DNA of 42,467 nucleotides from the IMG/VR virus record IMGVR_UViG_3300005471_000029, positions 1 through 42,467 of that record; one strand, given 5' to 3'. The position numbers and the translations under genes are program-made. The notes under the pieces were generated by a model. The model worked only from the letters and a program-made list of their open reading frames with translations. It was not told the origin of the DNA and did no database searches. Of the stretch, positions 1-42,467 are shown in pieces. Source of the DNA: a virus. Every line of letters begins with the position of its first letter. Within the stretch, counting starts at the first letter, position 1.

Positions 1-359
1 GTCGCGAAAGGATTGTCGCAAGCAACAAAATCGACGTCGCTTTCCATCAAATTCGAGACAAACGCGACGTTGCGTGCGAGGCGGTCGAGCTTGGCGATGA
101 CCAAGGTCGCACGGCGCGCGCGGCAGGCGCCCAAGGCGGCGGCGATCTTTGGGCGGTCGTTGCGCTTGCCGCTTTCGATCTCCTCGAACTCGTCGACGAC
201 GACGCCGGCGGCGCTCGCGACATGGCGAGAAACCGCCTCGCGCTGCGCCTCTAGCCCCAGCCCGGAGCGCCCCTGCTTATCGGTCGAGACCCGGTAATAG
301 GCGACGAACCTCGGGGCGGAGAGCGCGCCGGCGCCGCGCGCAAAGGCTTTGCGAGGCAT
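1..359 (-). CDS. serine recombinase (resolvase/invertase), N-terminal part, cut by window edge
   Basis: Reading leftward from the ATG at 359 gives 119 codons with no stop before the window edge, so the gene is truncated here, not necessarily in the genome. After about 20 residues of N-terminal extension comes the resolvase catalytic core: AYYRVSTDKQ with the nucleophilic Ser, GLGLEAQREAV, then AKLDRLARN with the conserved Arg residues near residue 100. Family knowledge: these enzymes make and rejoin staggered DNA breaks for site-specific recombination. It lies downstream of the SARP-like gene on the same strand, 106 bases away. The C-terminal DNA-binding part, which would separate a small resolvase from a large integrase, is outside the window. 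It is distinct from the second serine recombinase at 22206. Confidence 0.88.
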   Translation of the reverse strand, partial: MPRKAFARGAGALSAPRFVAYYRVSTDKQGRSGLGLEAQREAVSRHVASAAGVVVDEFEEIESGKRNDRPKIAAALGACRARRATLVIAKLDRLARNVAFVSNLMESDVDFVACDNPFA

Positions 360-465
360 CGTAGCGGCGTTCCATTTCCAATCGGTCGTTTGGACGAAAC
401 GAAACGCCGAGCCCCGCGCCGGAGCGAATTATCGCATCAACGGATCTGTTAACCGCCGCGCCTTT

Positions 466-1401
466 TTAGGCCGCGAGCTCCATCAGAGCGGGGGCGCGCC
501 CGTTGCCGCCAGCGCCCATCGGCGGCGCGGTCAGCTCGCGCAAGATGTCGTGGAGCTTTTCGAGAGCGCGCGTCATCTCGGCGTTGCGGGCGATCTCCGC
601 GGCGAGCGTGGCGCGCAAGCTCGCGATCTCGGCCACCGCCGTTGCCGCCGCCACCGCGGCGTAATCCGCTCCAGGGGGGTCGGCGAGGATCTCGCTCGCC
701 TGGATCTCGCGCAAGAGGTTGCGCGTCTTGACGCCGGGGCCGACGCCGAGCTCGCGCCGCAGGAAGGCCTCGCATTGCCGGAAATAAAGGATCGCGTCGC
801 CGCGCCGGTCGGCGGCGACGAGCGCTTGCATCATGCGGCGGTGCGCCGCCTCGCTGTAGGGCTCGAGGCCGAGAAGGCGCCGCGCCGCGCCGATGGCGTC
901 GCCATGCCGGCCGGCGGCGCCGGCGACCCGCGACAAGCGGTACAGCACAAGGGCGGCGATATCGTGCAACCGCCGGCGCTCGCCGGCGAGCCATTCGTCC
1001 CAGCTCTCGCTCGCGATCTCTAAATCCTCGAGCAATTCGCCGCGGTAGAGGCGGCCGGCGATTTCGAGATCGGCGAGAAGGTGCGAGGAGGCCAAATTGG
1101 TAAAGCGCTCGACATCGGTGCTCGGGTTGACGAGCCGGACGACGTGAAAATCGCTTTCGAGGGTCGCCGCCGCGTCGGGCCCGAGCGCCTTGCGCAGTTC
1201 CAAGAGGCAATTGCGCAGGCTGTGCCGCGCCGCCTCGGAATCCTGGCAGGGCCAGAGGAGCTCGGCGAGCCGTTGGCGCGTCACGATCATGCCGGCCTGC
1301 AACGCGAGATAGGCGAGCAATGCCTGCGCTTTTTTCGGGGCCTTCAAGCGCCGGCCGTCGACCATGATCGAGAGCGCGCCGAGAACGTAGATTTGCATCA
1401 T
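466..1401 (-). CDS. SARP-like transcriptional activator (winged helix plus bacterial transcriptional activation domain)
   Basis: This 311-residue protein begins MMQIYVLGALSIMVDGRRL and continues with KAQALLAYLALQ and RQRLAELLWP, the usual opening of an OmpR-type winged helix in SARP regulators (residues about 1-95). Residues 100-250 fit the TPR-like bacterial transcriptional activation domain (RLYRGELLEDL, AHRRMMQALVA, LYFRQCEAFLRRELGV). The C-terminal 60 residues contain a short predicted helix (LRATLAAEIARNAEMTRALEK). Family members bind direct repeats and activate transcription. The gene follows the DUF6456 gene by 10 bases, so the two are probably cotranscribed. A second in-frame ATG lies one codon in. 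Its target is unknown, and a SARP is an unusual regulator for a phage. Confidence 0.82.
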   Translation of the reverse strand: MMQIYVLGALSIMVDGRRLKAPKKAQALLAYLALQAGMIVTRQRLAELLWPCQDSEAARHSLRNCLLELRKALGPDAAATLESDFHVVRLVNPSTDVERFTNLASSHLLADLEIAGRLYRGELLEDLEIASESWDEWLAGERRRLHDIAALVLYRLSRVAGAAGRHGDAIGAARRLLGLEPYSEAAHRRMMQALVAADRRGDAILYFRQCEAFLRRELGVGPGVKTRNLLREIQASEILADPPGADYAAVAAATAVAEIASLRATLAAEIARNAEMTRALEKLHDILRELTAPPMGAGGNGRAPALMELAA

Positions 1402-1411
1402 AGCCAGCCCC

Positions 1412-1927
1412 TTATCCCCAGCCTTGGCGCCCCTCGAGGATGCCGAGCGCCACGATCAGGATGCCGGAGGCGCTTTCCTGGCTGATCCGGCGCCCGGCCC
1501 AGCCTTGCTCGAGCGCCCATTCCTTGAGCGTGCGCTCGGCGCCGACGACGTGCCACAGGCACGACCCGGCGGGCGAGGCGAGACCGCCGACAAACAGCAA
1601 CGCCCGCCACACCGCTTCCTTGGCGTGCTCGATCTTGAAGCCGGGGGTCTCGGTCGAATTGCCGCGCGAGGTGCGGAAGAAATTGCCGGCGCGCAGCGGG
1701 TCGAGATGGGCGGCGGCGAATTTTTCGCGGAACCGCTCGCCGGCGGCGCGCATGCCGCGCGTTATCGAGCCGCGGCGCTCCATCGCCGCCAAGGTGTCGA
1801 CCGCGCAGAAAGGCCGCGCCTTGAGGCCGTCGAGAGCGACGATCGGGGAGCCGAGACGTTCGACCAGACCGCGGCGCGCCCGCTCGTGCGTCGGCCCGAG
1901 GATGTCGGGCCGGCCCGAGGATGACAA
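1412..1927 (-). CDS. DUF6456 protein
   Basis: A 171-residue protein. Residues 40-80 (VDTLAAMERRGSITRGMRAA then GERFREKF) and residues 105-170 (AVWRALLFVGGL, LWHVVGAERTLKEWA, ILIVALGILEGRQGW) match my recollection of the alphaproteobacterial domain DUF6456, often found in predicted DNA-binding proteins. No catalytic motif or membrane segment is visible. It is transcribed leftward, just upstream of the SARP-like gene and 103 bases downstream of a small HTH gene. A regulatory role is an inference from domain and neighbours only. Confidence 0.68.
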   Translation of the reverse strand: MSSSGRPDILGPTHERARRGLVERLGSPIVALDGLKARPFCAVDTLAAMERRGSITRGMRAAGERFREKFAAAHLDPLRAGNFFRTSRGNSTETPGFKIEHAKEAVWRALLFVGGLASPAGSCLWHVVGAERTLKEWALEQGWAGRRISQESASGILIVALGILEGRQGWG

Positions 1928-2030
1928 CCGGCGATTGGATGATCGGCCCGTGCGGGGGTGTTTTCGCGCCAGGCGACCCTCCCGGAGGTGGTGGGGATTT
2001 GCAACAGCATGCCGCCGAAAGGCGGCGGCG

Positions 2031-2336
2031 CTACGGGCGCGAGCCGGTCAATCTGGCCAGCGTCAGGGCCACCTCGGCGACATGGAGCCAATCGCGGCGA
2101 TGGACCGAGACATATTCGGCGAGGAGGAAGGTCTGGCGCGTGACGCGCGAGCGCCCGGTCTTCTGACGGCGGAGCGAGCGCTCCGAAAGCCCCAACGCGG
2201 CGGCGGCGCGGGCATCGGTAAAGCGGTTGTCGTGCTGCCACTGGCGGAGCCAGGCGGCGCTGCGGCTGTCGGTGATCCGGGCGAGAAGCTCCCCGATATC
2301 CGCGATATCCGCTGGGGGGGGCGGAGAGGCGCTCAT
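2031..2336 (-). CDS. small helix-turn-helix protein
   Basis: A 101-residue protein with a central helix-turn-helix-like segment, FTDARAAAALGLSERSLRRQ followed by KTGRS, at residues 38-62. The rest is helical (WLHVAEVALTLARL at the end). It is flanked by about 90-100 noncoding bases on each side, unlike the overlapping genes upstream, so it may have its own promoter. The family was not recognised beyond an XRE/Cro-like look; it is probably a phage regulator. Confidence 0.62.
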   Translation of the reverse strand: MSASPPPPADIADIGELLARITDSRSAAWLRQWQHDNRFTDARAAAALGLSERSLRRQKTGRSRVTRQTFLLAEYVSVHRRDWLHVAEVALTLARLTGSRP

Positions 2337-2424
2337 CGTTTTCGAGCGGCCGGGGGAGCCCGGCGCTAGACGAAGCGTAGCTCCCGGATTTCAGCGCGGA
2401 GGGTACACCGCAATCTGGACAGCA

Positions 2425-2796
2425 TCATGACGGTAACAGCAGCGCGAAGTTCGGGGTCGGACCAGCCGCGATCGCGACTTCCCGCGGGTTTTGTTCAGAT
2501 TCCGGCTCGAAACCGGCGATCAGCTCGAGCGCCGCGCCGATCGGCGAGGCCTTGCCGGGCGAGACGCTGTGCGCCAAGGCGCGGGCGCCGATGCCGTGTT
2601 GCAGCGCGACCGAGACCATCACCGCGATGTCGTCGTAGATCGCCGCCATGTCGGTGCCCTCCTTGGCGCCCGTCAGGAATAGCTCGGCCGGCCGTCCCGC
2701 CGGGTCGAAACCGACCGTCGCGATGATGCTCCGCCCGTCCGCCGCCGTGATCTCCTCCGTCACCGCCATCCGCCGGTTCGGCAACCGCTGCCTCAA
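2425..2796 (-). CDS. stand-alone TSCPD-domain protein
   Basis: A 123-residue protein whose residues 15-80 resemble the TSCPD domain: GRSIIATVGFDPAGRPAELF, then GTDMAAIYDDIAVMVSVALQ and HGIGARALA. TSCPD is best known as a C-terminal domain of some class II ribonucleotide reductases and also exists as short free proteins. No reductase gene is in the window, so any link to nucleotide metabolism is inference. The start overlaps the preceding ORF's stop as ATGA. A second Met ten codons in (MAVTEEI) is a possible start. Confidence 0.62.
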   Translation of the reverse strand: MRQRLPNRRMAVTEEITAADGRSIIATVGFDPAGRPAELFLTGAKEGTDMAAIYDDIAVMVSVALQHGIGARALAHSVSPGKASPIGAALELIAGFEPESEQNPREVAIAAGPTPNFALLLPS

Positions 2797-2987
2797 CGCC
2801 CCCTCCTCCCGTAGCGCCGCGTCGCCGCCGCGGGTTTTGTCCAGATTCCCCCTGGAGAGCCGGGCGGTGGCGCCCGCTGCGGTTGCCGGCCCCGCTCCGC
2901 AACCGAACCCGAGCGGCGCGCGGTTTTGTCAACCGGCGGCCGCGCGGGCAGTCCCGGCAACGGCGGCTCGTTCTGCCGGCGCGTCAT
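2793..2987 (-). CDS. hypothetical Pro/Arg-rich mini-protein
   Basis: A 64-residue ORF rich in Pro, Arg and Gly with no recognisable domain. Its main support is position: its ATG overlaps the upstream gene's stop as ATGA at 2984-2987, and its stop overlaps the TSCPD start as ATGA at 2793-2796. It thus sits exactly in the translational-coupling chain that runs from dnaB. Composition alone would not support it, and it could be only a spacer ORF. Confidence 0.45.
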   Translation of the reverse strand: MTRRQNEPPLPGLPARPPVDKTARRSGSVAERGRQPQRAPPPGSPGGIWTKPAAATRRYGRRGR

Positions 2988-3763
2988 GCCGCCCTTTTGC
3001 CGGCGATCGGCAGCAGCAATTCGGGCTGCCGGACGGCGGACCGGCGCTCGCGCGTTCGGCCGGCGCCGCGGCGCTCGGCCGCGAGGCGTTGGCGGCGCAA
3101 TCGGTTGAGCCGTTCGGCGGCCTCGTTCGCCCAGCGCGGCGGGTCGTCCTCGAGCAGCGCGACGGTCAGCTCCTCGACCTTGTCGGGCGTCACCCGCGCC
3201 GCCTCGCGGATCGCGTTGCCGAGCCAGGCGTCGCGTTTCTCCTTGGCGCTGAAGACCTTGGGGGCGCCAAAGGCGCCGGCACGCGCGACAGCGCGTGGAG
3301 GATCACCCTCGCCCTCTTGCTTGGCGATCACCCGCAGCGGAGGGGTAAGGGGAGGTATCTTCTCTGAGTCTGGTGCGTTGCATTGCGTTGCACCGCGTTG
3401 CACCGGCGTTGCCGCTGTTCCCTGGCGACCGCGGCAGGCGCGCGACCGCTCGGTCGAGCCGGGATCCTCGCGCTGCGGGTTGCGCCGTTCCCAGGCGGCG
3501 AGGCGCTCGCCGACGACCATGCCGCGCCGTTTGAACTCGTCGAGCACGGCACCGACCTGGCCCTCCTCGAGGTCGAGAAAGGTCGCGGCGTCCTCGATCG
3601 AAAACCGCGCGATCGCGCCTTCCTCGGCGGCCTGGTTCGCGCAGGCCATCAGCATCGAATAGAGCGACCAGACATCGCCCGGCCGGACCCCCGCTCGCCG
3701 ACCGATGCTCAGCCATTTGAGATCCGTCGGCGCCTCGTTCCACATGCGGCACCATTGCTTCAT
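2984..3763 (-). CDS. putative phage replication initiator / replisome organiser (lambda O-like position)
   Basis: 259 residues from the ATG at 3763, which overlaps the dnaB stop as ATGA; an upstream in-frame extension is ignored because it lies inside dnaB. Residues 1-85 look like a winged-helix region (WNEAPTDLKWLSIGRRAG, VWSLYSMLMACANQA, GAVLDEFKRRGMV). The middle is low-complexity and encoded by phased direct repeats. The C-terminal part is basic and helical (NAIREAARVTPDKVEELTVA, ERLNRLRRQRLAAERR). By context this is an origin-binding or helicase-loading partner of DnaB. The family was not identified with certainty. The repeats inside the gene recall lambda O, which contains its own origin. 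Confidence 0.6.
   Translation of the reverse strand: MKQWCRMWNEAPTDLKWLSIGRRAGVRPGDVWSLYSMLMACANQAAEEGAIARFSIEDAATFLDLEEGQVGAVLDEFKRRGMVVGERLAAWERRNPQREDPGSTERSRACRGRQGTAATPVQRGATQCNAPDSEKIPPLTPPLRVIAKQEGEGDPPRAVARAGAFGAPKVFSAKEKRDAWLGNAIREAARVTPDKVEELTVALLEDDPPRWANEAAERLNRLRRQRLAAERRGAGRTRERRSAVRQPELLLPIAGKRAA
3375..3413. repeat. iteron-like direct repeats inside the replication gene (candidate origin)
   Basis: Three perfect copies of GCGTTGCA start at 3375, 3385 and 3395, exactly 10 bases apart, and a fourth (GCGTTGCC) starts at 3406. One-helical-turn phasing next to dnaB is what is expected of initiator-binding iterons. The repeats encode the low-complexity centre of the initiator-like protein. 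Confidence 0.45.
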
Positions 3764-5256
3764 TGCCCCCACTCCCCCTTTGCCAGGTTGGAAAACCGCG
3801 TCGTCGCGTGGTCGAAATGCAGCTTCACGACGCCGACCGGGCCGTTGCGCTGCTTGGCGATGATGATCTCGGTCTTGTTGCGGACAGCGGCGAGCTTGTC
3901 GCGCCAGGCGGCCCATTTCGGATCCTCAGCGGGCTTCTCGGCGTCCGCCGGGTCGGGCTCGCGCAGGTAGTACTCCTCGCGAAAGATGAACATGACGACG
4001 TCGGCGTCCTGCTCGATCGAGCCGGAGTCGCGCAGGTCGCTGAGCAATGGCCGCTTGTCGTCGCGGCTCTCGACGGCGCGCGACAATTGCGACAGCGCCA
4101 GCACCGGGACGTCGAGCTCCTTGGCGAGCGCCTTCAGGCCGCGGGTGATCTCGGAGACTTCCTGCACCCGGTTCTGCTCGCCGCGGCCGTTGGGGCGCGT
4201 CGGCTGCAGCAACTGCAGATAGTCGACGACGACGAGGGCGAGCCCGCGCTGGCGCTTGAGACGCCGCGCCCGCGCCCGCAACCCCGGCACCGACAAGGCC
4301 GGGGTGTCGTCGATCCACAACGGCAGGCCGCCGTAATCCTGCTGCGCCTTGAGCAGCTTGTCGAACTGGCCCGAGTTGAGATCGCCGCCCCGGCGCACCC
4401 AGTCGGAGGGGATCTTGGTGACGCCGCCGAGCACGCGAGCGCCGAGCTGCGCGTCGGCCATCTCGAGCGAGAAAAACCCGGCAGTCTCGCCGTTGCAGGC
4501 GGCGTTGAACGCAAGGTCGGTGGCTAACGCGGTCTTGCCCATGGCCGGGCGGCCGGCGAGGATCACCAAATCGGAGCGGTGGAAGCCGCCCAACAGCCGG
4601 TCGAGGTCCTCGAACCCGGTCGGCACCCCGACGATCTTGGCGTCCCGCTTGTAAGCCGCTTCTGCCATGACGATCGCGCGGTGCATCGCCGCGCCGATCG
4701 GTGCAAAGCCGGACCCGGCCAGGCCGGTCTCGGCGAGCTCGTAGAGCTGCGCCTCGGCGCGCTCGATCTGGCCGGCAGCGGCAAAGGGACCCGCCGGATT
4801 GTCGAGATCGGCGCTGTAGGCGGCGTCGACGACCTCGCCGCCGAGCATGATCAATCGCCGGCGCAGGTAAAGGTCGCGCACCGCTCGCGCATAATCCTCG
4901 ATGTGGAGGAGGATCGCGCCGGCGCCGGCGAGCTGCCCGAGATAGCGGTCGCCGCCGATCATCTTGAGCGCCTCGTCCGCGGCGAACACCCCCTTGAGGG
5001 TGACCGGACTGGCTTCCTGGCCGCGCTCGATCAGCTTGGCGACCGCCTCGAAGATGCGGCCGTGCATGGCGTTGCCGAAGTGCTCCGGCTTGACGAGCTC
5101 GCCAACCCGCTCGAACGCGGTGTTGTCGATCAGGAGCGCGCCGAGCAAGGCCTGCTCGGCCTCGGTGTTGTAGGGCGGCTGGCGCTCGAGGCGGTCGGGG
5201 GGGCCGCGCAGCGGCGTGAACGGCAGGATGTTCGGGGGGGCTTCGCCGTCAGGCAT
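3760..5256 (-). CDS. dnaB: replicative DNA helicase DnaB
   Basis: A full-length 498-residue hexameric 5'-3' helicase. The N-terminal DnaB domain begins at PPYNTEAEQALLGALL (about residue 27). The RecA-like core has Walker A GRPAMGKT (235-242), FFSLEM (261-266), Walker B LVVVDYLQLL (341-350), LALSQLSRAVESR (387-399) and DLRDSGSIEQDADV (407-420). A charged insertion around 433-450 (DPADAEKPAEDPKW) precedes the C-terminal KQRNGPVG motif. Its start is overlapped by a small ORF and its stop by the initiator-like gene, so the replication genes appear translationally coupled. It would unwind phage DNA at the replication fork. Confidence 0.97.
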   Translation of the reverse strand: MPDGEAPPNILPFTPLRGPPDRLERQPPYNTEAEQALLGALLIDNTAFERVGELVKPEHFGNAMHGRIFEAVAKLIERGQEASPVTLKGVFAADEALKMIGGDRYLGQLAGAGAILLHIEDYARAVRDLYLRRRLIMLGGEVVDAAYSADLDNPAGPFAAAGQIERAEAQLYELAETGLAGSGFAPIGAAMHRAIVMAEAAYKRDAKIVGVPTGFEDLDRLLGGFHRSDLVILAGRPAMGKTALATDLAFNAACNGETAGFFSLEMADAQLGARVLGGVTKIPSDWVRRGGDLNSGQFDKLLKAQQDYGGLPLWIDDTPALSVPGLRARARRLKRQRGLALVVVDYLQLLQPTRPNGRGEQNRVQEVSEITRGLKALAKELDVPVLALSQLSRAVESRDDKRPLLSDLRDSGSIEQDADVVMFIFREEYYLREPDPADAEKPAEDPKWAAWRDKLAAVRNKTEIIIAKQRNGPVGVVKLHFDHATTRFSNLAKGEWGQ

Positions 5257-5428
5257 GGCCGCCGCCCGGGCGCGACGCGTCGCCGAACTGGCGGAACGAA
5301 TCGAGAATCGCTATGTTTACCGGCGGCGCACCGGGGAGAGTCCCCCTCCCCCGATGCCTGCTCCCTCGAGGTCGCGGGCCCTTTTCCCCCGGGCCCGCGA
5401 CCGTCCTTTTCGATTTCCCCCGCGACAT
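5249..5428 (-). CDS. hypothetical 59-residue protein upstream of dnaB
   Basis: An ORF from the ATG at 5428 to a stop at 5249 that overlaps the dnaB start by 8 bases. The start is preceded by a purine-rich Shine-Dalgarno-like stretch (GGGGGAAGAG). The N-terminal half is basic and Gly/Pro-rich; the end (PPVNIAILDSFRQFGDAS) looks like ordinary protein. No family was recognised. A strong inverted repeat lies inside its 5' part. It may be a leader peptide or a small replication accessory. Confidence 0.45.
   Translation of the reverse strand: MSRGKSKRTVAGPGEKGPRPRGSRHRGRGTLPGAPPVNIAILDSFRQFGDASRPGGGHA
5372..5400. promoter_or_regulatory. perfect 10-bp inverted repeat upstream of dnaB
   Basis: TCGCGGGCCC at 5372-5381 and GGGCCCGCGA at 5391-5400 form an uninterrupted 10-bp GC stem with a 9-base loop, 116 bases before the dnaB start. 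No T-run follows on either strand, so a classical intrinsic terminator is unlikely. It may be an mRNA attenuator or a protein-binding site. Confidence 0.4.
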
Positions 5429-5503
5429 TTCTCTTCCCCCGAAGAGCGATAATCAACCGCGCCGTTCGGCCCCCTCTTCGCCGGGCCGGATCGGCGTCTC
5501 GCG

Positions 5504-5722
5504 TCAATTCGAATGGCCGTTGCGGCGCGCTACGGACCCCGGGGCGGACCCCGGGCGACGCCGCTGCTCCGGCTGTTCTCGCCGCGGCGGGACGAATTCA
5601 CCGCGCGCCAGCTGTCTCGCCAGCGCCTGGTAGGCTCTGGCGGTGCGCAGGCTTTCCTCGGCGAGCCTGATGAGCTCGGCGGCGACGACTTTTCGTTCGC
5701 ATTGATCCACGGCGACCCCCAT
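5504..5722 (-). CDS. hypothetical small helical protein
   Basis: A 72-residue ORF. Residues 8-40 form an amphipathic helix (KVVAAELIRLAEESLRTARA, YQALARQLA); the C-terminus is Pro/Arg-rich. No family was recognised. It lies in the leftward replication operon, 37 bases downstream of a DNA-binding/coiled-coil gene. Strand, spacing and helical content support it moderately. Confidence 0.5.
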   Translation of the reverse strand: MGVAVDQCERKVVAAELIRLAEESLRTARAYQALARQLARGEFVPPRREQPEQRRRPGSAPGSVARRNGHSN

Positions 5723-5759
5723 CCCCGCTTACCCGGCGGGCGTTGGTTGTTGGGGCGCT

Positions 5760-6161
5760 TTACGCGCCTCTGAGGTTGCGGACGTCGTCGCGCAATCCGG
5801 CGATGTCGGCCCTGATCTCGTTGCGGTCGGCGCGCAATTCGGCGCGCAATTCGGCGAGCTCGTCGGCGAGCCGCTCGAACCGGTCGGCCAGCCTGTCCAG
5901 ACGGGCGTCGAGCTCGCTGGCCGGCGGAAAGACAAAGTCGCGAAACCCCGGCGCCAACGCCATGAGCTGGTCGAACCGCGCCGGGGTCCAGCCGCGGCCG
6001 CCGCGCAATTGCTTGGCCATGCTCGGGCTGATCGCGAGATCGCGGGCGATGCGTTTGTCCTTGCTCGCCCCGGCATAGTTAATCTCGAGGAAGGCGCCCG
6101 CCCGTCGGGCAATGCCGCTGCCCAATTCGCCAGTTTCATTGCCCGCCCGCGATCTCGCCAT
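5760..6161 (-). CDS. putative HTH plus coiled-coil DNA-binding protein
   Basis: A 133-residue protein. Residues 34-65 contain an HTH-like segment (DKRIARDLAISPSMAKQLRG, then WTPARFDQL), as in phage regulators that read the bacteriophage-CI/XRE fold. Residues 85-130 are a heptad-rich coiled coil (LDARLDRLADRFERLADELA, ELRAELRADRNEI, IAGLRDDVRNL), suggesting an oligomer. The ATG at 6161 shares two bases with the divergent SciP-like gene's possible ATG at 6160. It would be the first gene of the leftward replication operon. Confidence 0.66.
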   Translation of the reverse strand: MARSRAGNETGELGSGIARRAGAFLEINYAGASKDKRIARDLAISPSMAKQLRGGRGWTPARFDQLMALAPGFRDFVFPPASELDARLDRLADRFERLADELAELRAELRADRNEIRADIAGLRDDVRNLRGA

Positions 6162-6564
6162 GCCGCGAACCGCCGGCGATTATTCGCCGATGGTCGATAT
6201 CGGGGTTCCTCGCGACTTCGTTCGCTGGTCGGCGCGCCGCAAGGCGGCGGTGCTCGTCGCGATCGCCGGCGGCAGAACAACGGTCGAGGAGGCGTGCCGC
6301 CGCTGGCAATTGTCGCGCGAGGAGCTCGAGGCCTGGCAATCGGCCTATCGGCTCCATGGCGTGGTCGGGTTGTACGCGACCCGGATCCGTGTCTACCGCG
6401 ACGCGGCGCGGCGCGCCCGGGAGCGTCGCGAACCGGTTCATGCCGAGCTGCCCTCGACCTCGTCGGGCTGCTCGAAGAGCGAGCCGATATCGGCGCCGGT
6501 GACCCGGGCGAAGCGCCCCACCAGCTCGTGCGGCAGCTTTGAGCGCGTCTCGTATTTCTCGTAG
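6160..6564 (+). CDS. SciP/DUF1153-like transcriptional regulator
   Basis: 134 residues from the ATG at 6160; an alternative ATG is at 6190 (MVDIGVP), and neither has a clear Shine-Dalgarno. The core (FVRWSARRKAAVLVAIAGG, VEEACRRWQLSREELEAWQ, HGVVGLYATRIRVYRD) closely follows the DUF1153 family, which includes the Caulobacter CtrA inhibitor SciP; known members are about 90 residues. The last 45 residues here are extra and lie antisense to the downstream XRE gene (6438-6564), so they may not be conserved. The gene stands alone on the + strand among leftward genes. A role in tuning host CtrA-dependent transcription is inference. Confidence 0.75.
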   Translation: MPRTAGDYSPMVDIGVPRDFVRWSARRKAAVLVAIAGGRTTVEEACRRWQLSREELEAWQSAYRLHGVVGLYATRIRVYRDAARRARERREPVHAELPSTSSGCSKSEPISAPVTRAKRPTSSCGSFERVSYFS

Positions 6565-6689
6565 CGCTTGGGCGGGATGCCGAGCGCCTGCGCCATCTTC
6601 TCCTGGGTCATGCCGCTCGCCACGCGCCACGTCTTGACGCGTGTGCAAAAGGCCCGGTCGAACTCCGCGACCCCGGAATGATCGTACAT
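6438..6689 (-). CDS. XRE-family repressor A (leftward partner of the switch)
   Basis: 83 residues from the ATG at 6689; a 12-residue upstream extension from 6725 would run across operator O1 and is disfavoured. It is almost all one XRE domain: FCTRVKTWRVASGMTQEKMA, then QALGIPPKRYEKYETRSKLP and VGRFARVTGADIGSLFEQP. It is a paralogue of the divergent XRE protein at 6780, with about 45% identity by eye and the shared pattern YExYExRSxLPH. Operator O1 ends 11 bases before the start, so autoregulation is likely. No good Shine-Dalgarno is visible, so a leaderless transcript is possible. Confidence 0.85.
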   Translation of the reverse strand: MYDHSGVAEFDRAFCTRVKTWRVASGMTQEKMAQALGIPPKRYEKYETRSKLPHELVGRFARVTGADIGSLFEQPDEVEGSSA

Positions 6690-6700
6690 ACGCGAAAATT

Positions 6701-6717
6701 TCCGACAATTTGTCGGG
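6701..6717. promoter_or_regulatory. operator O1
   Basis: TCCGACA-ATT-TGTCGGG, a 17-bp dyad with 7-base arms that match except at the outermost base. It starts 11 bases upstream of the leftward XRE gene's ATG. Confidence 0.75.
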
Positions 6718-6752
6718 ATAGTCAAGCGACCGAAAAGCGGTCGGGTGAAAAC

Positions 6753-6769
6753 CCCGACAATCTGTCGAC
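6753..6769. promoter_or_regulatory. operator O2
   Basis: CCCGACA-ATC-TGTCGAC, the weakest copy of the same 17-bp dyad. It ends 10 bases upstream of the rightward XRE gene's ATG, mirroring the O1 arrangement. O1 and O2 centres are 52 bases apart. Confidence 0.68.
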
Positions 6770-6779
6770 AATCCTATGG

Positions 6780-7130
6780 ATGCCGACCGAAACCCGTTCG
6801 GAGTTCGAGGCGAATTTCATCGCGCGCGTGAAACGGGCGCGGAAGGCGACCGGATGGAACCAGCGGGAGATGGCCGAGGCGCTGCATGTCCCGCTCGACA
6901 ATTACGAGACCTATGAAAGGCGCTCGCCGCTGCCGCATTACCTGATCGCGCAGTTCGCTCGGGTGGCGCGCGTGCCGATCGAGTACCTCTTCACCGGGCG
7001 AATGCCGCGCAAGGCTGTGCCCGGGAGCGACCGACCCTCAGACGGCCTGGTCGAGCTGGCGGGGCCGTCGACACGGCGTCGCAAGCGGGCGCGCGCCGTC
7101 TCCGACAAAATGTCGGAAACGCTCTTGTAA
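6780..7130 (+). CDS. XRE-family repressor B (rightward partner of the switch)
   Basis: 116 residues from the ATG at 6780. The longer frame from 6678 would cross both central operators and is disfavoured. The XRE domain spans residues 5-70 (FIARVKRARKATGWNQREMA, LHVPLDNYETYERRSPLPHY, FARVARVPIEYLFTGR), followed by a basic tail absent from its paralogue. O2 lies just upstream; operator O3 is embedded in its last codons (encoding SDKMSE) and O4 begins at the base after the stop. No Shine-Dalgarno is obvious. It probably represses both divergent promoters and the rightward operon. Confidence 0.87.
   Translation: MPTETRSEFEANFIARVKRARKATGWNQREMAEALHVPLDNYETYERRSPLPHYLIAQFARVARVPIEYLFTGRMPRKAVPGSDRPSDGLVELAGPSTRRRKRARAVSDKMSETLL
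7101..7117. promoter_or_regulatory. operator O3
   Basis: TCCGACA-AAA-TGTCGGA, a perfect 7-base dyad with 3-base spacer, inside the 3' end of the rightward XRE gene. Confidence 0.78.
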
Positions 7131-7147
7131 TCCGACATTCTGTCGGA
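7131..7147. promoter_or_regulatory. operator O4
   Basis: TCCGACA-TTC-TGTCGGA, a second perfect copy, immediately after the XRE stop codon. Its centre is 30 bases (about three helical turns) from O3 and it lies 38 bases before the first gene of the rightward operon. The -35/-10 elements of that operon were not confidently identified. Confidence 0.78.
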
Positions 7148-7185
7148 TAGCCTCCCCCTCTTAACCCAAGAGGGGGTTGGTTTCC

Positions 7186-7437
7186 GTGCTGTCGTCGCCC
7201 CATTCGGATGCTCTCGCCGAGCTGGATACCGGGCTGCGCGACGAGCTCGCCCGGCGGCTGTCGCTGATCGAGAGCGATCTGTCGCCCGAGCGCGCCGCCG
7301 CGCGCTTGAAGTCGCAAGTCGCTGCGCTCGGCACCCCCCCGCCCGATCTTCATCTGACGCGCCATCTTCTGCTGACGACCGCCGCCATCGCGCTCGCCGC
7401 GCTCGTCGCGCTCGATCGTCGGGCGGCGACGCGATGA
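7186..7437 (+). CDS. hypothetical small membrane-type protein, first gene of rightward operon
   Basis: 83 residues from the GTG at 7186, chosen because AGAGGGGG lies about 9 bases upstream; a TTG at 7177 is the alternative. The N-terminal 50 residues are helical and charged (LRDELARRLSLIESDLSPER). The C-terminus carries a hydrophobic helix (LLLTTAAIALAALVAL, residues 63-78) and an Arg cap. Family not recognised. The stop overlaps the next gene as ATGA. Its position right after O3/O4 makes it the promoter-proximal gene of the operon. Confidence 0.65.
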   Translation: MLSSPHSDALAELDTGLRDELARRLSLIESDLSPERAAARLKSQVAALGTPPPDLHLTRHLLLTTAAIALAALVALDRRAATR

Positions 7438-7835
7438 GCGGCGCGCCTCCATCGTTGCGCCGCTCATCGCGTCGCCGCCCGACGATCGATGTGCGGCGCG
7501 TCTGGGAGCGCCTGTCGGCCGCCGAGCAAAACGCGATCGGCCCGCTCGCCCTCCTGCTGGGCTACGCCGAGGCGGCCGCGTATCGCGTCGACGGGCGGGG
7601 CGCGATCGCCTTCGAGGCGGCGCGCCACCACGCCGGGATCATCCTGCAACAGGCTCTCGAACAGATTCCCGAGCTCCGCGCGATGCTCGGCGATTTCGAG
7701 CTATCGCCGCCGCGCCCCGATCTCTCGGTCTTTGGCGTCCGCCAGTGCCGCCGCTGCGGCTGCACCGACGCGGTCGCGTGCCCGTCGGGGTGCTTCTGGG
7801 TGGCGCCGGATTTGTGCAGCAGCTGCGCCCGCTGA
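7434..7835 (+). CDS. small phage protein with C-terminal Cys-rich zinc-type motif
   Basis: A 133-residue protein. Residues 18-90 are helical (VWERLSAAEQNAIGPLALLL). The last 30 residues hold a Cys cluster, QCRRCGCTDAVACPSGCFW followed by PDLCSSC, which by pattern should bind zinc. Similar Cys-rich C-termini occur in many phage hypothetical proteins. It is coupled to the preceding gene by ATGA and followed by the ParB-like gene after 13 bases. Confidence 0.72.
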   Translation: MSGAPPSLRRSSRRRPTIDVRRVWERLSAAEQNAIGPLALLLGYAEAAAYRVDGRGAIAFEAARHHAGIILQQALEQIPELRAMLGDFELSPPRPDLSVFGVRQCRRCGCTDAVACPSGCFWVAPDLCSSCAR

Positions 7836-7848
7836 AATGGGAGATCCG

Positions 7849-9582
7849 ATGCAAGCCATGCAAGCAACCGCCGAGCCGCCAGGTGGGCTGAGCCCTGGGC
7901 GGGATATCGTCTATCTGCGCTGGGACCGGCTGCACGAGTCGCCGCTGAACCCGCGCCGGCACCGCGATCCGGAGACCTTGCGCGAATTGATGGACTCGCT
8001 CGAACGGCGCGGGCTCCTCGAGAATTTGGTGGCGCGGCCGGCAGCGGAGCGCTCGACGCATTTCGAGATCATCGCCGGCAGCCGGCGCCACCAGGCGATC
8101 GCGGAGCTGGTCAAAACCGGCCGCTGGCCGCGCGAGGCGGTGATCCCGGTGAGGATCCTGGACGCCACCGACGTCGAGCTCGTCGAGCACGCGATGCTCG
8201 AGAACATCCAGCGCGAGGATCTGACGCCGCTCGAGGAAGCCGACGGCGTCGCCTGGATGTTCGACCAGGGCATCCCGATCGAGGAGATCGCCGCCCGGCT
8301 GGACAAGCGTGACCGCTGGGTCAGGCAGCGCCTGCAGTACAACAAACGGCTCGCGCCCGAAACCCGCCGCCGCTTCGAAGCGGGCGAGCTCAACCGCAGC
8401 CAGGCGCAGGCCTTTACCATCGGCGAGTTTCCCGAGCAGGTAGCGCTCCTCAAACAGGCGATATTGCATGGCTACCGGGCGCCGGAGATCCGCCGCATCC
8501 TATTGATGCGCACGGTCCCGCTGTCGCGGGCAAAATTCGACCGAGCCCGGTACCGAGGGCACGTCAGGCGGGATTTCTTCTTCGACGACGACGAGGAGCA
8601 CGAGCACGCCGAAGATCTGGGCGAATTCCGCCGGCTGCAATTGGAATGGTGCGAAGAACAGCGCGCCCTATTGGGCAAGACCTGGTCGTGGGTCGAGCTG
8701 CAGACCGGCGGCTGGGTCGACACCGCGAGGTTCGACAAGGACCAGCCGCCCGCGGCCGGCGGCACGATCATCCACCTGCGCGACGATCTGCGGATCGAGA
8801 TCCACACCGGTCTCGGGCGCCGAGTGGAATCCAAAGGGGCCCCGTCTGGAATCCGCAGGGACCCGGGATCGGGGGCGGTCAACGGTGCGGGAGCGGCCGC
8901 CCGATCCGATGGCCCAGCCCTTGGGCGCGCGGCGCTGACCAAAGCGCACATGGTCTGGGCGCGCCAGGAGAAGTCGCGCCGCCTGCAATTGGCGATCGCG
9001 GAGGACTGCGCGGTCGCCGTCTCGCTGGCGATCCTGGGGCTCCTCGGCGCGCGCGAGGTGCGGATCCACGAAGGTTTTGAAGGCGCGCCCGACGACCGGT
9101 TCGACAATCCGGCGCTCGACGAGTTGATCAAAACGCGGCTCGCGCCGATCGGCCTCGAATACGGCCAAGTTTACCAGGACACGCATCGCATGGCGCCCGC
9201 GTTTGGCGAGTTGATGACGATGTCCGTCGTCGACCTTATGGCCTTGTTCGCCGCGCTGACCGCGCCGCGCTTTGCCAGCTGGCCCGGCTATACCCCGGAG
9301 CTCGGCGACAGCGAGCTCGCCTGCCGGGTCGCCGATGTCGCCCTCAAGGAGGACGGGCTGCTGTTCCCGCTGACCCCCCAATACCTCGAGGCGCTGAGCC
9401 GCGAGCAATTGGTGCGCGTCGCCCGCGACGCCGGCGTCGCGGAACCGGTCGGCGGCCTCAAAAAATCCGAGATGATCGACGCGATCCTGCTCGATCCTGG
9501 CCGCGACGCGGCGTGGTTCCCGCCCGAGCTCAAATTCGCGCCCAAGGTCGAGATCGAAGCCGAGATCCAGCGCGCCGCATGA
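7849..9582 (+). CDS. ParB/Spo0J-family DNA-binding protein
   Basis: 577 residues from the ATG at 7849, chosen for its GGGAG at 7839-7843; an in-frame ATG at 7837 is possible. The ParB N-terminal nuclease-like domain covers about residues 15-125 (LHESPLNPRRHRDPETLREL, IIAGSRRHQAI, ENIQREDLTPLEEADG). The HTH follows (IPIEEIAARLDKRDRWVRQR). The C-terminal 400 residues are not assigned, apart from a helix-rich end (VAEPVGGLKKSEMIDAILL). Plasmid and phage relatives act in partitioning or as regulators and nicking proteins. No ParA is in the window, so partition is not shown. Confidence 0.88.
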   Translation: MQAMQATAEPPGGLSPGRDIVYLRWDRLHESPLNPRRHRDPETLRELMDSLERRGLLENLVARPAAERSTHFEIIAGSRRHQAIAELVKTGRWPREAVIPVRILDATDVELVEHAMLENIQREDLTPLEEADGVAWMFDQGIPIEEIAARLDKRDRWVRQRLQYNKRLAPETRRRFEAGELNRSQAQAFTIGEFPEQVALLKQAILHGYRAPEIRRILLMRTVPLSRAKFDRARYRGHVRRDFFFDDDEEHEHAEDLGEFRRLQLEWCEEQRALLGKTWSWVELQTGGWVDTARFDKDQPPAAGGTIIHLRDDLRIEIHTGLGRRVESKGAPSGIRRDPGSGAVNGAGAAARSDGPALGRAALTKAHMVWARQEKSRRLQLAIAEDCAVAVSLAILGLLGAREVRIHEGFEGAPDDRFDNPALDELIKTRLAPIGLEYGQVYQDTHRMAPAFGELMTMSVVDLMALFAALTAPRFASWPGYTPELGDSELACRVADVALKEDGLLFPLTPQYLEALSREQLVRVARDAGVAEPVGGLKKSEMIDAILLDPGRDAAWFPPELKFAPKVEIEAEIQRAA

Positions 9583-9900
9583 ATGACGATAGCGAAAGCC
9601 CAATTTCGGGGCCGCTCGCCCAAATGCTCGCGAAGGGCGGAGGCGCGGGGCCGCCCTTTTACTGGATGTTCGAAACGACCGGCGTGCTGCGCCCGGCGGT
9701 CGAGGCCTACCTCAACCACGGCGAGATGACGGAGCCGCAGATCGCGGCGCTGCGCGCCTACCTGCGGCAATGGATAGCCGGCCCCTGGCGGGGCCCGGGA
9801 ATCGACCGGCTCCGCGCCGGGGTCGGACGGTCTCGTCACGCGCGTCGCGATCAGCCGCTGGCTCGACGCGGCGCTGGCGGCGGGGATCGACCCGCTGTGA
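9579..9900 (+). pseudogene. small phage protein interrupted by a +1 frameshift
   Basis: The ATG at 9579 (ATGA overlap with the ParB stop) opens MNDDSESPISGPLAQML, and coding continues to about 9822 (EIA-like helix MTEPQIAALRAYLRQWIAG, then IDRLRAGV). Sensible protein then resumes in the next frame (GLVTRVAISRWLDAALAAG then IDPL and a stop at 9898-9900). One extra G within GTCGGAC (9822-9828) would explain the shift. Without frameshifting, the first frame stays open through the HU gene, giving a 224-residue fusion. It could be a mutation, an assembly error or programmed frameshifting. Confidence 0.6.
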
Positions 9901-9923
9901 AACGACAACCGACAGGAGGAAAG

Positions 9924-10253
9924 ATGACCCAGGCCGAATTGATCGGGGCGATCGCCGCGAGCACCGGCGAGAAGCCTCGTTTGGTGACGATGGTTCTCGA
10001 CGCCTTTGTCGCCGCCGCGAGGCGCGAGCTGTGCAGCGGGCGCGATGTCCGGTTGGCGGGTTTGGGGAGCTTTACGATGACCGCGAAGGCGGCATCGGCC
10101 GGCCGCAACCCGCGCACCGGCGAGCCGATCATCGTGGCGGCGCGCAACCGGGCGAAATTCAAACCGGCCAAGGCGCTGACCGATGCGTTGAACAGCACCG
10201 CGGCGCCGCCGCCCCCGGGCCCAGCCACACGCGAGACCCGCGCACAGGCGTAA
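9924..10253 (+). CDS. HU/IHF-family DNA-bending protein
   Basis: 109 residues preceded by a strong AGGAGG at 9915-9920. It has the full HU fold: MTQAELIGAIAASTG, VLDAFVAAARRELCSGRDVR, LAGLGSFTMTAKAASAGRNP, then RTGEPIIVAARNRAKFKPAK. GRNPRTGE is the DNA-binding arm. A Pro/Ala/Arg tail of about 20 residues is extra. HU-like proteins bend DNA and assist replication, integration and packaging; here it could help the integrase or ParB-like protein. The upstream frameshifted gene reads into it in the same frame. Confidence 0.93.
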   Translation: MTQAELIGAIAASTGEKPRLVTMVLDAFVAAARRELCSGRDVRLAGLGSFTMTAKAASAGRNPRTGEPIIVAARNRAKFKPAKALTDALNSTAAPPPPGPATRETRAQA

Positions 10254-10258
10254 CCGCG

Positions 10259-10450
10259 ATGCCCGCCTATGTCCGCATCGAGGAGCCGCATTTCCGCAAG
10301 CTGGTCGCCGGCGAGCATGTGACCGTGCTGACCGGCGACAACCGCGAGGTCGAGATCATCCTCGCCGACATCGGCTGGGGCCGTATCTATGCCGCCGTCG
10401 AGGCGGCGCGGGGTCGGAGCCGCGCGGCCGCCAAGCGCGACGATGGCTGA
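10259..10450 (+). CDS. hypothetical 63-residue protein
   Basis: The ATG at 10259 lies 5 bases after the HU stop. The sequence (YVRIEEPHFRKLVAGEHVT, VEIILADIGWGRIYAAVEAA) has alternating strands and helices and a basic end. No family was recognised. It overlaps the DUF5131 gene start by 8 bases, consistent with translational coupling. Confidence 0.6.
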   Translation: MPAYVRIEEPHFRKLVAGEHVTVLTGDNREVEIILADIGWGRIYAAVEAARGRSRAAAKRDDG

Positions 10451-11351
10451 CAAGACCGCGATCGAATGGGCCGAGGCGAGCTGGAACCCGCTCGTCGGGT
10501 GCTCGGTGGTGTCGCCGGGCTGCACCCATTGCTACGCCATGCGGGAGGCCGGCGGCCGCCTCGCGAACCTGCCGAAATACCGCGGCCTGACGCTCGGCTC
10601 GAATGCCGGCCCGGTATGGACCGGCGAGGTCCGGCTGTGGGAGCGGGCGCTCGACCAGCCGCTGCGCTGGACAAAGCCGCGCCGCATCTTTGTCAACTCG
10701 ATGTCGGACCTCTTCCACGAGACCGTGCCGAGCGGTTGGATCAAGCGAATCCTCGACGTCATGCGGAATGCGCCGCAGCACGTCTATCAGATCCTCACCA
10801 AGCGCGCGGATCGCATGAAGGAATTCATGGCCTGGTGGGTCGTGCAGCACGTCGAACAGCCGCCGTCGAATTGGTGGCTCGGCGTCTCGGTCGAGGACCA
10901 GCCGCGTGCCGTCGAGCGCATCCCGCTGCTGCTCGAGACGCCGGCAGCGGTGCACTGGATCAGCGCCGAGCCGCTGTTGGGGCCGGTCGATCTATGGCCC
11001 GGCTGGCTTTGCTATGGATATCCGAAGACGCCGCTCGATTGGGTCGTCGCCGGCGGCGAGAGCGGCCCGCGCGCGCGGGCGATGCACCCGGATTGGGCGC
11101 GTGCGATGCGCGACCAGTGCCGGGCCACCGGTGTCCCGTTCTTTTTCAAGCAATGGGGGGAATGGGCGCCGGCGCCGGAGGAGATGAACTTCGCGGAGGG
11201 CGCCGCGCTGGCGTGCCGCGGCAACCACGAATTCGAGCAGTGGTCGAGCGGCCACACGATGATCCGCGTCGGCAAGAAAGCCGCGGGCCGGCTGCTCGAC
11301 GGCCGCGAGTGGAACGAATACCCGGCGCCGGCGCGGAGGCGCGCCGCCTGA
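10443..11351 (+). CDS. DUF5131 / phage Gp37-Gp68 family protein
   Basis: 302 residues starting MADKTAIEWAEASWNPLVGC. Family hallmarks run in order: GCSVVSPGCTHCYA (a C-x6-C-x2-C cluster like that of radical-SAM enzymes), RIFVNSMSDLFHE, YQILTKRADRM, WLGVSVEDQ, WISAEPLLGPVDL, WVVAGGESGPRARAMHPDWA and VPFFFKQWGEW. This family is widespread in phages and mobile elements; its biochemical role is not settled as far as I know. The usual three-Cys-motif partner (TcmP) is not seen nearby. It overlaps its neighbours on both sides. Confidence 0.92.
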   Translation: MADKTAIEWAEASWNPLVGCSVVSPGCTHCYAMREAGGRLANLPKYRGLTLGSNAGPVWTGEVRLWERALDQPLRWTKPRRIFVNSMSDLFHETVPSGWIKRILDVMRNAPQHVYQILTKRADRMKEFMAWWVVQHVEQPPSNWWLGVSVEDQPRAVERIPLLLETPAAVHWISAEPLLGPVDLWPGWLCYGYPKTPLDWVVAGGESGPRARAMHPDWARAMRDQCRATGVPFFFKQWGEWAPAPEEMNFAEGAALACRGNHEFEQWSSGHTMIRVGKKAAGRLLDGREWNEYPAPARRRAA

Positions 11352-11527
11352 TGTGGTGCGAGACGTGCCGCGGCTTCGGCCATTGGTGGGAGTGGTGGGA
11401 CGCGGGAACCAAGCGCCGCAGCTTTGCCGTCCGGCGCCCGGCCGGCGTGCCGGCGAGCGCGGTCTATCGCGTCTGTCTCGACTGCATCGGCGGGATCGCG
11501 AGCTGCTGCGACGCGGCGGGGTCATGA
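11351..11527 (+). CDS. small two-CxxC zinc-type protein
   Basis: A 58-residue protein starting at the last base of the DUF5131 stop. Two Cys pairs (MWCETCRGFG near the start and VCLDCIGG near residue 45) suit a single zinc ribbon; an aromatic patch (HWWEWWD) follows the first. No family name is known to me. It overlaps the next start as ATGA. Confidence 0.66.
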   Translation: MWCETCRGFGHWWEWWDAGTKRRSFAVRRPAGVPASAVYRVCLDCIGGIASCCDAAGS

Positions 11528-12129
11528 TCACCGCGCTCGACGAGGTGACCGAGTTCCCGCTGTGCTGGCCGCCGGGCAAGCCGCGCGCCGCCGAGCGCGG
11601 CGGCTCGCCGTTCCGCACCTCGATGGCCAAGGCGCACCAGGAGATCGAGTACGAGATGGGGCGCTGGAACGCGCGCGGCTACGTCATCTCGATGGCGCCG
11701 GTCTTTCGCCAAGGGCCGGTCGACCCCGGCGTCGCTCTGTGGTGGTCGATGCCGCTTCATCAGGGGCAGGCCAGGCCCGATCTGCGCGTGCTGGCGTGCG
11801 ACACCTATGGGCGGCGCGAGGCCAACCTGCACGCGATCGCGTTGACCCTCGAGGGGCTGCGCGCCTTCGAGCGCTACGGCACCTATACCCGCGAGCAGGC
11901 GATCGAGGGCGCCCGGCTGGCCTTGCCGAAACCCGCCGGCGAGGACGGGCCGCCGTGGTGGGAGGTGCTCAACGTCAAACCCGACTGGCCGCTCGAGGCG
12001 ATCGTCGCGGTCTACAAGAGCCGCGCCGAGAAGGCGCATCCCGATCACGGCGGCGCGCCGGACGAGATGGCGGCGCTGAACCGGGCGATGGCCGCCGCCC
12101 GCGCGGCGCGAGCCGAAGCGCGGCGATGA
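11524..12129 (+). CDS. J-domain-like phage protein
   Basis: A 201-residue protein. Residues 1-130 are an unrecognised region (SPFRTSMAKAHQEIEYEMGR). Residues 140-195 resemble a DnaJ J-domain: WWEVLNVKPDWPLEAIVAVY, KSRAEKAHPDHGG with the diagnostic HPD, then MAALNRAMAAARAA. J-domains stimulate Hsp70/DnaK ATPase. Phage proteins of this type may recruit the host chaperone for replication or assembly; that role is inferred. Confidence 0.78.
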   Translation: MITALDEVTEFPLCWPPGKPRAAERGGSPFRTSMAKAHQEIEYEMGRWNARGYVISMAPVFRQGPVDPGVALWWSMPLHQGQARPDLRVLACDTYGRREANLHAIALTLEGLRAFERYGTYTREQAIEGARLALPKPAGEDGPPWWEVLNVKPDWPLEAIVAVYKSRAEKAHPDHGGAPDEMAALNRAMAAARAARAEARR

Positions 12130-12365
12130 TGGCTAACGGATTGTTTTACGCGAACCCGCCCGAGGGTGGGTTGCACCGTCCGACCGCGGAATGGTGCGTC
12201 GCGCTGTGCAACGCGGTCGCCGCCCGGTGGCTCGCACGCGGCGAATTCGGCCGCTCGCGCGGCGCGGCGGTCGCCGCGGAGATCATCCACGCCGTCCTTG
12301 CCGATACGGATCCGGAATGGTGCCAGCGGGCCCCGCGGACATACCATGGGGAGGGGGATGGCTGA
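12126..12365 (+). CDS. hypothetical 79-residue protein
   Basis: Starts ATGATG at 12126, overlapping the J-domain gene's stop by 4 bases. A helical body (EWCVALCNAVAARWLARGEF, AAVAAEIIHAVLAD) contains two Cys but no metal-site pattern. No family was recognised. It overlaps the next gene by 8 bases. Confidence 0.58.
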   Translation: MMANGLFYANPPEGGLHRPTAEWCVALCNAVAARWLARGEFGRSRGAAVAAEIIHAVLADTDPEWCQRAPRTYHGEGDG

Positions 12366-12723
12366 GGAAACCGATCGCCCCGCCCTCGTCGATGCGCTGG
12401 CCGCGGCGCTATTGCGCGAGATCCGCCGCGAAGGCGAAGGCTACCCGAGCGATATCGTCATCACCGCCCTCGCCCTCGCCTCGACGGCGATATTGGCCGG
12501 CGCCCTAAGCGAGCGCCCGACCGCCGAGATCCACCCCTTCCCATGCCCTCCCAAAAGATCCCATTGGCTGCCGTCGGCGGGCGATACCGTATGGCTCGGC
12601 GCCGAGGCCGGGCAGGTGTTCCGCGTGCTCGAGCGCGGCGGCGAGCCGATAATCGATGTCAACCTGTACGACGGCCGCGGCCTCCAGCGCGTGCCGCTCT
12701 CGGCCGTGCGGCCCTATGCCTGA
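12358..12723 (+). CDS. hypothetical 121-residue protein
   Basis: The ATG at 12358 follows a G-rich stretch (GGGGAGGGGG) that can serve as Shine-Dalgarno. The N-terminal half is helical (LVDALAAALLREIRR, VITALALASTAILAGAL). The C-terminal half is beta-rich and may be a small barrel (GDTVWLGAEAGQVFRVLERG, PIIDVNLYDGRGLQRV). Family not recognised. It overlaps the next gene by 8 bases. Confidence 0.62.
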   Translation: MAEETDRPALVDALAAALLREIRREGEGYPSDIVITALALASTAILAGALSERPTAEIHPFPCPPKRSHWLPSAGDTVWLGAEAGQVFRVLERGGEPIIDVNLYDGRGLQRVPLSAVRPYA

Positions 12724-12934
12724 ACCGCACCCCCCGGACGGTTTCTTCGTGGAAGGCCGCTTCTGGTTCGGGCTGCTGCTGATCCTCGCCTTTATCGCGC
12801 TGGCCTACCTCGCGGTGAACGCGGCGAGCCCCCTGTCGGTGCCGCCGGACGCCTTGATCGACATGCTGATCGGCGCCGCCGCCGGTTTCCTCGGCGGCTG
12901 GTGGTCGCGGCGGCCGGATGCCGGCGATGCCTGA
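12716..12934 (+). CDS. small two-helix membrane protein
   Basis: 72 residues with two hydrophobic segments: FGLLLILAFIALAYLAV (about 16-32) and IDMLIGAAAGFLGGWW (about 48-63), followed by an Arg-rich end. Size and topology resemble small phage inner-membrane proteins such as holin-like or superinfection-exclusion proteins, but nothing in the sequence fixes the function. It is not beside the lysis-type genes at 24.6-26 kb. Confidence 0.62.
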   Translation: MPEPHPPDGFFVEGRFWFGLLLILAFIALAYLAVNAASPLSVPPDALIDMLIGAAAGFLGGWWSRRPDAGDA

Positions 12935-13352
12935 GCGGCGGCCATTGGACCAAGCCCGTGCGGCAACCCCGATCGGGCCTGCCAAAAATACCGCCCCGCC
13001 GGTTTTGGCCGTCGCCCGCCACAACGTGAAAGATCCTAATGGCGGGGATGAGGTTCCTCGCCGGCGACCCGGTCGGCCATCGATCGGAGACAAACGCAAG
13101 ACGACGCTGAGCTGCCGCATCCCAAAAGAGGCGAAGGATGCGCTGAAGAGAGCGGCGGAGGCATCGGGTCGATCGCTGGCGAAAGAAATCGAAATCCGAA
13201 TTCTCCAGACGTTCGCCGCCGACCTGCATAAGAGCGCCGCCGAAATCGAGGCCGACGGCTGGCTCGCCGAGTTGAAACCGCTCGTTACCCGGCTTCTGTC
13301 GGCGCGTCGAACGAAGGTGCACCGTAGAACGCTGGCCGAAGAGCGGCGATGA
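12927..13352 (+). CDS. Arc/CopG-type ribbon-helix-helix regulator
   Basis: 141 residues from the ATG at 12927; a GTG at 13026 is a possible internal start. A basic AT-hook-like patch (RRRPGRPSIG, about 48-57) precedes a ribbon-helix-helix: KTTLSCRIPKEAKDALKRAA, then SGRSLAKEIEIRILQTF. Arc-type proteins are dimeric DNA-binding repressors. The C-terminal helices (ADGWLAELKPLVTRLLSARR) may oligomerise. It is coupled to the downstream zinc-ribbon gene by ATGA. Confidence 0.78.
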   Translation: MPERRPLDQARAATPIGPAKNTAPPVLAVARHNVKDPNGGDEVPRRRPGRPSIGDKRKTTLSCRIPKEAKDALKRAAEASGRSLAKEIEIRILQTFAADLHKSAAEIEADGWLAELKPLVTRLLSARRTKVHRRTLAEERR

Positions 13353-13729
13353 CCTTGCACGCCAAATTCCTTAGCGAGGGGCGCAAGGCGCAATATCCGC
13401 CCGACCCGCGATACCCGCTGGGGATCACCGTAGACGGCACGGAGGGCCGCCCCTCGTGCACGCTGTCGCTGCAATATCCGGCCCCGTGCATCGGCAAATG
13501 GCTGATCCGCTGCGACCAATGCGGCACCGTCTCGATAGTGACCGCTGCCGGTCGCGCCGACGATCCGCATACCGTCCGGCTGCCATGCAAGCCGCGCTCT
13601 GTGCCGGCGGCATTCTGCGCCTCGCGACGCATCGCGCCACGACGCATCGCGCCGTTACGCCGAGCCTCGCGCCGCTACGTGTCTCACCGTCGCGCAACGC
13701 AACGAAGTTCCTTTGGATTCTCGGCCTAA
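13349..13729 (+). CDS. zinc-ribbon-type protein, copy 1 (C-terminus run into a repeat array)
   Basis: 126 residues; the first 83 are nearly identical to the protein at 15550 (MTLHAKFLSEGRKAQ, KWLIRCDQCGTVSIVTAAGR, HTVRLPCKP). Cys residues in RCDQCG and LPC could bind metal. The DNA is about 95% identical over about 245 bases. The last 43 residues (RRIAPRRIAPLRRASRRY and similar) are translated from the GC-rich array and replace copy 2's short ending. The original stop was evidently lost at the repeat boundary. Confidence 0.68.
   Translation: MTLHAKFLSEGRKAQYPPDPRYPLGITVDGTEGRPSCTLSLQYPAPCIGKWLIRCDQCGTVSIVTAAGRADDPHTVRLPCKPRSVPAAFCASRRIAPRRIAPLRRASRRYVSHRRATQRSSFGFSA
13605..13712. repeat. low-complexity CGC-rich array 1
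   Basis: Degenerate tandem units such as CGACGCATCGCGCCACGACG and CGCGCAACGCAACG. The array begins where copy 1 of the zinc-ribbon cassette stops matching copy 2 and ends just before the RAMP-like gene. It is related to array 2 at 14311. Confidence 0.6.
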
Positions 13730-13742
13730 ACGGGAGACGCTG

Positions 13743-14309
13743 ATGCGCATCTTCATCGCAAGCCTCCAGAGCGTCTCCCGTTACAGCCAGTCGCGCAGCT
13801 ACGAGCGGGAGGTTCCGCGCGAAGACAAAGAATTGCACGACGATTACGAAAAGCGCACCTGGCGGTTTCGCACCCATGCGCTGGCCGACGGCCGTATCTT
13901 CATTCCGCCGACGTCGTTCAAGGAAGCGATCGCCGCGGCCGCGCAATATCTCGGGATGCAGATTCCCGGCAAGGGCAGGCGGACCTATACGAAGCATTTC
14001 CTCAGCGGTGTCATCGTCGCCGAGGGACCGACGCTGTCGATAACCCGCGATCAGGTCGAAGGCGAATGGCTATATCTCAATGCGGACGGTAGGAAGGGGG
14101 GCAAAACTCGGGTCTGGCGCTGCATGCCGATGATCCCGGAATGGAAGGCCGATGTCGGCTTTCACGTACTCGATGACACCCTGACCGAAGAGGTCTTCCG
14201 CTACCACCTCGAACAAGCCGGCGCCTTTATCGGCATCGGTCGGTTCCGCCCGCAAAACGGCGGATTTTATGGTCGGTTTGCGGTGACCGACCTGGTGACG
14301 GCGACATGA
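13743..14309 (+). CDS. RAMP (Cas7-like) fold phage protein, putative
   Basis: 188 residues from the ATG at 13743. The order of motifs recalls RAMP proteins: an N-terminal strand (MRIFIASLQSVSRYSQS), a positively charged loop and helix after a Pro turn (FIPPTSFKEAIAAAAQYL, compare IPGSSLKG in RAMPs), and a C-terminal glycine-rich loop (GAFIGIGRFRPQNGGFYGRF). No other cas gene or CRISPR is nearby, and the resemblance is by eye only. RNA or ssDNA binding would be the guess. Its residues are well ordered and its GC slightly lower than the flanking arrays, so the gene is certainly real. Confidence 0.6.
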   Translation: MRIFIASLQSVSRYSQSRSYEREVPREDKELHDDYEKRTWRFRTHALADGRIFIPPTSFKEAIAAAAQYLGMQIPGKGRRTYTKHFLSGVIVAEGPTLSITRDQVEGEWLYLNADGRKGGKTRVWRCMPMIPEWKADVGFHVLDDTLTEEVFRYHLEQAGAFIGIGRFRPQNGGFYGRFAVTDLVTAT

Positions 14310-14310
14310 A

Positions 14311-14672
14311 AAAACGCCCCGCCACGCGACGCTGCGCCACGCTACGCCGCGCTCCGCATCGCAGGGCTGTGCCTCGTAGCGCACCGCTCCGCGCCGCCCC
14401 GCTCCGCCTCGCCTCGCAACGTTACGCTCCGCTGCGCATCGCAACGTCTTTTGAAACCCGGTATTTCGTCGCGCCCCGCCTTGCTATGCCGCGCAATGCG
14501 CCGCGTCGCGGCGCGCCGCCTCGCTACGCAACGCAGCGTCTTTTCAAACCGTTCAGCCGCGCGACCGCTACGCGCCGCGCCGCCTCGTGGCGCCCGGCCA
14601 CGCATCGCGGTGCCCCGCGCCGCTTCGCTCCGTGCCGCGTCGCACCGCTTCGCAACGCAACGTCTTCAAAGA
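14311..14672. repeat. low-complexity CGC-rich array 2 with three punctuating boxes
   Basis: A 360-base stretch of degenerate units (GCGCCACGCTACGCCGCGC, CCGCTCCGCATCGC and the like). Three similar boxes interrupt it: GCAACGTCTTTTGAAACC at 14441, GCAGCGTCTTTTCAAACC at 14533 and GCAACGTCTTCAAAG at 14657. All frames stay open because of composition; the Arg/Ala-rich translation is not considered a real protein. It fills the gap between the RAMP-like gene and the gene at 14690. Confidence 0.7.
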
Positions 14673-14689
14673 ATCGGAGGACCATCGGA

Positions 14690-15184
14690 ATGCTGGAATT
14701 TTCCCGGTCGCGAGCGATCGAGCGCGCCGCGTTGGCCCAACTGCTACGCACCGTCGGCGAAGGCGAGACGGTCACCTATGCCGAGCTCGACCGTGCCGCC
14801 GGCACCGGCGTGCGCGCGGAGCGCCATTTGCTGACCGCAGCGCGGCGAGAGGTCCGCGACGAGGATGGCCTGGTCTTCGAGCCGCTCAATTTGGTCGGGC
14901 TGCGCCGTCTGACCCAGGTCGAGATGGCGACGGTGCAACCGGACCGCCGCCGCCAGCGCGCCTTTCGTCAATCGGTCATCGCCCAGCGGGAAATGGCGGG
15001 CGTTCGTGAAGCCGATCTCGGCGCCGGCGAACGCGTTCAGTTCCTCGCCCGCCTTGCACAGCACGGCGCATTGGCGGCAATCGCCACGCATCGCGCCACG
15101 GCGAAACTGGCGGGCATCATCGCCGTCGACAATCCCGTGCTCACCGTCGATCAGACACTGACCATGCTCCGCGAAATTCGGTAA
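14690..15184 (+). CDS. hypothetical winged-helix-like phage protein
   Basis: 164 residues from the ATG at 14690, which has GGAGGA at 14676-14681; the open frame upstream is repeat array. The N-terminal half (LAQLLRTVGEGETVTYAELD, LLTAARREVRDEDGLVFEP) resembles winged-helix domains seen in many phage hypothetical proteins. The C-terminus is helical (RVQFLARLAQHGALAAIATH). A superficial likeness to alkyltransferase-like YxELA motifs is noted, but no PCHRV active site exists. Confidence 0.68.
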   Translation: MLEFSRSRAIERAALAQLLRTVGEGETVTYAELDRAAGTGVRAERHLLTAARREVRDEDGLVFEPLNLVGLRRLTQVEMATVQPDRRRQRAFRQSVIAQREMAGVREADLGAGERVQFLARLAQHGALAAIATHRATAKLAGIIAVDNPVLTVDQTLTMLREIR

Positions 15185-15193
15185 GCGCGCCGG

Positions 15194-15553
15194 ATGGCCG
15201 ACAGTCTTTTCGATTGGGCCGATGGCGCGGCGTTGCGCGACGCCGGGATGGAGCTCGCCGGCGAGGCGCAGGACAATGCGGACGCCGGCTGGGGCGAGCG
15301 CGCCTATCGGGCGATCGTCGCGGTCGCGCGGTCGCAACCGACGGTGCATGTCGACGATGTGCTGCTGGTGTTTGCCGACCGGCCGGAGCACCCCAATGCC
15401 TGGGGCGCGATCTGGGCGCGCGCGATCCGCGACGGCGTCATCGGCCGCACCGGCACGGTGCGCGAGACCCGCGACCCGCGCAAGCACCGCCACTGCTACC
15501 CGGTTTATGCCTCGCTGATCGGTCCGGACATGCGGCGAGCGGCGCAGCGATGA
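15194..15553 (+). CDS. conserved phage hypothetical protein
   Basis: 119 residues, starting 9 bases after the previous stop. The segment VDDVLLVFADRPEHPNAWGA, then RDGVIGRTGTV and HRHCYPVYAS is a pattern I associate with uncharacterised siphophage early proteins. Its 3' segment (15471-15520, DPRKHRHCYPVYASLI) is duplicated at 15813-15862. The stop is coupled to the next gene by ATGA. Confidence 0.68.
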   Translation: MADSLFDWADGAALRDAGMELAGEAQDNADAGWGERAYRAIVAVARSQPTVHVDDVLLVFADRPEHPNAWGAIWARAIRDGVIGRTGTVRETRDPRKHRHCYPVYASLIGPDMRRAAQR

Positions 15554-15810
15554 CCTTGCACGCCAAATTCCTCAGCGAGGGGCGCAAGGCGCAACATCCG
15601 CCCGACCCGCGGTACCCGCTGGGGATTACCGTAGACGGCTCGGAGGGCCGCCCCTCGTGCACGGCGTCGCTGCAATATCCGGCCCCCTGCGTCGGCAAAT
15701 GGCTGATCCGCTGCGACCAGTGCGGCACCGTCTCGATAGTGACCGCTGCCGGTCGGGCTGACGATCCGCATACCATCCGGCTGCCATGCAAGCCGCAAGG
15801 GACTGCGTGA
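15550..15810 (+). CDS. zinc-ribbon-type protein, copy 2
   Basis: 86 residues, the presumably intact version of the protein at 13349: MTLHAKFLSEGRKAQHP, then RCDQCGTVSIVTAAG and LPCKPQGTA with a normal stop. Three Cys are visible (C-x2-C plus one more); a fourth ligand may be His. The ATG overlaps the preceding stop, and the stop overlaps a 27-codon remnant ORF. Confidence 0.72.
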   Translation: MTLHAKFLSEGRKAQHPPDPRYPLGITVDGSEGRPSCTASLQYPAPCVGKWLIRCDQCGTVSIVTAAGRADDPHTIRLPCKPQGTA

Positions 15811-15893
15811 TGATCGACCCGCGCAAGCACCGCCACTGCTACCCGGTTTACGCCTCCTTGATCGTGGGCTCCAATCAGGAATCGGCGGCGTGA
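15810..15893 (+). pseudogene. remnant duplicating the end of the 15194 gene
   Basis: A 27-codon ORF (MIDPRKHRHCYPVYASLI, then VGSNQESAA) whose first two thirds repeat, almost base for base, the 3' end of the gene at 15194. It is probably left by the rearrangement that duplicated the zinc-ribbon cassette. Whether it is translated is unknown, but it is tidily coupled on both sides. Confidence 0.6.
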
Positions 15894-16087
15894 CCGAGGC
15901 GCAGCACGTCGAACTGCTCCGGATCATCTTCAGGCTTGCGCTGTTGGGATATCCACACCCAGTCAACGCGTCGCAAGTCGACGAGCGACTCGTCTTGGCG
16001 CTCGGCCAGATCGGCGGCATTGCATCGAAGGCGCTCCACGATACGGGTCAGCCCACCCTCGCCCCTGGTGCCGCCAGTGGCCAGTAG
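15890..16087 (+). CDS. hypothetical 65-residue protein
   Basis: Starts with GTG at 15890, overlapping the preceding stop (GTGA). The helix AQHVELLRIIFRLALLGYP leads into HPVNASQVDERLVLALGQIG. No family was recognised. Its 3' end shares the 13-base motif AGTGGCCAGTAGC with the next gene junction at 16675. Confidence 0.52.
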   Translation: MTEAQHVELLRIIFRLALLGYPHPVNASQVDERLVLALGQIGGIASKALHDTGQPTLAPGAASGQ

Positions 16088-16685
16088 CCGTTTGCCATTG
16101 CCGGTCGCAAAGCCGATGACGAAGGGCGAGCGGGAGGATTTGCAACGCCTCATCCGGCGGCGCGAGCAGGTGTTGAAAAGCGCCGCGGCTCAACGCTCGG
16201 CCGAATTGCTCGCCGATTTCGAGCAACAGCTCGCGAGCATCTACTCCTACGACCAGGACGAGGTCTGGTCACTGGCTTACAACGCCGCCCGGGAGGCGGC
16301 GCAAGAGGCGGTCGGAACCATCGCCGCGCGCTGCGAAGAGCTCGGCATCCCGCCGCAGTTCGCGCCGTCATTGCAGCTCTATTGGGCCGGGCGCGGGCAG
16401 AACGCGGTGCAATCGCGGCGCAACGAGCTGATCAGGGTCGCCAAGAGCCGCATCGCCGCGATCGAGAAAAAGGCCTGCGTCATGATCGAAATGCAGTCTG
16501 TCGAACTGCAGAGCCAAGTCATCGCCAATGGTCTGACCTCGGACGCGGCGCGAGCCTTCCTCGACAACATGCCGGCCGTCGAAACGCTGATGCCGCCGCT
16601 CGAGGTCGCCAAGGTCGAAGGCATGCTCGAAGCCCGCGGCACGTCAGCCCTCAGAACGCTGATCGGTGGCGCCAGTGGCCAATAG
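16077..16685 (+). CDS. hypothetical helical/coiled-coil protein
   Basis: 202 residues from the GTG at 16077, inside the preceding stop region; the ATG at 16116 (MTKGEREDLQ) is an equally good start. It is almost entirely helical and charged (REDLQRLIRRREQVLKSAAA, ELLADFEQQLASIY, NELIRVAKSRIAAIEKKACV), with no signal peptide or membrane segment. Family not recognised; many siphophages carry similar helical proteins among their early genes. Confidence 0.62.
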   Translation: MASSRLPLPVAKPMTKGEREDLQRLIRRREQVLKSAAAQRSAELLADFEQQLASIYSYDQDEVWSLAYNAAREAAQEAVGTIAARCEELGIPPQFAPSLQLYWAGRGQNAVQSRRNELIRVAKSRIAAIEKKACVMIEMQSVELQSQVIANGLTSDAARAFLDNMPAVETLMPPLEVAKVEGMLEARGTSALRTLIGGASGQ

Positions 16686-16962
16686 CATTGCGCCGCGCCC
16701 GGGGTTCGACTGGACCGCGATCAATTGGGGCGGGCCGGACGAGCCGCGCACCGAGCATTGCTCGTATTGCGGGGACGCGCTCGACGAAGAGAGCGTGCCG
16801 CTGATCCTGTGGACCAAATCGGGCTGGTGCGCCGAGTTCTGCGATCACTGCATCGCGACCTGGTGGGGCGGACAATCTTTCGACGAGGCGCCGGAACCGC
16901 GGCACGAGCCCGAAATCCGCCAACGCCTGAGAAACGCCAAGCGGGGAGACGGCGATGGCTGA
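16675..16962 (+). CDS. small Cys-pair (zinc-type) protein
   Basis: 95 residues from the GTG at 16675 (GTG 16666 is an alternative), overlapping the previous stop. Cys pairs are seen in HCSYCGDALDEE and WCAEFCDHCIATWW, spaced as in HNH-like or treble-clef fingers, but no catalytic His-Asn is clear. It ends close to a possible 27-codon ORF (16955-17038, with GGGGAG upstream) that runs into the excisionase start. Confidence 0.64.
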   Translation: MANSIAPRPGFDWTAINWGGPDEPRTEHCSYCGDALDEESVPLILWTKSGWCAEFCDHCIATWWGGQSFDEAPEPRHEPEIRQRLRNAKRGDGDG

Positions 16963-17030
16963 GAAAGCCTGGCCCGAGCGGCTTGACTCGCCCCGGCCAA
17001 AAACCCTATGCTATTGGCAAGGCCGCGGCG

Positions 17031-17408
17031 ATGCCTGAAGGGGAGCTGACCCTCGCCGAGGTCGCCGCCCGGCTCAAGATGGCGGAGCTCACCTTGCGGC
17101 GGTTTTTGAACCGCATCGGGTTCCGCGCCATCCAGCTGGGCGACCGCTCGCTGATGTTCACCGAGGCTGACTACCTCGAAATTCGAGAGGCCCGCCGCCA
17201 ATGCCGCTCACGCTCGTCGCGCCCCGCGAAGGAAGATCCCGCAACTGGTCGATCCGCGGCACTGTCCGAGGAAGCTATATCAGCGAAACTACGGGCGTTG
17301 CGAGCCGAGAGCTCGCCGAAGCGATCCGCATCAAAAGGGAAGGGCAGCTCCTCGAAGAAAGCGTCTTCGGGGCGCGGGCAAGTCGTCGCTTTGCCGAAGC
17401 GGTCATAG
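17031..17408 (+). CDS. excisionase-like MerR/AlpA-type HTH protein
   Basis: 125 residues from the ATG at 17031. Residues 4-55 form a small winged-helix typical of excisionases (LTLAEVAARLKMAELTLRRF, GFRAIQLGDRSLMFTEADYL). The remaining 70 residues are Ser/Lys/Arg-rich and overlap the integrase gene for 208 bases in another frame. The functional domain ends just before the integrase ATG. Excisionases bend attachment DNA and steer the integrase towards excision. Confidence 0.75.
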   Translation: MPEGELTLAEVAARLKMAELTLRRFLNRIGFRAIQLGDRSLMFTEADYLEIREARRQCRSRSSRPAKEDPATGRSAALSEEAISAKLRALRAESSPKRSASKGKGSSSKKASSGRGQVVALPKRS

Positions 17409-18334
17409 AATACACCGAGGCGACAAAGCCGCGCGGCACGCAGCGCGATATGCTGATCGGCCGGGTGCGCCGCGACGGTTCGGTGGCGCCTTGTCTGGTC
17501 GGCGATTTCGGCGGCCGGTTGTGCAGCGCGATCGACCAGGCGGCGGTCGACGCGGTCGTCCGCAAGCGCTTCGCCGGCAAGGCGCCGGGCACGATCCAGC
17601 GCGATCTGTTGACCCCGCTGACCGCGGTGTTGCGCTTTGCCGCAAAGCGCAAATGGTGCGACGTGCCGATCTTCGAGCGGCCGCGGTACGACGACCGGCG
17701 CCGCCGCTGGGCGAATTACGACGAGGCCGACCGGCTGCTCGCCGCGGGCGCGCCGCATCTGCGCCCGCTGATCGCCTTTCTGATGCTGAGCGGCGCGCGC
17801 ATGTCCGAGGCGCTCGGCCTCGAATGGGCCGATGTCGATCTCGGCGCGCGCTGGCTGGTGTTCCGCGACACCAAACGCGGCAAGCGCGGCGGCGCCGGCG
17901 GCGAGGACCGCGGCGTCGCGATCCATCCGCAATTGGCGCTTGTCCTGGCCAACCTGCCGCCGGGACCAAACGGTGATCGAATCGGCAACGTATTTCTGAC
18001 CAACCGCGGCCGGCCCTACGCCGACAAGGACAACGGCGGTGGCCAGATCAAGACCGCATGGCGCGGCGCCGTGCGGCGCGCCGGCCTCGCCGATCTGCGG
18101 CCGCACGATCTGCGGCATACCTGCGCGACCTGGCTGACCATGGCCGGCGTCCACGAGCAGGTGCGCGACGAAATCATGGGCCACGCGTCGAGCGCCATGG
18201 GAAGGCGCTATTCGCATGTGCCGCGCCCGAGCCTGATCGAGGCGATCGACCGGCTGCCGCCGCGCGCCGTCGAGATCATGCCCCCCGCCCTGCCGGCGCC
18301 ACGCCCGGTATTGCGCCGCCGCGGGGTCCGGTGA
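17201..18334 (+). CDS. int: phage tyrosine integrase
   Basis: A 377-residue, full-length tyrosine recombinase. The N-terminal part includes an arm-binding-like strand region (RNWSIRGTVRGSYISETTG). The catalytic domain has Arg in LSGARMSEALGLEW (about 200), HDLRHTCATWL (about 302-312) and GHASSAMGRRYSHV with the nucleophile Tyr near 337. It integrates phage DNA at an att site; the tRNA-Thr segment at 24304 is the best candidate. Its 3' end is copied, diverged, at 19545-19764. The start lies inside the excisionase-like gene. Confidence 0.94.
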   Translation: MPLTLVAPREGRSRNWSIRGTVRGSYISETTGVASRELAEAIRIKREGQLLEESVFGARASRRFAEAVIEYTEATKPRGTQRDMLIGRVRRDGSVAPCLVGDFGGRLCSAIDQAAVDAVVRKRFAGKAPGTIQRDLLTPLTAVLRFAAKRKWCDVPIFERPRYDDRRRRWANYDEADRLLAAGAPHLRPLIAFLMLSGARMSEALGLEWADVDLGARWLVFRDTKRGKRGGAGGEDRGVAIHPQLALVLANLPPGPNGDRIGNVFLTNRGRPYADKDNGGGQIKTAWRGAVRRAGLADLRPHDLRHTCATWLTMAGVHEQVRDEIMGHASSAMGRRYSHVPRPSLIEAIDRLPPRAVEIMPPALPAPRPVLRRRGVR

Positions 18335-18363
18335 TGATTGAGGGAGAAGAGGGGGGAAATATT

Positions 18364-18732
18364 ATGGGGGAGGCGAAGCGGCGCCGGGAATTTGCGCAGG
18401 CCACCGCGGCGAAGAACCTTGCGGGCTTGCCGGCCTTCGCGGTCGTGCCCGGTCACGTTCGCGACCCGAAGCTTTGCCAGGCCCTCGTGCTCAGCGACGG
18501 CGCCCGGCGGCAGTGTTCCGCCAAGGCCACGGGCAAACGCCGGCCGACGCTTCCGGCTGATGATCCCCAGGTATATCCCTGTTGCGCGCGCCACCGCCGG
18601 GCGCGCTGGTTCGTGTTGTGGACGCCGGTCTATGGGCTGACCGGGGCCGCAAGGCTGGAGCACACCCGCCGCGCCCTTGAGCGCATGGAAATCGGCGGGC
18701 CGCGCCCTCCGGCGGCGAAGCTGGTCGAGTAG
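18364..18732 (+). CDS. hypothetical MGxAKRR-type phage protein
   Basis: 122 residues from the ATG at 18364, preceded by GGGGGGA; an in-frame ATG at 18334 overlaps the integrase stop. It begins MGEAKRRREFAQATAAKN, a start shared with the proteins at 22990 (MGQAKRRR) and 23630 (MGEANRRR). Cys and His residues (LCQALVL, QCSAK, CCARHRRARW) could form a metal site. Family not recognised. Confidence 0.65.
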   Translation: MGEAKRRREFAQATAAKNLAGLPAFAVVPGHVRDPKLCQALVLSDGARRQCSAKATGKRRPTLPADDPQVYPCCARHRRARWFVLWTPVYGLTGAARLEHTRRALERMEIGGPRPPAAKLVE

Positions 18733-18734
18733 CC

Positions 18735-19082
18735 ATGAGCGAACTCGATCGTCGCGACATCGCTGACGAATTGTTCCTGATGACCAATCTCTTTCCGGCG
18801 ACGACCGGGCTGCCGATGGTGGTTTGGGTCGGCCCGAGCTACGGCGCGCCGCACGATGTCCGCATCAAGGTCATGCAGGCGCATGGCACACGGATGGATC
18901 CCGGCAATCTCGCGGTGGTGGCGCTGCGGCCGCGGCCGCATGTCGTCGCCGGCCGGCTCTCGGCCGCCGATCTGAGGGCCATCACGCAATGGATCGCGCT
19001 CAACGAAAAAGCGATCCTCGACCATTGGAACGGCCTCTCCGATGGCGCGCAGCTCGCGCGGCAATTGCAGCGGCTCCCGTAG
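18735..19082 (+). CDS. DUF4160-like small protein, copy 1
   Basis: 115 residues, 2 bases after the previous stop. Paralogue of the protein at 20753: both have TGLPMVxWV, HDxRxKVxxxHGxRM, PxPHxVAGxLSAADLRA and a final WIxLNExxIxxxW. The strand-turn-helix layout resembles DUF4160, a small family sometimes paired with antitoxin-like partners; the match is by eye. No partner is evident here. Confidence 0.6.
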   Translation: MSELDRRDIADELFLMTNLFPATTGLPMVVWVGPSYGAPHDVRIKVMQAHGTRMDPGNLAVVALRPRPHVVAGRLSAADLRAITQWIALNEKAILDHWNGLSDGAQLARQLQRLP

Positions 19083-19205
19083 ATGGCGTTGTTCGGCGCG
19101 GTGGAGTTCGATTGCTGCGAATGCGGCCGGCATATCATCGTGCTCGCGGGGCCGATGCCTGATCCGCCATTGTGCGCGGCCTGTCTAAAGTGGAGTAGAA
19201 CATGA
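19083..19205 (+). CDS. 40-residue two-CxxC zinc-ribbon-like protein
   Basis: A tiny ORF directly after the DUF4160-like gene, with CCECGRHIIVLAG near the start and LCAACLKW near the end: two Cys pairs about 24 residues apart, the spacing of a zinc ribbon. The stop overlaps the next gene's ATG as ATGA. Support comes from the Cys pattern plus coupling on both sides. Confidence 0.58.
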   Translation: MALFGAVEFDCCECGRHIIVLAGPMPDPPLCAACLKWSRT

Positions 19206-19489
19206 TACCAAGCAACTTATCAAAAGGTAGATGGCTGATTGCTACTACCTTAGCTGTGGCACAATTGGCTGATGTTGCGACCACAGAAATGTTTCTTAGA
19301 CAAGGCAAAACAGAAGCCAACCCACTAATGGTGGGAGCAATGACCCATCTCGGAGCGTTCTGGTGGGCACCAAAAATGCTCCTTGCTGGGTTTGTTTTCT
19401 ATATGATCCTGTGTTCCAAGCGTTGGATGTTGCCCACGGCTTGCGCCGTGGTGTCAATCTTTCCGCCGTTGTGGAACATACTGCCCTAA
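19202..19489 (+). CDS. low-GC small membrane protein (DUF5658-like), probable foreign cargo
   Basis: 95 residues with three hydrophobic stretches: WLIATTLAVAQLADVATTE, APKMLLAGFVFYMILC and LPTACAVVSIFPPLWNIL. The motif ADVATTEMFLRQG, then EANPLM recalls the DUF5658-type membrane proteins. Its DNA is far poorer in G+C (about 45% by eye) and uses AT-ending codons unlike every neighbour, a clear sign of transfer. It sits between the integrase gene and an integrase 3' remnant. Confidence 0.7.
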   Translation: MIPSNLSKGRWLIATTLAVAQLADVATTEMFLRQGKTEANPLMVGAMTHLGAFWWAPKMLLAGFVFYMILCSKRWMLPTACAVVSIFPPLWNILP

Positions 19490-19544
19490 GCGAAGGAGAT
19501 AAAATCAGGATTGTATCTACGTCGCCGTGCCATGCGTGCCGGGC

Positions 19545-19764
19545 TGGGTGGCTGACGATGGCCGGGGTGCACGAGCAGGTCCGCGACGAGATCATGGGCC
19601 ACGCGTCGAGCGACATGGGACGGCGCTACTCGCATGTGCCGCGCGCCAGCCTGACCGAAGCGATCGACCGGCTGCCGCCGCGCGCCCCGGAGGCCATCGG
19701 CGAGATCATACCGGATGCGCTGTCCGCGCCGCGCCCGGCGTTGCGCCGCCGCGGGGTCCGGTGA
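19545..19764 (+). pseudogene. integrase 3' remnant from a related phage
   Basis: The frame reads WLTMAGVHEQVRDEIMGHAS, then DMGRRYSHVPRASLTEAIDR and ends RRRGVR, matching residues 309-377 of the integrase at 17201. The nucleophile-Tyr region is present, but the catalytic Arg and HDLRH boxes are missing. DNA identity is clearly below that of a fresh duplication (many third-position differences and a small insertion near the end), so it derives from a related element. Confidence 0.82.
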
Positions 19765-19765
19765 A

Positions 19766-20491
19766 TTGAAGTTCGACCGTAACGAGATGATCGAAGGGAT
19801 CCGGCTGCCGTGGGTGCGCGATTTCTTGGCGCATTTTTCGGTGAACGGGTGGTCTATTAACGAGCAGGATGTGGCGGAATATTTCAAGCTCGACGGGGCG
19901 CACGCCGACCGGTGGTTGCGGGCCGCTGCGGCGCGCGATTTGATCGAGCCCGGGGAGCCCGATGACGGCAAGCCGCAATGGACCGTTGCGGCTACGGGGA
20001 GCCGACTGGCCGCCGCGAAGTTCCTGCCGCGGTTCAATCGGAAGCGTGCTGACCAGCTCATCGCCGGCTTTTTGCAGCGCGTCGAAACCGCCGCCGCGCA
20101 GCGCCAGGATTTTCTGATGGAAGTCTGCTGCGTCGCGCTGTTCGGCAGTTGCCTCGATGGTGCGGCCGAGGATTTCGGCGACGTCGATCTATTTTGCGAA
20201 ATTCGTTGGCTACCCGAGCTTGGCGGCGGAGAACGGGTGGAGCGGGCGCGATCCTTGTTCAAGGCCGATGGTCGATCGGCGGCCAGAATCACCGATAAGA
20301 TGTTTTGGCCGGCGCAGAAATTGCAGCGTTTCCTGCGCGCCCGGCAGGGGGCAATTGCGTTGCACGATATGGCCGAGGCGGCGCTCTACGATACCGCCGT
20401 CGCGGTGCTTTACGAGTTGCCGGGTGGCCGGTTGGCGTTGCCGCAGCCGTGCCGTAGCCCGGTTCTTGCGACGCGTTACGCTGGGCCATGA
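19766..20491 (+). CDS. winged-helix plus nucleotidyltransferase-like protein
   Basis: 241 residues from the TTG at 19766, 1 base after the integrase remnant; the ATG at 19787 (MIEGIRLPW) is the alternative. Residues 10-75 look like a winged helix (INEQDVAEYFKL, HADRWLRAAAARDLIEPG). Residues 120-155 carry the nucleotidyltransferase signature, ALFGSCLDGAAEDFGDVDLF, i.e. GS followed by D-x-D. This is the layout of MNT-type enzymes, several of which are antitoxins or transfer AMP to partners. No HEPN partner was recognised beside it. Confidence 0.68.
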   Translation: MKFDRNEMIEGIRLPWVRDFLAHFSVNGWSINEQDVAEYFKLDGAHADRWLRAAAARDLIEPGEPDDGKPQWTVAATGSRLAAAKFLPRFNRKRADQLIAGFLQRVETAAAQRQDFLMEVCCVALFGSCLDGAAEDFGDVDLFCEIRWLPELGGGERVERARSLFKADGRSAARITDKMFWPAQKLQRFLRARQGAIALHDMAEAALYDTAVAVLYELPGGRLALPQPCRSPVLATRYAGP

Positions 20492-20492
20492 C

Positions 20493-20756
20493 ATGAGCGA
20501 CGAAAAAATCAGCCTCGAATTGCTCGGCGCGCGGGTCCTGACCCTGACCGCCGAAGTGCGCGACCTGCAGAACCGCTTCACCGCCATGGAAAGCCGCTTC
20601 TCGGCGCTGGAAAGCCGGGTCGCCCAATTGGAGGTGGCGATGATCACCCGCTTCGATGCCATGGAGCGGCGGGCGGCCGTCATGGAAGACAGGATGACCG
20701 CGATGCTGGCGGTGCTCGTCCGCATCGCCGAGCGCGTCGAGGCGCCGCCGCGATGA
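20493..20756 (+). CDS. short coiled-coil protein
   Basis: 87 residues dominated by heptads (LLGARVLTLTAEVRDLQNRF, MESRFSALESRVAQLEVAM), typical of a parallel coiled coil. No catalytic motif. Similar short coiled-coil ORFs are common in phage accessory operons. The stop overlaps the next gene as ATGA. Confidence 0.66.
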   Translation: MSDEKISLELLGARVLTLTAEVRDLQNRFTAMESRFSALESRVAQLEVAMITRFDAMERRAAVMEDRMTAMLAVLVRIAERVEAPPR

Positions 20757-21097
20757 GCGAAGCCGAGGCGCCCTACGAGATGGCGAACCTGACGCCGCGC
20801 ATGACCGGCCTGCCGATGGTGATCTGGGTCTCGCATCGCGGCCGCGCTCGGCATGACGCCAGGGTCAAGGTCCAGCAAACGCATGGCCGCCGGATGTCGC
20901 CCGGCAACACCGCATCGGTCGCGGTGCGGCCCGCGCCGCATCTCGTCGCCGGGCAGCTCTCGGCGGCCGATCTGCGGGCTGCCAGCGATTGGATCCGGCT
21001 CAACGAGGCGACGATCATCGGCTATTGGGACGGCATGATCGATACCGGCGAGCTGATCCAGCAGCTGCGGCCATTGCCGTTGCCGAGCCCGCCATGA
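20753..21097 (+). CDS. DUF4160-like small protein, copy 2
   Basis: 114 residues, paralogue of 18735: TGLPMVIWVSHRGRARHDAR, then HGRRMSPGNTASVAVRP and VAGQLSAADLRAASDWIRLN. About half of the positions match copy 1 by eye. The pair flanks the low-GC gene and integrase remnant, so they may stem from the same recombination with a related phage. Coupled to both neighbours by ATGA. Confidence 0.6.
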   Translation: MSEAEAPYEMANLTPRMTGLPMVIWVSHRGRARHDARVKVQQTHGRRMSPGNTASVAVRPAPHLVAGQLSAADLRAASDWIRLNEATIIGYWDGMIDTGELIQQLRPLPLPSPP

Positions 21098-21345
21098 CGC
21101 AATCCTGGAGACCCGGGACCGGGCAGACGATCGACGCGCTCTATGCCTGGGTGGCGACCGAGCCGGATGGCGGGGAGGGTATCTGCAGCGCGCAGCTCGG
21201 CAAGCTTCATATGCCGCTCGTCGGCGCCGACATGGACCGGATCAAGAGCCTGCGGAGCCATGCCGAGGCAGTGCGCGCGGCGAGCGGCTATCCGGTGCGC
21301 CTCGTGCGGTTTTCGCGCCGCGAGGATTTGGAGATCTTGCCGTGA
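21094..21345 (+). CDS. hypothetical 83-residue protein
   Basis: ATG overlaps the previous stop (ATGA). It reads as a compact alpha/beta protein (TIDALYAWVATEPDGGEGIC, MDRIKSLRSHAEAVRAAS, VRLVRFSRREDLEIL). No family was recognised. The stop overlaps the next gene's GTG. Confidence 0.6.
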   Translation: MTQSWRPGTGQTIDALYAWVATEPDGGEGICSAQLGKLHMPLVGADMDRIKSLRSHAEAVRAASGYPVRLVRFSRREDLEILP

Positions 21346-21566
21346 CCTGGCACATCACCGTGCTGTCGCCGGACGGCCAGCGGGTGATCTTTCACGGCAC
21401 CACCGCGGACGAGGCCGAGCTCAAAGCGGCCGCCATAGTGGCGCGCGCGGAACGCCCGGACGCGCAGATCTGGATCAAGCCGCCGATCGGCCGAGTCTAC
21501 GGCTGGGACGCGACGACCGAGGCCGCGGCGCCGCGCCGCTCTCAGGGCGCTCGGGCGCGCCGATGA
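21342..21566 (+). CDS. hypothetical 74-residue protein
   Basis: GTG start overlapping the previous stop (GTGA). Alternating strands and a helix (TWHITVLSPDGQRVIFHG, EAELKAAAIVARAE) and a basic tail. No family was recognised. The frame ends at 21566, overlapping an ATG at 21563 that opens the same frame as the next gene. Confidence 0.56.
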   Translation: MTWHITVLSPDGQRVIFHGTTADEAELKAAAIVARAERPDAQIWIKPPIGRVYGWDATTEAAAPRRSQGARARR

Positions 21567-21616
21567 CGAAGCGGGGCGCCGGGCTAAAGCGCCGAACCAT
21601 CCAAAAGGAGGAAGTC

Positions 21617-21991
21617 GTGGGCGATTTCGTCATCGGAAGTGCGGAGTGGGTCGAGGGTCCGGGTTCCCACGATGGCCAGTGGTTGCGCTGCCCAGCCTGC
21701 GGCGAGCCCTGGGGACATGTCGCGAGGGTTGCCACGGAGATCGACCCGAGCGGCGATGAAAATGGAACCGGGCTCTACCCAGGCACCACGGAGACGGTTG
21801 AGTACCGGAGCCAATATCGCCGGCCGGCTGTGCGCATCGATATCCAGGGCGAATGCGGACACAATTGGACCCTGCTGATTCAGCAGCACAAGGGGGCGCT
21901 GATCCCTCTGGCCCGCTATCCGAGCCCGGACCATCCGATTCCGGAAGTCGGGAACGAACTGCCGACCCCAGGCGAGGTGGGGCGGCGATGA
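21617..21991 (+). CDS. hypothetical protein with CxxC motif
   Basis: 124 residues from the GTG at 21617, selected because AGGAGG lies 5 bases upstream; an in-frame ATG at 21563 would add 18 residues. LRCPACGEPWGHVAR supplies one Cys pair and ECGHNWTLLIQQH may supply Cys/His ligands. The rest is beta-rich. No family was recognised. It couples to the next gene by ATGA. Confidence 0.63.
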   Translation: MGDFVIGSAEWVEGPGSHDGQWLRCPACGEPWGHVARVATEIDPSGDENGTGLYPGTTETVEYRSQYRRPAVRIDIQGECGHNWTLLIQQHKGALIPLARYPSPDHPIPEVGNELPTPGEVGRR

Positions 21992-22206
21992 GCCAACGCA
22001 AACATATTCGCTGGGCGGAGTGCACGGTCTGCAAGCGCCAATTTATCTGGCCGTGGTCGCCGGAATTTACGACCCCGCCGACTTGCCCGGAATGCCCCGA
22101 CGCCCCCGCCAAGGATATCGGCGCGGGTCGGATCGTCGAGTTCAAGCGGGGCGACGACGGAAAGATCCACGAGGAGGATGTCGGCTCGACCGAGGATTTG
22201 GGCTGA
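21988..22206 (+). CDS. small two-CxxC zinc-ribbon protein
   Basis: 72 residues with Cys pairs in ECTVCKRQF and TCPECPDAP, separated by about 20 residues as in zinc ribbons, followed by an acidic tail (EEDVGSTEDL). No family name known. The stop shares one base with the serine recombinase start. Confidence 0.66.
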   Translation: MSQRKHIRWAECTVCKRQFIWPWSPEFTTPPTCPECPDAPAKDIGAGRIVEFKRGDDGKIHEEDVGSTEDLG

Positions 22207-22766
22207 TGGCGCTGGTCGGCTACGCGCGGACCTCGACCCTGCACCAGGCGGCGGGGCTCGACGCGCAGCAGCGCCAGCTCAAGGCGCTCGGCGTCGACAA
22301 GATCTTTGCCGAGCGGGTGAGCTCGGTCGACGCGCGCGCTCAGCTCGATGCGGCGCTCGACTACGTCCGCGAGGGCGACAGCTTTATCGTCACGAAGCTC
22401 GACCGGCTGGCCCGCTCGGTAGCGCACCTATGCCGGATCGTCGAGACGCTGAAGCGCAAAAAGGTGAGATTGCGGATCCTCGACATCGGCGTCGACACCG
22501 GCACCCCGTCGGGAAGGCTGTTTCTCAACATGCTCGGCTCGATCGCGCAATTCGAGCGCGAGATCATGCTCGAACGCCAGAAGGACGGGATCGCCGCGGC
22601 GCAGGCCGCCGGCCGCTACCGGGGCCGCAAACCGACCGCGCGCACCAAAGCGCCCGAGATCAAAAAACTTTTCGCCGAGGGCGTCGCCAAGGCCGAGATC
22701 GCCCGGCGCCTGAAGATCGGCGAGCGCTCGGTCTACCGCATGCTGCAGGAGGAGGGAACGTCGTGA
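22206..22766 (+). CDS. small serine recombinase (resolvase/invertase)
   Basis: A complete 186-residue protein: YARTSTLHQAAGLDAQQRQL with the catalytic Ser near residue 10, FIVTKLDRLARSVAHL, RILDIGVDTGTPSGRLFLNM, QFEREIMLERQKDGIAAA, and a C-terminal HTH (EIKKLFAEGVAKAEIARRLK, SVYRMLQEEG). Length and order match Hin/resolvase enzymes. It may resolve multimers or invert a DNA segment; no obvious paired crossover sites were found beside it. Confidence 0.93.
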   Translation: MALVGYARTSTLHQAAGLDAQQRQLKALGVDKIFAERVSSVDARAQLDAALDYVREGDSFIVTKLDRLARSVAHLCRIVETLKRKKVRLRILDIGVDTGTPSGRLFLNMLGSIAQFEREIMLERQKDGIAAAQAAGRYRGRKPTARTKAPEIKKLFAEGVAKAEIARRLKIGERSVYRMLQEEGTS

Positions 22767-22990
22767 GGGGGGAAGTGCCGCTGCCGCTGGAAATGCCGCC
22801 GCAGCCGCGGCGAAGCCGCGCCGAGAGCCGGCAGTTTCACCGCGCCGTCATGGCGCTGCGCCGCGGGGGCTTCCGCGTCTACCGCGCCGGTCCGGGCATG
22901 GCGGTGATCAACGGCGTGCGCATGCCGGACACGGTCATCGAGCGCTACGCGCGCAAGCCCGGCCGCGGCCGGCTCTGTTGGGGGAAATGA
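22763..22990 (+). CDS. hypothetical basic protein
   Basis: 75 residues from the GTG at 22763 that overlaps the recombinase stop (GTGA). It is strongly basic (SRAESRQFHRAVMALRRGG, ERYARKPGRGRLCWGK) with a short beta hairpin (FRVYRAGPGMAVINGVRM). It may bind nucleic acid. Family not recognised. Confidence 0.58.
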   Translation: MRGEVPLPLEMPPQPRRSRAESRQFHRAVMALRRGGFRVYRAGPGMAVINGVRMPDTVIERYARKPGRGRLCWGK

Positions 22991-23427
22991 TGGGGCAGGC
23001 GAAGCGGCGCCGGTTGGCGAAGGAAACCGCGGCGATCGAGACCGAGGCGGCGGGCGTCTACGCGGTGATGATCGTCACCCCGCAGATAGCGCTCGAGATG
23101 GGCGCGGCGGCGCTCGAGGGGAACCTTGAAGCCGAGACTTATATGCTGGCGATTGCGCACTGTTTGAGGGAGATCCCGAAGCGCCGACCGAGGCTCCTCT
23201 GCCTGACCTGCGACAAGGAATTCTCGGCGCAGGCGCTGCCGGCGGCCTTCGCGCTCTTTCACGCCTATCGTGACGACGCCAAAACCGCGCTCGGCAATGG
23301 GCTGTGCGACGCGTGCGCGACAAAGCCCGATCTCGAGGGGCGCGTCTTGGCCGCCTACAAGGAGAAGCTCCTCGGTGATTTGCGGGTGCTGCCGCGCTTT
23401 TCGCCCGGGTCGCCGACGCAGAATTAA
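22990..23427 (+). CDS. hypothetical MGQAKRR-type protein with Cys pairs
   Basis: 145 residues from the ATG at 22990 (22987 also possible), with GGGGGA upstream. Starts MGQAKRRRLAKETAAIE like the proteins at 18364 and 23630. LLCLTCDKEFSAQ and GLCDACATKP form two Cys pairs about 50 residues apart, likely one zinc site. The layout recalls uncharacterised phage/plasmid proteins; function unknown. Confidence 0.68.
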   Translation: MGQAKRRRLAKETAAIETEAAGVYAVMIVTPQIALEMGAAALEGNLEAETYMLAIAHCLREIPKRRPRLLCLTCDKEFSAQALPAAFALFHAYRDDAKTALGNGLCDACATKPDLEGRVLAAYKEKLLGDLRVLPRFSPGSPTQN

Positions 23428-23441
23428 AGCGGAAACGTACC

Positions 23442-23717
23442 GTGAGCGACCAGAACCAAACCACCCATCCATGGCCGGAAAGCGATCCTCCTGAACTGTC
23501 TCGGCTGGACGACCTCGTCGTGCGATTGCGCCAAATTTATCTCGAGGCGGGAATTGTCGAAAGAACGCCCGCGATGACAACCCGTGCGCTGCCGGGCAGA
23601 CGCAGCGCGTTTTGGGTGAGGTTGATGGTATGGGGGAAGCAAACCGCCGGCGCGCCAGCCGGACCATCAAAAAGCAGCCGAGCATCACCGCCGGCTGGCA
23701 CGCCTATCTGGAATTAG
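23442..23717 (+). CDS. hypothetical protein with C-terminus overrun by a repeat
   Basis: 91 residues from the GTG at 23442. The first 41 residues (WPESDPPELSRLDDLVVRLR, QIYLEAGIVER) look like a normal small helical protein. From 23564 the frame enters the interspersed repeat (translated as MTTRALPGR) and then overlaps the next gene by 88 bases. The original C-terminus was probably replaced when the repeat arrived. Confidence 0.45.
   Translation: MSDQNQTTHPWPESDPPELSRLDDLVVRLRQIYLEAGIVERTPAMTTRALPGRRSAFWVRLMVWGKQTAGAPAGPSKSSRASPPAGTPIWN
23581..23606. repeat. 26-bp interspersed repeat, copy 1
   Basis: Core of 26 bases beginning CCCGTGCGCTGCCGGGCAGA and ending CGCAGC, containing the dyad CTGCC-G-GGCAG. 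It is preceded by 17 bases (23564-23580) also shared with copy 4. Confidence 0.7.
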
Positions 23718-23935
23718 TGGTGCCGCCGCAGGCGCCGGATATCCAGCGCGAGGAATGTCGTCTGGCGTTCTGGGCCGGGGCCGCGACGTTGTTCTATGCG
23801 CTGATGCAAAGCCTCGACCCGGGGACGGAACCGACCGCGGCGGATCTGGCGAGGATCGAGGCGATCAACGCCGAGATCGAGGCGTTCAGCGCAACCTTCG
23901 ACGCCGAGGTCATAAAACGGCGCGGTGTGCAATGA
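23630..23935 (+). CDS. hypothetical MGEANRR-type helical protein
   Basis: 101 residues from the ATG at 23630, with GGTGAGG 8 bases upstream. MGEANRRRASRTIKK resembles the N-termini at 18364 and 22990. The body is helical (REECRLAFWAGAATLFYALM, AADLARIEAINAEIEAFSA). Family not recognised; such proteins are frequent in alphaproteobacterial prophages. It ends 2 bases before repeat copy 2. Confidence 0.68.
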   Translation: MGEANRRRASRTIKKQPSITAGWHAYLELVVPPQAPDIQREECRLAFWAGAATLFYALMQSLDPGTEPTAADLARIEAINAEIEAFSATFDAEVIKRRGVQ

Positions 23936-23937
23936 GA

Positions 23938-24018
23938 CCCGTGCGCTGCCGGGCAGACGCAGCGAGGGCGTTTCCGTTTGCGTCGTGACCAACCCGTGCG
24001 CCGCCGGGCAGACGCAGC
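23938..24018. repeat. 26-bp interspersed repeat, copies 2 and 3
   Basis: Copy 2 at 23938-23963 is identical to copy 1; copy 3 at 23993-24018 differs at one base (CGCCGCC for CGCTGCC). They are 55 bases apart. Confidence 0.7.
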
Positions 24019-24046
24019 CGGCACACAGCGAGAGGGAACTACCGCT

Positions 24047-24163
24047 ATGCCGACGCTGAAGAACTGGTTCGGCCTCCGATGTTGGCTACGATGGTGCCCG
24101 TTTCGACCTGATCGGTTCGGCGCTCATTGCGATTTCTTGTGCAGCCGGAGGATCGATTTGTGA
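24047..24163 (+). CDS. possible 38-residue ORF between repeats
   Basis: An ORF from the ATG at 24047 with AGAGGGA 9 bases upstream. It is rich in Trp, Arg and Cys (LKNWFGLRCWLRWCPF). No family was recognised and composition is unusual, so it may be noncoding. Otherwise the 23936-24621 stretch holds repeats and the attachment region. Confidence 0.25.
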   Translation: MPTLKNWFGLRCWLRWCPFRPDRFGAHCDFLCSRRIDL

Positions 24164-24174
24164 GCGAACAAACG

Positions 24175-24215
24175 AACGCCCGCGATGACAACCCGTGCGC
24201 TGCCGGGCAACGCAT
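24175..24215. repeat. 26-bp interspersed repeat, copy 4 (degenerate, extended)
   Basis: Shares AACGCCCGCGATGACAA (24175-24191) and the next 18 bases with copy 1; it then diverges (AACGCATC for GACGCAGC). Confidence 0.65.
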
Positions 24216-24222
24216 CGAGAGC

Positions 24223-24247
24223 GGAGCCGCCGAAAATCCGCGGAGTC
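24223..24247. repeat. left arm-like repeat of the putative attP
   Basis: A 25-base block starting GGAGCCGCCGAAAATCC and ending GCGGAGTC. It recurs with one mismatch at 24453-24477, exactly 230 bases on, on the other side of the tRNA fragment. Confidence 0.55.
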
Positions 24248-24303
24248 CGGCGCGTGACGATGAAAAAGCCTAAACAATCAAATCGCTTGGAGCGTATTGG
24301 CCG

Positions 24304-24353
24304 GTTCCTTGGTAAGGGAGAGGTCGTAGGTTCGATACCCACCGGCAGCACCA
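24304..24353 (+). other. 3' half of tRNA-Thr(GGT): probable phage attachment core (attP)
   Basis: From the anticodon arm to CCA this matches a tRNA: loop TTGGTAA with anticodon GGT at 24311-24313, AGGTC variable region, T-arm with loop TTCGATA, acceptor strand CGGCAGC, discriminator A and CCA ending at 24353. The T-stem has one mismatch. The upstream sequence has no D-arm and no acceptor partner (GCTGCCG), so it is not a working tRNA. Phages that integrate into tRNA genes carry just such a 3' segment in attP to restore the gene. Whether this is attP, attL or attR cannot be settled from one window. Confidence 0.72.
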
Positions 24354-24430
24354 GACAAACCATTGAAATCATATACCGAATTGGGCCGCTACTCGGTTTC
24401 ATGGACCGCAGCAGACCGGTACAGAACGCG

Positions 24431-24477
24431 AAAATACCCGCGGAATATCCGCGGAGCCGCGGAAAATCCGCGGAGTC
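24431..24477. repeat. right arm-like repeat cluster of the putative attP
   Basis: Three overlapping variants of AAWAT-CCGCGGA: AAAATACCCGCGGA at 24431, AATATCCGCGGAGCC at 24444 and AAAATCCGCGGAGTC at 24463. The last lies in the 25-base block shared with the left side. The arrangement suits arm-type integrase sites. Confidence 0.52.
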
Positions 24478-24578
24478 TGTTCCCCGATTGTTCGAGACGA
24501 TCCTCTCGGAACCGGCGCCGGTGATCGGCGAGCCCGTCGAAATCCCGGATGGCGAAATCGCCGGATGAGAGCCCGTGC

Positions 24579-24596
24579 CCCCGGCCTTCGCCGGGG
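24579..24596. terminator. GC hairpin downstream of the late operon
   Basis: CCCCGGC-CTTC-GCCGGGG, a 7-bp stem with a 4-base loop, 26 bases past the last leftward gene's stop. No T-run follows, so it is a weak terminator candidate. Confidence 0.35.
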
Positions 24597-24621
24597 AAGG
24601 CTCCGCTGAGGACGCGAGGCT

Positions 24622-24891
24622 CTAGCCTGGGCGGCGCACGAGCGCGAGAGCCTCGGCGACCGCGCGATCGGATGGGGTCGCCGGAAGCGTACCGGTTTCC
24701 TTGGCGCGGCCGACCAGGAGCGCGGCGATCTCGAGGTAGCGATAGAGGCGCGCGGCGCGGGTTCCGGGTGGCGGGGTCGGGGTCGCCGCGGCGAGCGCGG
24801 AAGCCGCCGTCACGACGGTGCCGAGGACGGCGAGAAAGCCCTCGACCTGGTCCGCCGAGGGGATCAGCGACGCGAGAGCGCAGCCGTCCAT
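24622..24891 (-). CDS. small phage protein, holin-like position
   Basis: 89 residues from the ATG at 24891, overlapping the lysozyme-like gene's end by 28 bases. One weakly hydrophobic helix (FLAVLGTVVTAASALAAATP) is followed by a helical segment (ARLYRYLEIAALLVGRAKE). It is the last gene of the leftward late operon and directly follows a lysozyme-like gene, so a lysis accessory role is conceivable. Only one possible membrane segment, so a holin call is not made. Confidence 0.6.
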   Translation of the reverse strand: MDGCALASLIPSADQVEGFLAVLGTVVTAASALAAATPTPPPGTRAARLYRYLEIAALLVGRAKETGTLPATPSDRAVAEALALVRRPG

Positions 24892-25919
24892 ACCAGGCAC
24901 CGTTCGATGGCGAGAGGGCTGCCCGAGGCAAGGCAGAAATCGGGGCGGCCGATCACGCTTGGTTCCCTGTCCATCGGGGGGGTCCGATCGATAGGTTTTG
25001 GCGCCTCGATCGCGGGGGCAAAAATTGACATGGGGGGGTCCTCGGCCGGGCGCGGCAGCAGCGCGAGCGCCACCAGGGCCGCGGCCGCTGCCGCTTTGGG
25101 GATGCGGCTGACGACGGCTTTCGACAGATCGGCGGCGAGGTGCACCAGGCGCGAGCCCTCGATCGTGACGTCGATCGCCAGATCGGCGCCGTGTACCGAG
25201 GTCCGGCCGAGCCCGACCGAGACGATCGTCGCGCTCCCGTCCGCCGCGTAAACCGTGCACACCGCGAGATCGTCCGATTGGAGCGCGTCGGGCGGGGTAA
25301 AGGGCTGGCCGTCCTGATCGGTGCCGGCGAGCGGAAAGCTCACCTCCGAGCCGAGCCGCAGGGTGAAAGCGGGATGTTGGGGTATGGGCGGCGGCATCTC
25401 GGCGAACAGCGCCAGCGCCGCGCGGTAGCGCGCCGGGAACGCGCTGTCGAACCCGCCCGGCCAGGTGCCGGCGAGCCCGGTCTGGACCGTCGCGAGCTGC
25501 CCGCCCTGCAACGCGGCGAGCAGGTCGCCGCCTTTCCGGCTCGCGAAATCGCGCACCGCGAGCACCCAATTGTTGGCGATCAGGTCCTGCGGCCGCACGC
25601 CGGGGCGCCCGGTCATGGCGGCGATCTGGCGATAGGTGAGCGGCTGGTTTTGCCAGGGGCCGAAGGCGTGCGTCGGCCTGCCGTCGGGGCCGGCGGCGCC
25701 CGCCCAATCGGGGAATTGTTCGAGCGAGCCCTGCCATTCGGCAAACCCGTAGAGGCAGAGAAACGGCGACCAGGACCGCGTCCAGGTGCCGAGCTCGCCC
25801 GCCGCGCCCGCCGCGAGCGCCGCCCTGCCTTCGCGCGGCACCGCCGATCTCCGCAATTCGGCGACGACCTCCGGCGCCGGAACCGACAGCGCTACGGCGG
25901 AGGGGTCCGGTTCGGCCAT
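24864..25919 (-). CDS. lysozyme/transglycosylase-like phage protein with C-terminal membrane anchor
   Basis: 351 residues from the ATG at 25919; the frame upstream is noncoding or antisense to the 26004 gene. Residues 40-150 suit a lysozyme-like fold: LYGFAEWQGS with a possible catalytic Glu, then THAFGPWQNQPLTYRQIAAM, LIANNWVLAVRDFASRKGGD and GLAGTWPGGFDSAF. These follow the order in phage muramidases found in alphaproteobacterial prophages. Residues 165-275 are beta-rich. AAAAAALVALALLP near 280-295 may be a membrane anchor. The enzyme class is inferred, not proven. Confidence 0.62.
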   Translation of the reverse strand: MAEPDPSAVALSVPAPEVVAELRRSAVPREGRAALAAGAAGELGTWTRSWSPFLCLYGFAEWQGSLEQFPDWAGAAGPDGRPTHAFGPWQNQPLTYRQIAAMTGRPGVRPQDLIANNWVLAVRDFASRKGGDLLAALQGGQLATVQTGLAGTWPGGFDSAFPARYRAALALFAEMPPPIPQHPAFTLRLGSEVSFPLAGTDQDGQPFTPPDALQSDDLAVCTVYAADGSATIVSVGLGRTSVHGADLAIDVTIEGSRLVHLAADLSKAVVSRIPKAAAAAALVALALLPRPAEDPPMSIFAPAIEAPKPIDRTPPMDREPSVIGRPDFCLASGSPLAIERCLVWTAALSRR

Positions 25920-26003
25920 TTGAGATTCTCGCTGCGAAAGTGTTAAACCGATAGCCGATCGCGGCAAGAACCGACCGCGTGGCAAATCAGGGAAGAATTC
26001 GAA

Positions 26004-26444
26004 ATGAGCATGGCCACCGAATTCAGCGCGTTTTGCGCAAAAATCGATGCATGGGTCGCCGGCGGTCTCGAGCTTAAAAGCGAGGCCGACATCATCGCGC
26101 AGCAGTTCTTCGGCGCCGTGACCGCGACGACAAAGGCAACGCGAGCGCCGCGCGCCGTCGCGGCGCCGCCCGCCGCCGGAACCGAGCGCCGGCGCGGGCG
26201 GCCGCCAAAGGCTGCCGCGACCGCGCCGGCCGCGCCGGTCAAATTGACCGCCAAGGACATCCCGGGGTGGCTCGCGGCGAAATATCCCGACGGCCTGCCC
26301 GAGCAGCAGCTGATGGCCGAGACCGGCTTGACCCCGCTGAACCTGGCTAATTTCAAGCGCATGATCGCGAAGAGCGGCGCGGTGGTCGTCGAGAACGGCA
26401 TCTACCGCTGCCCGCCGGCGCCGCGGCGGCAAGCCGCGGCTTGA
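26004..26444 (+). CDS. AT-hook DNA-binding protein opposing the late operon
   Basis: 146 residues on the + strand, starting ATGAGCATG at 26004. A helical N-terminus (MATEFSAFCAKIDAWVAGG) leads to an Ala/Pro linker with an AT-hook (RRRGRPPK, about 69-76) and a C-terminal winged-helix-like domain (LTAKDIPGWLAAKYPDGLPE, LANFKRMIAKSGAVVVENGI). Architecture suggests an H-NS- or histone-like silencer or regulator. Being antisense to the surrounding leftward operon, it is probably a separately expressed (lysogenic) moron gene. Confidence 0.72.
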   Translation: MSMATEFSAFCAKIDAWVAGGLELKSEADIIAQQFFGAVTATTKATRAPRAVAAPPAAGTERRRGRPPKAAATAPAAPVKLTAKDIPGWLAAKYPDGLPEQQLMAETGLTPLNLANFKRMIAKSGAVVVENGIYRCPPAPRRQAAA

Positions 26445-26466
26445 CCCCCGGGTCGGAGCCCGGGGG
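26445..26466. terminator. bidirectional hairpin between convergent genes
   Basis: CCCCCGGG-TCGGAG-CCCGGGGG, a perfect 8-bp stem starting at the base after the AT-hook gene's stop and ending 9 bases before the convergent leftward gene's stop. No T-tract, but position favours a terminator for one or both. Confidence 0.55.
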
Positions 26467-26475
26467 CTAACGGGT

Positions 26476-26658
26476 TTACCGGCCGATCAGGCTGACCGCG
26501 CCGATCGCGGCGAGCAGCAGGATGACGGTATAGGCGGCGATCCGGGCGATCCGGATCCCGCCATTCGCGAGGATGATCAGCACCGCGAGGACGATCGCGG
26601 TACGATCGCGCTTGGGCGACGGAGGCGCGCTTTCCGGGACGAGCTGCAATACCGTCAT
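26476..26658 (-). CDS. 60-residue membrane protein
   Basis: After a polar start (VPESAPPSPKRDRT) come two hydrophobic segments, AIVLAVLIILANGGI and AYTVILLLAAIGAVSLIG, separated by RIARI. Size and two-helix topology fit a class II holin or other small phage membrane protein. ATGA overlap with the upstream gene. It is one gene away from the lysozyme-like gene if the opposing AT-hook gene is discounted. Confidence 0.62.
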   Translation of the reverse strand: MTVLQLVPESAPPSPKRDRTAIVLAVLIILANGGIRIARIAAYTVILLLAAIGAVSLIGR

Positions 26659-26906
26659 CCGGTTGTCGGGGTTGGGGGTGCGGCGAACGCCGCCAAATCG
26701 GCGGCGAGCTTGGCGCCTGACGCGGCGTCGATCGCAAAATACATCCAGCCATAGACCGGATGGGCGAAACCGAGGACGAGCGCGCCGTCGCCCTCGCCTT
26801 CGATCGGCGCCGGCCAGCAGGCGAATTCCATGCCCCGCGCGACCGCGATATGGAACGCACCTACAGGCAGAGTGATGACCGTGCCGCGGTCGGCGGGGTG
26901 GTTCAT
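26655..26906 (-). CDS. hypothetical 83-residue protein
   Basis: Beta-rich sequence (RGTVITLPVGAFHIAVARGM, ALVLGFAHPVYGWMYFAID) with a helical end. No family was recognised. It lies in the leftward late operon, coupled by ATGA to the membrane-protein gene. Confidence 0.6.
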   Translation of the reverse strand: MNHPADRGTVITLPVGAFHIAVARGMEFACWPAPIEGEGDGALVLGFAHPVYGWMYFAIDAASGAKLAADLAAFAAPPTPTTG

Positions 26907-26921
26907 GGGGCTATCGCCTTG

Positions 26922-27299
26922 TCAGGGGCCGGCGGGCGGGGTGACGACCGCGACCAGCGCGTCGTGCGCCGCCTGCAATGTGGCGCTGTTCGCCACGATC
27001 GCGTCGTGGCTCTGCGTCAACGCGGCAACCGCGGATTCGACCTGCGCGTCCGACACGCTGGCCGGGTTCGATTTGAGCGTCTGGATCAGCGCGATAGCGT
27101 CCTGCACGGCCAGGCCGGTCGCGGTTCCGGTGGCGGCATCGGTAGCGACGGCGGCGGCAACGGCCGACACCGCATTATTGAGATCGTCTTGTACCGTCAT
27201 GATCTTCTCCGTGTTTGCGAGAATTTGCGCGAGTAAGGCCTTGCCCTCGAAGAGGGTAAGGAAGTCCTCAACCGACAGAACGAGGACAATGTTCGCCAT
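26922..27299 (-). CDS. helical phage protein
   Basis: 125 residues from the ATG at 27299, which has GGAGG six bases upstream; an internal ATG at 27200 also has GGAG and would give 92 residues (MTVQDDLNNAVSAVAAAVAT). It is all Ala/Thr/Asp-rich helix (VQDAIALIQTLKS, VESAVAALTQSHDAI). Similar short helical proteins accompany tail-tip genes in many siphophages. The two starts may both be used. Confidence 0.63.
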   Translation of the reverse strand: MANIVLVLSVEDFLTLFEGKALLAQILANTEKIMTVQDDLNNAVSAVAAAVATDAATGTATGLAVQDAIALIQTLKSNPASVSDAQVESAVAALTQSHDAIVANSATLQAAHDALVAVVTPPAGP

Positions 27300-27341
27300 T
27301 TCCTGCCTCCGAGCTGGTTGCTGTTCGAGTTGAAGCTGCGA

Positions 27342-27854
27342 TCAGCCGCCAGACGGACCGATCGGCGGCAGGAACCATTTGCGCGCCCAGGCAAACCCGC
27401 CGAGGCGCCATAGCGCTTTTGTCGCCGGGTTCAGGTCGAGCACGTTCGATTGCTTGGCGATGTCGAGCGCCAATATCAGGCAGGCGCCGTGGCTGAGGCC
27501 GCAGGGGATGCAGACGAGCCGGAGGAGCGCGTCGCCGAACCGCATCTCGATCGCGAGCAAGGCTTCGCCGTCGCTGATGCCTCTTGGCAAGGTCCGCCAG
27601 AATTCGACCAATCCCTCGCGGATCGGCTCGAGCGCCGCGCGCGCGGCGTCGGTAAATACCACGGGGCTCTTCAGCTGGCCGAGACCGGTGGAGACCACCT
27701 CCGATACGGCGCGGCGCATCTGGAAGGCCCACATCGTCTCGACCTTCATTTCGAGGGCGCCGACGCGCATCGCGCCTTTGATCAGCGCGACGGTGAAGGC
27801 GAGCAGCGTCGCCGCGGAAAACGTCAGCGAGAGCTGCGACCACTCGAAATTCAT
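27342..27854 (-). CDS. phage membrane-associated protein
   Basis: 170 residues from the ATG at 27854, with GGGAGG six bases upstream and an ATGA overlap with the previous gene. An N-terminal hydrophobic segment (LSLTFSAATLLAFTVALI, residues 7-24) is followed by a long soluble helical part (FTDAARAALEPIREGLVEFW, LLAIEMRFGDALLRLVCIPC). No family was recognised. Topology resembles small spanin- or holin-associated proteins, but no lipobox is present. Confidence 0.62.
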   Translation of the reverse strand: MNFEWSQLSLTFSAATLLAFTVALIKGAMRVGALEMKVETMWAFQMRRAVSEVVSTGLGQLKSPVVFTDAARAALEPIREGLVEFWRTLPRGISDGEALLAIEMRFGDALLRLVCIPCGLSHGACLILALDIAKQSNVLDLNPATKALWRLGGFAWARKWFLPPIGPSGG

Positions 27855-28048
27855 CTTCGCCTCCCGACGATGCGCAGCCCGCCCGGGCCAAAGCTCAGCG
27901 TCTTGGTCTCGGCGCCGACCGTTACGCAGCATTCGCCGGTCGCCTCGTCGGCGGTGACGATCTCGCCCGGGACGTCGACGTAGGAGTCGGTGCGCACGAT
28001 CTTCCAGCGCCGCTTGTCGGCGGCGGTGTGCCAGCTTTCGAGGCGCAT
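27851..28048 (-). CDS. hypothetical 65-residue protein
   Basis: The ATG at 28048 is preceded by a purine-rich GGGAGGGGG. A compact beta-rich sequence (RRWKIVRTDSYVDVPGEIVT, CCVTVGAETKTLSFGPGG) suggests a small barrel. Family not recognised. Confidence 0.63.
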   Translation of the reverse strand: MRLESWHTAADKRRWKIVRTDSYVDVPGEIVTADEATGECCVTVGAETKTLSFGPGGLRIVGRRR

Positions 28049-28084
28049 GTTTTCCCCCTCCCAGGGGGCGGATCCAGGGGATGG

Positions 28085-28900
28085 TCAGATCAGCTGGGTG
28101 ACCTGAAAGGTCGTGTCGTGGTGTCCGAAAAAGCGGTTGGTGAATTGCTGGTCGGTGGTGATCAGCCCCCACACCGCGTTGCGCTCGAGGTCGTCGGTAT
28201 CGTCGGGGAAGCGCGCGACGATGACCGGCGTCGACTTGCCGGCGACCAGGACGAAGTCGAAGACCGCGGCGAAATCGTCGATGTAGTCGTCGTTGCTGCC
28301 GCGGGGATCGGCCAAGGGCGGCAACGCGAAATCGATGCGGCGGCGTTTCCCGCGCTCGGTCACATAGGTCGAGCCGTAGGGCACTTGCGTCACGTCGGCC
28401 TCGTCGATGATCGTCGTGACCGGGCCGATCAGCAGGTCCTCGGGCGCTTCCCACACCTCGCAGGCGCCGAGGAAGCCGATACGCAACGGCGCCGCGATGG
28501 CGTTGATGGTGACGATGATGCTGCTCGCCGCGACCGGCGCCGGCGGGATGAAGAGGCGCGGGCGGCCGAGCGCTCTGTAGAGCGCCGCGGCATAGACCCC
28601 CGAAGTGCCGGTCGCCCAGGCGTTGACCGTGCCGCTGTCGTAGCTGCCGGCCTGGACGCGGATCGTCCCCGCGGGGTCGGCCACAAAGTTCTGCAGGTGG
28701 ATGAGCCCGATCGACCGCGTCGCGCCGAGCGCGACGGTGAAGGTGATCGTCGTGCCGGTCGCCTGCGCCACCAATTGCGGGCGCCGGTCGAGCATGTTCG
28801 AGGCGACCAGGAGGCTCTCGAACGCGCCCGCCGAGACCGAGATCGAGGCGCCCGCATCCTGCGCCCAATCGGTCGTGCTGATCAGCGCTTTGCGTGCCAT
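28085..28900 (-). CDS. phage tail tip protein
   Basis: 271 residues, beta-sheet rich (ITFTVALGATRSIGLIHLQN, SSIIVTINAIAAPLRIGFLG, DYIDDFAAVFDFVLVAG). No signal peptide. It is placed between the 752-residue tail protein and small accessory genes in the late operon. The N-terminal part resembles carbohydrate-binding-like jelly-roll modules of tail proteins; assignment to a named family is not possible by eye. Confidence 0.62.
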   Translation of the reverse strand: MARKALISTTDWAQDAGASISVSAGAFESLLVASNMLDRRPQLVAQATGTTITFTVALGATRSIGLIHLQNFVADPAGTIRVQAGSYDSGTVNAWATGTSGVYAAALYRALGRPRLFIPPAPVAASSIIVTINAIAAPLRIGFLGACEVWEAPEDLLIGPVTTIIDEADVTQVPYGSTYVTERGKRRRIDFALPPLADPRGSNDDYIDDFAAVFDFVLVAGKSTPVIVARFPDDTDDLERNAVWGLITTDQQFTNRFFGHHDTTFQVTQLI

Positions 28901-28903
28901 CGT

Positions 28904-31162
28904 TCAGCCCCACAATTGCAGTTGCGCCGGGCCGCCGCCGATCGAGCGCAAGGCACCGTGCACCCGGCACTGCTTCTGCAGCAGGTGGTAGGACATCAGC
29001 ACGTTGCGGTAGAGCGCGACGTCGGCGGCCGGCAGCCACGCGGTGACGTCGTAGATGCCGCGCGCGATCGCGCCGGTGAGGCCGCCCGCCAGGTGGTCGC
29101 GCAAGGTCTCGGCGTCGGCCTGGTTGACCACGACGCTCTTCAACAGGATGTCCTCGGCCTTGGGGTCGAGGAGGCGGATCTGGTCCGGGTCGAACCCGGC
29201 AAAGCTCGGCGGCTGGGTGGTGAGGCCGGTGGCGCGCCAGCGCGCCTGCTCGTCCTCGGTGACGGCGCCGAAAAAGCTCGAGGTGGGCTGCCAGTTGCGG
29301 GCGTATTCGGTGCGCACCCGCCAGCACGGCGGCAAGGATTGCGACAATTGCGCCGAGACGATCTGCAGATCGGTCAAGGCGAAATCGGGTATCGAGAGTT
29401 CCGGCGCGAAGAGAAACCCGGCGATGATCTCGCCGGCGGCGTTGGTCGCCCAATAGCAGAGATTGCCGGCGACGATGTCGTCGAGCGCGTCGAGGATGTT
29501 GATCGCCTCGTTGGCGTAATAGCCGACGAGCGCCGGGAAATCGGCGCTCAACTGGTCCATCGTCGAGGCGGTCGAGGCGTTGTCGACCGCAGCGCCGCCC
29601 TGCAACGCGATAGCGGTGATCAGCGCCGCGGTGTCGCAGGTCGCCCAGGCGGCGTCCTTGGCGTCGCAGCGCACATCGCCGCCGCCGGTGATCGAGCCCA
29701 GGGTGACGGTGCCGTTGACGAGGTCGACCGAGTACTCGCCCTGCGCCGGAGGTGCGGCGACCTGGCGCCACGGCACGCCGCCGACGCGCAATTCGATGAC
29801 GCTGTCGAGCGGCCGGCGCGAGACGTGATAGATCAGATTGGCCTCGTCGATCAGCCGCGGCTCGATCGAATAGCCGGTGCCCCAGAGCTGCGGCAAGGGC
29901 TTGCCCTGGATCGCCACGGGATAGGTCGCGTTGTAGACGACGTCGACCAGCGGCTTGTCGAGATCGGCGCTGGCGTCGGTCGTCGTCAGTGTCGCTTTCT
30001 GGTTGTCGTAGACGATCGCCGAGATGCGCCCGGTGTAGACCAGGTCGAGATCGGCAAAATCGCCGGTCGGCGCGATCCCCTCATAGACGCGAAAGGTGCG
30101 GTAGAGCCAGTGGTACTGGAACTGGAACCACGGCCAGTTGCGGTCGAGCATGATCTCGATCGTGCCGGCATTGGGCTGCGGCGCGGAGGGGCGCCCGTAG
30201 AGCTCGGCCGAGATCCGCGTGCCGAGCAGGATCGGCGTCACGAGGCGCGGCTCGTATTGGGTCTTGAGCCCGGCGCTGTCGCGGATCAGCGGCCCGGCAT
30301 TGCATAGCTGGAGGAGCACATCGAGCGTCGTCGCGCCGCCGGTGCCGCCGGCGTGTAGGTCGATCTCGACCGCGACCCGCAGATCGGCCTGCGCCCAATC
30401 GCCGGAGCGCGCCGGCATCGTGTAGGGGATCGGGCCGCCCGGCGTCGGGCCGACCAGCGCATCCGAGAACATGCGCCAGTTGGCCATCGACTGGCCTTCG
30501 CCGATCAACGTGCCGGAGAACTGCGGCGCGGTGACGGTCTTGTATTCGACAAAGATGCAGGCGTTGGTGGCGCCCCCGGTGTTGTTGACATGCGTCAAAG
30601 TGGTGTAGCCGGGACCCGCGACGGTGCCGGCCGGCACCGAGACGGTGGCGCGAAAGCCGAGCACCAGATCGGCGCCGCCGACCGTCACGAGGTTGGTGCC
30701 GGGCGCCGTCGACGCGCCGGTCAAATCGCTCGAAGTATCGGGCAGAAAGCTCGAAAGGTCCCACGGCAGATCGGAGGCCGCCGGCCAGAACCCGGTGACG
30801 TGCAGATCGGGACCCGGCGCGGTGCCGCTGACGCCAAAGGCGATCGCCGCCGCCGCGGTCGTCGCGCGGTCGAGGGTGATCGCGATCGTCGCGGCGCTCA
30901 ACGGCGAGGCCGCGAGGCCCCACCATACCTCGGTGATGCCCTGGACGCCGGTCGAGAATTGGTCGCGAAACGGCCCCGGCGGCCGCCGCACCCAGCGCGC
31001 CGCGCCGCCGGTGATCGCGAGCCCCGACGCCGCCTCGACCGGATCCGAGTTGAAGAGAAAAAGGACGATGACGTCGTTGGCTTGCGCCGTCGTCAGCGAC
31101 AATGAGCCGGTGCTGCCGGAAAAGCTCGCCGTCGCGAACCCGTCGACCGCCGGCGCGCTCAT
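28904..31162 (-). CDS. large phage tail / baseplate hub-like protein
   Basis: 752 residues. The first 240 are a Ser/Thr/Gly-rich beta domain (FATASFSGSTGSLSLTTAQA). The rest has features of tail hub proteins: WFQFQYHWLYRTFRVYEG, DLVYTGRISAIVYDNQKATL, DLDKPLVDVVYNATYPVAIQ, DALDDIVAGNLCYWATNAAG. These recall GTA-type and siphophage proteins that form the tip after the tape measure. It could penetrate the envelope or bind receptors. Only 3 bases separate it from the next tail gene. Confidence 0.66.
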   Translation of the reverse strand: MSAPAVDGFATASFSGSTGSLSLTTAQANDVIVLFLFNSDPVEAASGLAITGGAARWVRRPPGPFRDQFSTGVQGITEVWWGLAASPLSAATIAITLDRATTAAAAIAFGVSGTAPGPDLHVTGFWPAASDLPWDLSSFLPDTSSDLTGASTAPGTNLVTVGGADLVLGFRATVSVPAGTVAGPGYTTLTHVNNTGGATNACIFVEYKTVTAPQFSGTLIGEGQSMANWRMFSDALVGPTPGGPIPYTMPARSGDWAQADLRVAVEIDLHAGGTGGATTLDVLLQLCNAGPLIRDSAGLKTQYEPRLVTPILLGTRISAELYGRPSAPQPNAGTIEIMLDRNWPWFQFQYHWLYRTFRVYEGIAPTGDFADLDLVYTGRISAIVYDNQKATLTTTDASADLDKPLVDVVYNATYPVAIQGKPLPQLWGTGYSIEPRLIDEANLIYHVSRRPLDSVIELRVGGVPWRQVAAPPAQGEYSVDLVNGTVTLGSITGGGDVRCDAKDAAWATCDTAALITAIALQGGAAVDNASTASTMDQLSADFPALVGYYANEAINILDALDDIVAGNLCYWATNAAGEIIAGFLFAPELSIPDFALTDLQIVSAQLSQSLPPCWRVRTEYARNWQPTSSFFGAVTEDEQARWRATGLTTQPPSFAGFDPDQIRLLDPKAEDILLKSVVVNQADAETLRDHLAGGLTGAIARGIYDVTAWLPAADVALYRNVLMSYHLLQKQCRVHGALRSIGGGPAQLQLWG

Positions 31163-31172
31163 CTAGCGGCGC

Positions 31173-32306
31173 TCACGGCGTGATGTTGATGACGCCGGCG
31201 TTGTTCCACAGCGCGTGCGACACCGCGGGGGCCGAAGTTGGGAGATTCGGGATGACGATTATGGGCGCGCCGCCGGCGGTTACATTTATCAGGAGCTGAC
31301 CGTCGGGGTCGCCGCCAGCTCCGGCCCCGATCGTCAGTGCAATAGAGCCACCGTTTCCCGATGAGCCGTCCGCGGACCCCGCCTCGATCGAAACTGCGCC
31401 GCCAGCTCCGGCGGACCCCGAGAGTCCGCCGCTGCCGGCTTTCAGGGTTGCGCTACCCCCGTCGGCATTGTTCGAGGAGCCGGCGTTTAACAAGGCCGGG
31501 CCGCCATTGCCCGATCCTGAAACGACGTCGCCTGCGAAAATCCTTACCTCGCCGCCATCGCTGCTGTTGCCGCCTTGCCCCCCGAACATTTCGAGACTGC
31601 CGCCGGTCCCGTTGGTGCTGTTGCCTGCGTTGAGCGTGACGCCGCCGCCGATGCCTCCTAGTCCGGTGTTGGCGCCGGCAGAGAGGACGACGAAACCGCC
31701 CGCGCTGGTCCCCGATGAAGCGCCGGCCTGCGCGAATACACCGCCGCCGCCATGGCCATCGGGGACAGTCAAAATGATGTCGCCGGTGCCGCCGGTAGCA
31801 CCGGCGACGCCGCCGGTGATATTCACCTTGCCGCCATTGCCCACGCCATCACCGGCGCCGCCGGTGAGCGTCACCGCGCGGCCAGACAGGCCGCTCCCTG
31901 CGGAGGCGTCGGGGCCGATGACGCGCTGATCGGGGCACCAGTCATTGTCGGCGCCCTGCCACACCAGGACCTGCCCGTCGACCGGGGCGGTGGCGCAGAA
32001 CGCGCCGGTCGCGCCGACCAGCGGCCGGATGATGCGCTGGTTGGCCGCTGGCCACGAGATCGCGCTGCCGGTGTTGCTGAAAATGAGGGTCGTGCGGCTC
32101 AACGAATCATAGGTCGCGTCGTAGACGCCCTGGATGATCTCGGTGTACGAGGTGTCGCTGACGGCATAGGTGATGGTGTCGCCGTCGGCGTAGAAATCGC
32201 CGAAGCGGAACATCCCGGGCAACGCGCCGCCGAGCACAAAATCGCCGGTGCCGGCGGTCGTCGAGACCTCCGCGACGGCGGCCGAGGCCGCGCCTGGATC
32301 GGGCAT
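31173..32306 (-). CDS. glycine-rich repeat tail protein (fibre-like)
   Basis: 377 residues. An N-terminal beta domain (residues 15-125: FRFGDFYADGDTITYAVSDT, GQVLVWQGADNDWCPDQRVI) is followed by about 190 residues of imperfect repeats of the form GGxVxLxAGxSxxGxGG (e.g. GGSATLKAGSGGLSGSAGAG). Such repeats form beta-helical or collagen-like fibres. It starts one base after the tape measure stop. The codon pattern over the repeats is irregular, suggesting repeat expansion. Confidence 0.7.
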   Translation of the reverse strand: MPDPGAASAAVAEVSTTAGTGDFVLGGALPGMFRFGDFYADGDTITYAVSDTSYTEIIQGVYDATYDSLSRTTLIFSNTGSAISWPAANQRIIRPLVGATGAFCATAPVDGQVLVWQGADNDWCPDQRVIGPDASAGSGLSGRAVTLTGGAGDGVGNGGKVNITGGVAGATGGTGDIILTVPDGHGGGGVFAQAGASSGTSAGGFVVLSAGANTGLGGIGGGVTLNAGNSTNGTGGSLEMFGGQGGNSSDGGEVRIFAGDVVSGSGNGGPALLNAGSSNNADGGSATLKAGSGGLSGSAGAGGAVSIEAGSADGSSGNGGSIALTIGAGAGGDPDGQLLINVTAGGAPIIVIPNLPTSAPAVSHALWNNAGVINITP

Positions 32307-32307
32307 C

Positions 32308-35300
32308 TCAAGCCACCTTCAAACGTTGCGGTTCGACGAGTCCGGTGCCGGATTTGCGGTTGATCTCGGCGAGGTGGGCGTTGCCGGTCTTGGCGTCGCC
32401 GGCGGCCTGCGCCTGGCCGCCCTGCGTCTGCTTGCGCAACGCCGCGAGCTCGTCGCGCATCGCCTTGAGCTCGGCGACGATGTTCGAGCCGTCATCCCTG
32501 GCCGCATGCTGCGCCAGCATGCGACCGGGCGACGGCAAGCGCGCCGGCATCTCCGGCAGGTCGGTACCGTCGGCGAAGGCCGGAATTTGCGGGAAGGGCA
32601 GGATCTTGGCGCCGCCGGGCTGGTCGATGATCTCCGGGCCGCCCATGCCGACTTTCGTCCAGGCGCCCGCTTTCGGCAGCATCCATTCGGGGCCGCGCTC
32701 GCCGACCAGGATGCGGCCGGGGGGCGTGCCTGCAGCGCCGGCGGCGAAGGCCGGCCCAGCCTCCGGTTGAGGTGGGGGCGCGGGCAGGTTCGCGAGCTCG
32801 TGGGTCTGCGCCGCGGTGCGAACCGCCTGGATCTCCTCCGGGCTGGCGGTGCCGGCGGTGTAGGCCGCGACCATCTGGGTGATGCCGGGGGTGCCGTAAG
32901 GGTTGCCGAGATAGAACCCGCTGGCGTTGACGATCGCGGCGGTGCGCGTGATCTCGCCGGAATTGACCGCCGCGACGACCGCCGCGACCTCGTCGAGGGT
33001 CGCGATGCCGGCGACGTAATCGGCCGCCATCTGGGTGATGCCGGGTGTTCCCGGACCGAAATCGACCGGGGCTGCGGCCGCGGCCGCCGTCGGGTCGGCG
33101 GCAGCGGGTGCTGTGGCTGAGGCCGTGCCCGGAGGAAAGGTGACGCCGACCGATGCCAGCACGCTGGTGAACTGCGCGGGGTCGGTAACGCTGGTCAGCG
33201 CATCGTGCACCGGCGGGGTGAGCCCGGAGAGGTTCTGTGCGATCGACAGCTCGAGCTGACGGGTCGCTTCCGCCGCCGATCCGAACTTCGCGGTGATTTT
33301 CCCGAGCGGCCCCGCATAGGCGGCGATGATCCCGTCGCGCGTGCCGTCCTGGATGTTCAAGGCGCCGGCGATGGTGCCGCCCGTCGCCTGCTGGATCATC
33401 TGGCTGAATAGCGCCACCGGCAAACCGATCTCGGCGACCGTCCGATCGCTCTTCGCGACGCCGCCGGAGCGCACGTCCGAGATCTGGCCGGTGGCCAGGT
33501 CGATGGTGCCACCCGACGCGTTGTTGGGCGGCTTCGGGCCGAAGAGCCCGCCGAACAGCCCGCCCCCGATGCCGCCGAGCAGCCCGCCGAGGATCGCGCC
33601 GATCGGCCCGCCGACGATCGCCCCGATGACGGAGCCGCCGATCGCCCCGATATTCGAGCCGATCGACCCGCCGAGCGAATGGCCGCCGACCAGGCTGTTG
33701 AGCAGGCCGCCGACCAGCGAGCCGATGCCGGCGCCGGCGAGAGCGTCCGTCAGAGTGAGGGCGCCGAACACCGCGCCCTCGCCAGCGCTCGAGGCAAAAC
33801 CAAGGGTGCCGCCGAGCGAGTCGACGATGCCGCCGACGCTTCCCGAGAGGCCCAATGCATCCGACGCGACGCTCGTTATCGTCGGGCCGCCGAGCGTGCC
33901 GGAGACGGTGCTGATCCCGCCGACCGCCTGGGCGGCGGTATCGAGGGTGCCGTCGGCAAACGCCGCAACCGGCTTGCGGGGCGGCCGCTGCGGGAAGGGC
34001 AGGATCTTGGCGCCGCCCGGCTGGTCGATGATCTCGGGGCCGCGTTTGCCGACCTGGGTCCAGGATCCTGCTTTTGGCAGCATCCATTCCGGTCCGCGCT
34101 CGCCGACGAGGATCGCGCCGGGTGGCGTCATTGAGGTGCCCGCGGCAAAGCCCAGCACCGCGTGTCCTACGGCGGTCAGAGGCGCCGTTATTTCGCCGGT
34201 CTGGAGCGCCTTGCGGACCGCCTGGATCTCGGCCGGGTTGCCGCCCCCGGCATTGACGGCAGCGAGCATTTGCGTGATGCCGGGGGTGCCGGCGGGGTTC
34301 CCGAGATAGGAGCCGCTGGCGGTGACGATATCGGCGGTGCGCGTGATCTCGCCGGAATTGACCGCCTTGACGACGTCGTCGATCTCGGCCTGGGTGGCCG
34401 TGCCGGCGACGTAATCGGCCGCCGATCGGGTGATGCCGGGTGTCCCTTGCGAGGCGGAGCCGCCGACCGCGGCCGCGGCAACGGCGGTCTGCGCGGCCGA
34501 TACCGCGGCGTTCGTCACGGTGCCGGTGCCGGAGGCCTCGGTCGTCGCATTGGCTTGAACCGCAGGGAGCGCCGCGGTGATCTGCTTGCGCAGGTCGGCG
34601 GTTTGCGGCCCCTGGCCATAGGCCGCGATCGAGGCCGCCAGCGCCGCCTGCGCGGTCGTCGCGAGGACCGCGAGCTGCGTGCCCGAGACCATGGTTCCGG
34701 CCGCGGTCGCCGCGGCGAGAGCGGCCTGATAATCGGCGGTGCTCGCGGTGACCTGCGCGGCCGGGGTCAGGCCGGCGAGCTGGCCGTCCTTCAGCGACTT
34801 CGCCAATGCCGCGATGCCCTGGATGCCGGTCGCGAGGTTGACGAGCGCCGCCGTCGCGTCGGTCGCCGCGGTGCCGGTGTCGAGGATCGCCTGCGCCATC
34901 GCGGCGATCTCGGGGTTGGATTGCCCGAGCTCGTCGACGACCTTTTGCAGCTGCGTCGCGGTCAAGGGGCTGAGGACCGCTTGCGCCTGCTGCACCTCGA
35001 GCTGCGCGATCTTGGCGGCCGTCGTCGCGTCGCCGCCGAGCCCGATGGCGCTGGCGTCGCGGGTGTTGGCGGCAAACTGCTTTGAGACCGCCGCCAGCTG
35101 GTCGACAAAATCGACGGTGCCCTGCGTCGTGGCGAGCGCCTGGTCGAGGGTCGTGCCGAAATCCGCCTTCAGCCGCTTGGTCGCCTCGGCGAGCGCGGCG
35201 TTGATCGGATCGAGGCTCAACCCGAATTGGGTGGCCTGGTCGGTCAATCCGGAAAAGAGCGTGTTGATCTGGTCGAGCGCTTGGGCGAAGGGGCCGATCG

Positions 35301-38300
35301 AGTTGCTCGCGCTCTCGACCGAGGAGAAGGCGCTGTCGGCGGCGGTCTTGATCGCGTCGTAGGTCTTGGCGAACGCGACCGCGGCCGCGAGCTGCGAGGG
35401 GTCGGTGACGTGGGCGAGCACCGTCTTCAAGGTGCCGGTGACGTTCGAGAGGTTTTGCAGGATCGCCTGCTCGATGCCCGAGATCGCCGATTGCGCGTCG
35501 GAGAATTTCTGCGTGATGTTGCCGAGCGGCCCGGCATAGGACGCCTTGACGCCGTCGGTCCCGGCCTGGACGTTGAGCGCGCCGCCGGCGAAGGACGCGC
35601 CGGTGCCCTTGAGCGACGTCGCCAGATCCTTCGAGAACTGCGCGACCGCCGAGGAGATGCTGTTGACGGTCGAGTTGTTCTGCGTGTTGCCCGACGACTG
35701 GAACCCCGAGATCCCGCCGGTGCCGAGGTTGACAAAGTTGCCCGAGGAGAAGGTGCTCTTCGCCGGCCCGAGGAGCCCGCCGCCGGCGCCGCCGAGAAGG
35801 CCGCCGACGAGGCCGCCGATCAAGGTGCCGATGCCGGGGATGATCGAGCCGATCAGCGCGCCGGCGATCGCCCCGCCAGCGGACCCGATCGTGCCGTTGG
35901 TCGAATTGCCGCCGATCAGCGAGTTGGCCAACTCGCCGGCGCCGAACCCGAGACCGACCCCGCCGAGAGCGCTGGTGAGCGTCGTCGAACCGAAGAGGCT
36001 CCCCTCGGTAACGCCGGTGACGCCTGCGGCGTCGGCCGGGTTCGCGATCGTTGCGGCGATGTCGCCTTGGGAAAGCGGCGTCGCGAAGCCGAGGCTGCCT
36101 CCGATGTTGTTGTTGAGGAACCCCGAGATGCCGCCCGCGCCCGCGCCGAAGAGGCCGCCGGAGCCGCCGAAGAGGCCGCTCGACGATGCCAGCGACGCGC
36201 CGCTCGCCACGGTGCCGAAGCTGAAAGTGCTGCTCGTCGACGCGCCGGCGAGCGGCGTCGAGGTGCCCGGCACCAGAAACGGGTTGGCGCTGGTCTCGTT
36301 CGCGACCTGGGCACCCCCCTCGTTGACGACGACGTTTTCGACGTTCTGGGTGTTGGCGGTGTTGGTGGTGCTGCCGCCGAAGAGGGCGCCGAGCCCGCCG
36401 AACGAGCCGAGCTGCTGGCCGACCTGGGGGAAGCCGAGCGCGCTGGCGAGGCTACCGAGCAGCGGCTTGATGAAGAGCGCGTCGGCCAGCTGGGTGACGA
36501 TGTTTTTCAGGACCGATTTGATCCGCGCGCCCCAGTCGTCGATCTTTTTCCCGTCGAACGCGTCTTCGATCGCCGTCGTCAGGGTGCTGTCGATCGTGCC
36601 GGCGATGTTCGAGATCGCCCCGTTGAGGTTCGATTGCGCCGCTTGCGCCTCGGCCAGTTTGACGGTGAGGTCGGCGACCGCGGTCTTCTGATCGAGAAAA
36701 GCCTGATAGGTCGCGCGCGCTTCGTCGGTTTCGAGTTTTGCGAGATTGGGGAATTTCTCGACGAATTCCTGCTTGGCGCGCAGGATCGTCACCTGGCGCC
36801 CCACCTCCTCGCTGGTCTGGCCGACGAGGCTCAGCTCGAGCTGCAGGATCTGGGTGTCGTCGCGGCCCTGCTGCAATTCGTGGCCGAGCGCGATGCTTTC
36901 CTGCTGGACGGCGTTGCGCTTGGCCTGCGCCAATGCGACCTCGGTCTGCGCCTTGGCGTCCTTGACCAGGCTCGCGGTGTACTCGATCTCGGCGGCGCTG
37001 CCCGACTGCAGCGCCACGAGGTTGGCGGCCATCGCCTTGTTGAGCGAGTCGTGGGTCTGGGCGGAGGCCTGCGCGGCGAGCTTGGCGTCATTCTCGGCCG
37101 CCGCGCCTTTGAGCGCGGCGTCGGCGACCTTTTGCTGGCGATCGAGGACCGGATCGGTCGCGGCGATCTGCTGTTCGCCGGCGAGCCGCGCCGCCGCCGC
37201 CTGCTGTTTCAGCGCGGTGATCGTCGCTTGCTGGATCTCAGCGTTCTTCCCGACCACCGTGCCATAGCGGTTATAGGTCTCGATCGCCGCCTTTTGCTGC
37301 GCCTCGGCGGCGAGACCCGCGGCCTCGCTCTGGCCATAGGCGGCAGTGGATTTCTGGATGCCGGCGGTCTCGAAATCCTGCGCCTTGATCGCCTTGTCGA
37401 TGGCGATCGCGTTGCGCTCGTAGACCTCGGCGACCTGGGCCTCGACGATCAGATTTTGATGCTTGGCATCGAGCGGCAGTTTCGCCGCCTCCGCCTCGGC
37501 GCGGTCGCGGACGATCTTGGCCTCTTGCTCGACGCCGACGAGCTTGTCGGCCGAGAGGTTGCGCGCGATCTCGGCCTCGCGCTCCTTCAGCGCCTTGGTC
37601 TGCTCGTCGATGCTGCCCGGGGTGACGCCGAAGATCTGCGGTGTTGCGCCGGCGGCCGTTGTCGCTACAGCAGGATTCGGCGCCGCCGGTCCCGATACCG
37701 TCGGGGCGCGCCGCAAGGTGACGTCGCCGGCGTTGTAGTAGGAGAGCCCGACCTGGTTGCTGCCGGTATTGCCGGAGAGCACCTGGATCTGGGTCTGCCC
37801 GCCGGCCGTGCGGATCTCGCCGGTGGCGAAGCCGACATGCCCGCCGGTCTGACCGGCGCCGCGGCCGTTCGCGATGACAGCGAGATCGCCGCGCTGCAGA
37901 TCGCCGGCGGCGACGCCGGTGCCGTAATTGAGAAAATCGGTCGCGATGTTGCTGCCGATGCCCGGGATGCCCTTGCGCGCCAGCACGGCGTTGGCAAAGG
38001 CGGCGCACCATGCCGCGGTCGCCGGGTCGAGACTGCTCGCCTGCTGGATGAACTGGCGCAGCTGCGGGTTGGCCGCGCCCTGCCCGAGAAACCCCGCGGC
38101 GGTGTCGGTGATGCTCGCGTTCGGCGCGTAAGTGACGCCGAGCGGCGGCGGCGCTGCAGTGGCGGGCAGAATTCCGACACCGGCGCCGGCGACCCGCTGA
38201 TCGCCTCCCGGCGGCAGATTGGTCCCGACCGGCAATTGGCTGACATTGCCATAGAGCGGCGGCGCGCCCGCCGACTGGCCGAGCATGGCGGCCGGCAATT

Positions 38301-39810
38301 TGGCCTTGAGCTGGTCGATCTTGTCGGCCGCGAGCTGGTAGAGGTCGCCGATGCCCTTGATCGCGCCCTCGATCACCGTGACGATGCCGGAGATCGTGTC
38401 GACGATCCCCTTCGCGAGGAACAGCGTCGCCGCAAAGACCGCCTGGATGCCCTTGCTGTCGGACGCCTTGTCGAGAAAATCCTTCCACGACGCGGCGAAC
38501 CCCGTGGTGGCGTTCTTGGCGTCGCTGAACGAATCCTTGAGCGGCGCGATGCGCGAGCGCAGCAGCTCGAAGACCGCCTGCTGCTGCTGCAAGGAGCCGG
38601 TCAGGCGCGCCGCTTCGGTGAAATGAGCGGCCTCGCCGTCGCGCAATACCCCGAAAGATTGGGCGAGCTTGAGGGTCGGGTCGAGCCCGCCCTCGAGCGC
38701 GGCTTTGAGCTTGTCGGTCCATTCGACCGTGTGGCTGCCATCGTCGGCGAGCGCCGAGAGCCGGTGCGCCAGATCGGTGATCTGCGGGATCGCCTGCGGG
38801 TTGATCACCGGCGACAGACGAAGCGCGTCGATGGCCTTTCGCGCATCGGCGGCGGCGACCCCGCTGTCGCGCAATTGCCGTTCGAATTTTAGGAGGTCCT
38901 GCGCGCTGGCGAGGCTGGCGGTTCCCAAGGTCGCCGCCCCGACGCCGAACTGGCGCAGGCTCTGCTCGGTCTGCGCGGCGCGGTTGACGAGCAATGCGAT
39001 ACCGCCGGCGACGGCGACGATCGCCGCGACGATCGCCGTCGTCGGGGTGATGAATTTGGCGAGGATGCCGATGACGCTGCCAAACGCCGAGGTCAGCCCG
39101 CCGGGCCCCGATGCGGCGTAGCTGAGCTGCGAGATGTGCTGCCCGAGGATCTGCAGCGGCGGCGCGCCGATGATCGCCTGCTCGGTGACCGAGCGCAGGA
39201 TGTGAAAGGCCTCTTGGCCCTGCGTCGACAATGCCTGGTGCGCCTCGGCAGCGTCGTGGGCCGCTTTGCCGGCCTTGCCGAGCGCGGTGCTGTTGTCATT
39301 CGCCGCCAGCGAGACCGCCTTCTGGGCATCGGCGACCTTCTGCTGGGCCGCGGCGAGGAGGCCGGTCGCCTGCGCGGCGTTGGGTCCGCCCGCCATGATG
39401 ACCTTGTTCAGGTCATCGACATTCTTCTGCGCCTTCTGCAATGCGGCGCCGAACGGGTCGACGGCGCGCGTGACAGCGGTCAGGATCTGCTGCTGTTTCG
39501 CCAGGCTGGTGACGATGCGATCGGTCGATGTCGCCAGGACGTCGTTCGCGGCGGCCGCGGCCGCGACCTCGCCATTGCCGCCCTGGCTAGCGACAGCGGC
39601 CTTAGCACCCTGGCTTGCAACCGCATCCTTGCGCGCCGCGGTCTGTTTTCTCGCGGCGTCGACCACCGTCGCGGTGGTCTTGGTCTCGGATTGCTCGACC
39701 GCCTGGTTCGAGGAGATGACCTGTTGCGCGGCGGTCTTGAAATCGTCGGCGCCTTTCTTGGCGCCCGACGCGTCGAAGACAATGCGGGTGACGGCGTCGT
39801 CTGCTGCCAT
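32308..39810 (-). CDS. tail tape measure protein with CHAP/NlpC-like peptidase domain
   Basis: A 2500-residue protein, GGGGAGG eight bases before its ATG. The N-terminal third has long Ala/Gln-rich coiled coils and a hydrophobic segment near 260 (ITPTTAIVAAIVAVAGGIAL). Residues about 570-705 resemble a CHAP/C40 amidase: AAWCAAFANAVLARKGIPG with the Cys and GGHVGFATGEI with the His. The C-terminal half holds two copies of a module: Gly-zipper stretch, VTDP, ADYVAGxAT, GERGPEWMLPKAG, GGAKILPFPQ. Tape measures set tail length; about 2500 residues would suit a tail of several hundred nm. It is preceded by tail chaperones, as expected. Confidence 0.93.
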   Translation of the reverse strand: MAADDAVTRIVFDASGAKKGADDFKTAAQQVISSNQAVEQSETKTTATVVDAARKQTAARKDAVASQGAKAAVASQGGNGEVAAAAAANDVLATSTDRIVTSLAKQQQILTAVTRAVDPFGAALQKAQKNVDDLNKVIMAGGPNAAQATGLLAAAQQKVADAQKAVSLAANDNSTALGKAGKAAHDAAEAHQALSTQGQEAFHILRSVTEQAIIGAPPLQILGQHISQLSYAASGPGGLTSAFGSVIGILAKFITPTTAIVAAIVAVAGGIALLVNRAAQTEQSLRQFGVGAATLGTASLASAQDLLKFERQLRDSGVAAADARKAIDALRLSPVINPQAIPQITDLAHRLSALADDGSHTVEWTDKLKAALEGGLDPTLKLAQSFGVLRDGEAAHFTEAARLTGSLQQQQAVFELLRSRIAPLKDSFSDAKNATTGFAASWKDFLDKASDSKGIQAVFAATLFLAKGIVDTISGIVTVIEGAIKGIGDLYQLAADKIDQLKAKLPAAMLGQSAGAPPLYGNVSQLPVGTNLPPGGDQRVAGAGVGILPATAAPPPLGVTYAPNASITDTAAGFLGQGAANPQLRQFIQQASSLDPATAAWCAAFANAVLARKGIPGIGSNIATDFLNYGTGVAAGDLQRGDLAVIANGRGAGQTGGHVGFATGEIRTAGGQTQIQVLSGNTGSNQVGLSYYNAGDVTLRRAPTVSGPAAPNPAVATTAAGATPQIFGVTPGSIDEQTKALKEREAEIARNLSADKLVGVEQEAKIVRDRAEAEAAKLPLDAKHQNLIVEAQVAEVYERNAIAIDKAIKAQDFETAGIQKSTAAYGQSEAAGLAAEAQQKAAIETYNRYGTVVGKNAEIQQATITALKQQAAAARLAGEQQIAATDPVLDRQQKVADAALKGAAAENDAKLAAQASAQTHDSLNKAMAANLVALQSGSAAEIEYTASLVKDAKAQTEVALAQAKRNAVQQESIALGHELQQGRDDTQILQLELSLVGQTSEEVGRQVTILRAKQEFVEKFPNLAKLETDEARATYQAFLDQKTAVADLTVKLAEAQAAQSNLNGAISNIAGTIDSTLTTAIEDAFDGKKIDDWGARIKSVLKNIVTQLADALFIKPLLGSLASALGFPQVGQQLGSFGGLGALFGGSTTNTANTQNVENVVVNEGGAQVANETSANPFLVPGTSTPLAGASTSSTFSFGTVASGASLASSSGLFGGSGGLFGAGAGGISGFLNNNIGGSLGFATPLSQGDIAATIANPADAAGVTGVTEGSLFGSTTLTSALGGVGLGFGAGELANSLIGGNSTNGTIGSAGGAIAGALIGSIIPGIGTLIGGLVGGLLGGAGGGLLGPAKSTFSSGNFVNLGTGGISGFQSSGNTQNNSTVNSISSAVAQFSKDLATSLKGTGASFAGGALNVQAGTDGVKASYAGPLGNITQKFSDAQSAISGIEQAILQNLSNVTGTLKTVLAHVTDPSQLAAAVAFAKTYDAIKTAADSAFSSVESASNSIGPFAQALDQINTLFSGLTDQATQFGLSLDPINAALAEATKRLKADFGTTLDQALATTQGTVDFVDQLAAVSKQFAANTRDASAIGLGGDATTAAKIAQLEVQQAQAVLSPLTATQLQKVVDELGQSNPEIAAMAQAILDTGTAATDATAALVNLATGIQGIAALAKSLKDGQLAGLTPAAQVTASTADYQAALAAATAAGTMVSGTQLAVLATTAQAALAASIAAYGQGPQTADLRKQITAALPAVQANATTEASGTGTVTNAAVSAAQTAVAAAAVGGSASQGTPGITRSAADYVAGTATQAEIDDVVKAVNSGEITRTADIVTASGSYLGNPAGTPGITQMLAAVNAGGGNPAEIQAVRKALQTGEITAPLTAVGHAVLGFAAGTSMTPPGAILVGERGPEWMLPKAGSWTQVGKRGPEIIDQPGGAKILPFPQRPPRKPVAAFADGTLDTAAQAVGGISTVSGTLGGPTITSVASDALGLSGSVGGIVDSLGGTLGFASSAGEGAVFGALTLTDALAGAGIGSLVGGLLNSLVGGHSLGGSIGSNIGAIGGSVIGAIVGGPIGAILGGLLGGIGGGLFGGLFGPKPPNNASGGTIDLATGQISDVRSGGVAKSDRTVAEIGLPVALFSQMIQQATGGTIAGALNIQDGTRDGIIAAYAGPLGKITAKFGSAAEATRQLELSIAQNLSGLTPPVHDALTSVTDPAQFTSVLASVGVTFPPGTASATAPAAADPTAAAAAAPVDFGPGTPGITQMAADYVAGIATLDEVAAVVAAVNSGEITRTAAIVNASGFYLGNPYGTPGITQMVAAYTAGTASPEEIQAVRTAAQTHELANLPAPPPQPEAGPAFAAGAAGTPPGRILVGERGPEWMLPKAGAWTKVGMGGPEIIDQPGGAKILPFPQIPAFADGTDLPEMPARLPSPGRMLAQHAARDDGSNIVAELKAMRDELAALRKQTQGGQAQAAGDAKTGNAHLAEINRKSGTGLVEPQRLKVA

Positions 39811-39825
39811 GCTTGCCGCCTCCCC

Positions 39826-40107
39826 TTATTTCTTAGACTTGACCTTGCCGCCGCCCCGCTTGGCCCACGCCATTAGCGACATAGCTGCACTCTGCGGGGT
39901 GTTCGGCGCCTCACGCAGCCGCTTCTTGTCGAGGTATTCCTGGCTCGGTCCGAACGGGGCGGTCATCTGGACAAAATCGACGCGGCCCTCGAGGGCGAGC
40001 TCGAGCTGGCCGATCGGCGTCTCGAGGATGGTGTCAGGCGGCCAGCCGAGCCATCCCGCGGCATGCGAGAACAGCCGGTCGCACCAATCCTCGAGGCTCA
40101 GAAGTTT
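39826..40107 (-). CDS. tail assembly chaperone T part, expressed only by -1 frameshift (G-T)
   Basis: An open frame without its own start, running from the GGGAAAC slippery site to a stop at 39826-39828. It begins KLLSLEDWCDRLFSHAAGW, then LGWPPDTILETPIGQLELAL and ends GGGKVKSKK. This is the T portion typical of phage and GTA tail-assembly genes between major tail protein and tape measure. In-frame stops appear a few codons upstream of the slip, so translation must come from the G frame. The G-T product would coat the tape measure. Confidence 0.8.
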   Translation of the reverse strand, partial: KLLSLEDWCDRLFSHAAGWLGWPPDTILETPIGQLELALEGRVDFVQMTAPFGPSQEYLDKKRLREAPNTPQSAAMSLMAWAKRGGGKVKSKK

Positions 40108-40466
40108 CCCGCGCCGGCCTCGGCATCATCACCAGCCGGGGCGTCGACCGGCTCGTCGTCCAATGGCTTGCCGCCGTTCCCGAGCACTGCGACATACTTG
40201 ATCAGCGGCACCAGCAATTCGGCGGTGATGCCGTTAGCATAGACGCGGTCGCCGAGATCCCTTGCGTCGCGATCGGACATGCCGGTGCCGACGCGCAGGA
40301 TAAAGACGATGGCGTCGAAATTCTCCGCGACCAGTTCGCTGCGCGCCTTGCCGAGCCCGCCATATTGCCGCGAGATCTGCGTCATCGCGCGCAGTGTCGG
40401 CTTCAGCACGAGGTCGACGCCGTTCAGCGCGACGGGCATTTCGCCCGTCGTGATCTTCGATTGCAT
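40098..40466 (-). CDS. tail assembly chaperone G
   Basis: 122 residues from the ATG at 40466, preceded by AAAGGA six bases upstream; the 14-codon extension to 40508 lacks such a site. The sequence (GEMPVALNGVDLVLKPTLRA, MTQISRQYGGLGKARSELVA, DRVYANGITAELLVPLIKYV) is typical of GTA/HK97-like tail chaperones. Its acidic tail (EPVDAPAGDDAEAGAGNF) leads into the slippery site. It would keep the tape measure soluble and recruit tail protein. Confidence 0.85.
   Translation of the reverse strand: MQSKITTGEMPVALNGVDLVLKPTLRAMTQISRQYGGLGKARSELVAENFDAIVFILRVGTGMSDRDARDLGDRVYANGITAELLVPLIKYVAVLGNGGKPLDDEPVDAPAGDDAEAGAGNF
40104..40110 (-). promoter_or_regulatory. programmed -1 ribosomal frameshift site
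   Basis: Read on the minus strand, G-GGA-AAC in the G reading frame is a canonical X-XXY-YYZ slippery heptamer (lambda G/T uses GGGAAAG). It lies one codon before the G stop (TTC TGA), and the -1 frame is open into T. Confidence 0.82.
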
Positions 40467-40606
40467 GGTAATCCTTTGTCGGAAGGGATGAGCAGCCGGC
40501 GCCGACACGCCGGCCGCCCGTCTCGCGAGACCCTGCCCTTTTGTCTTATTGGGACTTGGGGCAAGGCATTGTCCGCGTGCCGGCGCGGAGCCTTTACGCG
40601 CCGGGA

Positions 40607-41089
40607 CTAGACGTCGCCGACATAGACCTGCGTGTTGACGTCGAGCTGCACCAGGGCGCGCAGCACCGAATTCGCGGCGCCGGCCTGGATGCGGTACGAC
40701 ATGATCTTCGCGCCGAAATAGACCGTGTCGAAATAGGCGTTGGTGCCGACAAACACGATCTTGAACGGATAGGTGTTCTGATCGACGGTGTTGACGGCGT
40801 TGAAGAGGATCGTCTGGCCCGCATCGCTGAGGTCGTAGGCGACGGTCATCTGCATCGTGCCGTCGTCGTAGGGCCCCTTCAATTTGAGGGTCCGCGCGTC
40901 GCTGATCGACACGAAGGTAACGAGCTGGTAGGTGCGGCCGAACTCGCCGAGGTTCTCGACGAGGCCGACCGCCACATAGATCAGCGACTGGAAGTCGTTG
41001 ATATTGTCGGCCGATGCAAAGACGTCGACCAGCGGCGTCGCCGACACGCTGAGGGTCGCACCAAGGGTGCCAGTGGCTTGTGATGCCAT
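40607..41089 (-). CDS. major tail (tube) protein
   Basis: 160 residues, start with AGGAGA eight bases upstream. A beta-rich sequence with the order seen in siphophage tube proteins: LVDVFASADNINDFQSLIYV, LGEFGRTYQLVTFVSISDAR, TLKLKGPYDDGTMQMTVAYD, TYPFKIVFVGTNAYFDTVYF. Position between a tail-terminator-like gene and the chaperones is diagnostic. It polymerises to form the tail tube around the tape measure. Confidence 0.85.
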   Translation of the reverse strand: MASQATGTLGATLSVSATPLVDVFASADNINDFQSLIYVAVGLVENLGEFGRTYQLVTFVSISDARTLKLKGPYDDGTMQMTVAYDLSDAGQTILFNAVNTVDQNTYPFKIVFVGTNAYFDTVYFGAKIMSYRIQAGAANSVLRALVQLDVNTQVYVGDV

Positions 41090-41120
41090 TGGAGATTTCT
41101 CCTATGGGGGGTTGAGGGGG

Positions 41121-41159
41121 GTAGCCCGACTGGCTGCGGGCCAGGCTCGGGTAGGCTAC
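41121..41159 (-). promoter_or_regulatory. structured hairpin in the leader of the major tail gene
   Basis: GTAGCC at 41121 pairs with GGCTAC at 41154; inside, CCCGA pairs with TCGGG and CTGGC with GCCAG around TGCGG. The near-continuous stem lies 32 bases before the major tail protein start. It could be an RNA-processing or stabilising element that lifts expression of this abundant protein, or a weak terminator. Confidence 0.42.
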
Positions 41160-41196
41160 GGCGTGTCGGCGCGCGTATTCTTTGAAAGGGTGAAAT

Positions 41197-41640
41197 TCAG
41201 CGAGTGCCGATCAGCACAAACGGCACCGAGCCGGAGCAGCGGTAGTAATTGCCGCTCGGCTGCGCGCTCGGCACCAGCGGATCGGCGTGCTCTACCGGGG
41301 TCGGCGGGTTGCCGCCTTCCAATTTGATCGCGCCCGCGAGGGTCTGCAGCTCGAGGATGCCGGTCATCACCACGACCGGGGCGAGCGCGGCTTGCTTGCC
41401 GCCGCCCGACGCGACAAAGCAGTGGAAAAAGACGATGCCGCCCTCGACCGAGAAGCGCTCGCCGGCGCCGCCATAGATCGATTTGTCGACATGGGTGCCT
41501 TCGATGTTGACGAGCATGTAATTCGCCGCGGCCGGCTCGATCTCGTTCTCAAAGGCGAGCGGGATCGCGGCATAGGCGCCGAGCGCCCATTGCGTCTCGA
41601 TATGCGCGCGGAGCGCCGCCTCGGCCTCGTCCCACAGCAT
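41197..41640 (-). CDS. tail terminator / completion-like protein
   Basis: 147 residues: LRAHIETQWALGAYAAIPLA, NYMLVNIEGTHVDKSIYGG, RFSVEGGIVFFHCFVASGGG, VVVMTGILELQTLAGAIKLE. This alpha/beta order fits the DUF4128-type tail terminator found next to gp10-like genes. Terminators cap the tail tube at its head-proximal end. Coupled in position between gp10-like and major tail genes. Confidence 0.72.
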   Translation of the reverse strand: MLWDEAEAALRAHIETQWALGAYAAIPLAFENEIEPAAANYMLVNIEGTHVDKSIYGGAGERFSVEGGIVFFHCFVASGGGKQAALAPVVVMTGILELQTLAGAIKLEGGNPPTPVEHADPLVPSAQPSGNYYRCSGSVPFVLIGTR

Positions 41641-41654
41641 GCGGCGGCCCCTTT

Positions 41655-42272
41655 TTAGACGCGGGCGGTGATGACCAGTGCCGGATAGGTCAGCGCGTGG
41701 GACTGGCGGCGCCGCGGCTTGCCGCGCGTTCCCTTCAGCCGGTAGCCGCCGCTCAATGTGATAAACCGGATATTGGCGACGACTTGGCCGCCGAACCGGC
41801 GCAATACCAATTGCCGCACGCGCTCGACAATCCCGGGCGGCACACCCTGCAGTCGCGCGCCGCGGACCTGGATCTTGCGCGCATAGGGCTGATCATTGGA
41901 CAATATCAATTCCCGCACGTTCGCCAGGATCGCGGTCTCTGATACCTCGGCGCCGTCGGCCAATAGGAACCACGATTTTTTGTAGCGCCCGCTGTCGACC
42001 GGCGAGAGATCACGCGCCGTCGTGATGGCGAAGCGTCCCACCGCCGGCAATCTCAGAAACCGATACGCGATGATCCCGAACGGCTGCACCTGGTTTTCCG
42101 ACGAGGCGGCATGGCCGTCGACCTCGATCGCGACATCGGGCTTTTCGGTTTGCCCGGCGAGGAATTTCGCCAACTCGCGGCGCGCGATTTGGATATGCAG
42201 CGCCTTCGCCTGCTCCGGCGCGAACCGGTCGAGCTGCAATTCGATGACCCGTTCAAACGCGTTGCGCGCCAT
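41655..42272 (-). CDS. HK97 gp10-like head-tail/tail completion protein
   Basis: 205 residues: RNAFERVIELQLDRFAPEQA at the start, then the gp10-like core TTARDLSPVDSGRYKKSWF, ELILSNDQPYARKIQVRGA, VPPGIVERVRQLVLRRFGGQ. The DLSPVDSGRYKKSW motif is characteristic of this head-tail family. It is the first gene of the visible late operon; head genes would be expected upstream but the window instead has a divergent promoter and a secreted protein there. Confidence 0.83.
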   Translation of the reverse strand: MARNAFERVIELQLDRFAPEQAKALHIQIARRELAKFLAGQTEKPDVAIEVDGHAASSENQVQPFGIIAYRFLRLPAVGRFAITTARDLSPVDSGRYKKSWFLLADGAEVSETAILANVRELILSNDQPYARKIQVRGARLQGVPPGIVERVRQLVLRRFGGQVVANIRFITLSGGYRLKGTRGKPRRRQSHALTYPALVITARV

Positions 42273-42309
42273 CGGCCCAATATTTCGCTGTATTAACGAT
42301 AGAAAGCAT

Positions 42310-42339
42310 TTGCCTTTAACTTTTTTGGCCCGCTATACA
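42310..42339 (+). promoter_or_regulatory. sigma70-type promoter
   Basis: TTGCCT at 42310-42315 and TATACA at 42334-42339 with an 18-base spacer, inside an AT-rich intergenic stretch, 23 bases upstream of the secreted-protein ATG. The divergent late operon may use the same stretch, but no convincing leftward promoter was found. Confidence 0.62.
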
Positions 42340-42361
42340 AATCCTCGAAATGGAGACTTCG

Positions 42362-42467
42362 ATGAAATCTTTGATCATTATCTTTGGCGTGTTGCTGGCG
42401 GGCGCGGCGGCGGCTCCGACGGCATCGGCCGATTGTCGTTATGGCGGCTGCGGCAATGGCGGGGCGT
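42362..42467 (+). CDS. secreted small protein, N-terminal part, cut by window edge
   Basis: The ATG at 42362 has GGAG six bases upstream (an ATG at 42350 is the alternative). MKSLIIIFGVLLAGAAAAP then TASADCRYGG forms a classical signal peptide with a likely cleavage after ASA, followed by a Gly/Cys-rich mature start. The gene runs off the window. It has its own promoter and lower GC upstream, so it could be a lysogenic conversion (moron) gene or a host gene beyond the phage end. Confidence 0.7.
   Translation, partial: MKSLIIIFGVLLAGAAAAPTASADCRYGGCGNGGA

Follow-up and report, generated by a model that had tools for sequence, protein, structure and literature searches.

A putative 434-style immunity region with two divergent, paralogous small repressors in a virus record

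The stretch of DNA analyzed here, referred to as the window, is the entire IMG/VR virus record IMGVR_UViG_3300005471_000029 (42,467 bases). It contains two divergent genes encoding XRE-type regulators, a left gene (L) and a right gene (R), whose positions are given in Table 1 together with those of the neighboring features. The products of L and R share 49% identity across 65 aa (E=1e-19) and have the motif YExYExRSxLPH in common, in agreement with the original prediction, which had described them as near-relatives. The AlphaFold2 model of L is a five-helix HTH domain (pLDDT 84), and a five-helix HTH domain is also predicted for R; the core is confident in both, and the tail of R has low confidence. 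The predicted folds match the structures of SinR, 434, P22 c2 and C-proteins. Pfam and PHROG searches with the 116 aa of R give HTH matches only, and no C-terminal peptidase domain was recognised in it. No Shine-Dalgarno sequence is evident by eye for either gene, as had also been claimed.

The L gene heads a putative leftward operon that continues with a gene encoding a protein with a coiled-coil tail and includes genes for a DnaB-like helicase and a replication initiation-like protein. On the other side, R is followed by a rightward operon that contains a gene encoding a ParB-like protein, and a tyrosine integrase gene is found further along, so the replication genes to the left and the operon to the right that had been described are both present. 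A DUF1153/SciP-like gene is convergent with L and overlaps it, being antisense to L and reading toward R, and no terminator was found on the way to R. This gene could be the source of an establishment transcript or of a host cell-cycle input. Its start codon and that of the coiled-coil gene, on the opposite strand, share one CATG (6159-6162), an arrangement that is absent in contig L005, a relative described below.

Some other observations concern the record as a whole. A SARP/BTAD-type transcriptional activator (PF03704 and PF00486), unusual for a phage record, is encoded at 466-1401 on the minus strand, and an open frame of 2500 codons without a Pfam match occupies positions 32308-39810 of the same strand. 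A SciP identity for the proteins P0001 and P0002 was ruled out by profile searches, which assigned them to different families.

Table 1. Positions of the genes, candidate operators and proposed promoter elements in the window.
Feature	Position	Strand	Evidence and remarks
Left XRE gene (L), Cro-position paralog	6438..6689	-	83 aa; ORF; HTH_31 (PF13560) and HTH_3 (PF01381) over cut-off; paralogy to R; AlphaFold2
Right XRE gene (R), CI-position repressor	6780..7130	+	116 aa; Phage_CI_repr (PF07022) over cut-off; phrog_2328 transcriptional repressor
DUF1153/SciP-like gene	6160..6564	+	PF06627, 70 bits; NF051866, 69 bits against a cut-off of 100; convergent with L, overlapping
Coiled-coil-tail gene, next in leftward operon	5760..6161	-	Conserved in L005 (53% over 113 aa)
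DnaB-like helicase, leftward operon	3760..5256	-	PF03796/PF00772; phrog_19
Replication initiation-like protein, leftward operon	2984..3916	-	phrog_3729 (3e-9)
ParB-like protein, rightward operon	7849..9582	+	PF02195 and TIGR00180 over cut-off
Tyrosine integrase	17201..18334	+	PF00589, 73 bits; phrog_1
Operator O1, TCCGACAATTTGTCGGG	6701..6717		Within proposed leftward promoter; equivalent position in relatives
Possible degenerate middle operator	6729..6745		10/12 matches to O1; overlaps dyad 6727-6743
Operator O2 (weaker), CCCGACAATCTGTCGAC	6753..6769		Overlaps proposed R promoter
Operator O3, TCCGACAAAATGTCGGA	7101..7117		Within R 3' end
Operator O4, TCCGACATTCTGTCGGA	7131..7147		Immediately past R stop; spacer of proposed rightward promoter
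Putative -35 TTGACT, leftward promoter	6720..6725	-	In 21/27 loci a TTG lies exactly 5 nt past O1
Putative -10 GAAATT, leftward promoter	6697..6702	-	Ends 7 nt before left ATG; proposed by analogy with TATAAC in L038/L050
Putative -35 GTGAAA, R promoter	6745..6750	+	ATGAAA equally spaced in L005
Putative -10 GACAAT, R promoter	6767..6772	+	Ends 7 nt before ATG; GACAATCCTATGGATG identical in L005
Putative -35 TTGTAA, rightward early promoter	7125..7130	+	L005 TTGAAT-O4-TAGCGT; L029 TTGACA
Putative -10 TAGCCT, rightward early promoter	7148..7153	+	L005 TTGAAT-O4-TAGCGT; weak consensus match

Dyads of 17 bp with the sequence TCCGAC-N5-GTCGGA, i.e., with a 6-5-6 geometry, flank R as well as the two start codons, as expected from the original proposal of one operator set. 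O1 and O2, which are imperfect dyads, lie between the two genes, and O3 and O4 form a second set (7101-7147) on the far side of R, at the inferred rightward promoter. The gap between the dyad and the ATG is 11 bp for L and 10 bp for R, matching the 10-11 bases reported before. The 15-mer core CCGACANNNTGTCGG is found with at most one mismatch at four sites of the whole 42-kb record, which are O1-O4 only. When up to two mismatches were allowed, the operator pattern gave 13 matches against 2.8 expected and a maximum of 9 among 100 shuffles. In a looser local test, 5 of 500 shuffles also yielded three similar dyads, and the window-local dyad statistics on their own are moderate. The operator layout is nevertheless secure, because over 20 further phage contigs show the same arrangement; a chance origin of the dyads was rejected from the shuffle test with two mismatches and from this repetition across relatives.

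A strict sigma-70 scan yielded no promoter in the window, and the proposed promoters are weak matches to the consensus. We infer that the TTG located 5 nt past O1 belongs to the leftward -35 element, which would place O1 in the spacer. Transcription of both L and R probably begins at the AUG or close to it, leaderless or near-leaderless starts being suggested because the distance from O1 to the ATG is constant. Directly past O4, at the 5' end of the proposed rightward message, there is a hairpin of nine pairs (CCCCCTCTT-AACCC-AAGAGGGGG; 7154-7176, plus strand), the sole terminator-like site in the region 6050-7300, where 0.9 are expected by chance.

The R protein carries the motif Y[EK]xYExRxxLPH, and the corresponding DNA pattern was found in 28 IMG/VR stretches, several of which are the same locus; the upstream region is readable in all but one. 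Once the truncated L029 and all duplicates were dropped, and the window, L005, L007 and L008 included, the set amounted to 27 readable loci. The R homologs usually have 84-116 aa (mostly 84-107 aa in the relatives), with L008 reaching 161 aa, and no further domains were recognised in the R proteins of the family. O1 is usually TAGGAC-N5-GTCCTA/T and starts 74-79 bp before the R start, although its automatic assignment handled L008, L040, L048 and L049 poorly. In 22 of these 27 loci, 10-12 bp separate O1 from the start codon of the left gene. A partial operator copy follows O1 after 23-24 bp in most relatives and after 28 bp in the window, and an O2-like site is clear at the R start in about a dozen relatives. 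Most loci also have two operators in tandem behind R, with a distance of 23-24 bp between them, or of 30-31 bp in the case of the window, L040 and L043. The window and the small YKQYETRSLLPH repressor family are therefore alike in R, in the operator layout, in the spacing of the left ATG from O1 and in the tandem operators behind R, but they differ in the operator sequence and in the left gene.

The left gene of 24 of the 27 loci belongs to another family (FRD.IELW...KWWQRD.IPAEWW) of carph-isopro-like, Cro-type proteins, 22 of which match the carph-isopro model (NF046037) at E<0.01, the two examined being below the curated cut-off. According to a profile comparison, this family shares no more than the HTH with the L pair (probability 39%). 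The window lacks a carph-isopro-like left gene and has an R paralog in its place, an arrangement found only in the window and L005 among the 27 loci. The simplest reading of this 24 to 2 distribution is that the carph-isopro-like partner was replaced by an R paralog. The L040 locus has a tandem pair of family repressors on the same strand (3477-4124, minus) between O1-like and O3/O4-like sites, a duplication that differs in kind from the window/L005 pair.

Scans of IMG/VR using single proteins, with L or DnaB as query, gave no match; tblastn with P0002 gave no match in the phage collection and only weak matches in plasmids; and a scan of genome contigs recovered nothing beyond distant XRE genes of Firmicutes, with no prophage in a named host. 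The left-pair and coiled-coil alignments, used as queries, retrieved the L005 contig only. Three further contigs obtained with a divergent-motif DNA pattern were dismissed as chance matches with no family match. No paper on the family was found in the open-access full-text literature via the operator sequences or YKQYETR, and both the repressor family and its paralog-pair variant appear to be undescribed.

Taken together, the gene layout, the operators and their conservation, the paralogy, the left partner of the relatives and the L005 residues discussed below make it likely that this locus is a temperate-phage immunity region of the 434 style, with an overall layout resembling those of lambda and 434, in which R would be CI-like, L would be Cro-like, and both would act as homodimers on the same operators. 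As the CI-equivalent, R would be flanked by an OR-like set (O1, the weak middle site and O2) on one side and by a tandem, OL-like pair (O3 and O4) on the other, and would hold both early promoters shut, i.e., the leftward promoter of L and then the replication genes, with O1 inside the -35/-10 spacer, and the rightward promoter of the ParB-like and other genes and later the integrase, whose spacer would be O4 itself. Since O2 overlaps the promoter of R, its occupation should shut R off. The L protein would be the Cro-equivalent, made early in lytic growth from the first gene of the replication operon and binding the operators of R as a separate homodimer; it would thus represent a repressor paralog in the slot of the carph-isopro-like protein of related phages. 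The lysogeny-type switch of two paralogous regulators that had been predicted is in this way supported by the layout, the operators, the paralogy and the flanking operons.

The roles could also be reversed, L being the maintenance repressor and R a Cro-like or establishment factor, given that both are single-domain proteins of similar size and fold with an operator at each start codon. We consider this improbable, because the member conserved throughout the family loci, with OR-like sites on one side and OL-like sites on the other, is R and not L, and because L heads the replication operon, in a slot whose protein is carph-isopro-like in 24 of 27 loci.

The closest arrangement to that of the window is found in L005 (IMGVR_UViG_3300027874_000251), which has the same gene order: coiled-coil, DUF1153, left XRE and right XRE. 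The DUF1153/SciP-like gene has no match in the other family loci, whose flanks are limited. The operator of the window has no match in L005, where O1, O3 and O4 keep their positions and the 6-5-6 geometry with the sequence TCCTAA-N5-TTAGGA (3 matches versus 0.12 expected); no O2 is recognisable in it. In 434 numbering, both L005 proteins have A33 and V38, each of which is absent from the 26 other family proteins, alongside the change of the operator inner half from GAC to TAA, and the window L and R keep S38 as the window operator keeps GAC. All four members of the two pairs have E32, a position occupied by K in 23 of the 26 others, and lack the usual Q28; in step with this, the operator outer half is TCC, not TAG, in both phages. 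The residues shared within L005 are enriched in the recognition region (Fisher p=0.035), a value that is weak alone and a covariation that comes from two phages. The matched recognition-helix residues of L005 support that both paralogs read one operator set.

At the 434-contact positions 29, 30 and 33, the window L has K, R and K and the window R has D, N and T, so they may differ in their preferences, and a different affinity order for O1-O4 would be expected, as for CI and Cro of lambda, which differ in their order of affinity across the operators. That the window proteins differ at contact positions 28-30 and 33 would also fit a situation in which O1-O4 are read by R, with L acting at other sites or being a decaying copy. 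This has a very low probability in our opinion, as argued by the finding that L is intact in both diverged phages (54% identity in the core) and by the L005 L recognition helix, which tracks the changed operator.

If L and R share operators, they could in principle do so as mixed dimers, as had been suggested originally; they have the same fold and 49% identity, and the imperfect dyads O1 and O2 indicate that the operators tolerate asymmetry. However, the region of the 434 dimer helix (residues 43-63) has diverged. In L005, the identity between L and R is 77% for residues 17-42 and 29% for residues 43-63, a more skewed ratio than in any of 378 R-R pairs; the corresponding values in the window are 58% and 38%, and 42% of the R-R pairs are equally skewed. 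In addition, both L proteins have lost the TG motif and the residue at position 58 that is otherwise mostly aromatic. This divergence favours separate homodimers, and there is little likelihood of a switch operated by heterodimers.

A tree built from the 67-column core unites the L proteins of the two phages (93/97), and likewise their R proteins (97/97), indicating that the L/R pair is older than the split between the window and L005 phages. This result disagrees with the earlier description of L and R as two copies of one regulator. The tree places L near L031/L040a, weakly, and an AU test of L and R as closest kin gave p=0.364, i.e., monophyly is neither rejected nor demonstrated. The four proteins of both pairs share E32 and R50, a possible sign of kinship or of a common operator.

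A more speculative scenario, which we regard as possible but doubtful, is that this lineage swapped Cro for a duplicated single-domain repressor, the copies having co-evolved with the operators and split their dimer interfaces, and that the SciP-like (DUF1153) gene adds an establishment or host-cell-cycle input that the relatives with a carph-isopro-like partner lack. If the 434-style reading of the locus is right, it would be a natural rebuilding of a phage switch, in which the operator positions and the spacing to the left start codon were kept and the Cro slot was filled by a repressor copy, and the 434 arrangement would have arisen in another phage group. The family supplies natural protein/operator pairs on which recognition-code rules could be tested, with TAGGAC, TGGGAC, TCCGAC and TCCTAA half-sites. 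Moreover, the repressors of the family have no recognisable peptidase domain, and their route of prophage induction becomes a testable question.

Some of these traits are known from the telomere phages. According to the parts of PMC4488713 that deal with them, immB of N15 and phiKO2 contains three OR and two OL operators and the cI and cro messages of PY54 immB are leaderless, resembling the operator set and the proposed message starts of the window; the same parts describe no repressor paralog acting as Cro, unlike what we propose for the window.

The closest parallel is the 434 immunity region (CI, Cro, OR1-3 and OL1-3), in which the two genes are also divergent paralogs separated by operators, with a further operator set on the other side of cI. 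The window likewise has a divergent HTH pair with shared putative operators, a second operator set past the repressor and, judging by gene order, a Cro-position gene at the head of a putative replication operon. The differences are that 434 CI has 210 aa and no C-terminal LexA-like domain for autocleavage or oligomerisation, a common feature of the 434/lambda type, was recognised in R, that the 17-bp operators of 6-5-6 geometry have another sequence, and that the OL-like pair abuts the stop codon of R. We measured 52% identity over 63 aa between 434 CI and Cro, a similarity equal to that of L and R, and thus the premise that CI and Cro differ strongly, which had been taken as a mark of novelty, does not hold for this textbook phage. 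Paralogous divergent repressors are known from 434, and what stands of the claim of an undescribed switch is the family and its variant, for which the open-access search found no paper. Among PDB entries, the one that the family profile matches best in sequence is the 434 repressor (E=9e-6); 434 Cro ranks lower.
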